From Siphonodentalium dalli (lineage: Eukaryota; Mollusca; Scaphopoda; Gadilida; Siphonodentaliidae), in assembly GCA_032622095.1 (NCBI GenBank), contig CP136062.1:152018875-152082874 (forward strand): a stretch of 64,000 bases of DNA. The letters run 5' to 3'. The position numbers and the translations under genes were made by a program. Shown one piece after another: positions 1 through 64,000 of the stretch. The notes beneath the pieces were generated by a model. The model searched no databases, was not told the DNA's origin, and was given only the letters and a program-made list of their open reading frames with translations. Numbering within the stretch: position 1 is the stretch's first letter; every line of letters begins with the position of its first letter.

Positions 1-262
1 GAATAGTGTGATGTACACCCATTGGGAACCTCAATTATGCAATGTGTCGTCTGCCAATCTGGGGATGTAGAGAAACTAAACTAAAAAGGAAATAGAATCT
101 ATGTGAAGAAGTTTCTATAGACATTTTATAATAAAGAAACTTTCCAGTGAAGATGAGGCCTATGGAATGAGGTCCATAGAGGGTGAATTTAGTGATGCTA
201 GCATGAATTCACCATCTGGGGACCTCATTCTGCAAATGACAGTCACACTAAACTCATGCTTG
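1..262 (+). mobile_element. Right terminus of a second copy of the palindromic composite element
   Basis: Bases ~150-262 match the right end of the 2128-11094 element (10963-11094): same 'GATGAGGCCTA' start, a subterminal hairpin with 'GGGGACCTCATTCTGCAAAT', and an end in '..GCTTG'. Bases 1-150 match the next inward sequence only loosely. The rest of this copy lies left of the window. A tandem array follows, as it does after the copy ending at 11094. Confidence 0.55.
185..236. repeat. Subterminal hairpin of the element end (copy 1)
   Basis: Arms read GAATGAGGTCC / GGACCTCATTC, with a second pairing block GTGAATT / AATTCAC around the loop. The same fold with a different loop lies at ~10977-11067. 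Confidence 0.55.
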
Positions 263-329
263 GTTGATTCCCATAACACCCCCAACCCCAATATATGCGC
301 ACCCATGACTGATCTGCTGGTAAGGATTT

Positions 330-2080
330 TTCACCAAGTGATGCACGTCTTGAAACCTCAACTTCCATATCACTTTACCCCAATACGTTGAATGACACGC
401 ACACATACCATTCAACCGCATGCATGCATATCTGATAAAAGTAAGGGTGATGGGTGAACTCAGCGGTGTTTGTCACAATAAATGAGTATCTGCTGTAAAT
501 GTGTGTAAAGATACACGTCTTGAAATCTCAACTTCCCTATCACATTACCACAAATATGTGTAATAACGCGCACAAATAATATTGAACCGCATAATGCATA
601 TATGGTAAAAGTAAGGGTGAACTCAACACTGTTTGTCACAATATATCAGTATCTTGTGTGTGAATGCATGTAAAGTTACACGTTTATAAATCTCAACTTC
701 CATATTACTTTACCCCAAATATATGTGCAATGTAAAAGTAAGGGTGAACTCAGCGATGTTTGTCACAAGAAATCAGTATATTTGCTGTACATGTATGTAA
801 AGTTACAAGTCTTGAAATCTCAACTTCCCTATCACTTTACCCGAAATATGTGCAATAACACGCACACATAATATTGAAATTGTGCATGCATATAAGGTAA
901 AAGTAATTGTGAACTCAGCATTGTTTGTCACAAGAAATCAGTATCTTGTGTGTGCACGCATGCAAAGTTACAGGTCTATAAATCTCAACGTCCTTATCGC
1001 TTTACCCCAATATTTGCATTTTTAAACACGCACATAATACTGAACTCTGTGCATGCATATAATTATATGGTAAAGGTATTGTTGAACTCGGCGGTGTTTG
1101 TCACAAGAGATCACCATCTTTGCTGTACATGTATACATATGTAAAGTTACACGCCTTGAAATCTCAACATCCTTATCACTTTACCCCAATATGTGCAATA
1201 ACACGAACAAATAATATTGAACCACATGTATGCATACATGGTAAAAGTAAGGGTCAACACAGCATTGTTTGTCACAATAAATCAGTATCTTGTGTGTGCA
1301 TGCATGTAAAGTTACACGTTTATAAATCTCAACTTCCCTATTACTTTACCCCAAATATTGAACTATAAGCATGCATATTTATAGGGTAAAAGTAATGGTG
1401 AACTCAGCGGTGTTTGTCACAAGAAATCAGTATATTTGCTGTATATGTATGTAAAGTTACAAGTCTTGAAATCTCAACTTCCCTATCACTTTACCCGAAA
1501 TATGTGCAATAACACGCACGCATAATATTGAAATTGTGCATGCATATAAGGTAAAAATAAGGGTGAACTCAGCATTGTTTGTCACAATAAATCAGTATAT
1601 TGTGTGTGCATGCATGCAAAGTTACACGTCTATAAATCTCAACGTCCTTATCGCTTTACCCCAATATTTGCATTTTTAAACACGCACATAATACTGAACT
1701 CTGTGCATGCATATACTTATATGGTAAAGGTATTGTTGAACTCAGCGGTGTTTGTCACAAGAGATCACCATCTTTGCTGTACATGTATACATATGTAAAG
1801 TTACACGCCTTGAAATCTCAACTTCCTTATCACTTTACCCCAATATGTGCAATAACACGCACAAATAATATTGAACAGCATGCATGCAGATAAGGTAACA
1901 ACAGTAAGCCTATTAAGGGTGAACTCAACATTGTTTGTTCCAAGAAATCAGTATCTCGGGTGTGCGTGCATCTTACACTCAGATTCATAGCCGTACACTA
2001 TTTGTATGTGGGTCTGTATTTATCTTAGACTGGTAAAGATACGCGTCCTGCTATCTCAACTTCCTTATTACCGTTATCAC
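330..2080 (+). repeat. Tandem array, ~130-178 bp units with a ~655 bp higher-order period
   Basis: Eleven units are recognisable by the core 'AAATCTCAACTTCCCTATCA' with following TTTACCCC; cores lie near 353, 522, 688, 818, 981, 1159, 1325, 1470, 1636, 1814 and 2053. Each also carries 'TTTGTCACAAGAAATCAGTA'. Spacing varies, but the sequence and spacing pattern of 818-1159 recurs at 1470-1814, giving a 652-655 bp higher-order repeat. Short open frames here are by-products of the repeat. Confidence 0.9.
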
Positions 2081-3084
2081 AATACATCCAATGTCACTCA
2101 CACACATGAAATACATAGTCGTGTGGACAAGCCTACAAACAGTATGTCTGTCATTTGCAGAATGTGTTTCACAGAAGGCGGGCTAGCATCACCAAATCCA
2201 CACTAAGGGAACCCCATTCTGCTTGTCCGGCCGCCAGGTCACGGATGCGTGTTTTAGCGTATAAAGTTTTTTTCTCTGCGGATTTTGTAAATTCAGGGAT
2301 CCGACATCAAGATTTTATCGACTGGCCATCTGTCAGCCTTGAGCAATTTTTTTATAGCGCCCTAAAAAGTATACAACCCCCCTCAATTTTTTCCCAGACG
2401 TAAAACCACAGTTACTTGGAATTTGTTGCAAATTCACATGACTAATCTGGTACAATGTATACAAATGTATATATTTTCATGAAGCTAAGACATAATGACA
2501 CTATTTTGGGCCAAAATTGAAACTCACCATCCAAGATGGCCACCAAAATGGCCGCCGGAAGTTGAAAATATGACATTTTTTCACAAATATCTTCTAGATC
2601 AGTTCATGCTGTTTGGAACTGGTTGAGTAATATGACTTTATTTTGTATATTAACTGATCATTGGAGCAATTAAATATGCAATTATTGGGGTCCTATCCGC
2701 TTGTGATACCTCAAAAATTCGATTTTACAGAACGTGGTATAAAATTTCACAAAAAATCACAACTGGGATTCTAGTCATAATTCAACAAGAAATGAACAGA
2801 AGGTTGCAATTAAGTGAGGCATACCATTACCTATGAATATTCCAACTCACTGGAACCAAAATTCTTACTTTGGCTCAAAATGGCAGCCAAAATATGGAAA
2901 ATGGTAAATATTGCCCTAGGGTGTCCTGCAATCGCTTACAAGTTGTGGTTGATGTACAGAATTGGCTATTATGCCTTCTATACATTGAATACTAACATGT
3001 CTGCTGTACCGTGGTTAATTGTTACTGTTGTCACCACTGACATCACCAAAAATATTGGACTTTTCTCTCAAAAACTTCACTTTA

Positions 3085-3275
3085 TGGACAGTCACTCCAT
3101 GCATACCGATTCACCACAAACCTGACCATGACCTCTCCCTGTATACCTATACATCTCACTATGGACAACACACTCATAACAATATAGTCACTCATTGTAT
3201 ACATATTCACATCATTCATGACATACACTAACTCCATGTATACCTATTCACCTCACCTATGATCATAGAGTAACC
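3085..3275 (+). repeat. Minisatellite, ~45-50 bp units, orientation B
   Basis: Degenerate units of the type 'CCATGACCATATAGTCACTC' followed by TGTATACCTATTCACCTCA. This short stretch is nearly the same sequence as the last ~205 bases of the window (63795-64000) and belongs to the foldback-element minisatellite at 61660-64000. Confidence 0.8.
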
Positions 3276-3575
3276 CCCTGGCTACCATCTTGGCATCCAT
3301 CCTGTATCCAGTTGATATTGGTTTATCATAATGGACCAGAAGAGCCACATATTATGGTTCATCTCAGTACCGTCTCAAAGTTCTGCCCATTTCCTTTCAA
3401 TAATATGGCCAGAATCACAAAAGAGGTTCTCCGCAAAATTCGATACTTTAAAATGAATTTGTCATGCCCCATACGGAACTGGGACAACTGTAATAGAACA
3501 TTTATTAGTTGTCAGTTAATTAACTAACACGTATAATAACCAAGTGAGTGATAATTTGCTACCTTTTCGGATAAC
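3276..3575 (-). mobile_element. Terminal arm of the foldback-like minisatellite element
   Basis: Closely matches the reverse complement of 61320-61665 (shared landmarks: ATCCTGTATCCAGTTGATA, TTCTGCCCATTTCCTTTCAA, GTTAATTAACTAAC, GATAACGCAGAGAATAAT). Here it follows minisatellite DNA, whereas at 61.3 kb it precedes it, so this is the opposite end of the same element type. Confidence 0.75.
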
Positions 3576-3600
3576 GCAGAGAATAATGTTATATATATAA

Positions 3601-3830
3601 CTAGAAGGTGACCCGACTTCGTCCGGGGTTTGACTTTGAATTGTCTATTTTGAAGGCCAAGGTCAAGTGGGGTCACGATTTGACCCGTCCAAAACACTGC
3701 CCGAACAAAAGTACCCGTCGAAATCCATCCGGTTTTACCCGATTTGACCTTTTAACCCGATTTGATTTCCACTCAAGTATATAAACGCGCCTCATATACA
3801 CACGCTCATTAATTATCAAGTTTCAACGTA
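3601..3830 (+). mobile_element. Retroelement-type head sequence (GACCCGACTTCGTCCGGGG)
   Basis: Begins ACTAGAAGGTGACCCGACTT followed by CGTCCGGGG, a start I associate with invertebrate non-LTR-type repeats. A cognate but diverged start (reverse strand) lies at 51570-51640. Family assignment is inference. Confidence 0.35.
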
Positions 3831-4319
3831 AAGATAAATTACCATCGGTGCCCGAGATATCGCCAAGACGTCTGAAACAGTCAAATGCATCGGCCGGTTA
3901 ATAGTGCAGCGGCCAAACGCCAAAAGTGGTCGGGTACCCCTACCCACGGTAGAACAAGTTAAAACCAACTTTTTTTTAAGGTGAAATATATACTGTTGAC
4001 GAAAATGATAGTGAAAAATAACGGAATTGGTGGTGGCTATTCTCAAATCGACGATGAACGATACCCACCAGTGACTTTTCCAGAAATTAACGATTTTGGT
4101 AAAGTGAGCCCTGCGGCTTAGTCCTAAGTTATTTGCCCATATTGTTGGTGTTAAAATTACTACAGCATACCATATCTGTACCTGATATGAAAAAAGTGTT
4201 GGTTAATTTAGATTTTCCTTCCATTTGGAGCCAAAACATTTATTTTTTGTTGAAAAATCGCTCTTTTTCACAAAAATAATATTTTTCAAACATTATAATT
4301 CAAACGGATATTGCAATAA

Positions 4320-4990
4320 TACTGAAATATTCAGTCCATATGGTGTAGTAGTTATCTGACAAGCATACGAAGAAAGAAGTGAACAGAAATTTTGAATGGT
4401 TTGCGATATATTGGATTTTAGCTACCCCTCCCCCAAACACGTTTTTGGTAGAAAAAATACATATTTTTGATAACGACATTACAAACATTTTCTAATTGAT
4501 CTGAATGGGACCCAATATGAATCTTGTACTGAAAGTTTTGTCCAGAGATACCGTTTAATTGATTACAGATGTGTTCAGGCTTTCAGACCTCCCAGTTACA
4601 ACAACAACAATTATTTTATTGATAACAGGTAATTTAGCATGCATTAACATCGATGTTAAGTACTAAAACCTTTGTTATAAACAACACGTGACCAACTATA
4701 TAATTCATATGGCTCAGTAGTTATCTGGACATCACAAGTAGAAAGAATTTGACAGAAATTGTGAACGGTTTTCCAGATATTGGAATTAGGTACCGCTCCC
4801 CCGGACGCGATTTGGTAGAACAAATGCATATTTATGATAACAACACAGACCTGTCTAAATGATTCTAATGGGCATCTAATCATAATTCGTGTGATGAAAA
4901 CGTGATCAGTAGACACCGCGAGCGTGGTTATAGATGTCCTCAGGTTTCCAAACCCCCAGTTACAACAACAACAAAACATTTTATTTATAA
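4320..4990 (+). repeat. ~365 bp tandem duplication inside the left arm
   Basis: 4320-4640 and 4690-4990 are diverged copies (shared: CATATGGYKYAGTAGTTATCTG, CCCAGTTACAACAACAACAA). Each ends in a short LINE-derived stretch related to 8620-8680 on the other strand. Confidence 0.65.
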
Positions 4991-5340
4991 CATGTAAATT
5001 TATATTAACACATATCGACTTTGAGGGACTAAAGTATTTATTCTAAACGACACATAATATAGACTAACATAATCATATAGAACAAAATCATTGTTGCTTC
5101 CATAGTGATTATTAGAGTCCCTCTAAATCGACCAAATTATAGAAACAATGGATATTGTATTTTATATCTCATAAACTAGTTTGACCAAGGTGGAAGCGTT
5201 AGTTCAAATATGTTCTATGTTTTGAGCCCCCACCCCCCCCCCCCCCCCTTGCCCTATTAGAAGTCACACCACGAACTGAAAGAATATGATCTCAATATTA
5301 AGAATCATGTAACTACAAGGACAGTTACATAAGGAAATAC
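4991..5340. other. Unassigned spacer with a C16 tract
   Basis: AT-rich sequence with a run of about 16 C near 5233-5248. No gene, motif or family match recognised. Confidence 0.5.
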
Positions 5341-8050
5341 ACAATGTTTATGGATGGGTTTGTTCCCGAAATAGTGTGGCACTTTACAAAACGAGGCTGC
5401 GTGGCAAATATGAAGGGCGAATTTTCAATTTTTTCGAGAACACTCTACCCGATTTAAAGACTTGAACACAATACGAAATGAAGCTATGTGCTCTCTATAT
5501 TAAATGAGAGTGTGATTGGAATGTAGTACTATCAGAGAATACATAATTTGTATGGGTGGGTTATGCCTGTGTCGCTTTACACAAAGTGGCTGGTAAATAA
5601 GAAAGACGAATTTGCTATGTTTTGATTACCCCCCCCCCCTACACCATTGGAATGTTAAAGTTGAACAAATCACGAACTGAAATGGTTGCTGTAAATATTG
5701 ACTGAGGATCTTGGCAAAGTATATTAATATCGGGACATACATAATATTGATGGATGGGTTGGTTGGTTGGTTCCCGAAATCCTTTAGAACTTTACAAAAA
5801 TCGGATGGCAAACGCCAAAGGCGATATTTTTTGTTTTGTGGGACCCCTTTATAAGCCCATTTAAACTCTTGAACACACCATGCCCCGAATATATATGCTT
5901 TTATTATTAACTCACAGTGTGAACGAAAGGTAGTGCTATCAGGGAATATACAATTTATATGGGTAGTTTGGTTCCCAAAATCCTTGGGTACTTTACAAAA
6001 GGCGGCTGGCAAATGCCAAAGCTGAATATTTTCATTGAGCACCCTACCCCATTTAAAGTCTTAAACACACCAATGGATGGATTTGTTCTCAACATTAACT
6101 GATGTGTGGACACATGGTAGGTAATTCAGGAAATATACATCTTCAGTGGGTGGGTTGGTTTCCGAATGTCTGGGACACTTTACAAAAAGTGGCTAGCAAA
6201 GAGAAAGGCGAATTCTCACTGTTCTGGGTATCCATAACCCTTCTAAACTCTTTAGCACACATTGAGCCGAATCAATATTCTCTCAATATTAACTGAGTGT
6301 GCGAAATGTGATTATTGTTTTTTGAGGTCACACGACCCCATTTGAAGTCTTGAACACACAATGAACCGAAAGGATATGCTCCCAATATTAACTGAGTGTG
6401 AAGAGAAATGGACGCTATATCAAGAGTATAGTATATCAGGTCTTGAATGTCTGGGTCACTTTACAAAAAGCTGTTGGTGAAAGAGAAAGGCGAATACTCA
6501 CTGTTTGGGGGGACCCCATTAACCCATTTAATATCTTGATCACAGCATGAACTGACGTTATATTCTCTCATACTTAGCTTAGTGTGTGATAGAAAGGTAT
6601 TGCTATCATAGAATTATTAATTGATATGGGTGATTTGGTTCCCCCGATATCCTGGAACACTTTACAAAAAGCGGCTGGTAAACACGAAAGGCGAATTTTC
6701 TATGTTTTGGGGACCCCACTATCCCACTTGAAGTCTTAAACAAATGATATGCTCTCAATGTTAACTGAAGTTGTGGGCAAATGGGAGTATTATCTGGAAA
6801 TACGAATCTGTTATGGATGAGATGGTTCTCGAAAGCGGCCGGCAAACGAAAGGGCTAAATTTCACTGTCTTAGGGGACTCCAATCCCTATTTGAAGTCTT
6901 GAACACACCACTAGCTCAAGGCATATGCTATCAATATCACCCGAGATTGTGGCCGAATGGCTGTTCTGTCAGAAAAGATGCAACGCTCTCGCGAGCCCAC
7001 CGTTCGCGAGAACACCGTGGCACCTTACACAAAGCAGATGACAAACGATGAAGGCGAATTTTAAGGGACCCCTACCCCATGTAAACCATTGAACATACCA
7101 CGAACTGAATGGATGTGCCCTCAAGGTCAAACGACGATCAAGAAATACACAATTGTTAAAGATGGGTTGGTACCCGACAGTCAGGGACACTTTACAAAAA
7201 GCGACTGGACAATAAATAATGCGATTTTTCAATGTGTGTATTAGCCCCTTCCCACTTTGAAGACTAGAACTGGAACGATATCATCATTGACTGAGTGTAT
7301 GGACAATGGGGAGTTAGTTGTACAAGGATGTATGTACACAATGTAAATAGATGGATTGGGTTCAGAAAGCATGAGCACTTAACGAAAAGTGGCTGGAAAA
7401 TAAGAAAGGCAAAATTTTGAGGACCCCTACTTTATTTGAAGTCTTGGAAGACACCACATGGTGACATGATATTACCCCAATATTAACTGAGGGCTTGACA
7501 AACGGTTAGTTTTTATCAGGATATACATATGTGTTGGTTCCCGAAAATTTGTACCATGTGGCACTCCACAACAAGTGGCTGACAAATTTTCACTGCTTTA
7601 TGTACCCCTACCCTATTTGAAGTCTTGAACACATCATGTACTGAAGGGATTATGATTTCAATATCAACATATATTATGGCCGAAACTATGCGATATATAA
7701 GGCTGTATTGGTTTCCGACAGCATGTGACACTTTACAAAAAGCGGCTGGCAAATAACAAAAATGCAATTTTAACTGTTTATGTGACACATACGCTATTTT
7801 AAATCATGAAAACACCACAAACTCGAGGGACATGGTCCCAGTTTATACGATATCCAAGGTTGTATTGGTTTCCGACAGCATGTGACACTTTACAAAAAGC
7901 GGCTGGCAAATAACAAAAATTCAACTTTAACTGTTTATGTGACTATTACGCTAGTTTAAGTCATGAAAACACCACGAACTCGATGGACATGCTCCCAGTT
8001 TTAACTGAGTCTGTGGACATAGGGTAGTTCTATCAGGAGGTAAACAATTT
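5340..8050. repeat. ~190 bp satellite-like tandem array, about 14 units
   Basis: Units are marked by 'CACTTTACAAAAAGCGGCTG' (near 5382, 5574, 5790, 5990, 6175, 6458, 6658, 6832, 7022, 7187, 7376, 7564, 7729, 7886), preceded by a 'TTGGTTCCCGAAA' block and followed by 'AAAGGCGAATTTTCACTG', 'GAAGTCTTGAACACACCA' and 'CTCAATATTAACTGAGTGTG'. Spacing is about 160-280 bp, mean ~190. Units are well diverged, so the array is old. Minus-strand open frames across it are repeats of one non-coding unit. Confidence 0.88.
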
Positions 8051-8408
8051 ATCTGGGAGAGAGAGAATGTATGGGGAAAGTTAGGACGTAATCCAGTTGG
8101 AGCTAATTGGATACAATGATATACACGTAGTTTCGTTGGAGCTGATTGGACACAATGATACACAGATAATGTTGTTTGCGTCATTGATATGTCCGTCGTC
8201 GTGAGATTACAGCTAGACGATCTGGTGGGGGTAAATTTCGCGCTCAGCAGGGTTTCTATGCTTTTCACGAAGTTTTAACAAATGACAGCGTTGTTGAAAT
8301 CGCTTTGTTTTCGAGATAAATGTTTGAACCCCGTCAATTATTTTAATATTTTCGCGATGACTGAGTTGCTGTGTTCCACACAAAAGAGTATTTCTGATAA
8401 AAATGACA
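8051..8408. other. Spacer with a short ~50 bp duplication
   Basis: Two degenerate copies of a 'TTGGAGCTAATTGGATACAA' unit at ~8096-8170; otherwise nothing recognised. Confidence 0.5.
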
Positions 8409-8680
8409 TTCAGTATGGCGCATAGAAGTTCAGTCCTAGGACCACTGTATTCAGGACATTCCTATAATTAATGATATGCTGTTTCTATTTTGCCACAACG
8501 ACAGAGAGGGGACGTTTTGATGTGATTACTCAATAGGTCATAGTTCAAACTACTGCATTTCAATCTTAAGCGAGAATGGAGTACTTGTGATATGCGACAC
8601 TTACTGTATGTAATAGCAAATAAAATTGGTTGTTGTTGTTGCAATTTGGGGTCTGGAAGCCCGAACACGTCTTTAATCAC
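8409..8680 (-). pseudogene. C-terminal fragment of a LINE reverse-transcriptase polyprotein
   Basis: Reading the minus strand from ~8680, the frame encodes a Q-rich stretch, then HSRLRLKCSSLNYDL, SPLCRCGKIETAYH, two in-frame stops, and ECPEYSGPRTELL. This order (HxRLRxxCSxLN, CxCGxxET..H, ECPxY) is the typical C-terminal zinc-binding tail of non-LTR reverse transcriptases. The RT core is absent. The two stops and the truncation mark it as dead. It lies beside the inner edge of the right arm, and its first ~60 bases recur inverted at 4562-4625 and again at 4930-4985, so a piece was captured before or during the inverted duplication. The exact LINE clade cannot be told. Confidence 0.7.
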
Positions 8681-9679
8681 TTAAGCAATGTCCCCGGGCT
8701 CAATTTTCAGCAAACAAATTATGTTGGGTCCCATTATAATCAATTGGGAAATTTGGTAAAGTTCTGAACAAAAATATGTAATTTTTCGACCAAAAACATG
8801 TTTGGGGAGGGGTAGCTAAAATCCATTATTTCGCAAATCGTTCAAATTTTCTGTTATCTTCTTTCTGCATATGCTTGGCAGATAACTGCTTCACCATAAG
8901 GATTAAATATTTCGGCATTATAGCAATATCCACGTGAATGATAATGTTAGAACAATAATATTTTTGTGAAAAAGTGCGATTTTTCAACAAAAAATAAATG
9001 TTTCGGCTCCAAATGGCAGGAAAATCTAAATTAACGAACACTTTTTTCATATCAGTTAGAGGTATGGTATGATATAGTAATTTTAACGTCAACAATATTG
9101 GCAAATAGGTTAGGACATAGCCACAGGGCTCACTTTACCAAAATCGTTAATTTCTGGAAAAAGTCACTGGTGGGTATCGCTCATCGTCGATTTGACAATA
9201 GCCACCACCAATTCCGTTATTTTCACTATCATTTTCTTCAAAAGTATATATTTCTCCTTAAAAAAAAGTTGGTTTTATCTTGTTCTACCGTGGGTAGGGG
9301 TATCTCGAAAACTAGAGCTCTTTTTCGATTTGGCCGCTGCACTATAAGCGTTAACGTGATCTAACGTTATGAACTCTAACGACGTCATAGAAGTTACGCA
9401 TTGTTTTTATCCTGATGGAAGATAGTACCACTTCTTCTTGATAATTGAGGCAGATAACTAAAACGGATACATACGCATTATATATCGTTGGAAAGAGGAA
9501 ACACGAAATATTCTCACAGTGTCATTATTATGACTGGCATTTAATTATTCGCGCTGTTTCGAATCGATTTGTAAGCACCGAACTCAAATGAAAGTCCCGT
9601 AACACAGCGTAAAAACAGATTTGACCTCGACACGTGAAAAGTTGACTGAAAATCAATATGCCTATGCCACCCCCGGCCG

Positions 9680-9800
9680 AAAATACCCCCACATACCAAG
9701 TTTCATCGAAATCGGGTCGGTCGTTTTCGAGTTCATCGCGAACACACACACAGACCACACACAGACCACACACAGACAGATCTTCCAAAATATATAATAG
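9680..9800 (+). mobile_element. Retroelement-type 3' tail followed by a CA-rich microsatellite
   Basis: 'CCAAGTTTCATCGAAATCGG' then GTCGGTCGTTTTCGAGTTCATCG and (ACACACAGACC)n. This A-rich/CA-rich tail after an 'AAATCGG..CGTTTTCGAG' block is a form I know from 3' ends of RTE-like non-LTR repeats; a cognate on the other strand lies at ~51045-51080. Clade assignment is inference. Confidence 0.4.
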
Positions 9801-10976
9801 ATGTTATAATGATATATGTAAAAAAAAAAACATATTACCAATTTGGTTGCCATTTTGGAAGCCATCTTCACCAATTTGGTCTATAAACACCGTAGTGTGA
9901 CACATTTAAGATATACCAATACAATAAACACATTTCAATCCAAAGATAGTTACATTTTACTAGAAAAAATGGTCCAAACCTGAAAAGTGAATTTTTGCCG
10001 ATATTTATGTCAAGTTTTTGAGAGAAAAGTCCAACATTTTTGGTGATGTCAGTGGTGACAACGGTAACAATTAACTATGGTACAGCAGACACATGTTAGT
10101 ATTCAATGTATAGAAGGCATAATAGCCAATTATGTACATCAACCACAACTTGTAAGTGATTGCAGGACACCCTAGGGCAATATTTACCATTTTCCATATT
10201 TTGGCAGCTATATTGAGCCAAAGTAAGAATTTTGGTGCCAGTGAGTTGGAATATTCATAGGTAATGGTATGCCTCACTTAATTGCAACCTTCTGTTCATT
10301 TCTTGTTGAAATATGACTAGAATCCCAGTTGTGATTTTTTGTGAAATGTTATACCGCGTTCTGTAAAATCGAATTTTTGAGGGATCACAAGCGGATAGGA
10401 CCCCAATAATTGCATATTTAATTGCTCAAATGATCAGTTAATATACAAAATACAAAATAAAGTCATATTACTCAACCAGTTCCAAACAGCATGAACTGAT
10501 CTAGAAAATATTTGTGAAAAAATGTCATATTTTCAACTTCCGGCGGCCATTTTGGTGGCCATCTTGGATGGTGAGTTTCAATTTTGGCCCAAAATAGTGT
10601 CATTATGTCTTAGCTTCATGAAAATATATACATTTGTATACATTTTACTAGATTAGTCATGTGAATTTGCAACAAATTCCAAGTAACTGTGGTTTTACGT
10701 CTGGGAAAACATGGGGGGGGGGGGTATACTTTTTAGGGCGCTATAAAATAAACTGCTCAAGGCTGACAGATGGCCAGTCGAGAAAATCTTGATGTCGGAT
10801 ACCTGAATTTACAAAATCCGCAGAGAAAAAAACTTTATACGCGAAAACACGCATTCGTGAATTTCGGGGGTTTGGCGACCGGACAGGGGATATAGAAACT
10901 TCCCATGCAGAAGGGAAAAAGTAAATAAAAACAATGTTAATTTGAGACTAGATACTTCCCAGAATATGAGGCCTAA

Positions 10977-11067
10977 GCATAATGAGGCCCCAGAGGGTGA
11001 TTTAGGTGATGCTAGCCCGCTATATATTGCATCACTAAATTTAACCTCTGGGGACCTCATTCTGCAA
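10977..11067. repeat. Subterminal hairpin of the element end (copy 2)
   Basis: ATGAGGCCCCAGAGGGTGAT.. pairs with ..ATTTAACCTCTGGGGACCTCAT around a loop near 11008-11025, which includes TAGCCCGCTATATATT. The equivalent position in the first copy (185-236) also folds, with a different loop. Confidence 0.6.
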
Positions 11068-11094
11068 ATGACAGACACGCTATTTGCAGGCTTG

Positions 11095-12170
11095 CCTGCG
11101 GATGTCGGAGAAGTCTCGATGAACCGGTTTGTTACGAGAAATCAGTATCTTGTGCCATTCTTGGTTGTGTAAATCGAATTGAAGAATAAGCATCGTATTA
11201 GGTATATGTATTGCAAATTGGAGATATTTTAGGTCAAATTCGGGCAAGTTGAATAGTATTTTAGGGGAGAATTGTGGCAAATAACAGTATTTTTCACATT
11301 TATGCCCGAATTATACATATTTAAGGTTAACTTGAATCTATTTTGTAATATTTATATACAAGGTATATTCTACAAACACTGTTACAACCATGAGTATATT
11401 AGGTAACAAAAAATCGGGCAAAAAGTCTCAGCCCCCCCACCCCCCCTAAGATTCGACTTCCCTTTTATCGTTACCACAATACATCCAACGCCACACACAC
11501 ACAGATAAAAATACATAGCCGTGTGGATGTCTGAGAAGTCTCGATGAACCGGTTTGTCACGAGAAATCAGTATCTTGTGGCATTCTTGGTTGTGTAAATC
11601 GAGTTATCGAGCTCTGTTGAAGAATAATTTAGCATCGTATTAGGTGTCCCGTGTCTATATATTGAAAATTTGAGATATTTTAGGTCAAATTCGGGCAATT
11701 TTCGGCCAAATTGAATGATATTTCAAGGGGGAATCATGGCAAATTACAGTTTTTATCACATTTCTGCCAGAAATATACATACGTAAGGTTAATTTGAATC
11801 TATTCTGTTATATTATGTGTATATACAAGGTATATTCTACAAACACTGTTACAATTAACCATGATTATATATATCAGGTAAAAAAAAATCGGCCCCCCCC
11901 CCCCCCTAAAAATTCGACCGCCGGCTATGGGTAAATATACGCGTCCTGCTATCTCAAATTCCTTTTACCTTTACCACAATACATCCAATGCCACACACAC
12001 AGATGAAATATATAGCCGTGTGGATGTCTGATAAGTCTCGATGAACCGGTTTGTCACGAGAAATCAGTATCTTGTGGCATTCTTGGTTGTGTAAATCGAG
12101 TTATCGAGCTCTGTTGAAGAATAAGCATCTTATTAGGTGTTACGTCCCGTGTCTATATATTGCTCCCTGA
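11095..12170 (+). repeat. Three tandem units of ~425-495 bp
   Basis: Unit starts near 11103, 11526 and 12023, each with 'AAGTCTCGATGAACCGGTTT', 'GAGAAATCAGTATCTTGTG', 'GGAGATATTTTAGGTCAAAT', then a C-rich run (11433-11450, 11895-11906). The third unit is cut short. A related block recurs at 33590-33780. The GAGAAATCAGTATCTTGTG core is shared with the 330-2080 array. Confidence 0.85.
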
Positions 12171-13760
12171 TTATTGCCACTTCACTGTTTTCTATGGACA
12201 AATTACACCATATGATATTGATATGGCCCCAAGACGATAAAAATCGATAACTTTGTGGGTATTAACCGTCAGTTCTGACAACCAACACAACGACTCGGAA
12301 GAAACACTCATCAGGGAAATATTCAAACTACAATGCAGAGTTCAGTCCCCTGATACGACGGACTTAACACTGCCACCATCTGTACTGAGTGTGTGGACAT
12401 CACTCATTTTTAGCTCAACTTTCCGTGTGTGCGTGTGTGAGAGAGGTGTGACGGCGTGTGTGAGGGTGTGTGTGTGCGTGGAGACGGGCTACAGGTCGTA
12501 CCTTTGGTCGGGTCATTATGAAATTTGTCATGGCTGTTGACATTGACATGTAGATCGGAACGAGTCATTTTGGGGTCATTTGGTTAAAAAAAAACATGGC
12601 CGCCAGTAGCCATCTTGGATTTCAAAATCCAAACCATTAGCACGGGCCACATGCCGGAGTGTTCGTCTGATCATCATGAAATTTGTCGTGGATGTTAATA
12701 TTGACATCTAGATGGGAACGAATAATTTTGGGTTCATTCGGCCATAAAACATGGCCGCCGACAGCCATCTTGGATCTCAAATTTCAATTCATTATTCCAT
12801 GCATTGCTCATCACAAAAATACTTCTTCGCAAAGTTGAGCTACAGTGTCATGGACACTTTCATTTATTTGAGACATTGATTACAATCGGTTACAATTCAT
12901 TATTCTGAGAAAACGAACTGTTCATATTCATTTGGAAATTGGCTAACTAAAACCATAATGGATTGTAAAGTACTGACACACCACTTAAAAATAAATGAAA
13001 GTGTCAATGACACTGTAGATCGACTTGGGGATGAGTTCATTTTTATTTTAGCAATGAAAATAATGATAAAGAATAATCACACTGAAGATCCATATGAAGT
13101 TTTATCATGATCGGATGAGGCTATGGTCTGTAGGGTGCGCCAAATGATTTAGTCATACAAAGAGTAAATTCCCAGATGGTCGATTTGTTTTTCATTGAAA
13201 ATTGTTCACATAGCTCCCATCTGGAGGTGATTCCAAACATGACTGTAAATTATCAAATCAATTATCCAATAAATGTGGGTTGCGGGTTGTGCCGATGGAT
13301 TCAAATCTGAAATCCAAGACGTCTGCTGGCGGCCATGTTTTTCATAGAAATTCGGAAAAAATTGATAGCTCCCATCTACCACCATGAAGCTACATATGAT
13401 GTTTGGTGATAATCAGATGAGGGATGTGGTCTGTAGGGTGTGCCATATAGGATTTAGTCATGCAAAGAGTAAAATCCAGATGGCTGCTGGCGGCCACGTT
13501 TTTCATCGAAATTCGGAAAAATTCGTTAGCTCCCATCCATTATCACTATGAAGCTACATATGCAGTTTTGTGAAGATCGAATGAGGGATATGCGGCCTGT
13601 ATAGGGAGTGCCGAAGGAAATTGTTGACACACGGACGCCTACCCATGGCAATAGCTCAAACTTGGCGTTGTAAAGTTGAGCTAAAAATAATAGATTTAAT
13701 TACTGTACATTGTGGATATTAATCGTCAGTGAGCTGTTAGTTTACAAAACTTTAGTTTTA
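12171..13760. repeat. Composite repeat with inverted and ~165 bp tandem parts
   Basis: AAAGTTGAGCTACAGTGTCA at ~12836 is inverted at ~13000-13027, and a TTTTTAGCTCAACTTT block at ~12408 is inverted at ~13673. Three degenerate ~165 bp units (TAGCTCCCATC.., GAAGCTACATATG.., GATGAGGG..) lie at ~13040-13200, 13340-13500 and 13500-13620. GTGGRTATTAAYCGTCAGT occurs at both ends (12256, 13709). It carries 'ATGGCCGCCAG..CCATCTTGGAT' blocks shared with the G-run repeat family. No gene seen. Confidence 0.6.
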
Positions 13761-14244
13761 GATTCACCAGCATCGGTCGCTGAATCGTGCACACATTCTG
13801 AACGGCGGCACGGTGTAGCTGGCAACGGGTGTAAAATACGTCACTGTGCTTCGAGCGGTCTCGTAATCGAGTCAACCGTACCGTAGTTTTCTATAGATAC
13901 GATTGAAGTTGTTCTGGCGCGGTTATAAGTAACCCATGTAACCCCATTGATCACCGCAGAAAGTATAAATCTCTTCAACGCCTGATGTCGATAAAAGGTG
14001 TTTTTCGTGAAGTTTCTTTTAGCTGTTTTGGTGAATTGAATTTTTCGTTGGATACTCGCAAGCCGGCTCGTTCACAAACTGTTTTCATGCTCGAATGACA
14101 GACTGAGCGTATCATGCAGCGGAATATCAACCACATAACTACCCGATCCTTAGAATATTATGAGCTGTATACCAGCGTAAACCCGTTTAAGATGTTAGGC
14201 CCTGGCGTCACTAACAATATCTGAACGTTATAACTTGATATTCA
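13761..14244. other. Unassigned, relatively GC-richer spacer
   Basis: No open frame or family recognised. The word CTGAGCGTATCATG at ~14104 recurs at ~15465, so part of this belongs to the neighbouring degenerate repeats. Confidence 0.4.
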
Positions 14245-14709
14245 CTATCCGTCTGATGGCACCACTAACATTGTTAACATTTTGGCTTCGGGGGTAATAA
14301 ATATTTTATTCAAGTCGAGGAACCTACCCATTAACGCTCAGAGTGATCAGATATCGTTTTTTGAAGTTTGTTATTTCTATTGTTTACGGCCCGGAAATAC
14401 GCCGTCAAAAGGATGGTCTCGGTCAAAATTGCGGATGAAGATGGATAACTCTTAGATCAAGAGCTTAGTATTACCACTTGATTTTAGAGCTATCCATCTT
14501 CATCCGCAATTTGTCCGATTGACCACGTGTTTCTGGGCAAATTATCAGTACACATCTCGAGAAATAACAAATTTCAAAATCAGTATCTGTTCACTCTGAG
14601 CTTTGATAGGGGGGTTTCTCGACTCGAATCCAATTTTGTTACCCACCCCCCACGCCGAAGCCAAAGAAATAGTAATTTAAGAGAGTCTGATCGGATTGAA
14701 TACCTATAA
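14245..14709 (+). mobile_element. MITE-1 copy a (degenerate)
   Basis: Same internal order as the better copies (28361-28836, 44214-44690): GTCGAGGAACC, GATCAGATATCG, central hairpin, inverted arm, 'GATCGGATTGAATACCTATAA' end. Its centre retains an unusually good hairpin: AAATTGCGGATGAAGATGGA at ~14428 pairs with TCCATCTTCATCCGCAATTT at ~14491. The left terminus is eroded. Confidence 0.65.
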
Positions 14710-14828
14710 AGAGCGTCCCCCGAATAAGTGAGTTTAAAGAGCGATTTTTACAGAGCTATTTTCCCGAAGAAACTATTTTAAAGGCTTGCAACCCCGATCT
14801 ATCTAGGGGAAAGAACTCTAATGAAAGC

Positions 14829-15440
14829 GTGCCGTGTCAGGTTAGATTTACTCAGATTCTGTGCTAATTCAGGTTCAGAGGGAGATAATCCTGTTATACC
14901 TTGCGATCGGAATCCGGCGGCACGGAACGCCCAAATCGATGGTGGATAATGTACACTATGTAGCGGAATCTCAACCTCCTTAATATATGCATCCATTGCG
15001 TGTGAGATTATAGATTTACTCAGATTCAAGGCTATATATAATACAGGTCTACATGCAGCTCAAGCTCTAATTACCCTGCGATCGAAATCCGCTGTGGGAT
15101 AATAATGTACACCATGTAACGGAATCTCAACGTCCCTAATATAAACATAGAATGCGTGTGAGGTTAGATTTACTCAGATTCATGGCTAATTAAGGTTTAT
15201 ACGGAGACCCGGGCTAATCGCGTTACCATACGATCGAAATACCCGGTGGCACGGAAACGCCCACTCGCTGTATGATATTAATGTACACTTAATAACGGAA
15301 TCTCAACCCCCCTAACATAAGCATCCAATGCGTGTGATATTTACTCAGACTTGGGGCCAGTTCAGGTTTAAAGGGAGACCCGGGCTAATCCCGTTATACC
15401 CTGCGATCGGACTCCGGCGACACGGAACCCATGCATCATC
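14829..15440 (+). repeat. Four ~160 bp tandem units
   Basis: Units near 14829, 14999, 15156 and 15330 share 'AGGTTAGATTTACTCAGATT', 'CTGCGATCGGAATCCGGCG', 'GCACGGAACGCCCA' and 'GTAACGGAATCTCAACCTCC'. Diverged, non-coding. Confidence 0.85.
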
Positions 15441-15659
15441 TCATGTCGATACTATTGATTAAGCTGAGCGTATCATGATTAGCGTACCGGAGTGGCACTC
15501 GCCAAATTGATGTACTTAAGAGAGTGAATATGAACATAGGTGTTTCTATACCATGACGGCGAGACATGAAATATTAGTTGTGTAGACAGTGAAACATTTT
15601 CGCATGATTTGTGTGTAATTGAAGAGAGATCCGCCAATTTGAATTGAATTTCTCGGAGG

Positions 15660-16012
15660 AAGTTTATCATGGTGAGTTTCACGATATGCAACCTTTACCA
15701 TATATACATGTATGGACGAGCAGCACCGGTATACTGAGCGCTGGAACTTTTACTATTTGTCATAGATTAAAAGATCATCACTCACATCGCAAGTGATCGA
15801 CTTCCTGTAAAGTTTGTTAATTCAATATGCTAATAGGCAAATATGAGTTTCACGAAATGCAACTTTTACAATATATACATGTATGGACGAGCAGCATTGA
15901 GTACTGAGCGCTGGAACTTTTACTATTCGTCAGAAATTAAAAGATCATCGCTCACATGGCAAGTGTAATAATCGACTTCTTGTAAAGTTTTGTTATAAAT
16001 CAATATGCTTAT
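15660..16012 (+). repeat. Two ~175 bp tandem units
   Basis: 'GAGTTTCACGAAATGCAACT', 'ATACATGTATGGACGAGCAG', 'TACTGAGCGCTGGAACTTTT' occur at ~15670-15830 and again at ~15845-16010. Confidence 0.9.
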
Positions 16013-16112
16013 ACGCAGATATGCTATTGTAGATATAAATCACGTGTATATGCCTGACTGTTCAAACAACGTCAGTACATGTGTTTGCTATTGAATTATG
16101 TCCGTATTTTGT

Positions 16113-16377
16113 TTAACCCTTTCTACTGAATACTGAATTGATTCCCTCATCCAATATACATGGGAATGGCCTTTTAATCATTCAGGTGCGTGTGTGTTCA
16201 GGTAAAATTAGACGACAGAAAGGCAACAAGATAATACAAGAGCAGAATGATTCATATTCGTTGCTGGGAAATGTTCAGATAATAAGTCAACAAACGACTC
16301 GATTGTTGTACTTATTATCTGAACAATGCCTAACGAAACTACCCGTCAATGGGTATATATAGTATAGAAAGAGTTAA
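16113..16377 (+). mobile_element. MITE-2 copy i, TTAA-flanked
   Basis: Begins TTAACCCTTTCTACTGAA and ends TATAGAAAGAGTTAA, so both termini sit at TTAA. An internal palindrome GTTCAGATAATAAGT..ACTTATTATCTGAAC is diagnostic of the family. Other copies: 24882 (fragment), 31216, 31693, 32783, 33445, 54057. Confidence 0.85.
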
Positions 16378-16670
16378 ACTCCAGTTTCAAAACCCGGTCG
16401 TATTATGTAAATGGTTCGTCCGTTTTCGTCCGCCCGGTTCCGCGCTATTCATTTCCCGTTACTCTAAATTAATCCTTTCTTTATTGACGAGTTGTTTCCC
16501 TTATAAAAGTTCACATACTAAGTTCAACAAATGAATATAGATCACTCTGCACGTGTGTTATATGTTCATACATCTGTAGTATGTTTATATTTCATGAACA
16601 TCCCTTCAGATTCCATTCCAACTTATACTTTCACAAAACTGATGGGATAATCCGTTTGATAACGTAAGGA

Positions 16671-17138
16671 TTAAAGATGCATAATCCGAATTAACGCTCC
16701 CAAATTACTATTTCTTTGGCTTTTGGGGTAAAATATATTTGATACGAGTCGAGGAATCCACCCATAAAACCTCAGAGTGATCAGATATCGATTTTTGAAA
16801 TTTGGTATTTATCGAGATATGTACGGTACTTATTTGTGGCCTGGAACAAAATTGTCAAGGCAACGGTCTCGGACAAAATTGCGAATGAAGATGGATAGCT
16901 CTAAAATCAAGTGGTAATACGGCCAACTTTCCTGATAATCAAATGATAATACGGCCATATTTCGTTGAAGAACATGTTGATAAATAACACGGTTTGGTAA
17001 ATTTTATACCATAGTTGACAGTGGTTAGCATTATTTTGTTGTAATTAATCGATTCTGATAACTAAAGCTAATTTAAAGAAATGTTGTTATTGTATCTTGA
17101 TGATATGGGGACCGTCTGATCGGATTGAGTACCTTTAA
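16671..17138 (+). mobile_element. MITE-1 copy b, TTAA-flanked
   Basis: TTAAAGATGCATAATCCG start and CGGATTGAGTACCTTTAA end (positions 17120-17138), with the family's internal blocks. The right part has lost some of the inverted arm. Confidence 0.75.
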
Positions 17139-18177
17139 ATATAGACACGATGAAATTAAAGTCTCACAATGAGACTTTTTCCGCAACAATATTTTTTTTT
17201 CCGAGTTATCCCCCTGCATAGCTTTTTATATTATAATAGGTTGGCGATTATTGCAATACGATAGAGGAACACTCCGACTTTCGTACTCAGATTCATACAT
17301 TTTTGTACCTCGCTTGCCTGACCGAAATATGACGGGGAAATGGCTAATTTGGATTTAGTTGTCGTTCTAGATATGTTTATTGTGCCTTTTATCATTCCTT
17401 TTCACGAAAACAAATTAAAAACAAGTCGAATATGTTATGATAATGTTTAAACATTCTTGTACATGAAATTGGGGATAAATTGTTCCCAGAGTTAGAGTAC
17501 GTTATTTCACACTTCCGGTATGGAATTTCCGAATTTTTATGTGTTAAAAATAAATAGTTTTTTCATCTGTCATATCTGCTTGTTTCGTTCATTATTCGCA
17601 GAAAATGTGTATCTCATTCTTTCGTGTACACAACGGATTAGATATAGACTGTTTTAACCCGTTGGATGTTAGAAATACCGCTTAATTATCAGAAAATATC
17701 ATGTGAAGTGACGGGACCAATCCGAATATCGCACACTGGACTTGGTGAAGTTGGTCAACATGACCGCTTTCGCAGATTGCTGCTTCCAGCGTAGAAGGAT
17801 GCGCATTACGTTCATGACTGAACTAACACTGGACTGGTCACAGACACTGTGTGTGAGTCACTGAGTGTGGCAGGTCAGACTATGCCGTATTCAGCTGTTA
17901 TTATCATGGACATTGATTGACTCGAATAAGTGAATACAGAATAGCACTGATTGACCCCAATGGAAGAATGCAAACAATGTGAATGTAATGATTATTGCAA
18001 AATATGATGATTATAGTTCTATTCTGGACTCCTCATCCCTTCAACGCTGAAATGCAGTCAACGCTGATGCCGTAAAAGGTCATTGAATGTTCATTCAGAT
18101 TCTATCATTCTGAATAGTACATTAGACTGATTAGAAGTACAGTAGCTACATGTGTGTGAACTTGTGAAGGGTAGAAC
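17139..18177. other. No recognised gene; small perfect hairpin at 17158
   Basis: AAAGTCTCA-CAA-TGAGACTTT with following T residues lies at 17158-17179. Otherwise AT-rich sequence without a family match. Confidence 0.4.
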
Positions 18178-18621
18178 ATGATATGGAGAATTAGAATGGC
18201 AATGGCACCACTCACCAGTGTCAGTGAATCGAGTGAGGATGTTTACCAAACATGTCATGATACATGCAGACATGGACAATGCTGTGAAATGGATTATAAT
18301 TCATCAGTACTCCCGGATCATGATAATAAGTTACCGGTACATACTAGTAACATTCCGCCTTTGATCATTAGATCAAGACTAAACCAGACTTGGATAATGA
18401 CTAATGGACAAAGACAGTTACATGTTACACATGCGGCTGCACATGGTTTTGATTCATTAAAATTATTTTGTAAAAATCATGAACTTATGTTATCAAAATC
18501 AATGACTAACAGTGATCACCAAAGTCACTTACTGGTACATTGGTTATGCCAAACAACAGGTCTGATACAACTTGAATTCCATTGTACCGGTACATGTACC
18601 ATATATATTCAACTATTATGA
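18178..18621 (+). CDS. Unrecognised 147-codon open frame
   Basis: Open for 147 codons from an ATG to TGA, the longest plus-strand frame not explained by a known repeat. The product would be ~147 residues, Cys/His-rich (CHDTCRHGQCC near residue 26), with no signal peptide, membrane segment or domain I recognise. The composition is weakly protein-like, and no splice sites or promoter stand out around it. AATAAA-like sequence follows at ~18811. It could be part of an untranslated exon or chance. I do not assign a function. Confidence 0.18.
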   Translation: MIWRIRMAMAPLTSVSESSEDVYQTCHDTCRHGQCCEMDYNSSVLPDHDNKLPVHTSNIPPLIIRSRLNQTWIMTNGQRQLHVTHAAAHGFDSLKLFCKNHELMLSKSMTNSDHQSHLLVHWLCQTTGLIQLEFHCTGTCTIYIQLL

Positions 18622-19782
18622 AGTGGTGACAATATCTTATGTACGGTACCTACTACATGTAGTACAGTATATATATATCGGTGCTGGCATTTTTGATTAT
18701 TTAACTGATTTACTTGTACTAGTAGTTAGAATTTTGAAATCATCTTGGTGAGAAGTTATTAAAATGTCATTCAAATGGCATACATGCACATATGTACTTC
18801 TGCCATTATGAAATAAACAGGTCTCCTGCAATAAGCTGTAGAATTCTTTTTATATTGGAATCTGATGCCTTCTCATTTTCTCTTTTAAAATTATAGTGTT
18901 ATATACATGTACACTTTAATGTGGTTGTGCATTACGAAGTGAGATGATTCCATGAAGTTTTAGTAAAAACAGAGAAAACCTGGAGTTTACGTATATACCG
19001 TACCAGTATACATTGTGTATGGTAGTACAATTAAGCTATAATACATGTAGTTGAATATCACTATGATAGTTGAATTCAAGAAGAGCCAGACTTGATAATG
19101 ACTTACTCATATTAGCATCTACATGTACTAGTAACGGTACTCTCATGTGCAATAATAGTGTCAATAATATGATAGTGTCAACACTGTTATTATATTTGGA
19201 GAACACTTCCCATGATCAGATCACTAAGAGACATAGAGTGAAATTGCTGTGGTTACTATTATTAATTTTAGCTAAAAAATCCCACCATCACTATTATTAG
19301 TTTGTCTCTATTATTAGGCAACTTAGAGGATGTTGTCTGAATGAACTATCAACAAATTAAAAAGGTAATAAACAGGCCAGACACCTACAGTATGGTCGGT
19401 TCAAGTACTGCTAGTGTTGTACCAGTACTGTTTATATTCAGTACTAGGAAAATTTAATGAAAGTTATGCAACGAATGATTGTGTAGGCCTACTGATGTTA
19501 AAAGGAGTATAAATCTAAAATGACCTTGCCACTTTAACAAACACATCGCTATTGATATAATACTCAATAATGAGTTTGTTAAAGTGGTGCGCTCGTTTTA
19601 AATTAATATGGAGAATATAGCAATTCATGTGGGTCCAATATGTATACATATACATGTATACCGGTACACGCAGAGCTGATTGATTTACAATTATGGCTTT
19701 CATTATATCGTAGACAAGGTGCGGGATGTTTCTTTCATTTTCAGATGCTGTTAAAATTATTCATCAGGTTCACTGATTGTAG
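18622..19782. other. Spacer rich in TACATGTA words
   Basis: Many copies of TACATGTA, GTACCGGTAC-like and GTGTCAATA words, but no gene, TIR or array recognised. Confidence 0.4.
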
Positions 19783-19819
19783 CTGGGACTAATACATGTA
19801 TAACATATATTAGTCCCAG
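19783..19819. repeat. Hairpin, CTGGGACTAATA stem
   Basis: CTGGGACTAATAcatgtataacaTATTAGTCCCAG, spanning 37 bases. The same stem recurs at 21057-21090. Confidence 0.75.
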
Positions 19820-19855
19820 ATTGTAGTGGGGTTGAGATATGGTTGCTGTTAGATA

Positions 19856-20304
19856 TTAAAGGTACTCAATCCGAATTAACGGTCGCAAATTACTATTTCC
19901 TTGACTTCGGGGGTAAAAAATATTTGATTCGAGTCGAGGAACCCACCCACCACAGCTCAGAGTGATCAGATATCGATGTTATAAATCTATTATTTTAATT
20001 ATAGTGGCCCAATAGACAGTCAACGAGAAGAATTTCATTGACCAAATTGCGGGCAAAGATGGATATTAAACTCTAAAATCAAGTGGCTTTTTGTGTCAGA
20101 TATTTGACAAACCGGTAAAATTTCGTTGAACAAAATGGTGATAAATAACAGGTTTTGTGCAATTTTATACTATAGTTGATGGTGTTTTTCATTATTTTTG
20201 GGCAATTATTAGATTCTGAAACTGAAGCGTCATTTCAAAAAATGTTGTTGTTGGAATGTGATTATATGGGGACCCTCTGATCGGATTAAGTACCGGTACC
20301 TGTA
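19856..20304 (+). mobile_element. MITE-1 copy c
   Basis: Starts TTAAAGGTACTCAATCCG; the far end is worn to GATCGGATTAAGTACCGGT. Internal blocks as in the other copies, with part of the second arm changed. Confidence 0.8.
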
Positions 20305-20589
20305 AGAGATTTTATGGTATCTGGAACATTTCATATTTAGTTTCATGTAGCATGGCATTCGGAAATATTATATGTCGCCTTGAGGCAAAAATTTATATTA
20401 CCATATATATGGTAGTGATCGCCTACATGTATTGACCAAAATGGACAGGATTACATTTTTCTCTTGTCGTGTCTATTTCATTCCTAACTTAGAAGTATGT
20501 CGATCTGGTAAATAATTGACTGGAGAGAATGCTTACACGTATAGCATTTATGTCTTGGCCACTAACTGTGATAATAATAGTAAGTTATC

Positions 20590-21015
20590 GTTGGAGACCC
20601 CCCCACAATGGAGATCTCTAGTCGCATCCATGTAGCCAATGTGTTCTTATACCTTATAATCGGGGAGGTGGCTACATGTAGATGGTCCCCATTGGTGGGT
20701 GGTTGGGAAACTTGGGTTTGTCCACCTTGACATTTCCAAATGTACGTACCTTGAACCAGACCAAAGTCAAGTGTTCTCGAAATACTACTTTGCACCCCCC
20801 CCTCCCAGTTGAACTTTCCAAATGGTACCTCAAACATTTCCAAATGAAATGTCCAACCTGACACCCTCTAAACCTAAATTGTTCAACCGATAGCCATTCC
20901 GACCAAACTTTGGACCAAAAGTAGAAGAATATACTGCTGTTGGTCTAAAAACAACACATTCCCCCCACTAAATACTGGTTGGAAAATCAAACAATCAATA
21001 ATATATATTGTTTGT
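20590..21015. repeat. Dispersed repeat (FATTTCCAA-type), copy 1
   Basis: Bases 20820-21000 share 'TTGGTCTAAAAACAACACAT', 'TCCCC..AATACT' and 'AAAATCAAA' landmarks with 53640-53790 and, inverted, with 46370-46490. Repeated 'CATTTCCAAATG' words occur upstream. Not coding. Confidence 0.45.
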
Positions 21016-21056
21016 ATCTCAGGATGTCTGCTGTTCACATTTCTAGCTACATGTAG

Positions 21057-21090
21057 CTGGGACTAATATTATATATTATATGAGTCCCAG
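21057..21090. repeat. Hairpin, CTGGGACTAATA stem, second copy
   Basis: CTGGGACTaATATTATATATTATATgAGTCCCAG; same stem and same preceding 'AGCTGGGACT' as 19783. Confidence 0.7.
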
Positions 21091-21119
21091 TCTCTATATA
21101 GTAAGCTATTATATGTTTT

Positions 21120-21400
21120 GGGTTGGGAGGTAGGCCCACCACCCGGGGGTGATACGTGTTGGCTCGGAGTGTTTTTAGGTGGTATTTAGGGCGGGCCACC
21201 CACACATTCCGTCAAATCGATCGAAATCCTTACCATTCTCGAAAATGGTCCATACCCAATTTTCACCACTCGGGGTGGTGCCACTGGGGGGGGGGGGGGG
21301 GGTGATGGGTGGAGGTCGGAGTGTTTCTATGTGGTGTTCGGGGCGGGCCACACACCCATGCCGTCAAGTCAGCCGAAAGCGACATTTTTGAAAATAAGGA
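21120..21400 (+). repeat. ~150 bp tandem duplication with a G19 tract
   Basis: GGTGTT/GGTATT..GGGCGGGCCAC.., 'CCGTCAA', 'CGGAGTGTTT' appear twice (21165-21230 and 21315-21385). A run of ~19 G lies at ~21284-21302. Confidence 0.6.
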
Positions 21401-21420
21401 ATATATAGGGAAGGGAATAA

Positions 21421-22331
21421 GTTTGCGGTTTTAGTAAACGCCTGATAAAAGTCGTTCTATTGGGAAATTTTACACCAAATTTTCAGAGAATATAGAGTAA
21501 ACACAGTACTATCGGAATATCGCAAAGGAGTTCTGTGCATTTGGGATTGATTAACCCTCAGACTGCCGAAGCTGCCGTCAATAAATTCGTTTTTTCGCGT
21601 TCGACGAAAATGAAACTTGTCTGTTTAAAGGTCCAATTTTCGTGTCGAATGGTGATATAATCTCCAGTTGTCAAGTTCATGGATAAATTACATCACACTT
21701 AATCGGCTTATGTCCGCGGCCATAAACCTGTGTTTTTATAACAATTTATTTGAGACAAACTGTTGAGCGCATACGTTGCGCAGTCGGCGCTTATCAGTTG
21801 AAGTTAATAATCGCGAAGCCTGTGTAACAAATGTTCAAATACAACAGAAAAAAATACGTAAAATAAATAGCGTGACCAATGAGCATTCACAAAACAATAT
21901 ACATCAGTTTTGAAAACGAGTAAAAACGATTGTAAATGAAAACGCTCTTTATCGTGTAGCGGCGCTTTTGCGCAAGAAGGTTTTTAATGGACGCAATCAT
22001 TGGATATTGTTCTAGGCAAAAAAAAGAAAAAGAATACAAAATGTGTTCAAACTTCCTCTTTTGAAAGTTGAAGTAAAACATCACGGGTGTTGTTGCAGCC
22101 AAATTCACCATTCGACACGAAATGGGACCTTTAAACAGACAAGTTTCATTTTCGTCGAAAAAGCGAATTTATTGACGACAGCTTCGGCAGTCTGAGGGTT
22201 AATCAATCCCAAATGCACAGAACTCCTTTACGATATTCCGATAGTACTGTGTTTACTCTATATTCTCTGAAAATTTGGTGTAAAAATTCCCAATAGAAAT
22301 ACTTTTATCAGGCTTTACTAAAACCGCAAAG
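21421..22331. mobile_element. Long-inverted-repeat (foldback) element, ~0.9 kb
   Basis: Left arm 21421-21654 and right arm 22107-22331 are near-complementary for ~230 bp, with outer ends TTTGCGGTTTTAGTAAA / TTTACTAAAACCGCAAA. Landmarks in both arms: TTTTCAGAGAATATAGAGTA, ACTATCGGAATATCG, GGTTAATCAATCCCAAATG (orientation-adjusted). The 450 bp spacer shows no gene. A flanking duplication is not obvious. Confidence 0.8.
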
Positions 22332-23984
22332 TATTGAGAAATTATAGTGCAATTTTCTAAATTTTCGCATTATTTCATCGCATAAAATCATTTAAAATAC
22401 GACAAGCAACTGGAAATGTTTTTGAACATTCTAGAAGGGGTACATGTCCCTGATATATGTTTAAAATTTATCGCGTAAACTATGACAGATACCAAAGTTA
22501 TAATTAGTTTTATAGACCCACCCTAAATGCCCCATAGTAAATGCATGCGACCGTAAAGCACGTGGCTTTATTTGGATACTTTCTGGCCCACAATGCAACA
22601 GTCAAAATGGTTATCTGTAAAATGGTCTATAGGTAAAATAAAGTCCATCCTGATTACGATACGCGGCAAACTAACTTCATTTATATTATTCGATTAATAC
22701 AAGCCGTTACTCTTTTCATCATTACTATCAATAAACACGAATTATGCATGCACGTAAGAAACAGGTCTGTTGTGACAAACGCATGGCCAAATAGCCTGTC
22801 TTAGAAAAGCCGACGAAATTACTAACAGATGTACATCGTTTAGGAATTTCGTCTGCTTTCCAAAGAGACATACACAGCGTACTCCGGTATCAGGCTATAG
22901 GAGGCCATGCAGTTAGCTCGTACTGTGAGAAGCACACTCGATTAATTATCTTCATCCGGGCACTCTGAACCAACGGGGCCCGCTTCTTCGTTGTGTCGCA
23001 ATAATCAAAGTGCCCCTTTAAATTGTATGTATGTGTTTATGATCGAATGGCACAGGCTATGTTTGAATCGTGATTTTCCTCTATTTCTGGTTGAGAACTC
23101 GACTAAACAACAGATATGCTCATGTTACACTCGTGTCAGCTTATTATTTATTCTTCCATATATACTCAACTCGAAAATTAAAACCCAATTTGTTCCCAGC
23201 TGCTCCAGCAATATACTGTAGAATGAGCTATATCGTGAATGCAGTCTGGAGTAAACTACATACCCACATATAAAAAATAGTATCAGTATGAATCTGAGTG
23301 TATGTTTACATAGACTGTCGTGAATGCACCGTTATAACGGGTGGTAACAAATGATGATATATGCGCAATCTTAAAGCCACATGACGGTTTGCGCTCCAAA
23401 ATATGAATAATATTATTCGCTTTTGAATGTTTCCAGTAATCGAAATAGGTCGATAAATATCTTAACTACCTTTATACGAGCATTCTGTAATCCAAAAAGA
23501 CGCATTGAAGAAATGAAAAATGCAACTAAGAACAAGGCGTTTGGGTCCCAAACAAAAATCAGCCATTTGCGCGACGTGGAACAGACAAGAGCGTTCCGTG
23601 TTATTCTATTCCTGATATGGTAGCAATAAAGAGCGTTTGTCTGACTTCGGTCGAAAAAGTTAAAACGGCTGGAAAATGGCAAGTGTTTTATTCAAAGCAT
23701 ATGAAGCCGGCATAGCAATATTTCGTGTATTTATCGACCTATCGCATCGGTCCCTCCAAATTACGTAGCCAAAATTTGGAGGTTCGAATGAGCCATGTCC
23801 GTTTAAGGTTAAGCGCAGAGTTGGCTAAATTAAATTTCAACATCAATGGGTAGATGCACGTTTTTGTATAAATCCAGTCAAAAATGGCAAGAGATTTTCA
23901 ACAAAGAATTTCTTTAGATCTATCTGGCAAAAAGTCTTCAGTTTCTCATAGCATCATCTTTCGGTTTCAAATATAGAACATTGG
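22332..23984. other. No recognised gene or repeat
   Basis: Low-similarity AT-rich DNA. The word ATAAAGAGCGTTT near 23627 also occurs (either strand) near 21945, 39790, 39830 and 51220, but no larger unit was resolved. Confidence 0.4.
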
Positions 23985-24325
23985 GTAGGGGGGGGGGGGG
24001 GGGTCGGAACAAAATTTCAGGCACGTATGGCATTTTTTCCCTTTCGATCATTTTTTGTACCCACCCACCCCCACCGCCAATTTTTTTTTCCGTTTTCGGC
24101 AGTTTTTTCCGACCATTTTTTTACACCCACCCCCCTTTTAGCACTAAAACAGAGATTTGCGGGGGGAATTCACTGTAAACAGCTGTATATGAATTTCTGT
24201 GCATACTATTTATCATGGATGTTAACATGGACATGTAAATTGTAAATAGGAATGAGTCATTTTGAGGTCATTCGGCCAAAAAAACATGGCTGCCAGCGGC
24301 CATCTTGGATTTCAAAATTTGCAAC
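23985..24325 (+). repeat. G-run dispersed repeat, copy 1
   Basis: G17 tract, then GTCGGAA..TTTCAGGCA, 'CCCACCCACCCCC', a 'TTTTTTCCGACCATTTTT' block, 'GCACTAAAACAGAGATTTGC', 'AAACAGCTGTATATGAATTT', 'GTCATTCGGCCAAAAAAACA' and 'TGGCTGCCAGCGGCCATCTT'. Nearly the same order at 26163-26490; fragments at 24440-24540, 28010-28095 and (inverted) 30070-30235. Unit ~330 bp, no coding potential. Confidence 0.85.
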
Positions 24326-24881
24326 AAAATACAACACAATAACTGCCTGCAGTCAGTTTACCAGTTAGAATTACATTATTTCTCTCATTCAAAGTGGTTT
24401 TGAAGCCCAACTCATTGCCCAAACACTTAAAAACAAGCAGGAAATTTTTTTTTTAGTTGCGGAAAAAATTGCTTGTTGGTGGCTTTGACCACCCACCCAC
24501 CCCGGCATACGTGCCGGAATTTTTTGTTCACCCCCCCCCCCTGAATCAAGAATAATTAAGTCTCCTCTCATGATCTTGAGATATGATATCATTGATATAT
24601 GAAATGCACTTCTGAATTTTAAATATTTTTCATGCTATAAAAGTAAAATAAATGAGGTTATAATATCCAATGGGTCGATGGTTCTTACATATATTGTCAC
24701 AATTATCGCTCTTATACCAAATTTTACAAAGAAATTCCTGGCAGATTTTGAGAAAATATATTTTGAAATACCAGGAAATATTGGCAAAACTTGCGTCTGA
24801 CCAACGTCGAACAACGGCAAATTGTTCAGTAACTTGGTCTATTGTTCAGTAACTTAGTCTTTAAGAATTGAAGCTACACCC
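24326..24881. other. Spacer with a G-run repeat fragment
   Basis: 24440-24540 is an inverted partial copy of the G-run repeat (CCACCCACCC, C11). The remainder is unassigned. Confidence 0.5.
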
Positions 24882-24920
24882 TTAACCCTTTCTATACTGA
24901 ATGGATTCTCCCACATTCTG
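24882..24920 (+). mobile_element. MITE-2 left-end fragment
   Basis: TTAACCCTTTCTATACTGAATGGATTCTCCCACA matches the left end of MITE-2 (31216, 31693); the family match stops after ~40 bp. Confidence 0.7.
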
Positions 24921-26162
24921 GTGGTGATCTTCGGAGTGTTCTTCTGGCAATTATATAAGTATTGTCACTGAGTCGCGGCCATATTTGATCCATCCAGCCC
25001 CGTTCCGCGTATTCATGAATATCCAAAAACTCGATATATGGAATGCACCTCCAGAACTTTGACCTGTAGCATTTAAACTGCACACACGCAACATACTAGG
25101 CGCATACATGCGTACTCTGCATGTTGTGATGGGTGGTGCTTATATGTTTCTTGTTTTCTGTATATTGAGTGTAGTTTAACCATGTTATTGACCTAATTAT
25201 ATCATGTTGCACACATTGTGTCTGAGTAATAAACCATTTCACAACAAATATGGAATATCAAACTATCAGAGCAATGTCAATCTACTTTTGGTCTAACATT
25301 CCAGATATTTGAGTTTATCAGCTCAAAACACAGGTCAAGTTCGAACATGGGTTCGGTCCGCCCATTTTTTCCCGAAGTTATGGTCCCGTTTCGACTTAGA
25401 ATTTTGTCATTTTGAGGTTTCGTGTCATAACTGTAGTTCGTGGTCGGATCTGAACCAAATTTGGTATGTCAGCTCCAAATACAGGTCAAGTTCGAATATG
25501 GGTTAGGTCGACATTCCAGAAAATGTATCAGGAATGTCGATGCAGCATCTCACCCTGTCGCCACGTCCCCAATTATAACATATATACACATCTGATCATT
25601 GGCGCATGCATGCCTACACGGTACGTATATTAAAATACCGTGTACGCGAACCCGACAATTAAGATGCACAATAAAATAATTTTTAAAGTTGACTGCTCTA
25701 TTGGCGTCGTTTTCTTGTGGACGATACGCTTCGGGTAACCCTTAAACAAAACAGGATCAAAGGGGCAACTTAGATATATGCTTTTAAAGTTATAATGAAC
25801 ATCCCATTAGTGTGATGATTTTCTTGAAAAGGGTGACTAAACATGTGTTTGAGATTTAAGGTGGCGTTGATGGGATCAAAGTTTCCACCCTCACCATTCA
25901 TTTTTCTTTTCAAATTTTTTTTGACTTTAGTAATGGCACGTTTCTATACCAGACATGAATTAGACCCATTGGTATTAGGTTTTGATGGTCAGATATCGAC
26001 GCACAAATTGTTGACATTTTAATTCGAGCTTCCAAATTGTGTCTGTGTAATTTGGAAGGAGGTTTTAGGTAGGTTGTTAAATAATTCACGAACTATTGAT
26101 ATATCGACCTCATTTGCTGTGAAAAATACTTGCCATGGTTTCAGTAATTCCCAGCTGTTTCA
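24921..26162. other. Spacer with a degenerate ~155 bp duplication
   Basis: 'CAGGTCAAGTTCGAACATGG' with following GTT occurs at ~25331 and ~25482. Between them lies 'TCGGATCTGAACCAAATTTG', a retroelement-like phrase. Nothing else recognised. Confidence 0.45.
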
Positions 26163-26490
26163 GGGGGGGGGGGGGGTGGGTGGGTCGGAATTTTTTTTCA
26201 GGCATGAATGCTGATTTATTTCCTTTCGACCCTTGTTGGGACCCACCCACCCCCGCGTCCCAAAATTATTTCCGTTAACGGTAGTTTTTTCCCCGACCAT
26301 TTTTGGACACCCACCCCCTTTTAACACTAAAACAGATTTGCGGGGGGGGATTCCCTGTAAACAGCTGTATATGAATTTCTATGCATACTATTTGTCATGG
26401 ATGTTAACATTGACATGTAAATAGGAACGAGTCATTTTGTGGTCATTCGGCCAAAAAACATGGCTGCCAGCGGCCATCTTGGATTTCAAA
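26163..26490 (+). repeat. G-run dispersed repeat, copy 2
   Basis: Colinear with 23985-24325 including the G run, the CCCACCC block, ACTAAAACAGATTTGC, AAACAGCTGTATATGAATTT and GGCTGCCAGCGGCCATCTTG. Confidence 0.88.
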
Positions 26491-26652
26491 ATTCAATCCA
26501 TTAACATAGGCTACAGGCTATACTGTTTGTCTGATCATCATGCCATGTTTCATTTATGATAATATTGACATTCTAAGGTGTTTTCAGCCAAACTCATTGC
26601 AAAACAGTCAAAAAGACTTGCAGGAAAAACAAATTTTGAGTTGCGGAAAAAA

Positions 26653-26832
26653 ATGTTGTTGTATTCTCGTGGCCACGAATTTAATATTCTCGTGGCCACG
26701 ACTTTATTCTCGTGGCCACGGCTTTATTCTCGTGGCCACGACTTCATATTCTCGTGGCAACGACTTCATATTCTCGTGGCCACGAGTTCATATTCTCGTG
26801 GCCACGACTTTATTCTCATAGCCACGACTTTA
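26653..26832 (+). repeat. Minisatellite of ~20-23 bp units with a palindromic core
   Basis: Eight units of TATTCTCGTGGCCACGACTT; the core CGTGGCCACG is its own reverse complement. Units 1-4 and 6-7 keep the core, unit 5 has GGCAACG and unit 8 has CATAGCCACG. It reads open in two frames, but only as a repeat by-product. Confidence 0.92.
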
Positions 26833-28360
26833 TAAAAAAAATCGGATGTCACCTCCGGGGCTCCATAATATGCAGAGCACCCTGCTGTTAAACCTCATTT
26901 ACAGTTTGTGAACAAAGGAGATAGCAGAAACACTAGATCACATCAAAAGTTTGTGTTAGCTTTCAATTTAAAAGCAAATTTCATAGGTTGATTTCCAAGT
27001 ATTTCCTAAAGTGCCATTATAAAAATATTTTACAATTTGTTTTGAATGTTTTATACGCATATCAGGTATCATCTATTCGTTAGGATTATCCAAATTCCGC
27101 GAAAATGCAACATTAGGAAAAATAAATACTTTTTCATAACAGTATCCGATTTCCACACCATCATCATAGCAATTAAGTAGCACCCGCAAACATTTACTGT
27201 AAACATATTTATTGTAAATGCATTTACAATGGGATTAGGGAACACGCGTTCTTACAACCAACATCAAATTAACAGGACCGCCTTACCAGGGTTGTGCCCA
27301 CAGGGATGTCAATGTCAGTCTTTACAAACTCCAGACCATGAACACAGCATCTAGTGACGAGATTTAAACCAAACTGGTCACAATATTTACCAAATCTTTA
27401 GAGAGTTATTGATCTTACTTCACGCGTGCTATGAGTTCCGCATGGGTCGATATGGTTACTGGCCTTGTGTTCTGCCCACTTTCTTTCTATCGACTCTGGG
27501 TATGTTTATCCTTGGGAGCTTGATAAGACACATGCGAAATCAATCACAATGGACGGTTCGATCACAATATATCAATCAATCAACCAATAAATAAATAAAT
27601 CTATCAATCAATCGTTTATTCTCTCCGTCCATATTATGGGACTGGGGGTATGAAATCGAATTACATGCATTTACATAATTGGTGTAAAAAAACAATAAGT
27701 GTGCAGAGCTATATCTCGTATACATGAAGTCGGTGGTGAGGTGGGATGCTTATATGCGTAATAATGTATATAGATTTTATTCAATGTCAGCGTTTTCTAG
27801 CTGTTCAGTGAAGCCCTTTTCACTATTTATCCTAGGAATTTAGCCAATTGAACAAGCTCTGTTTTGTCATTTGTGCTTAAAATTGCAACACATTTTTGCC
27901 GGGTTGGGTATTCGTGATTGTACTTCTTCTACATATCCATGCAACTAGTCCTGACTAAATAGTCCTGACGCAATATATAGTCCTGAGCAAAAATAATCCC
28001 CGACTGAAACAGGGGGGGGGGGGAGAATTTTTTTTCCCCGACATGTATGCTGGTGGTGGTGGGTGTCAAAATAAGCCCAAAGCAATTTTTTCCGTGACAA
28101 AATTATTTTGTTTCCTTCACACCTTTTATTGGATTTTTACTAGTTTGTACTGGTTTGTAACACTAAGAAATCAATAATAAGGAACTGCAGCAACACTATA
28201 ACACGCTAGGGCCATTGGATGTTGGTTTGTGCCTCTTTAGGACAAGGGAAAGTATTCTTAATGCAGCTGAATCGCCCATGCAGTATTCTATGTAATTAAC
28301 GTCAAGTAAGGATAACTTTAAAGAAATAAATTTAATGCCAAATCTGGTCAAACATGGACA
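26833..28360. other. Mostly unassigned; simple repeat and G-run fragment
   Basis: ATCAATCA-type simple sequence at 27568-27615; a partial G-run repeat (G11, TTTTTTTCC..) at 28012-28095. No gene recognised. Confidence 0.45.
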
Positions 28361-28836
28361 TTAAAGGTACTCAATCCGTAAAGAGGGTCCCCATCTCAAC
28401 ATATTCCAACAACAACAATCCGATCAGAGGGTCCTATATTACTATTTCTTTGGCTTTGGGGGTAAAAACTATTTGATTCGAGTCGAGGAACCCATCAAAC
28501 AAAGCTCAGAGTTATTAGATATTGATTTTTGAAATTTGTTATTAACTCGAGATGAGTACTAATAACTGCCGTAATCTGCTCTGGATGTGTACTCCAAATC
28601 TATTCAAACAGACAAGGATGGATAACTCTAAAATCAAGTGGTAATTTTAACGCAATTTTGACTGAGTTCTGGGCCAGATAGTATTCCCGATAATGAAAAA
28701 TATAGATTTCTAAAATCGATATCTAACAAATCTGAGCTTTGATGGGTGACTTCCTCGACTCGAATCAAATATTTTTGACCCCAGAAGCCATTGAAATAGT
28801 AATTGAGAGGAGTTTCATCGGATTGAGTACCTTTAA
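28361..28836 (+). mobile_element. MITE-1 copy d, intact, TTAA at both ends
   Basis: TTAAAGGTACTCAATCCG at the left and CGGATTGAGTACCTTTAA at the right, 476 bp. Beyond the TIR, ~200 bp arms (TTGATTCGAGTCGAGGAACC against GACTTCCTCGACTCGAATCAA) make the whole element a hairpin around the central 'TCTAAAATCAAGTGGTAATT'. No transposase. TTAA targets suggest mobilisation by a piggyBac-like enzyme (inference). Confidence 0.9.
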
Positions 28837-29299
28837 ACACTGATGTTTACACTGATGTATAAAGAAAAAAAAAACATGTAACATACCTAGACTTGTGAGT
28901 GGATAACACAATTATCTCATATGTGACAAAAGAGATAGAAAATGGTAATAATTCACAATCTCATGTAGTCATGAACGAGTTAATACAGGTTTCTACTAAA
29001 AGTGTGGGTTTGTTTTTTATTATATGCTTTACTCTCACATGCTACACTTGAGCAGTCCAATAGAAATAATGCCTTTTCTGAACTCATACAAGATTCCTGA
29101 ATTCATACAAGATAAACTGTGAACGTTATAAAATTCCTAACCAATCCTGACCAATCTGAATCAATTGGAATCAATCGTAACATTAACTTTCTTTGATTTC
29201 CCATTGGTGCTCCTGTGTGCTCTAGTGTATTGCTATATGTGCGATAAACATGCTTTAGTAATGTCTAATGAGTCTGGGTGGCACGTATCATATAATAAT

Positions 29300-29415
29300 T
29301 TAACCTATCTGATACAATACAATCACCTATCTGGTGTAAAACAATATCACCTATCTGGTGTAAAAACAAAATCACCTATCTGGTGTAGAGCAATATCACC
29401 TACCTGGTGTTTAGA
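29300..29415 (+). repeat. ~24 bp minisatellite ATCACCTATCTGGTGTAAA
   Basis: Five units, each with inverted CACC/GGTG half-sites about a 5-base spacer: CACCTATCTGGTG, last unit CACCTACCTGGTG, first unit degenerate (AACCTATCTGATA). Confidence 0.88.
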
Positions 29416-29744
29416 CATAATATCTTTATAAATTTCCATAACAAAATAACAAAACACAAACACTAGAAAGTTCTCTAAAAATGACTACCACACACATTTT
29501 GGCACTAAAACAGTGACTATTAATTATGATTAACCATGCGCGCTTTGTCAGTGACCGGTTACCCACTCAGGCATAGTTGCTATTCACAATAGCAATAAAG
29601 CTGCTTTATAGGTTTTGTGACGAGAAGGAAATTGAATGCAACCTGGACACAATACAATGACTTCAGTTTAGCAATAAAATGTTCGATGGTATATAAATAT
29701 GAGAACGTCAGTTTGTCTATAAATGTTCGATATAATATAATGAT

Positions 29745-29880
29745 TAGAGCATATCTTGTCGTTGACTACGCGAATGTAGTGGCCAGTGGGAATGGTGTAG
29801 TTCATGAGCCGAATGCTCACGAACTACACCCTTCCCACTGGCCACTACATTCGCGTAGTCAACTCCAAGCCATGCTCTAT
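29745..29880. repeat. Near-perfect long hairpin, 48 bp arms with a 7-base loop
   Basis: Arms 29761-29808 and 29816-29863 pair with two mismatches around loop CCGAATG; weaker pairing (TAGAGCAT.. / ..ATGCTCTA) extends the stem to about 29745-29880. No protein frame. It could be a young MITE, a replication-slippage palindrome or a small-RNA precursor. Confidence 0.9.
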
Positions 29881-30065
29881 TCATATACTAAGCTTTAAAA
29901 TAAATTGACTTCAGAGCTGTGGAAATATGATATTTAACAAAAACGATTAAAAATCCACTGCAGTCAAGAATATACTGCTAGAGACCAGTCATGCTGTTCG
30001 TTACTAGATTCACTGAATCTCAATGTAGGAGGTTTGGTCCTGGTTTTCTCTGTATGTTTGTGTTT

Positions 30066-30240
30066 TGCGTTCCACAAGGGGGTGGGTGTCAAAACATGGC
30101 TGGGAAAAAACTCTATGAAATGGAAAAAAAATTGGGGTCGGGGGTGGGTGGGTCCAAAAAGTGGTCATTGGCAAAAAAGTAGCATACGTGTGTGGAATTT
30201 TTTTTCCGACCCCCCCCCCCCCCCTGACTGAAAAGGGTAC
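30066..30240 (-). repeat. G-run dispersed repeat, inverted partial copy
   Basis: 'GGGTGGGTGTCAAAACATGG', 'GGGGGTGGGTGGGTCC', TTTTTTTCCGACC and a C14 tract match the reverse complement of 23985-24150. Confidence 0.7.
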
Positions 30241-30824
30241 ATAGATGTTTTGCTCCACAATTTATGTTCACTCCACATTTCTTTTCAAAAATTTGTGATT
30301 TTGGCGAAGTCGTTTCGTAAACACCCACCGCATCCTTCGCATGTCTCATGTATTCATGTCGTGAATTATTGGCGTGGGGCTTTATTTAGCTGTCAGAGCA
30401 ACAAAGTACGATTGCGTGTTCGGAATGTTCGATAACTCTTGTCGATACGCTTCCAAACATGTTCAAGTCTTGTTCATAACATCAGCACGCTGGTCGTCAT
30501 TTGAGTGTGGTGACCTCGAACATCGAACATCGAAATCCAAGTTTTTGTCTCAAGAAAAATTGAATTCAAAAGTGCAAGTTCAATGTGATAACGGGCAACA
30601 ATAATGACGTATTGTAGGATAACGGGCAACAATAATGACGTATTGCTTGGTAAATGATTTAGACCATACTGTCCATTAAATGTTTTTCTTCGAACTGGGT
30701 GCTCTATATATATAGCTCTATATACAACTGTAACGTTCCAGTGGAAAAAAAAACGCAGAGTGAGCACAAAGCAACATATCCTCGTTAAAATAGGATCATA
30801 TTGGACATAAATAAATATTCACAT
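30241..30824. other. Unassigned spacer
   Basis: A 20+ bp direct duplication (GATAACGGGCAACAATAATG at ~30586 and ~30618) is the only structure seen. Confidence 0.45.
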
Positions 30825-31065
30825 AGGTTCATATTCGACTTATTTGATTCTGAAATAAACCAATACATGTAGTGGACTTATACCAGTTATTCCGGTTAAT
30901 GGCGCGGGCCAAAGTAAACACACATTATAAATAGCGTACATCTGGTAAGTCGATTTAAGTTCATAGATCGTAATTCAGATTTAAAAAAATGCCCATATGG
31001 GCTTATTTGTGTTTTTTAAAATATAAGTTCAATATGAGGTTATTGTCAGGAGAACAGGCTGAGCA
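30825..31065 (+). mobile_element. MITE-3 copy 1 (partial)
   Basis: GACTTATACCAGTTATTCCG, ATGGCGCGGGCCAAAGT, 'TTATTGTCAGGAGAACAGGCTG' landmarks of MITE-3; the middle is diverged. Confidence 0.65.
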
Positions 31066-31215
31066 AAGTGTAACAAAATCAACATTCGAATGAAATATCA
31101 GCTTGATTGCTAATCGTCCTCGTCACAGTAAAGAGCTTGGATATGAAGCCCCATGTACATACGGCAAATGCCAGACCCGACAACCTGGTTACAGTTGAAA
31201 CTGTCGATTTGACTT

Positions 31216-31425
31216 TTAACCATTTCTATAGTAAATGGATTCTCCCACAAATGTTAAAAACACTGTACATCGGAATGGTATATTTTTGATTTAGAGGGAT
31301 GTACAGGTAATAAACGCAGACGACAGATAATAAAAGTGCAGAAGGAGTCCTATTTATAGAGGGAAATGTTTAGATAATATATGTTCAACAAACGACCATA
31401 TCATGTTGAGCTTATTATCTGAACC
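31216..31425 (+). mobile_element. MITE-2 copy ii (right end lost)
   Basis: TTAACCATTTCTATAGTAAATGGA start, 'GATGTACAGGTAATAAACGC', AAATGTTTAGATAATA..CTTATTATCTGAAC palindrome; the end merges into C-rich DNA. Confidence 0.75.
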
Positions 31426-31692
31426 TATTTTATTTTTACCCCCCCTCCAACTTCCCCTACCTTTGAGCCAAACAAATCCGTAAACCAAATAATAACACAT
31501 AAAATGCCTAAGGTGGTTAAACATTAGCCACTTGATTTGATTCAGGGCATTAGTTCAACGAAATAGGCAACTTGGTAACATACGTTATATCCGCACAAAC
31601 GTGGTAGTCATACTTTATCTCTGCACAAACATTAGTCAAAATGCTTTGCAGCTCAGAAGCATGTGTCATAGGCGACCTCATTATAAAGGACA

Positions 31693-31954
31693 TTAACCCT
31701 CTATACTAAATGGATTCTCTCACTCGGTTATAAATGTATACACTTGAATGGTCTAGTATTCATTTAGATGGGTATTCAGGTAATAATTGCAGACGACAGG
31801 TAGAAAAACATAATACACGAGCAGAATGATTCATATTCATTTGTGGGAAATGTTCACATAATAAGTTCAACTATGGTCGTTTTTGAACTTATTATCTGAA
31901 CATTTCCTGAGGGTAACTACTCATCAATGAGTATTTAGTATAGAGAAGGGTTAA
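31693..31954 (+). mobile_element. MITE-2 copy iii, intact, TTAA at both ends
   Basis: 262 bp from TTAACCCTCTATACTAAATG to TAGTATAGAGAAGGGTTAA with the internal ATAATAAGTTCAA..TTGAACTTATTAT palindrome. Confidence 0.88.
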
Positions 31955-32239
31955 GCCAATGTACAAGCTCTGATAATCATGGAAATATCTAAATTACTGT
32001 GTAGGTCAGAAGCGTGGTTTAATTTTCGAGTCACCGATTATTTTTTATAGTGCCTTGATATACGGTTTTAATAACAATCTATGTCATAAAATATGCTTAA
32101 AATATTATTAAAATACTATAATTCATTACCATTTGAAACGTCTGTGTCTCAGAAGATGCCCATATAGAAATAGAAAACAGTTGAAATCATAAAAAAGATC
32201 CCCCGTTATGGCTCCCAGAATGCAACAGAATTCCAACTA

Positions 32240-32325
32240 AAAATGTATTTTCAATGGAAGGGGAATAACTCTATCTTTAAAAATATAGAGTTATTCCTCC
32301 TCCATTGAAAATAATACACTTTGCA
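32240..32325. repeat. Hairpin, ~37 bp arms, almost no loop
   Basis: GTATTTTCAATGGAAGGGGAATAACTCTAT(cttta) pairs with (aaaat)ATAGAGTTATTCCTCCTCCATTGAAAATAATAC, with only a few mismatches. Confidence 0.85.
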
Positions 32326-32782
32326 CAACAAAACCAGAATAAACTTAAGCACAAAAACACGTCGGTAACTCAACAAAAATAACATGTTCACAGTTTATTA
32401 CACCGAATCAGTTGATAATACAATGTTTTGGAGCTTCCTCTTTCAAATGGTATATAGCATGGCATATATTTTATATATGTAATCTGGGGGTTCGAAAATT
32501 AAGTGGGCCTTTAAGGACAAGAATTTATTGAGCATGCAACTTTGTAGCATGTTATTATCTTTGAACAAATATCATTAAACATGATGTTATCCACGAAAAA
32601 TTGTGACAAACAGGTGACCTGTTTTTGTGTTCAGGACATTAAACCAATGAATAAACTCTGATAAATTATCCTTATATAATAGTTTGTAAACCCAGAACTT
32701 GGCCAGAAGCATGATTCTACGACACTAAGGTTTTCTCGAGATTTAAGAGGCCACAAACAAGGGAGTATGGAACCAAAGTGTA

Positions 32783-33002
32783 CTAACCACTTTCTTATTA
32801 AATACTCATAGACGAGTAGTTCCCTTTGGAAATGTTCAGATAATAGTTTACCTACACGACCACAGGTATTGAACTTATTATTTGTTCGTCGGTCTGTCGT
32901 CTGCTCCTTATTTCTGAACACACCTCCGGGTGAATAATAGCCATTCCAATGTATACTTTTATGCTGAATCGTAGAATCCATTCAGCGCAGAAAGGGGTTA
33001 AA
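32783..33002 (-). mobile_element. MITE-2 copy iv, reverse orientation
   Basis: Read on the minus strand: TTAACCCCTTTCTGCGCTGAATGG start (33002), GTGTTCAGAAATAAGGAGCA, GACGACAGAC, TTCAGATAATA palindrome half; the far end is worn (CTAACCACTTTCT at 32783). Confidence 0.75.
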
Positions 33003-33444
33003 TGTACTAAACACCAACATTTTAATACACCACACTCTTGTTTACGTTTTCATCGTCTTCGTGTGCCTGCATGTATGTTTTTTTACGCCATCTTAGGGTG
33101 TATATTGGCAAGCATATCTGGCAATGTTGTAGGAGGTGATGGACTAAATGTGATTAAAATTGTACTCCTTATTTACGTACTTGAACCATGTAGCGAAGGT
33201 CGACAATTTTGGCCTGATTATTATTTTGCATGCTTTTTCATGCACTATTAATATAGTATGTATATAATATGATATTGAAGGCGTTACCATTTCTGACTAT
33301 GGTTTTCTTGTCTCCCCTATTTACTCGATAAGACCACTTCCACCGGCGACATTTCACCCACATTGTGGGGGCTTCCGCGATATTAATACATATATACTAA
33401 GCGAACAGAGACACATTTTAAATTTGGGGAGATATAACAAACAC

Positions 33445-33877
33445 CATACTATGAATGGTGTATTATTTATTTAGAGGGATGTTCAGGTAATAAAAGCACA
33501 TGGCAGACAATACAAAACAGATAATACATGCAAGAGCAGAATTATCGCCATACGGACCAGGGGCTGTGATGGCTTCACCCCATACTATTCGGTCAATTGT
33601 CGGCAAATTGGAGATATTTTCGGTCAAAGTCAGAATTTTTCGGGCAAATTGAATGGTATTTCAGGGAGAATTTATGGTAAATTACAGTATTTTTCACATT
33701 TATGCCAGAACTATACATATTTAAGAATAACTTGAATATTTTTTGTTACCCCCCCCCCCCCCTAAAAACTCGGGCGCCCGTTCGGCTATGAGCAGAATGG
33801 TCGTTTGTAGAACTTATCATCTAACCATTTACTACGAGATCTACTCATCAATGAGTATTTATTATAGAAAGCGTTAA
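33445..33877 (+). mobile_element. MITE-2 copy v, interrupted by another repeat
   Basis: Left part to ~33542 and right part from ~33790 (ending TATTATAGAAAGCGTTAA) belong to MITE-2. Between them, 33543-33789 is foreign and contains the 11.1-12.2 kb unit type. GAGCAGAAT occurs on both sides of the insert. Confidence 0.75.
33543..33789 (+). repeat. Fragment of the 11.1-12.2 kb repeat unit nested in MITE-2
   Basis: 'CAAATTGGAGATATTTTCGG', 'TGAATGGTATTTCAGG', 'TTTTTCACATTTATGCCAGA', C14 then TAAAAACTCG follow the order at 11218-11455 and 11680-11930. Confidence 0.85.
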
Positions 33878-35095
33878 TACTGCTGTACATTCCCACAACA
33901 GACCTGCAAAGTACACACAGTTTGAACAGGACCAAGAACCTGCATCACCAATCAACCCAAAGCGGTTTTGATATTAAATTTGTTTAAAACATATAAACAT
34001 GTGTCTGATGGGATAAACGTAATAGTGTACAAATACTTGAGCTATAGAAATCCTCATTGCACATTTAAAAATAAGTAATCGTTAAAATCTCATATTTATG
34101 ACTGAAATTTACAAGGAAATAGCCAAGCTAAGCGATGTCTGAACGCTGCCGGCACGTGTATTTTTTAAATTAAATCTAACATGTTTTATTGTGTTTTGCC
34201 AGTTACAATTAATTCGGGCTTGATCTAGACCATTTTCAAATGAATATGCACAATTCTGTTTCTCATAATAATGCAGAATGAATTGTAACCTACAAAAATC
34301 TCAAATAAATAAATGCGACGTTTCTTCACATTACGTGTAGGTGCTGGCAGCGGTAAGTTCTGCGTATGGGACTGAACTCTGCATGGAGCTTGGGAAATAG
34401 CTATCCATTATACCCCGATTTTAAATATCAAGCACACCTCAAGTTCTCAACCATATCAACAAATATCTAGCCCAGCCACTGCATGGGTTTCAGAACCCCC
34501 CCCCCTTCCTGAATGACTAACTTCAAGTTGACAAGGACTATACCTGAATGTGAATGAACATTACCAGACCAACATTTGTAATATCTTACTAGTACTCAAG
34601 GACCTCAGTCTAGAGGTTTGAAATTTTGAGAAGCCACGTCTCCCCGTTTGGTTATCAGGGAGCAGTGGGCTGTTATCATGGAGAAGTGACAATCGCGGAA
34701 GCAATTTACACCCTTAAATCACCTTCTATGATCCAATAGGAATCATGCAACACAAGAGCCCATTTATAAAAACCATTATAGTAAGTAAGCACACCATTAT
34801 AATCAGTAAATGTGCTGTTGGGACATATGCTTACTGGTACAGAGAGAGCAGTTACTTATCCCTGGGACAAAAATAAGGAGAAATGTCACATTTTAGGGAG
34901 ACGATTCACCCAAGTCGCACTCTATCCGAAAGTCTCAAGCAACGGTTTAGAGATTACATTTATTTAGTGTCGTACAGGTTCCTGGCCATGTTGAAGCTTC
35001 GACCATGATATGTTGCACGTTACCGTCTCGATCTCAACAAGTTACGTCACCTGTGATTTCGCGAAATTATGTTCATAATGGACTTATAATATTCA
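33878..35095. other. No recognised gene or repeat
   Basis: AT-rich DNA with one C11 run near 34497. A short TGGACTTATACCCG-type match begins at the right edge (MITE-3). Confidence 0.4.
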
Positions 35096-35405
35096 CATCT
35101 GTTCATATTGGAAATGAGCCGATAATGGACTTATACCCGTTATTCCGTATTATGGCGCGGGCCACAGTGAAAACACATTTTAAAGAGCTTACATCTGATA
35201 CATGTAAGTCGTGAGTTGGTTTATTCGTTTTAGTGTCCGCCCATATAATAAACTTATAGTAAGTTATTATGAGTCGATAATGGCACTAAAACACTCTAAT
35301 TTTCAGTTCGATATGGACTCGAAATGAGGCGATTCTACGCCGATTATGATCCTAAAACAAATCCTATTACAAGCCGATATAACGTGCTGATTTTCAGGAC
35401 CGTAA
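35096..35405 (+). mobile_element. MITE-3 copy 2
   Basis: TAATGGACTTATACCCGTTA, 'TATGGCGCGGGCCACAGTGA', GTCGTGAGTTGGTTTATTCG, GTCCGCCCATATAATA, AATGAGGCGATTCTACGC. Aligns with 42871-43172 and, inverted, 46748-47055. Confidence 0.75.
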
Positions 35406-35624
35406 CGTCATATAGCACGGGCAACAGAAAGCCGTGCGTGAACAAGAGAAAAGACAGCAAATATACCGAGTATAATTGCTTCGGTCACTATTAATGTTCC
35501 GTATCCGATAATAAATTGGCGTATGGAAACTGGAAGAGAAAACGTGACATACGGTCTTATTGATATAGCAATAAAGCAGAACGATTTATAAGGCACGCAG
35601 TACTGTTATTTTTATTGAATACTT

Positions 35625-35725
35625 TCCCCGCCAATCGGCAGAGATCTTCTCGAACTCGGCGACCCGAGGTAGATGGTGGGGGATAAAAGGATAACTCAGA
35701 TATCGACACCGGTTACTCACAACCG
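35625..35725 (+). promoter_or_regulatory. Candidate core promoter (CCAAT plus TATA-like)
   Basis: GCCAATCGGC at ~35630 and GGGGATAAAAGG at ~35685 are spaced as a CCAAT box and a TATA-like element. They lie ~200 bp upstream of an ATG and splice donor at 35917-35944. This is motif reading only. Confidence 0.25.
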
Positions 35726-35916
35726 TTGTCTATGCTATCACTGAGTGTTCAATCACAGTGTAGCTGAGATGTCATTAAGTGTTGAAATTTATACTGTGGT
35801 TACTTAATTCATACTACGGTTATTTAATTTGTTGAAGTCGAAACATTATTGGTGTCAGCCTGCAGTTTTTCGTTTCATTTCTATCATCGGTTTCTTGAGG
35901 ATTTTCGATTAAACCA

Positions 35917-35943
35917 TGACTACATGTACATCAGAGGAACTGG
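35917..35943 (+). other. Possible first coding exon of the EF-hand gene
   Basis: An ATG at 35917 and another at 35925 precede a good donor (G|GTAAGA at 35944). The frame from 35925 (MYIRGT + one base) ends in phase 1, which is what the exon at 46033 needs; the frame from 35917 (MTTCTSEEL) looks more like a calmodulin N-terminus but ends in phase 0 and would need another exon. The copy-B equivalent keeps a GTGAGA donor but not these ATGs. The link is a guess based on position and phase. Confidence 0.2.
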
Positions 35944-36879
35944 TAAGAAATTCATTATTCCATATTTCAGTTTAAATATATTGCATTTTATATGTTAGTA
36001 TAGGGGTCTATAGTACACATATTCTGGTCTGTTAGCAAAACTATAATATTGTAGGATCTTGTTTCCTGTTTAAAACCAGCAGCGTGCAAATAAAAATTCC
36101 GAAAAAATCAACCAATGTTTACATTATAGATAAACTTGCGTCTTAAATTCAAGCGTATCCTTTGGTGTGAAGATGTGGTTTCATTTGTGAAAGATTTAGA
36201 TTTTGAAACAGTTTCAATGAAATGGTTCGTGTTGTATAATCGTTAATGCGACCAGCTTTCAGTTCGGGTAAGTTAGATGAGCAGGTGGTATTAAGAAGAA
36301 GCACCATTAATACTAATCTCCCGAGGAACTTGATAATGGAAATCATTAAACCCCGACACTGGTTACCCCCAATCATTGTCTACTACCACTGAGTATTATA
36401 TACATCGCGTTGAAGTTGAGATGTCATCAAGTGTTCGAGTTCATATACTGTGGTCATTTCTTTGGGCTATACGTTCACCGAGTTGCTTTATATGCACTCA
36501 TGTATTGCTGAATTTCACTCGGAAAAAACACGACTCTTTTATAACATGTTTATACTGTACCGTGTTAATTCACAAGAGCATTCAAGCGTGTCTATTTCTA
36601 GCTGCGTGGCTTGAAACACGGTGTGTTTCAAGAAATATCAACTCTATTCCCGCCGTGTTCCAAGCATGTTATTGTCGTGTTTGTCCGAGTTAGTTCCGTG
36701 TTCCGAGCCGCGGAAAACGTGTTTAAATGCTATGATGACATTATGGCATTTAAATGACGTTTGATATCAAGAAGAAGCGCCCGTAATCATAATATCGTGA
36801 CTAATAATGGAAATCATTAAATCCCGGCATTGGTCACTCCAAATCGTTGTCTCCTATAACTACGTATTTCATCGCGTTG

Positions 36880-39516
36880 TCCTGTGTAGGTCCGGGGTAG
36901 AATATGCCTACCGCCCCATTGCGAGGGGTAAGAGTCCCCCCTAATGTACATGTCACCACACTTGCCGTGGGGTGTATCCCGTGGGGTGTGTAGGAGTCCT
37001 TGTGGGTACCAGGGCGGCCGTACCACGTGACGCTTCGATATGCGGATACGTCTTAGCTCATGGTCCACTTTGGTCCTACATCTCTTCAAGACGGGTAGTT
37101 GAGTTGACCCGGCTCAATCAATCGGCTAGTCACGCCTATCCACGGTGTTTCAGATTCATTTTTGTTGTCTGTTGTACCTTTCGTCTGATGTTTGAAGTAC
37201 TGTTTTCTGTTTTTTCACGTATCATCTTTCTTTTCTCTCCTGGCTGTTGAATGTTGAATACTGTCTCACTGTGGTGAGGTGCCGGGAGACTGCTACAGAC
37301 TTGACTCTTAAAATACTTTTGTATTTATCATTGATGATACACTTCAATGTATTGCTGGACAATTGAAATATCTCAAACCGATCAGGACTGGGGCAGTGAG
37401 TGGCTCTCTCCTGATTGAATGTTCAAAGAAAGTTCAATCTGATGCTTTGTTGTAATTAACAGCTATTGCACAAACACCAGTCTCGGTTGGTCCTCACAAA
37501 AAACATTGAATAGTAGCAGCAGAGCAGTTTTGAGATCCCGCGATATATCCGACTCTTCTGAATCGAATATAATGGCGGATTTGCGTTACAGGGAGTTACT
37601 GATGTTCGTAGATTTCCTTTTTTTTTTTTTAGATTATTTAATGGCAATGAATTATATCTATACAATTTATACAAAGTTGACAAATGTATACATATTGAAA
37701 AAGCAATGTAAATAATTTTAGATGGAAAAGCGGTCGACATTAACATATCTCTGTGAGCTCACTATCTAAATGTGTATTTATAATCAAAAAAAGATTTAAC
37801 CAATAAGGTCTTAATATGGTTAGTCGGTGGTATTAATATTAATACATTTTATTATTAATACTGGTCAGACTCTATAATTAAATATATCATTACCAGGGAT
37901 AACACTTAAAGAAGGACAAAAAATGCCTCTTATTTCCATAGTGGTTCCCAATACTTATGATTGGTTCAATTACGAAGACTGTCCAGTCTTAAAAGGATAT
38001 GGTCAGTTGGATATAGATAAAAAACCAATATTAGGTACACATATATATGTATCACATTACTATGAAAATTTGTGTGCTTTATATGACTATATTTTAATCC
38101 TAACAACATGAAAGTATAAGAATACCAGTCTAGAAGCTTCAGCATAAGTTATGAGTCGTCATATATGGTATACATGTGCTAATTTGTGCAGTATAGCATA
38201 ATTTAAATGGTATGCATGGCTATATAATAGCTATATCTAGCTATAATATATGGTAAGATATGGCTAAGACAGTTGATGGACTAACAGTTCCTTTGCAGTT
38301 ATCTCTTGACTGTCAATCGGTGCGAACATCCGCCGGCATTGAAGGTTGGATATTTGAAGATAGATTTGTTTATGTATTGTTCCAAATTATTTACGATGTT
38401 TAAATTGTCAGGAGTATGGTCATGGCCAGGAACATTGTAAAATTAAAGGTATCATATATGCACACTCTTCTGTTTCTGGACATGACCATAATGATTGTTC
38501 TAAATGTAAAAACTCAAGGTTTACATGCTGCAGTGGATCGTTCATGCCCCATATGGGACTAAGATTTCAAAATTCAACGGTGTGTGGCTGAGAAACATCT
38601 ATTATATTTCCATACAAGGAAATTAGTTGGTGATAGACCCATCAATTCAACCAGTCATATATACTCTGCTGTCGTTTCTACAAACAAGTGTGTTGATGCC
38701 AGCACTCCGACAGAAAACAACCAGACCAACAGCATTCGTATATCACAACCGACATAAATTGACGTAACTGATCTAACTCCTGTCCCAGAACCTGTATCAC
38801 AGCCCATGGAAACGTCTACTGAAGATGCACCCGTTGCTCCCAAACAATCCACTCAAGTTGAGCCAGTTACTACAACACAGTTTATTCGTGTTGATACTAT
38901 TGCTCAACAACAAAAATCGCCTGTTGCTTCGAAACAAAATTCGCCAAAGTCTCTCCAACGTTTAGACTCTCAGAGAAAGAGGCTCCTATTTAAAAAAAAT
39001 TGACCAGATGCTTGATAAGAAACGTTTAACACCAACAGGCACCAAACAGTATTTGTGTATTGATGCTGTCGGTTGGTGAAATATGCCATTTTTCTGTCTC
39101 ACCCACCCGACCGTCAGCTTGACGCATTGATAAAGGTTCATGTGCGATTTAACAACTATTATAAATACCTTACGAATGCAAAATCTTACGTTCAATTCAT
39201 TTATTTCTCACTCCCTTAATAAAGGTATGGAGATAATTATATGTGTTAAAACGTACTTGAGGCCTTGGTAATTTCGCTTTATTTATTTGTTATTGAGTCT
39301 GTATACTTGTACTACTTTTATATGTGTTATAGTATGCTTGCACACTAGTCAGTTCTTGAATTTATATTTCTGAATCCAAGTGGAAATATTAATCTTGTGT
39401 GCTTTTATTTTTTAATAGCCCATTGATTTAATTGTATCCACTGTCTGATATATCTACACAGTTGCTTTGCTACTATCTTCTTTTTATATCTGATACCGTT
39501 CTTGGTCGTAATATGT
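36880..39516 (+). mobile_element. ORF1-only LINE derivative with 10 bp target duplication
   Basis: The element lies between CATCGCGTTG (36870-36879) and CATAGCGTTG (39517-39526), which break a copy of the 35.6 kb module. It starts TCCTGTGTAGGTCCGGGGTA, followed by GAATATGCC, a leader of a kind I associate with mollusc retroposons. It then has ~1 kb of leader, a decayed gag-like ORF1 (~37500-39003) and ~500 bp of AT-rich 3' sequence ending TTGGTCGTAATATGT. No endonuclease or reverse transcriptase sequence is seen, so either ORF2 was deleted or this is a non-autonomous ORF1-only form. Confidence 0.65.
38391..39003 (+). pseudogene. Decayed LINE ORF1 (gag-like, zinc-knuckle) protein
   Basis: At 38397-38438 the frame reads RCLNCQEYGHGQEHCK, an intact CX2CX4HX4C knuckle. 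A second knuckle follows (SVSGHDHNDC, 38466-38498) in which both cysteines of its CX2C pair have become Tyr and Ser by single-base changes. The third (CKNS..GLHAAVDRSCP) has lost a Cys and is frameshifted at ~38518. Then comes the tail typical of these proteins (AEKHLLYFHTRKLV), two stops, and an acidic/Gln-rich C-terminus with PVPEPVSQPMETSTEDAP to 39003. Upstream, ~37500-37620 could be the N-terminal part. In the family ORF1 binds RNA in the transposition particle; this copy cannot be functional. Confidence 0.75.
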
Positions 39517-39568
39517 CATAGCGTTGATTTCAGATGTCGTCACGTGTTTGGGTTCATACTGCGGTTAC

Positions 39569-40070
39569 TTAAAGGCACGTGATGCCTTAGTTGTCGAAAA
39601 TATTCATATTTGTTCCAATCACCGTAAACAGAAAAACATTAAAACGCATACAGTTTCGTTCATATATACCATGACCATCGCGTAAACAGCATGTTATCAT
39701 AAAGACCTACTATATTTTACTTAAGCAAGAGCCTGATTGTGTTACAGAAGACAGCACAATGCTGCTGGCTAATCACACACAAATGGCATAAACGCTCTTT
39801 ATTCGTTCCATATCAGGAATTCACCAACAAAAAACGCTCTTTATGTTTACCATCATAATATAAACAAACACCAGAAAAGTAACTTTTTATGCTTTTGTTT
39901 ACAAAACAATGGTCAAAGATATGACAATAACATACTGTTTATGCGATATTTCTTAATTGTATACGGACAAAGTCTGTCTACATTTTGTTGTTCTTTCTGT
40001 TTGTGGCGGTTTTTGACGGGTGGAAATATTTTCACAGGATACTCACCGCCAAGGCCAACCGTACCTTTAA
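39569..40070. mobile_element. ~0.5 kb TTAA-flanked element
   Basis: TTAAAGGCACGTGATGCCTTAG at the left and CCAAGGCCAACCGTACCTTTAA at the right form imperfect inverted ends at TTAA. The element splits module copy B exactly where copy A is continuous. Inside are two ACGCTCTTTAT words (39792, 39834). No gene. Confidence 0.6.
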
Positions 40071-40439
40071 TTCAAACTGCGGCTATTTCATTTGTGGAAG
40101 TTGAAACATTCTTGGTGTTAGCCTGCAGTGTTCGTTGACGAACTTTTCTTCAATTGGTGCTGATGATTTTCGAATAAATCCTTATTACCTCAGAAAAACT
40201 GGTGAGAAATTCATTCATTTTAAAATTCGATTGAAACATAACGCACTTTATGTCATTGTGCTAATTTTCCACCCTCGAAGAAATCACGGTGCCTTATATC
40301 TTGCATCTTGGGTTGAGATTATACAAAAACGCAATCGAAAAGTTATGATTTCTGAAGGGATGTTTCTGTATAGGCCTATATGTAGCTTACGTGAATATAT
40401 ATATTTATCTTACAATTTATCTATTTTCCTCAAGTACAC

Positions 40440-41480
40440 GCGAAACGCTTTGGCTGTTTCCGATCTTATATCCTGCATGCCGACAAGTCGTATACATCCT
40501 CGATGGCAACAGTGACTGTGTGTGAGCTGACGAGAGACTCTCTTCGTTTGTAAACAAAATATGATTACCTATGTTGATGCGAATCTCCCCGCGGGCGAGC
40601 GACTGCCCCGGCGCCGGAAACCGACGAGAGCTGGAACCAGCATCAATTAGTCTTATTATTTTCGCAATATCGGGCTAAACATCTATTATATCCATTCAAT
40701 AGAGTCGTTTGCGATGATAATGTCGAAAACACTAAATAAAATCGATTGCATATCACAAAAAGTATTGTTGTGATTTAGTGTATATTATTATTCTGATCTA
40801 TTTTGATGACGTCAGTCTTGATGGTGACGCACCACGACGTCAACCGTACGTATATATATTATCGCGTTTTATTCCACACCCATTGACGTGAGGCACATGT
40901 ATTCAACGGAATCCCAGCCATTGAATACATAGTAGTGTATACCTCTAGTGGAATACAAGACGGAACTATTCTTGTTGACGTTGTCGCCAAGAAAGATGAC
41001 GTACATTACGCCGATCATCCGCTTCCGGTGATCCCCCCCATAATTACTGGCTTTTTGTCAGACTTAAATCACAATAAAGGTGGCTATAGTAACAATGGAT
41101 GTGACATTCATGGATTGAACTTATCTGACTGAACGGTGTAGAATAAATACAGAACACAACTTGCATCATAATCTCGAATCTTTTATCGAACTCGTTGCGG
41201 ACGGCGCAAAGTTATATTTCGCTCGAGCTACGCTCTCGCGAAATATATCCTTGCGCCATCCGCAACTCATTCGATAAAAGATTCTCGATTAAGATGCGCG
41301 TTGTGTTCTGTCTATATCTATATACACACACTGAAATAATCCTCATAAGATACTACCTTGTAGGCGATAGCATGTTGTGTGAATTGTAGGATAAACTTGT
41401 TACCACCACTTTGTGTGTTCCCGAGATAGGTATTCAAGTCTCGTTACCTTCTCGGTGTCGCGTATATCGTCTCGTCCTGA
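40440..41480 (+). repeat. Segment duplicated at 50255-50745
   Basis: Shared in order: GGTGGCAACAGTAACT-like, 'CTTCGTTTGTAAACAAA', 'ACATCTATTATATCCATTCA', 'TTTTGATGACGTCAGTCTTG', 'GTGACGCACCACGACGT', 'CATAAGATACTACCTT', 'CCACTTTGTGTGTTCC', GAGATAGGTATT. This copy carries an extra ~450 bp (about 40870-41320) that holds the hairpin below. Confidence 0.8.
41150..41310. mobile_element. Hairpin MITE, ~75 bp arms
   Basis: CAGAACACAAC..GCATC..AATCTCGAATCTTTTATCG.. pairs with CGATAAAAGATTCTCGATT..GATGCGCGTTGTGTTCTG. The centre is near 41230 (CTCGAGCTACGCTCTCGCG). It is absent from the paralogous segment at 50.3-50.7 kb, which supports insertion. Confidence 0.8.
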
Positions 41481-41545
41481 CGGAATTGACGGTACACGGC
41501 CAGGAGAAGGTAACGAGACTTGAACACGGATCTCGTTACAGAACA
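41415..41545. repeat. Inverted repeat with perfect 21 bp arms
   Basis: 41433-41453 (TTCAAGTCTCGTTACCTTCTC) is perfectly complementary to 41504-41524, spacer 50 bases; weaker pairing continues outward. The left arm is part of the duplicated segment, the right arm is not. Confidence 0.85.
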
Positions 41546-42220
41546 CGTAACAATAACAGTTGTGGTCTCCATCACTTTTTCAACTCAGCAGGAGTGTTTA
41601 GCCGAGAAATTAGACGACGGAATTTCTCAAGCGTCGACTGCGAAAAAAAAAAATCGTTAATTTCAACGCAACCATTTCCTGAAAATTCATTAACTAAACG
41701 ACATCTTTGAAATAACACCAACTAAACGAGATTTGGCCAACCTGGGTAAAAAAAAAACATGCCCGTTTCAGCGAACCTGGATAAAACAAATTCCGATTGT
41801 GCGAAAATGCATGGGTAAATACAATTCCCGAAATCAAATTAACGACCAATTCTGCGTCACGCAGATTATTGATTTCGGAAGGTTACTGATTTCGAACATG
41901 GCAGCTTACTATGCATTTATTATTCCAGGCAGCCATTATTGAAAAGTATCCCGCAGGCCAAATCTCTGGTAAGTATTACGACATTACTCTATAACGAAAC
42001 AAGGGGTTATCTTCATAACAATAAAGTTTATAAGTTATTTTTTCTGGGCATAATATTCAAGAAAAGTCAAGAATTTGCGCCATCATGAAGGTGTGCCATC
42101 GTTTCTATAACACTGTATGCACACGGTAGATTGTAGCAGACTGTTGTGCGCCCAATCCATGCCACAGTCGTGGCACATTGTTGCATCAGTTTCAAACCAA
42201 CGATGCACTAAATCTCATGG

Positions 42221-43172
42221 ATCAGCCTGTTCTCCCGCAAATCCAGCACATTATATGCTTATAATAGAACTCTTTTAGGTAGATAATCTTCTTAGACTCG
42301 CTTTATTTTGAGTCGATAATGTGCTGAAGATTAGAGAGATTTAGTCACATTATCGAAGCAGAATATGTGCGACAATGGCACAAATATGTCAACTCACGAC
42401 TTTTCAGATGTACGCTCTTTAACATGTGTGTTCACTATGGTCCACGGCATAAAACGAAATCCAGTATCTGCTTATTTCAGAATCAAATAATAACATTACC
42501 TATTTCACATTATATGTCGATCAAGTGCGTATATGCGCGAGGATATGTTGCAGGGATATATATATATATGTGTGTATTGATCTCATCCAATGCGCATATG
42601 TATAGTCAACAGGATACAATTAATTATACAGCACCATGTGTTAACAATTTGTTCTGCAATCGGCATATAATTGGAGATAGTGCAATAACGCGAAATTGGG
42701 TGACCCCCTTGGGCGCCATCTTGGATTTCGTCATCAATGCGACACTTGTTAAGTGGCAAACAATGGGAATTTTGTAGGGCAAACATCATTCTATACGAAA
42801 AATATAGCCACAAAAAATCCGCATAGGGGGATTGGGGGGGGGGGGGGGTCTACAGGCAGCCCAAGGTCCACTGTGATTATTTTATTCTGAAATAAGTAGA
42901 AAATGGATTCTTACCCGTTATTTCGTTTTATGGCGCGGGCCACAGCGAAAACACTTGTTAAAGAGTGTATGCCTACAGTTGATTATTTATGTCATTGTCC
43001 GCACATAATTATCTTAGAATCGGTTCATTATGAGTCGATAATGTGAATAAAATGTTATGATTTTTAGCACATATAATAGACTCAAAATGAGGCGATTCTA
43101 AGCAGATTATCTACCTAAACATGTTCTATTATAAGCAGATAATGTTACGGTTTTCGAGAGAACAGGCTGCGC
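42221..43172. mobile_element. Two MITE-3 copies in inverted orientation
   Basis: Minus-strand copy 42221-42495 (TCAGCCTGTTCTCCCGCAAA .. TTATTTCAGAATCAAATAAT) and plus-strand copy 42871-43172 (ATTATTTTATTCTGAAATAA .. GAGAGAACAGGCTG) face each other across ~375 bp, which includes a G-run (42832-42849) and a GCGCCATCTTGGATTTCG block. Confidence 0.8.
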
Positions 43173-43855
43173 TGTTAGCTAGGACAGTCGTACCTAACAG
43201 GGTGGTGTGATCAAGTGATATCGGTTCCCATGCGAAATCTATTAATCTAGGTGTGTTCGCCAGTGCACAAATAATAACTATATTTCAGCGTACTAGAGTG
43301 TACATGTATGTTGCATTGGTCACGCTATTAAGAAATTGATGGTCAGTGACAACTTTTCAGACAACTAGCCCATAAAAGAAACGTTACGAATAATCAAAGC
43401 TATGACGGCTCTTTTATATATAAACCTGGCAATTTTTTTTAACAAAAGTGAGTACCTATCGTCGTCTAAAATCTCACATGATACCGCTACATGAGACCCC
43501 TATGTTGCACTCCAGGAATCACTGAACTAAATGGTTTCCCATAGGCGACAGTGTTAACGTTTCGACCGAATTATCTGAATGGAAGCCTACAGGCTATTCC
43601 AGTGATGTTTACCCAGCTAGATTGACACCAGTTGATCACGAAAATGCAAGAAAAATCATAGGTCATGTGTTTACTTTTTTAAATAAATCCCCAAGTTTAC
43701 GACAGGGCTATCCCACAGCCAAATTTGGTCTGGAAAAACCCAGAACTACAGCAGCTAGTTAAATAAATTTCCCACTCACAAACATCCATTTCCCCATTAA
43801 TTCACCAGTTTAAATTACTTAGATATGATGTACAAATCAAATAAACACGATGTCA
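43173..43855. other. Unassigned spacer
   Basis: No recognised frame or family. Confidence 0.4.
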
Positions 43856-44040
43856 TCCTTTAATAACGTGTCACATGTATCAGGTGAAGGTCATTCTTCA
43901 GTTACCTTCACCTTTAGCATTCCACGGTGTACTCGCTCCCCGACTCTGGAACACATTTAGCTCCCTGATTCCTCCGAAGATTACCACCAGATGTCATTGG
44001 GAGCCATGGCGCCGATCATTTGTTAAAACGAGGCTGTGAT
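43856..44040 (+). pseudogene. C-terminal scrap of another LINE reverse transcriptase
   Basis: Around 43915-44030 one frame reads AFHGVLAPRLWNTFSSLIPP followed further on by SFVKTRL and a stop. The 'AF.v.aPrLWN.lP..i.....FK..LK..L' signature is the usual C-terminal end of CR1/L2-type polyproteins. Nothing upstream of it is conserved and the copy is dead. Confidence 0.5.
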
Positions 44041-44213
44041 TTGTTCCTCGTATATTAATCAAAATTAAGCCAAGCTAGTAAAGAGAAGAGAAATAATAAT
44101 TCAAGTAAATGTGAATTTCAGTTAATGATTCATTTGGCACCAATAATCACACACACATGCGTTATGCTGAAAACAGCTAGCCACCACTTAGAGCCAATGT
44201 GTAAAATCAAATT

Positions 44214-44690
44214 TTAAAGGTACTCAACCCGTAAAGAGGGTCCCCATCTCAACAGATTCCAACAACAACAATCCGATCGGAGGGTCCTATATTACTATTT
44301 CTTTGGCTTTGGGTGTAAAAAATATTTGATTCGAGTCGAGGAACCCATCAAACAAAGCTCAGAGTTATTAGATATTGATTTTTGAAATTTGTTATAAACT
44401 CGAGATCCGTACTACTAACTGCCGTAATCTGCTCTGGATGTGTTCTCCAAATCTATTCAAACAGACAAGGATGGATAACTCTAAAATCAAGTGGTAATTT
44501 TAACGCAATTTTGACTGAGTTCTGGGCCAGATAGTATTCCCGATAATGAAAAATAATAGATTTCTAAAATCGATATCTAACAAATCTGAGCTTTGATGGG
44601 TGACTTCCTCGACTCGAATCAAATATTTTTGACCCCCGAAGCCATTGAAATAGTAATTGAGAGGTGTTTTATCGGGTTGAGTACCTTTAA
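44214..44690 (+). mobile_element. MITE-1 copy e, intact, TTAA at both ends
   Basis: TTAAAGGTACTCAACCCG..CGGGTTGAGTACCTTTAA, 477 bp, very close to copy d throughout, which suggests a recent burst. Confidence 0.9.
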
Positions 44691-45515
44691 TATAGTGTTC
44701 CCTGCGGCTCACACTTACCATTAGTTTGCTATATCCACATCTAAAATAGCATGCCAATGTGCAGTTCCATAAAAACAAGTAACGGTCCGGAAAGCTCCAG
44801 TCAAGTGGATTCTGGTTCTAATTTCGTCTTTCTAATAATTATAATCTCAAATGATTTCAATACATGTCAATTAGATTTCAATTATTTTGTCAATAAAATT
44901 CTTTCTAACAACATGCCCATTTCTGTTGGCTGAATAGTATTTCCATAAGGAGCACCATTATGTGACAAACCTAGTTATAAATGTTTACGATCTGACTCAA
45001 ATTGATGAGACTGAAGGTTATTAACTTGATAAATTTTGATTTACAATTACAATGGACCTTTCCACAGCTGTAAATAAAATAATTATTATAGCAGATATAT
45101 TCTACCAATCCGCGACTGAGCCGGTCGCTTGCGTCATTGAGAATTCTTTGTTCACCCTAATTTGTCTATAGATTACATATTTTCAAACAATTTTTGTTGT
45201 CAAATCATACTGTACTGACATTTATATTTATACAATAATTGTAGGAAATGTATCAATGATTATAATGATACAATTAATAAATTATAATGCTGTTTTTCAT
45301 TTTGTGTGAAAGTCGTCATATCGTCGTCATTAAGTCGTCAAGTAAAGACATAAATATTGTATGATCTCTGTTGTAAAACTAATTAAACTGTACTTGTATA
45401 CGCCAGGTCTTCAAGCAACCGTAAGCCTCTTCCAACTAATGCATATGTGTGGAACGCTTCATTGGATTGTATGCCCAACCCCATCATATGGTCCGAAATA
45501 TGGCTAGATCAGTCC
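44691..45515. other. Unassigned AT-rich spacer
   Basis: A short TCGTC-rich stretch at 45310-45345 is the only local pattern. Confidence 0.4.
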
Positions 45516-45730
45516 CCCTAAAACCTAATTTTCGGGGGGGGGGGGGCTATAGAAATAACCTCCGTCCGTTCGTGCGTCCGTCATACAATATGGACACTTT
45601 TGTGAAATCAACTCATCCCACAGTTTCGATTGTAGAGAATTGAAACTTTGGGATATTCTTACCAATATATTGCCGATGTGCAATATGTATATATGGACGA
45701 CGGAATATTTTTCCAGTTATTCCCCTGTCT
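45516..45730 (+). repeat. G-run plus CCGTCCGT-type repeat head
   Basis: G13 tract, then CTATAGAAATAACCTCCGTC and CGTTCGTGCGTCCGTC, AATATGGACACTTTTGTGAA. Resembles the start of the 54697-55497 repeat in layout but not closely in sequence. Confidence 0.4.
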
Positions 45731-46032
45731 TGACTTAAAAGTTTTTTGTTTTTACCAAAGTTCAATTTTTTATCCTAAAATGCCAACCTCCTAAGAAAAC
45801 CATCTTTTTTCGGGGACGTGTGGGAGGCGACCGTTTATTTCACTACTATTTCCTCTTCAATGCGGAATGTCCAAGTTAGAAATGTCACTCTATTCATCTT
45901 TAGTTCTGAACGAACTTTGAACTTCTGCTATATTTCTTTTATCAGTTCTCTGTTAAAGTATATTTTGTCTTTAATTAAGCTGCTCGTGCCCACGCCCTAC
46001 TATGTATACTTTCACGATTGTCTCCCTTGCAG

Positions 46033-46176
46033 AATTGAGGGAAGCATTCAGGCTGTTCGATAGAGATGGCGACGGATCGATCACCTCGGAGGAACTGGGG
46101 ACAGTAATGAGAAATCTCGGTCAATTTCCTTCTTCAGACGAACTAAAAGACATGCTCAAGGAGATAGATATAGACG
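46033..46176 (+). CDS. Calmodulin-like EF-hand protein, exon with EF-hand 1 and start of EF-hand 2
   Basis: The exon follows a TTGTCTCCCTTGCAG acceptor and ends at a GTATGT donor, phase 1 on both sides. It encodes [20 protein letters not shown] and continues to a LKEIDIDG stretch. Loop 1 ([12 protein letters not shown], 46059-46094) has all six liganding positions of a canonical Ca2+ site. The intron after the first base of the fourth codon of loop 2 is a position also used in animal calmodulin genes. With the exons at 48324 and 53950 it gives a continuous partial protein of ~115 residues. The family are cytosolic Ca2+ sensors that bind target peptides; the specific role here is unknown. The upstream first exon is uncertain (candidate at 35917). 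Confidence 0.92.
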
Positions 46177-46349
46177 GTATGTTGTCATAACAGCCCCGAG
46201 CGAAAACTTGTTCTTTGTCCCTGACTGTTATCACGCTTGGTATGGTAATCTTGTCGAGATTAGATTTTTGCAGGGACGTGGCGAAAGGGGGTTTGGGTGG
46301 GCGTTTAATTTTCATTAGTTGGATTTATTTTTACACCACATATAGGTTG

Positions 46350-46600
46350 AAATTGTTCTCATTGTATGATTTTCCAACCAATAGTTAGTCGGAAAATTGT
46401 TGATTTTAGACCAATAGTAGCTTATCTTTCAACATTTTGGAATGCAATTGCTATTAAATGGAACTTTTCCAACCTTATGGGGTGACAGTCGGAAGGTTCC
46501 AATCCAGTTTGGTGCAAATGGATTTTCGCGAAATTGGAGCACTTAGATCTGGAAATTCCAACGTGGACGGACACCCCCAACGGATATCATCTGGCCACGT
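46350..46600 (-). repeat. Dispersed repeat (FATTTCCAA-type), inverted copy in the intron
   Basis: TTGATTTTAGACCAATAGTA.., CAACATTTTGGAATGCAATT.., TGGAACTTTTCCAACC match the reverse complement of 53640-53790. Intronic, no coding potential. Confidence 0.5.
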
Positions 46601-46747
46601 TCTTGATTTTAGTCTATGCGATAAAATAGGATGAAACTTATAAGTGTGCGAATATGCTATTTTAGTCTTGTCTCTTTATATAGTTTCCGGGGCATATAAT
46701 AACAGATATGAGTCAAAGACACCTGTCCGGAAACACTTCTATTAATT

Positions 46748-47055
46748 CAGCCTGTTCTCCAGAAAACCCGCACATTATCTGCTTATAATAGAACTTATTT
46801 TAGGTAGATAATCTGCTTAGAATCGCCGCATTTTTAATCGATACTGTGCTGAAAATGAGAGCGTTTTGTTTTACATTATCGGCTCATATAATGAGGCGAT
46901 TATAAGCAGATTATGTGCGGACAATGACACATATAAGCCAACTCACGACTTTTCAGGTGTACCCTCTTTAATGTGTTTACACTGTGGCCCGCGCCAGAAA
47001 ACTAAAAAGCGGATATGACTCCATTATCTGCTTATTTCAGAATAAAATAATCATA
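46748..47055 (-). mobile_element. MITE-3 copy 5, in intron
   Basis: TTCAGCCTGTTCTCCAGAAA .. CACATTATCTGCTTATAATA .. GGCGATTATAAGCAGATTAT .. GGCCCGCGCCAGAAAAC .. TTATTTCAGAATAAAATAA. It has multiple internal copies of ATAAGCAGATTATGT in both orientations. Confidence 0.85.
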
Positions 47056-47496
47056 TTATGTACCCATTTCACTTTATATATGTCGATTATGTGCATATTT
47101 GCGCGAAGATACGTTGATCAGTTAATATTGATCTTGTATCGATATTTTCTTATATAATACAATAATCAAATGGGACATTGTTTCGTTACTATTTTTAGAA
47201 TTGTAGATAGAGTTATCTCACATAGTACGTTCCGACCGAACGCGAGCCGTAAATATTCCAAAATTGATGGTATATATATTATACCATAAAATTCGAAATA
47301 AAATCAATATTTATTATATAAAAGTGTTTCCAGAGAGGGGTCTTTGTTTCATATTTATTATTTGATAACTATAGGAAACCTATTACACAATGTTTTTGGC
47401 ATTGACGCCGTTATATCCCTTCCAACTTAGCATTTGTGATTAGTGTTAAATCCAGATGAACGAGTTAGTAATATATATACGATTGCGTTCAAATTG

Positions 47497-47640
47497 TGCA
47501 TATTACGACAGTGTAGAACAGCCACACAACTTTTATTAACTATCTTGATTAATTAACTCAACAATCTGACTATAGATAGTAAGTTGATTAATCAAGATAG
47601 TAAATTAAGTGGTGTGGTGTTCTACGCTGCCGTATAGTGC
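47497..47640. mobile_element. Hairpin MITE, ~60 bp arms, in intron
   Basis: GTAGAACAGCCACACAACTT..TTAACTATCTTGATTAATTAA pairs with TTGATTAATCAAGATAGTAA..GTGGTGTGGTGTTCTAC; weaker pairing extends outward through ACGACAGT / GCTGCCGT. Confidence 0.82.
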
Positions 47641-48323
47641 GGCATATGGAACATAATATGAATTTTACCCCATGAGTTGTGGTTGCGTTTGTTGTTTTTG
47701 TTTCTAAAAATCATATGCCTTATGAAGGCATCCCATTCGTAAATTTTCATTAAAAAAAACTCAATTCCAAACTATCAATTTTACATGTAGGAAACATAAT
47801 TATCCTTTATAACGAATGTATGCTATAGTGCTATAACAACACCTGTTCATCTTCACAATATGAGAGATATATGTTCTAATGTAAAACGTTTAAACAAAAT
47901 AAAAACAACACTATTCAAGCTGGTCATTGGCAGGACGTATTTGCAACAAACACTCTAACTAGTTATCAACCCAACTATTGGGTATGCGCTCAGTTAACTG
48001 TCTGAAATCATGAATGTCTGCGAGAAAATAAATAAAATATATTTTATTGCATAATTTAGTTTCTCGGCGGTCAGTTGCAGAAATTTTTTTTGGAGGAAAA
48101 ATCACCATAAAACATATAATTTCTAAACATATGAATCTATATTAAATGTTTATGTCTGCCAGATTATTGCAAACGGGGTTGAATACTCTTTATATTTTAT
48201 ATGTTGTTTTTGTCCTTCATACTACAAACAAATAATCATGCAGTGCATTGCGTGGATACATTCACGCGTGGGTATAATACACTTGCTTCCTATCGGATTC
48301 TGATATTTGATATCCCTTTACAG
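47641..48323. other. Unassigned AT-rich intron sequence
   Basis: No repeat family recognised. A pyrimidine-rich tract and TTTACAG acceptor end it. Confidence 0.5.
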
Positions 48324-48433
48324 GTGACGGACTTTTCAGCTTCGAGGAATTTGTACAAGTCATGGCGAACATGGGTGGGCTGAGTGAAGCGTCCCCAGAG
48401 GATGAAGAGGAGGATCTCAAGCAAGCTTTCAGA
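48324..48433 (+). CDS. Calmodulin-like EF-hand protein, exon with end of EF-hand 2 and acidic linker
   Basis: Acceptor CCCTTTACAG, donor GTACGT, entering in phase 1 and leaving in phase 0. It completes loop 2 as DIDGDGLFSFEE (canonical ligands, Glu at position 12), continues FVQVMANMGGLSEASP, then an acidic run EDEEEDLKQAFR that starts EF-hand 3. The linker between the two lobes is about five residues longer and more acidic than in calmodulin, so this is a divergent calmodulin-like protein rather than calmodulin itself. Confidence 0.92.
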
Positions 48434-48739
48434 GTACGTTCATAGTTATAGTCCATGAGCTGGCAGGACCCCCTTCCCCCCACTACTTAACTTCTTTGGT
48501 ATTTTCATGTACCCTAATAATATGTACCCTAACATTATGTTAACTGCAATTATTTTGGGTACTATTGTACCTACTGGGTCAAAGTTTAGCCTTACTCGGG
48601 TACCATTTTATTCCAATTATGATGGGATGGGGAAACTAATATTCCATACAGGTGATGCGTCATTTTGTATGTATTTGAATACTATATCAACTGGTAGCAA
48701 AAATATGGCACCCCTGCACCCACAGGACTTAACTTCACC

Positions 48740-49800
48740 CTTATTGTGAAGCTAAGACATAATGCTAACTTTTAGGGCAAACTTGGAACTCCAAGTCCAA
48801 GAATAACCATTTTTTACTTATATCTTCTAAATTAGATTCTGCTGTTTGGAACTGGTTGAGAATTGCGACTTTATTTTGTATTTTTCATATTAACTGATCA
48901 TTGGAGCAATGCAATATGCCATTCTGTGGTCCCAAGCCCATCCAAAAATGTTATTCTACAAAATGCGGTATAAATTTCACCAAAAAAATCATCATTTAGC
49001 TCAAAATGACCGCCAAAATGGCAGCCAAATTATGGAAAATCGTACATATTGCCCCATCGTGCCCTGCAATAGGTTACAAGTTATTGTTTAACTGTTACTA
49101 TTGTAACCATTGACATTTTTCTCTCACAAACTTGACATAAAAATCAGCAAAAATTAACTTTTCAGTTTGGATCTTTATTTTCAAGTTAAATGGAACTCTC
49201 ATTGGTAGCAAAGGTGTTTTTTGTTTTGATCTGTCTTAAATGAGTCACACTGATGTGTTTTTGGACCAAATTACTTAAAATTGCTTGCAAAATAGCAACC
49301 AAATTATTATTATGCGATTATAATTGGGGGCGTTTTCATTGTCTGTATGGTCAATGTAACTAATATACTAGAAAGTTAAATTTCTAAAGCGAAAAACAAT
49401 GGGTTCAGCTTAGCTTGGGTCCGATGTACATGTAAGAAGTTTTGAATACGCGCATCAGGTAGTGAGTATGGTCATGGGTGGGATATACAGGTGTACCTTG
49501 ATATGGCTGTATAGTCATGGTTGGGTGTATATGTATACACGTATTGGCTGTATGTGTGTATGGATAAATAGCGAGTGATTGTATGGTTATGGGTAATGTG
49601 TATATGGAATGACTAACGGTAATGGTTGAATTGTATTTTCATACCTGGAGTATTATAGCTTGATGTTCATTTGCGGGCGTGTGGATATATACAGGGAGTG
49701 CCCTTGCGACCATGCTTGTGAGGGTTATGTATAACTGTATTGTCATCGCTTGGTGTATATGTATACAAGAGCATCTGTGTGACCATGAATGGGGTGTATA
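48740..49800 (+). mobile_element. Copy of the foldback-family arm plus minisatellite, in intron
   Basis: 48740-49330 follows the order of 60540-61310 (CTGTTTGGAACTGGTTGAG, TTAACTGATCATTGGAGCAA, CCGCCAAAATGGCAGCCAAA, ACAAACTTGACATAAAAATC). 49470-49800 is the minisatellite in orientation A (GTATGGTCATGGGTGGGATA..). Confidence 0.75.
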
Positions 49801-50220
49801 AATGAGTCACAATGTGCTACTCTTCTCGGGACAGTAGAGAATAATGTTCGTGATAAGACGACGAGTGTGTTATCAATTGATACGGACGACCTATCGCCCA
49901 AAAAACGCGACACGAGGATACATCGAATGATTTTTTCTTGTGTATATCACCTAGATAAATACACGTCATCTGTATAATACACAAGCTTCGTACATCTCGC
50001 TGTACATCTCTGCTCACCAAGGCAGTGACATGTAATCGATGTGAAGATACAAACCATTAGTTCTTCCATTGTCCATGCATATCGACTCCATGCACGCATA
50101 TGGCCACGATTCGACGACCTGAACACTGTGATTTCGTGGTTTTAGGCATACCACACTACAGCACAATCATTCATCGCCTCCAGAGACAGTTTCTCACAAT
50201 TCGCATAATAATTTTACTTT

Positions 50221-50745
50221 CACCCCCCCCCCCCCCCCCCCGCGAAACTGCATTCATATATAGCCACAGCGAAAGCCATAACATCATTTATCTTACAATG
50301 CATATCCTTGGTGGCAACAGTAACTTTGCGTGAGCTATAGAGAGAATCGCTTCGTTTGTAAACAAACTATGATTAACGGTCAATTGGCATTTAATTAGTC
50401 CTAATATTTTAAACATCTATTATATCCATTCAATTGAGTCGTTTACAACGAAAATGCCTAAACAAAATCGGTTGCATTTCACAAAAAAGTATTGTTTTTA
50501 TTTAGTGCGTATGATTATTCGGATCTATTTTGACACACTTTTAAAATAGTTGATGACATCAGTCTTGATAGTGACGCACCACGACGTAAACGTTTATGTG
50601 CGTGTGTTATCTATATATGCGCAACGTCATAATTATCATAAGATACTACCTTTTAGATGAGAGTTTGTTGGGTAAATTGTAAGATAAACAGACTATCACC
50701 ACTTTGTGTGTTCCTGAGATAGGTATTTAAGTCTCAATAACTCTT
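50221..50745 (+). repeat. Second copy of the 40.4-41.5 kb segment, in intron
   Basis: See the entry at 40440. This copy is preceded by a C run of about 19 (50223-50241) and lacks the hairpin insertion. Confidence 0.8.
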
Positions 50746-50999
50746 CTTGACCCTATGTCCAGTGTTCATGCGGCCCCCCAAAAAGCTTGTTTAGTCATTT
50801 CCAGATTTGTTTTCGCCGACTGAAAACAAAATTAAGCCAAAGTTTTTTCACTAGAGTATAATCGACATTAATAACACAGATTATAAATGTATTTGTAATA
50901 TTGTTCCCGTTACTATAAATGGTTCAATATCAGTAAAATTGATAATAGAACATTGAAAAACTTGCACAATATAGCGCATTCATTTATGATCTACTATAT

Positions 51000-51640
51000 A
51001 TTTTGAGACCTCCGTATATGTGTAGATCTATATATCCTTTATAGACTCGAAAACGGCTCGACCGATTGAGCCCAAACTTGCTATCTAATGGTAAAAAGCC
51101 ACGAGAAGTGCCATCGCACCGCTTCTGAGAACGTCCGAGCACTTCTTCACCCTTCGCCCTGCCACCGTCGTTGAAATTGATGGGTTAATGATTAAGGAGC
51201 GTTCGTATCTACGGTGTCGTTGTTAAAGAGCGTTTATATACACGAGTATAAATACGGCTCAATCGACCGTCTCCGAAACTGGGGATATCGAGACGAAATT
51301 TCCTACTTAGGACTTCCAAGGGACGGGCGAGATTTTCGTCGGGTCAGTTTGTCCGCATGAGGTGACCTTGACCTTGAAACGGGTACCCACAAATGACCTT
51401 GTGTGATATCTCGGTCGTCAGTGGTGACATCGACGTGAAATTTGTTATGTATGGTCAACTCGGGACGGGGAATATTTTTGTCCACCCAACATGACCTTGA
51501 AACGGGTACCCGCAAATGATAGCATGCTGTCGGCGTGCCTGTACAGGGTTACCTTGAAAAACTAAAATTAATGGATCAACCAAAGCCATGGGACCAATCC
51601 CGCTAGTGCCGGGCTAATCAGCTAGTATGATATATATCGC
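51000..51640 (-). mobile_element. Retroelement-type repeat with head and tail, in intron
   Basis: Read on the minus strand: TACTAGCTGATTAGCCCGGC at ~51630, two CGGGTACC..AAGGTCA-type blocks at 51360-51520 (a tandem pair), and a tail GCAAGTTTGGGCTCAATCGG followed by TCGAGCCGTTTTCGAG at ~51080-51045. Head and tail resemble 3601 and 9680 in form. Internal coding sequence absent. Confidence 0.5.
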
Positions 51641-52330
51641 CCATGTAGTTTGCAACATACATAAACTAAAACGATGCAATTGATTGTAGATACCGCTGGG
51701 TTTTGCACAATCATCCTCGTAAAACACAGTCAGCAAGCTTGAATACTTGTTGATTGGACACGTCCCTCACACGATAGCCACCGTGTTGTACACACGTATT
51801 TAATTTTCGTACCATCCTATGATATTGATGGGTGAGAATAATACGAGATTGACACCCAAAGTATGCACAACGACTTGGTCACACACAACTTCAAACCGCA
51901 GTGAGGTGACTGCCTATTGTGCAACTGTAATTAGCTACATTCACTGGCATTCATAGTTTTTGTTGTGTTTTCACTAACTGGGAAGACATAAACCAATATA
52001 TTGGGCATACACTGTATATAATGTACATAAATCATATGAATAAAAAATATACAAAAAAAAAAAAATATATATATATATATATATTGGGCATATATAATGG
52101 GCATATTTACCTTTAGATGCCCAATTGTAGCTTCGTTCCAAACACCAGGCAGAGTTATCTCCCTTCGCTCCGCTGAGATACCACTGCCACAAGGACGTTA
52201 TGCAAGGATTTCTGACATGAGCTTAGTTCTTATGTTTTAGTATTATGCCAGGTTCAGTTCATATTGTTCTTATCAATACCGAAGGAATTACATTATTGCA
52301 AACTTGTGGTGATCAAAATAAGATAATAGT
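51641..52330. other. Intron sequence with (AT)n tract
   Basis: A11 and (AT)n at 52054-52083, flanked by two TATTGGGCATA words. Otherwise unassigned. Confidence 0.5.
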
Positions 52331-52333
52331 TGA

Positions 52334-52655
52334 CTAAATATAGTTCCGACGATACATAAAAATAGATGCATCGGTCCGCAAAGTACCATCCTTCCGGCAG
52401 TAATCTATTGCAATGATAACGTTGAGGGCGCTGCATGGAGTGTGGCTTGGTTCGTCTACTTGTTGTCTTTTCCAGTTGGTTTCAGTATAAACACAGCGTC
52501 TTGATTCCCCGGGTCCGTTCCTTCGTGCATGGTCCTCTCGTTGCTCCGGCTCAAACCGTGGTATCACTTCCGGTACGAAGCTGTCATCATCTTCATGGTC
52601 TGTTTGTTGTATGTTCTGCGCTGTACCTATGGCGTTTCGACGGCATCCACAATAC
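52334..52655 (-). CDS. Unrecognised minus-strand open frame, possible exon
   Basis: On the minus strand a ~107-codon frame is open from a stop at ~52653 to a stop at ~52334. It is charged and not low-complexity (NIQQTDHEDDDSFVPEV, RFEPEQREDHARRNG, CVYTETNWKRQQVDEPSH). The local base composition is richer in GC than its surroundings. No domain is recognised and no clear splice pair was found. It could be an exon of a gene on the other strand, a dead transposon piece, or chance. It lies inside the third intron of the EF-hand gene. Confidence 0.22.
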
Positions 52656-53213
52656 TTCCCTCTTATCTATTTCTTTTGGATAAGAGCCCACTGGCTGTTG
52701 AGTCTGGGGGAACAAAAACTCCGAACCCCAAAGCACAGTTCTCCATCTGAAATTTCTTTAAAACAAAAATTAATTAGATCCGCAAGAAAGACGGCGTGAG
52801 ACCAACGCCACTGTAGTTTGTGTACGCTGCCTGTTTGTTAGTGGGGAATGTATACGGAACAAAGAAGGTAGGTCGACTTGAATACGGATCACGGAAACAC
52901 ACATGGTGTGAAAACTGATATGTACGTCAATTGACGTCATGAACACTATTCTCCAAACGATTACAATACCTTCATTTACTTGTCTTCACGAGAGAGGGGC
53001 TTTCATAATTTACCGATCCCATGTGCGCGAACGCTGCCACACTCCCGTATATATATACATGTATGTTACAGTTTTCCTTATCTTTTGGTTGAGGATAAAT
53101 ATGTTCAGTCAGTCATTTTGCGATATACTTGCTCGATTATCGAGTTGCTATCAGAATCTTCCATATATTGTCACCCATATACAGGGACATGGTTAGATGT
53201 CTCCGTTGGCGGA

Positions 53214-53233
53214 GGGGGGGGGGGGGGGGGGGG
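53214..53233 (+). repeat. G20 homopolymer tract
   Basis: A run of about 20 G, one of the longest of some 15 such runs in the window. Confidence 0.9.
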
Positions 53234-53369
53234 TCTCCTTCTTGAAATTTCCAACTCCCCCTTAACCACACCAACATACTCACAAGATTTCGTAATTCCA
53301 TTTCCAACATCCCTTGGGCTTTAACTTTTCGCAACTGTTCCCCTACACATGCCTGGATAGTAGCCTATT

Positions 53370-53870
53370 CCAAATGGATCAGTAGTCTTGTGGCCACTAG
53401 CCATTGGGTGGGGGGGGGATCCATGGATCGGTCAAGTGTGAGAACATTTTGAGATCTGAACCTGAAAATTGCAAATTCCTAACATCTAATGGTCTAACGC
53501 CATGCAAATTCGCACCCAAATTTGTTTTTCTTAAATTAATTGTATAGCAGTTTTTAACTGCCCAAGTGGGAGGAACCGGGACACAGGTATGATAACATTT
53601 TGAAATCTGAACATGAAAAATCCTAGCATTTAGACTTGCCTCAAGTATTCCAATTGTCAGAAATGTCCAATTGATGGCAATTGATGTCCAAAATGTTTAC
53701 CAAAAGCAGGAAAATATGCAAATGTTGGTCTAAAACAACAAATTCCCTGAATTCCCCATTAATTAATTGTTGTAAAATCAAATTACGAGAGCAATTTCGA
53801 CCTATTGTTGGTGCGCAATTTCCCAAATGTTGTCTCAGGTACGAAATATCCAACAGCTGAAACTAGTTAC
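53370..53870 (+). repeat. Dispersed repeat (FATTTCCAA-type) with ~165 bp tandem pair
   Basis: 'AACATTTTGARATCTGAAC', 'TGAAAAT..CCTA..AT' appears at ~53443 and ~53590. 53640-53800 matches 20930-21000 and, inverted, 46370-46490. Just upstream of the EF-hand 3 exon. Confidence 0.55.
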
Positions 53871-53949
53871 TACCCCCGCCATATATTTTAATTGAAGGTA
53901 GTTGATCATTCGAGTCATTCAAACTTTGTCTCGCATTGTTTCATTACAG

Positions 53950-54040
53950 GTATTTGACAAGTCGGGGTGTGGCTACATAACGCAGTCGGACCTCCGGGCG
54001 GTTTTACAGTGTCTTGGCGAAGAATACGACTCTGATGAAA
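53950..54040 (+). CDS. Calmodulin-like EF-hand protein, exon with degenerate EF-hand 3
   Basis: Acceptor TTTCATTACAG, donor AAA|GTAAGG, phase 0 in and phase 1 out. It encodes VFDKSGCGYITQSDLRAVLQ then CLGEEYDSDE. Loop 3, DKSGCGYITQSD, is unusual: the fifth ligand position is Cys instead of Asp/Asn, and position 12 is Asp instead of Glu. Both changes are expected to weaken Ca2+ binding; Asp-12 is known to favour Mg2+. The exon for EF-hand 4 is not found in the remaining 10 kb, so the gene extends past the window or a small exon was missed. Confidence 0.92.
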
Positions 54041-54056
54041 GTAAGGACACACGACA

Positions 54057-54323
54057 TGTACCCTTTCTTTACTGTATGGATTTTCTCATCAGTTATAAAA
54101 GTGTACATTAGAATGGTCTATTATACATCTGCAGGGATGTTCAGGAAATATATAATCAGATGCCAGATAATTCAAGTGAGAGCAGGATTTCAATTTATTT
54201 TGTGGAGGCAAATGTTCAGATAATATGTTCGACAAATGGCAGTTTATGGAACTTTCATCTGAACATTTCACAAGGGAGCAACTACTCGTCAATCAGTAAT
54301 TGGTAAAGAAAGGTTCCTCTTAA
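54057..54323 (+). mobile_element. MITE-2 copy vi, just inside the intron
   Basis: ACCCTTTCTTTACTGTATGG start, GATGTTCAGGAAATATATAA, AAATGTTCAGATAATA..TCATCTGAACATTTC palindrome, GTCAATCAGTAATTGGTAAA, TTAA end. It begins ~16 bases after the splice donor at 54041. Confidence 0.8.
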
Positions 54324-54690
54324 AGATGGCCTATCTCTTCCGGTAACGCGTTATATATAGATCCAGGGTATAACATAATAGATACGAATCGATGGACACC
54401 CAGTAAGTTTTATATAGATTCCAGGGTATAACATAATATATATGCCAGTGAATCGAGGACACCTGTCTGGAGAAGTGTTCTATCAGTTAGAATGTTTTAT
54501 GACATTCATGGGACAGTTTTAGGGACTATTTTTGTAACGTAAATCCGCGCGAAAGCGTTCGTTCAAAGAGCGCGCGAAAACGTCCGGACCGTACCAAGAA
54601 TGAGAACTCTATATTGTTTGCAGCCTCAATCACGGAAAATTGCAGATCGGCTAAGCGATTTACCGCGAATTATATACGATCGAAATAAAT
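54324..54690. other. Intron sequence with a short tandem pair
   Basis: 'CCAGGGTATAACATAATA' occurs twice, ~60 bp apart (54362, 54421). Otherwise unassigned. Confidence 0.5.
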
Positions 54691-54696
54691 CACTTC

Positions 54697-55497
54697 ATTA
54701 TAACCCCCCCCCGCAACGAAGTTATGGGGGGTATACTGGAGTCAGCTTGTCCGTCCGTCCGTCGGCGTCCGTCCGTCGGCGTCGTCCGTCCGTGGACACA
54801 AATTTGTCCGGAGTTTTTCTCAGTCGTTTTTTGATCAATTTCCGTGAAACTTGGCACAGACATCAACCACCATGGGAACCTGTGCACCTGCGATTATGAC
54901 GTCTGTTGGACTTTTTGTAGTGGAGTTACCCCCCCCCTTTTTCGACTTAGAAATTGTTCACAACATGTATACTTTTGTCCGAGCTTTTATTCCTACATTT
55001 TTCAGTCAATTTTTTTTAAACGTGGCACAGATATTTAGTACCATGGGAACTTGTGCACTTGCGATTATGACGTCTGTCCGACATTTTTTGGTGGAGTTAT
55101 CCCCCTTTTTTTATTTAGAAACTTTTTTTGCAACATTCATAATTTTGTCCGAGCTTTTATTCCTACATTTTTCGGTCAATGTTTTTTAATCTTGGCACTG
55201 ATATTTAGTACCATGGGAACCTGTGCACCTGCGATTATGACGTCTGTCCGACATTTTTTGGTGGAGTTATTCCCCTTTTACAACTTAGAATTTTTTTCGC
55301 AACATACATAATTTTGTCCAAGATTTTATTCCTACATTTTTCGGTCAATAGGTTTAAGATTAGGGTTATGGTTGTACACCTGCAATGGGAACTGTTATTT
55401 TATTATTTTAACTAAATGTTTACTGACATGTGAAACATCTTAGTATTTTAAAAACAGGGGGGTATCCGTAGTCCCATTGGGACAGTCACACCTCTAG
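54697..55497 (+). repeat. CCGTCCGT-headed element with three ~168 bp tandem units
   Basis: Begins CCCCGCAACGAAGTTATGGG and (CCGTCCGTCGG)n near 54750-54795; units start near 54838, 55007 and 55175 (ACCATGGGAACCTGTGCACC, TGCGATTATGACGTCTGTCC, GTGGAGTTATCCCCCTTTTT, TTTTATTCCTACATTTTTCA); it closes GGGGGTATCCGTAGTCCCAT, TGGGACAGTCACACC. Apparent frames are repeat by-products. Confidence 0.82.
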
Positions 55498-55814
55498 TTA
55501 TTCTTGAAATGCTTTTATAGACAAATATTATACACCGTCTTCAGTTATATCTGTATTTTATTCACAAAATAGTGATTTGTAGTCTTGAAATCGAGAAAAA
55601 ATATGTCGTTGTAATTGTGGCACTTTGAACATTACCCGCGTGTATATATGGATTTGGACTTCGATTCCACTGTCACAATTTTGAACATGAAAAAAAAAAC
55701 GAACAATCCAGGCCCCGAACGAGGCACTCGATTAATTCCCGCAAATTTAGTTTTTAGTTTAGTTGTCGTGATTAATCGTGTAACCGATCGATTATCGATT
55801 AGACACAAAGTCGA

Positions 55815-55855
<41 letters not shown>

Positions 55856-55877
55856 GGAGGAGAGAGAGAGAGGGAGG

Positions 55878-55916
<39 letters not shown>

Positions 55917-55917
55917 G

Positions 55918-55992
<75 letters not shown>
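55815..55992. repeat. Compound (GT)n(GA)n microsatellite
   Basis: About 9 GT repeats followed by ~150 bases of GA with GGAGGA interruptions. Purine/pyrimidine-biased, so it could form triplex DNA. Apparent Glu/Arg and Ser/Leu frames are artefacts. Confidence 0.97.
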
Positions 55993-55995
<3 letters not shown>

Positions 55996-56069
55996 GCCCG
56001 TTTCCAAACAAATCAACCATTTACAAGAATACATTTGCCCATAAACGCCTTCAATCGATGCATCAAAGA

Positions 56070-56215
56070 TCCATGCTATGTAGTACCAAATGTTGGTACT
56101 ATGCAGTACCAAATTGTTGGTACTTAATGTAAATAGGTACTATATAGTACCAAAATCTGATGCTATATAGTACCAAATGTTGATACTATGTAGTACCAAA
56201 TTGTTGGTACTCAAT
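56070..56215. repeat. Tandem/inverted GTACCAA..TTGGTAC repeat
   Basis: GTAGTACCAAATGTTGGTAC and GTACCAAATTGTTGGTAC alternate; a ~110 bp unit ending GGTACTYAATGTAAAT is present twice. Confidence 0.85.
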
Positions 56216-56433
56216 GTAAATGTAAATTGTATGTGTGATATACTGCTTGGGAACTTGAAAATATGATTCAATCACCCGATAGAGCCCCATGGTCTAGACG
56301 AATCATCGACCCCATGGCTATAATAGATTACTAAGTAGCCTCTTACTAGTCGAGTTATTCACTATTCTGAATTCTCACGAGTTACGCTAATTCTTTGTTT
56401 GAAATAATTGAACAAAATTGCACCATATTGTAT

Positions 56434-56949
56434 CCTAGTTACTGGGGCGGATCTACTGGCCGATGGGGTCATTGTCACAAGGCATCGATCACATTCGTAG
56501 CCAGCTTTTCAAATCGATCACAAATGTAGCCAGCTTCTTAAAGGCGATTACATTTGTTGCTAGCTTTTCAAGTTATATCGTTTTATGACATAATTTGTGA
56601 CGTCATCGCGCGAACACGCGACTAAAATGCCGACGTCTTGCTCCAAAACTGGGTTCTTTTCTTAAGTTATAGGGATTGAACTCGAGCAATTTCATGACAT
56701 TAGGTATAGAAATTATTAATTAATATTTAATTTATTTTCTCCCTTATACAGTTTTTATTCATTCATCTACTAAAAAGGCATAATGTGATAAGCCAAACAA
56801 TTAGTCTCGTTCATTACACCCACATGAATAAAAGCTGGCTACGAATGTGATCGTCCTTGAAAAGCTAGCTACATTTGTGATCAATTTGAAAATCTTGCTA
56901 TGAAAGTGATCGATGCCTTGTGACAATGATCCCATCAGCCCTAGTTACT
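56434..56949. mobile_element. TIR element bounded by a 10 bp direct repeat
   Basis: CCTAGTTACT flanks the element at 56434-56443 and 56940-56949. ~110 bp arms pair (GTCATTGTCACAAGGCATCG at ~56467 and inverted at ~56930). The arms themselves contain three degenerate direct repeats of GATCACAAATGTAGCCAGCTTTT type. The ~250 bp centre is AT-rich and non-coding. A 9-10 bp duplication with long TIRs is Mutator-like, but this is inference. Confidence 0.7.
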
Positions 56950-57297
56950 AGAATGTGGAGGAAACATGACAGAAAAATTAAATATTAGTAAAACTCCGTT
57001 TTATCTAATAAAATCAGCTTGCAAATGACATTGGCGGAGTTATATGAGAAAAATTCAACACTAAAAGAACGCTCAACATTAGCCTCGAATAGTTTGTATA
57101 CATATACATCAAAATAAAAATCTAGTATCACATCGACAAACACGTAGATGGACATGATTGGCATGTTGTTTCACATGATGTCATTTCGAGACCACGAAGC
57201 AGTATTGACAATTGATTTAAAAAGGTCGAATCTAAAGTGGGTTGTCATCGTTGTCTTGATAAGTGTAATCGCGTGGGGGTTGCAATATGGGTTCTGT

Positions 57298-57762
57298 TTA
57301 AAGGTACTCAATCCGATAAAACTCCTCTCAATTACTATTTCAATGGCTTCGGGGGTCAAAAATATTTGATTCGAGTCGAGGAAGTCACCCATCAAAGCTC
57401 AGATTTGTTAGATATCGATTTTAGAAATCTATTATTTTTCATTATCGGGAATACTATCTGGCCCAGAACTCAGTCAAAATTGCGTTAAAATTACCACTTG
57501 ATTTTAGAGTTATTCATCCTTGTCTGTTTGAATAGATTTGGAGTACACATCCAGAGCAGATTATGGCAGTTATTAGTACTCATCTCGAGAACATAACAAA
57601 TTTGAAAAATCAATATCTAATTGTTTGATGGGTTCCTCGACTCGAATCAAATATATTTTACCCCCAAAGCCAAAGAAATAGTAATATAGGACCCTCTGAT
57701 CGGATTGTTGTTGTTGGAATCTGTTGAGATGGGGACCCTCTTTACGGGTTGAGTACCTTTAA
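57298..57762 (-). mobile_element. MITE-1 copy f, inverted, TTAA at both ends
   Basis: TTAAAGGTACTCAATCCGAT at the left and CGGGTTGAGTACCTTTAA at the right. Internal order is the reverse complement of copies d and e. 465 bp, well preserved. Confidence 0.9.
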
Positions 57763-58135
57763 TCGACATGTCAGTTAGATAACACGCATATATGAATATC
57801 TGCCAATTGCTTGCTTGTTGTGGATTTCCCTCCTTTAAGTGAGGAGCACCCCATTATATTGGGTATATAAAATAATGTAAGTAAAAATAAGTCAAATAAA
57901 ACCAGGTAAAACTGCAATAATGATAAAATAGTTGGTAGAATTGTGGTACTAGTGAGTTAAAAGATTTGTGTGTGTGTAAGTTACACTTAAGAACTTTTAA
58001 GTTGAGCTTTCATATGTACATATGTACATGTATATTTTTGTTTTGTTTTTAAGATTGATATAGTTAAAATTGTCGTATTGACAAGAATATTTACAGGTAG
58101 TTGTTTTGCCTGTACAGCTCGGCTAGTTTGTCATT
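57763..58135 (-). mobile_element. Likely 3' untranslated part of the LINE
   Basis: AT-rich sequence between the LINE stop codon (58136) and the MITE; the true 3' end and any tail were not resolved. Confidence 0.35.
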
Positions 58136-60235
58136 TTATATGTGCTTGTCTGCTTCTGTTTTTAAGGTGTTTACTCTGTGCACATGAATTGAGTATAAGA
58201 AATTTCTTGCCAGTTTTTCAATTTGTTCTTTTTCTATATCGGTAAGGTTCCAGGATTCTAGTTTTGTGCAGTCTATGGTTAACTGAGTTAAGAGTTCTGG
58301 TTGATCAATAGTGTATTTGTCAGTGGTAGTTTTTGAGAGACATAGTTTGAGTGTTTGTATGTAACAATGTCGTTGGTTGTTAGTGTTCGTACATTGTGAA
58401 ACGAAAGTATTCTGTCCTCATCAGCTAGTTTGCAGAGTGGACACATGGCAGAGGTAAGGTTTTGTCTGAATCTTTTTCTATTTATTTGTAGTAAATAAGT
58501 GTCTGTCATCAACCATGTTTTTATAATAGCCTTTTTTGTGGCAGCGGGCGAGTATTTTGATGAATCCCATACAAAATGACATTTGCTGCTTGAGTTTTCT
58601 TGTAATTTGATCATTGTTAATGTTGTTTTACTGGAGAACTCTTTGTCATTAATATCATGCCAATATTGGTATATAGCTTTTTTACATATTGTTTTCCATT
58701 TGTTGGCATCTTCCTTACTGTGGATGGTGCTTATGATATGCAGTGGGTCAGGAAGGGTATATTTGGAAAGTATGTCTCTGACATGTACAAACCAGCTATA
58801 GGTCTATAGCGCCTTGGATGGGAATAGCACCAATAAGTGCATTTGTAGCAGCATTTGCTGTGCGTGTTGATAAACTCTGCAATTGTCTCATGTTTTTCGT
58901 TGGAAACGTTCGAGTTCATCTATGTCTTTTTTTTCATATGTAGGATTTCTATACCATGCATCATTCTAGGAATGACAAAAGTGTTCCACATTTGGTATGC
59001 TATTACTGGTGATATGCCGTTTGTTCCATGTAGCCCTGTACCCATCAAGGAGTATAGGGTTCGTCTGCCCATTACTATTCGTTTTGGGATATCTGGGGTA
59101 TTCGTTGGATTACGCTCTACACCTAGGTGTTTGGTGAAGCCTACAATATTAACAGGTGTTCCACCTAGGACAGTTTTTATTTCACCATTCATTTTTTGTG
59201 TAGATGTTTTCATTTGGACAATTTCGCATTTAGTTGCGTTCATTGCGAATCGATCTTTACATGAGTTGTTGTATACAATACTTGTGAGAGTTTGTAAATC
59301 AGCTGTTGTTTTTGCTAAGATGGCTACATCATCTGCACAGGTGGGGGCTGTTATATCAATTGTGCCAATTTTAAACCCAGCTGCATTGTTACTTAGCTGA
59401 TTTAGCATGTCGTTGTTAAATCTTTTATAGAGCATTGCTGATAATTAACCCCTTGTCTTATTCCTTGGTGAAGTAGTATATCTGAGGAGTATGATTCACC
59501 CCAGTTTACCTTTGTATTCGCCTCATGATGTTATGAATTTACAAGTAGCCATAGGTAGCTGTGGATCCCATCAATGAAAAGTTTTCTCAGTAGGCTTTTA
59601 TGCCACACAACGTCAAATGCTTTTTCAGCATCCAGGGTTTCTAATATTAATTTCTCATTTATGTCTTTGCTTTCATTGAATGCTTCAGTTATCATAAGCC
59701 CAGCAACTAGGGGTGATGTGCCTTGAGTGAAGCCACGTTGCATTTTATTTTGCGATGGTAATAGTATGTTGTCTAATTTGTCTTGCAGGGTTGCTTCTAG
59801 GATTTTACATATTATGGAGCTGATAGTTATGCCCCTGTAATTCCCTGGTTTTGTTGGGTCTTTGTCCTTTTTTGGTACAGGTGTTAATATGCCGATTTTT
59901 ATTTCTTTTGGCACTTCTCGTTTTTCATATATAGTGTTTATGATGTTCATGATTATTGGGGCAGTTTCTTCTATGCTATATTTGAGGTGTTCAGCCGTAA
60001 TTCCAGCATAGTCAGCTGCTTTATTTAGTTTGAGCTTATTGACAATTGTTTTAATTTCATGCAGTGTGACTGGTTCTAAAAATGGTTTATTAGCATGACA
60101 TATTTGTTCAATAGCTTCAATATCTATCAGCCGAGACTTGTTTGTGGAATGTATCATCAAATCTATCAGCAGTGTTTGGTTCTGACAGTTTTTAAAAGTG
60201 TTTAAACCACCCATCCATCATCTGCTCGGCACCAT
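58136..60235 (-). pseudogene. 5'-truncated, frameshifted LINE reverse transcriptase
   Basis: Minus-strand pieces in order. 60235-59531: GILTPVPKKDKDPTKPGNYR (RT fingers), MQRGFTQGTSP, and palm motif A in LETLDAEKAFDVVWH. ~59530-59420: motif B GIRQG followed, after a one-base shift, by LSAMLYKRFNNDML. 59435-58920: motif C as CADD (usual YADD) at ~59328-59339. After further shifts: LERFQRKT, RTANAATNALIGAIPIQGA, then KTWLMTDTYLLQINRKRFRQ with CPLCKLADEDRI, and a stop at 58136. The endonuclease domain is absent, and several frameshifts make it dead. It is a non-LTR element; a CR1/L2-like affiliation is possible but not certain. It ends against the foldback-family element at ~60240. Confidence 0.9.
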
Positions 60236-60239
60236 ATTG

Positions 60240-61315
60240 GTGTCCATCTATTTAGTGGGGGGCATAATTACAGGAAAACATAAAAATCGTTCACTTTGTG
60301 ATAGAAGCGCCAAACTTTCAGAATTTGTTAAGTGGTAGGTGAGTATCACTAAACTGGCTGGTTCCAGATTTTGGAGGTCACCTTGGCCTTCAATTTGACC
60401 TTGACCTTTTTGAAAATCTCAGTTTTAGGGTTGGGTGGTTTATGCCATCCTTTTCTTGTGAAAATCGCATCTTCTCACAGTTTTCTCAATACAATTATAG
60501 TTGGGAGGTGACAACGGTTCATTTGGGCCAAAACATATCTAAATTTTCATAAGATGGCCGCCAATATGGTCGCTGGAAGTTGAAAATATGACATTTTTTC
60601 ACAAATATCTTCTAGTTCAATTCATGCTGTTTGGAAATGGTTGAGTAATGCAACTTTATTTTGTGTTTTGTATATTAACTGATCATTGGAGCAATTAAAT
60701 ATGCAATTATTGGGGTCCTAACCCCTTCCAATCCCTCAAAACTTCGATTTTACAGAACGCGGTACAAAATTTTACAAAAAAATCACAATTGGGATTCTAG
60801 TCACATTTCAACTAGAAATGAAAAGAACATTGTAATGCAAGTGAGGCATATCATTACCTATGAATATTCCAACTCTCTGGAACCAAAAATCTTACCTTGG
60901 CTCAAAATGGCTGCCAAAATGGCCGCCAAAATATGGAAAATTGTAAATATTGCACCAGGGTGTCATGCAATTGCTTACAAGTTGTGGTTGATGTATAAAA
61001 TTGGCTAATCTGTATTCTATACATTGAATACTAACATGAATACTAACATGTCTGATACACCATGTTTCATTGTTACTATTGTCACCTCTGACATCACCAG
61101 ATATATTGGATTTTTCTCTCACAAACTTGACATAAATATCGGCAAAAAATCACTTTTCAGGGTTCGACCATTTTTTCAAATAAAATGCAACTACCTTTGG
61201 TATCAAATGTGTTTATTGTTTTGACCTATCTTAACTGTGTCACACTATGGTGTTTATAGACTAAATTGATCAAGATGGCTTCCAAAATGGCAACCAAATT
61301 TGTAAAAAGTAATTT
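60240..61315 (+). mobile_element. Outer arm (L) of the foldback-family element
   Basis: 60540-61310 matches 2520-3080, the reverse complement of 9800-10640, and 48740-49330. Landmarks: ATGGCCGCCAATATGGTCGC, TGTTTGGAAATGGTTGAGTA, TTAACTGATCATTGGAGCAA, AATATGGAAAATTGTAAATA, GGCTTCCAAAATGGCAACCA. 60240-60540 has no partner in the window. Non-coding. Confidence 0.8.
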
Positions 61316-61319
61316 TTTT

Positions 61320-61665
61320 TACACATATCCAGAAAATTATTCTCTGCGTTATCCCAAAAGGTAGCAAATTGTGACTGACTCGGTTATTATACCTGTTAGT
61401 TAATTAACTGACAACTATGTTCTATTATGTTTATCCTAGTTACGTATGGGGCATGACAAATTCATTTTAAAGTTGCGGTATGGAATTTTGCGGATAACCT
61501 CTTTTGTGATTATGGCCATATTATTGAAAGGAAATGGGCAGAACTTTGAGACGGAACTGAGATGAACCATGAGATGTGGGTAGTCTGGCCCATTATGATA
61601 AAAAATTATCAACTGGATACAGGATGGAAGCCAAGATGACAGACAGGGAGTTACTTTATGATCGT
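61320..61665 (+). mobile_element. Inner arm (L2) of the foldback-family element
   Basis: Reverse complement of 3276-3575 (CAGAAAATTATTCTCTGCGT, TTAGTTAATTAACTGACAAC, GGAAATGGGCAGAACTTTGA, ATCAACTGGATACAGGATGG). It leads into minisatellite orientation A. Confidence 0.8.
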
Positions 61666-62340
61666 AGATGAGGATAATATGTATACCGCGAGTTATTGTA
61701 TGGTTATGGATGATGTGTGGGTATATGGGGAGTGCCTGTTGGCAACGATGGGTTGTATATTTATATATGTTGTGGATGTGTTATCATTGATGGTGTATGG
61801 GGAGTAGATGCATGACCATGAGTATGGCAAGTGTGGAACTTATGAGAGGTCATATGTGCGGGCATTGGTTTATCTGGAAGGGCTCACCATTTGTGATGTG
61901 CATATGTATACCTGGATTGACTCTATGGTAATGGATATGGCGAATAGGTATACATCTAGTTGGCTGTATAGTCCATGGTGAGGTGAATAGGTATACAACG
62001 CGTGACCGTATGATCGTGAATGTAGTGAATATGTATACATAGAGTGACTATATGGCCATGTGTCGGGTGTATGTGTATACCTGGTGTTTATACATGGTGA
62101 CTCGTGGCTGTATCGTCATTTGTGGTATGTACGGGTATAACCAAGTATGGCTGTATGATCAGGTGTACGTATATAAAGTGACTATGTTGTCATTTGTGTT
62201 GTGTTTATGTACATATGGAGTGACTGAGGTAATGGGTGGGTTGTACATGTGTACCTTGGGTGGCACAATAACTCAAGGATATGTTAATCAATGGAGAGGT
62301 CATGTCAGAGAGTTCTCTATCTTGATGGTGTTTATTTACA
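61666..62340 (+). repeat. Foldback minisatellite, orientation A
   Basis: Degenerate ~45-60 bp units such as GTATACATAGAGTGACTATA then TGGCCATGTGTCGGGTGTAT. All apparent frames are repeat by-products. Confidence 0.9.
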
Positions 62341-62379
62341 TGGGGGCGTTAAACACGGAAAACGATGGCCACCTATTAC

Positions 62380-64000
62380 CACACAGTCATTACATATATA
62401 CATAAACACCACATACATAACAATATAGTGACCCACTGTATACATGTACACCTGACCCATGACCACGGGTGACATTACAGCCACGCGTCACGATACAGGC
62501 ACACCGGGGATACTCCTAAACATGACCGATAACCATATAGTCATTCCTTGTATACCAATTCAGCTCACCATTGGCCATAATGTCATCCCCTGTATACCTA
62601 TTCTCCAAAACACGTGGTCAAATAAATCAATATATACATCAACAATGACCATTAAGTCACTCCGGGTATACATATGCACCTCACCAATGGCCATATAGCC
62701 ACTCGCTTCATACACATACCTTAACCAATGGTACCTGACCTATGGCCATATAGTCACACCGTGTGTACCTATTCAAAACATTCATACACGACCATGATCA
62801 ATCCTTGCATACATATTCACCTCAACATTGGCCATGTCACTCCCTGTATCCGCATAGTCACTCAAGATATACTAATACACCCCAGCCATGTCAGTATAGT
62901 CACTCCATGTATGCATATGCACTTTATCCATGGCCACATAGCCACTTGCTATATACACGTATCCCTTGCCCATGACAATAAAGCAACACATGTGTATACT
63001 GGTATAACCTACACATGACCATACCACCACGAGTCACCAAACAGGAACACCAGGTATACTCATACGCCTGACAGATGACAATTGTAATAGTCACCCCTGT
63101 ATAGATGTCCATTATATTTATGATCATACACTCACTACTTGTATACCTACATGTACTCATCTCACCATTGACCATACAATCACTACCTGTATACCTATAT
63201 TGACACACATAGTCATATAACCACTCGATATACATATACAGCCCACCCTAGACCATAGATTCACTCCAAGCATACAACTAAACCTCACTAATGGCCATTC
63301 AGCCCTTCCAGATATACACACAACCACTCAAACAATCAAACAATCCACACTTGCATATACACCTCACACATGACAATTCAGCAATTCACTGTATAATCAT
63401 ACATGCCATCCATGATAATACAGCTAATCCCTATACACCCACCAATGATAATACATCCATGAAATATATAAATATGCACCCCACCCGTTACCACAAGGAC
63501 ATTCCCTATATACCCACACACTCGATAATGTCCATACAGCTTACTCCAGGTAATCATATTCAATCATGACCGTACAGTCATTCCGTGTATACCTATACAC
63601 ATTACCCGTAACCATAAAATCACACCCTATTTACCAACACACCCATACATGATCATACAGACAACACATGTACATCCCACCCATGCCTTTACAGTCACTC
63701 ATATATACATAAACAACACATAGATGACCATGTACCTATATCCATACACCACACCAATGCCCATACAGGCACACCTGGTGCGCCCGTACTGGATATACAC
63801 AATCATACACCATACAGTCACTCCATGCATACCGATTCACCTCACACCTGACCATGACATCTCCTTGTATACATAAATGCATCTTACAATGGACAACCCA
63901 ATCATAACCATATAGTCACTCATTGTATACCTATTCACATAAGTCATGACATACAATAACTCACTGTATACCTATTCACCTCACGTATGATCATAGAGTA
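62380..64000 (-). repeat. Foldback minisatellite, orientation B, running off the window
   Basis: Over thirty degenerate units of CCATGACCATATAGTCACTC then TGTATACCTATTCACCTCAC type, i.e. the reverse complement of the units at 61666-62340. The last 205 bases equal 3090-3275, after which the other copy goes into the L2 arm; the missing right arm should start just past 64000. Confidence 0.92.

Follow-up and report, generated by a model that had tools for sequence, protein, structure and literature searches.

The 9 kb palindrome-like block between positions 2128 and 11094 of the window (the whole 64,000-nucleotide stretch of Siphonodentalium dalli DNA analysed here, from contig CP136062.1) is very probably a nest, four layers deep, of non-autonomous mobile repeats within an array of satellite-like character. 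The nest would have arisen in four steps, with an element Z entering an array unit and generating an 8-bp duplication, a palindromic element X with long terminal inverted repeats (TIRs) entering Z, a repeat R entering a TA-rich spot of X, and Y, a further long-TIR element with a satellite core, entering R with TAA on either side. Unfilled sites were seen for every layer (the array for Z, Z for X, X for R and R for Y), and each piece of the nest has relatives of its own at other places in the genome. Together with these sites, the nesting order and the boundaries are shown by the sequence comparisons. The feature is real and ordinary in kind, a nest rather than a new class, and a 9 kb structure that looked unnameable becomes a set of ordered insertions whose unfilled sites are still visible. 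The features are as follows.

1-262, minus strand: 3' part of a second Z, 432 bp as a whole, which starts 169 bp before the window
263-2127, plus strand: tandem array, ~165-bp units with a 654-bp higher-order period
2120-2127, no strand: left copy of the Z target duplication, CGTGTGGA
2128-2224, plus strand: left piece of Z, split by X
2225-10884, plus strand: X, a palindrome with long TIRs (GTCCGG...CCGGAC), which has lost internal sequence and is broken up by R and Y
2239-3080, plus strand: X arm segment A
3088-3272, plus strand: what is left of the X satellite core (~42-bp repeat)
3273-3598, plus strand: X segment C
3601-3901, plus strand: left piece of R, starting CTAGAAGGTGACCCG
3899-3901, no strand: left TAA flank of Y
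3902-9344, plus strand: Y, element with long TIRs (TAGTGCAGCGGCC...GGCCGCTGCACTA), inserted into R
3902-4620, plus strand: left arm of Y
5215-8040, plus strand: degenerate satellite core of Y, a tandem array seen in the window copy
8619-9344, minus strand: right arm of Y
9345-9347, no strand: right TAA flank of Y
9345-9800, plus strand: right piece of R
9811-10008, minus strand: X segment B'
10009-10860, minus strand: X arm segment A'
10885-11094, minus strand: right piece of Z with a subterminal hairpin
11095-11102, no strand: right copy of the Z target duplication, CCTGCGGA, 6/8 alike
11103-12160, plus strand: continuation of the array, 425-500-bp units
48746-49848, plus strand: relic of an X relative, A-B fragments and satellite
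60522-64000, plus strand: X relative, A-B-C'-satellite(-)/satellite(+), truncated where the window ends, its arms ~84-86% similar to those of the window X

All genome searches were run against the genome from which the window comes (2.23 Gb in 9 contigs), with at most 40 places scored each, and the numbers of seeds (2221 for X, 5887 for Z, 3032 and 2952 for the two ends of Y) are not copy counts. A sequence-only reading had noted a shared inverted terminus at both outer ends and flanking arrays in the same orientation, and both observations hold: 2128-2175 pairs with 11094-11047 at 83% over 48 bp (E 2e-7), and the flanks 2032-2127 and 11930-12024 run in the same direction and are 90% alike. 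The inverted similarity that it had traced ~2.4 kb inward consists of colinear blocks with gaps on each side (2239-3080 with 10860-10009, 95.4% over 852 columns; 3901-4620 with 9345-8619, 85.1% over 731 columns) rather than one continuous palindrome; at E 1e-6, no partner in the opposite arm was found for left-hand 3081-3600 or right-hand 9346-10008. Three separate repeat families are involved, each with its own ends elsewhere in the genome, namely the outer 97 and 210 bp, the arms at 2225-3080 and 10009-10884, and the arms at 3902-4620 and 8619-9344. Eleven stop-to-stop frames of 100 aa or more overlap the block; 10 of them were compared with Pfam at E 0.1 and none had a match. From the lack of a coding domain in the tested frames and from the TIRs we infer that Z, X and Y were moved by transposases supplied in trans. 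With the recurrence of the parts in the genome added, successive insertion of non-autonomous elements moved in this way is the best-supported mechanism.

The CAAGCCT ends bound complete Z elements of 414-462 bp (six copies), forming a ~430-bp family of small palindromic elements, with incomplete or rearranged copies in genome stretches L019 and L030. The 8-bp flanks of nine copies agree at a mean of 5.78/8 positions against 2.26/8 when mispaired, being perfect in two copies and poorly matched in another two (L026, 2/8; L051, 4/8), and no signal was found in these nine copies at lengths of 6, 7, 9 or 10. An 8-bp target duplication is what hAT or another superfamily with duplications of this length would leave. 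When joined, the outer flanks of the window Z reproduce the array units at 11522 and 12019, apart from 8 additional bases. The single-strand fold of 10861-11094 is better than all 200 shuffles (z -5.1), and the window contains three occurrences of a 19-base subterminal motif (0.04 expected). At 1-262 the sequence-only reading had seen the end of a second composite; a related end is present, but it belongs to a lone, complete Z (CAAGCCTGAG...CTCATGCTTG, flanks GTTAACTC/GTTGATTC, 6/8 alike). The suggestion in that reading of alternating element and array units along the chromosome is accordingly unsupported, the array being moreover unmatched around the X relatives at 48-50 and 60-64 kb. A dispersed segment of ~145 bp is found at 11213-11346, 11666-11810 and 33603-33746, the first two inside right-hand array units, and may be part of the reason why these units exceed the 165-bp units on the left. 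Elsewhere, L025 with L029 (C1:72646700-72662000) holds five Z copies within 10 kb, one of them carrying X.

In the X relative at 60.5-64 kb the counterparts of block positions 3208-3598 and 9811-10565 are contiguous. This different order of segments predicted a palindrome of which the block would be a deleted and interrupted copy, a prediction borne out by the genome copies, in which intact X is a 4-5 kb palindrome of the order A-B-C'-satellite(-)/satellite(+)-C-B'-A' with A-B-C arms of ~1.4 kb per side. Among the 19 genome stretches examined (20 regions, two joined), 12 contain both sides of X, seven of them with every segment in order (the final A' of L027 being partial) and five deleted or rearranged (L009, L010, L011_12, L019 and L025), and the remaining seven a single side. 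X has GTCCGGCCGCCAGGTCACGG at one end and GTCCGGTCGCCAAACCCCCGAAATTCACG at the opposite one, and these ends in the genome copies place it at 2225-10884. A search with 2128-2600 gave 40 long rows, two of which are the window's own arms, with some pairs of rows representing the two arms of one element. Among the matches listed, 37 of the 38 elsewhere start at 2217-2239 (query 90-112) and not at CAAGCCT, while the remaining one, starting at query 55, is a second X inside Z on another chromosome. L028 carries an additional, inverted copy of an X end together with its flank (279-398 and 566 onward), ~170 bp from the intact X.

The joined Z pieces of the window align without a gap across the junction with an X-free Z (L051), indicating that the window X inserted without a target duplication, at CTT|AGG; L050, in which the other half of Z is replaced, is likewise gapless at the junction. 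Across nine X copies, an end at TAGTCC with a 3-bp duplication gave the best fit among the combinations of end position and length tested (perfect in 3/9 against 4/72 mispaired), and the flank beside L022, similar by eye, agrees with this fit. No perfect duplication of 7-10 bp, the lengths seen in Galileo and Tetris, was found in the nine copies at four end positions, the largest excess at these lengths, which was at the GTCC end, being 3.44/9 (mispaired, 2.08).

Segments C and B', 6.2 kb apart in the block, directly adjoin each other in L013, L014, L026 and L028, meeting at a TA-rich spot. The same spot is occupied by R in the window and L011_12 in the same orientation, by R in L022 in the opposite one, and by an unrelated repeat in L027. 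Given this repeated occupation, the TA-rich C/B' junction (window 3600) looks like a hot spot for insertion within a mobile element. R is the segment earlier labelled a LINE scrap; its 3' tail we take to resemble that of non-LTR elements, no recognised coding domain was found in it, and its alignment with L011_12 is poor in the middle. The motif ATGTTATA was rejected as a target duplication of R, both occurrences being already present in unfilled X copies.

For Y, among the matches listed, 19 of 39 left-end matches elsewhere begin exactly at 3902 and 21 of 39 right-end matches stop exactly at 9344. At least 24 pairs of ends were found including the window (at least 23 other loci), lying 5.27-6.73 kb apart with many at 6.0 kb. 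The R of L011_12, which is without Y, aligns gaplessly with the joined R pieces when a single TAA is retained, whereas retaining both opens a 3-base gap; this one copy has a single stretch of TAA length, TGA. PIF/Harbinger elements make 3-bp duplications at a TWA target. The TAA/TAA of Y is of this kind on the evidence of one copy, a likeness rather than a claim of membership, and if TAA is the duplication then Y begins TAGTGC, not with the A or G usual for a PIF/Harbinger TIR (PMC4482050). Nor does Y, with TAA on both sides as judged from that one copy, show the TT target without duplication of Helentron/HINE elements.

That the whole 9 kb is a single foldback-type element with CAAGCCT termini, moving as a unit, had been proposed by the sequence-only reading. 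The inverted similarity from both outer ends and the outermost position of the 8-bp duplication would fit such an element, but X, Y and Z have copies elsewhere with their own separate ends (the outcome that the sequence-only reading had itself given as refuting), each inner layer has an unfilled site, no second whole block occurs among the matches listed, and CAAGCCT belongs to a family separate from the arms, making this reading extremely improbable. Non-autonomous inverted-repeat elements inserted one into another can pass for a single large foldback element. Inverted duplications can also form by palindromic duplication or replication template switching. There is next to no likelihood that the arms arose locally by such routes and not by transposition: the inverted X end next to its flank in L028 is in keeping with a local origin, but the same palindrome with the same ends is present on different chromosomes, and in the tree most arms cluster with arms of the same end type from other copies, as for a unit copied whole (the right-type arms of L022, L026 and L028 together, 100/99). 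The exception is L021 (301-5183), whose left- and right-type arms lie in opposite tree groups to those of L022, L026 and L028, as if its ends had been exchanged by recombination.

Within the stepwise nest, Z and X could have travelled together as a smaller composite, by means of the Z ends, before R and Y arrived, although this is unlikely. The exact X-in-Z junction pattern occurs at two places in the genome, the window and C1:72656553, where X lies at nearly the same place in Z and in the same orientation with different surroundings, and the outer 8-bp flanks match at 6/8 (window) and 5/8 (C1:72656553), in keeping with such a unit. A looser fixed-length junction search gave 16 places with no obvious Z-X junction by letters, but as the two known composites are also missing from its list, its result carries little weight. 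Against a common unit, the junction bases differ (CTT|GTCC..GGAC|AGGGG in the window, CTC|TAGTCC..GGACTA|CACTTG in the other), and the window left arm is 96.8% identical to the C1 copy and equally 96.8% to L014 or L009, in an arm tree close to a star in shape (good support for 6 of its 29 inner branches). As the junction bases differ and the tree does not pair the two copies, independent insertions are favoured.

Tetris of Drosophila virilis, a foldback-type element, is described with TIRs of up to 1,735 bp and 8-10 bp duplications (PMC4079207), and Galileo with TIRs of 18-1,250 bp and 7 bp duplications (PMC3573991). X and Y resemble these elements in having long TIRs, internal tandem repeats, a variable middle, non-coding copies and many rearranged copies, with TIRs of X that are long relative to the element and tandem repeats between them (the ~42-bp satellite, minus then plus). 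The likeness to foldback or core-satellite elements seen by the sequence-only reading is therefore retained for X and Y separately (long arms, tandem core, no coding found in the tested frames) but not for the 9 kb whole. X is foldback-like in form, with palindromic arms and satellites, yet its duplication is of 3 bp or none, and that of Y is TAA, against the 7-10 bp given in those sources; Z has an 8-bp duplication and is only ~430 bp long. In the oyster, Cg_HINE is a dispersed Helentron-type core-satellite element with satellite-like central arrays and no duplication, its subterminal inverted repeats being normally 11-12 bp with TT preferred (PMC7492417). The dispersal, the satellite-like core and the absence of a duplication at the window X recall Cg_HINE, whereas X and Y have arms of ~0.7-1.4 kb, the satellite of X runs both ways and Y is bordered by TAA at either end. 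Spy, one of the PHIS elements, inserts without duplication and prefers AAATTT (PMC4482050, PMC11304231); the window X shares the lack of duplication but its target is CTT/AGG, and 3/9 X copies fit a 3-bp duplication.

It is conceivable, if rather doubtful, that X is an undescribed abundant palindromic family (arm - inverted satellite / satellite - arm) with a 3-bp or no duplication, moved by some transposase, whose C/B' landing pad collects elements so that nests grow genome-wide. The X family is deserving of a proper description, and with its mirror-image satellite core it represents a possible route for spreading satellite repeats through the genome.

The X relative at 60522 is adjoined by a degraded reverse-transcriptase element on the minus strand (58288-60217) with broken frames, one matching RVT_1 at E 6.6e-11 and a second at 1.2e-5, under the Pfam cut-off. 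A repeat of ~480 bp at 28361-28836, 44214-44690 and 57298-57762 (94-97% identical, ends AGGTACTCAAYCCG) is flanked by TTAA in each case and is presumably piggyBac-like, with more distant relatives at 14281-14709, 16670-17133 and 19828-20294.
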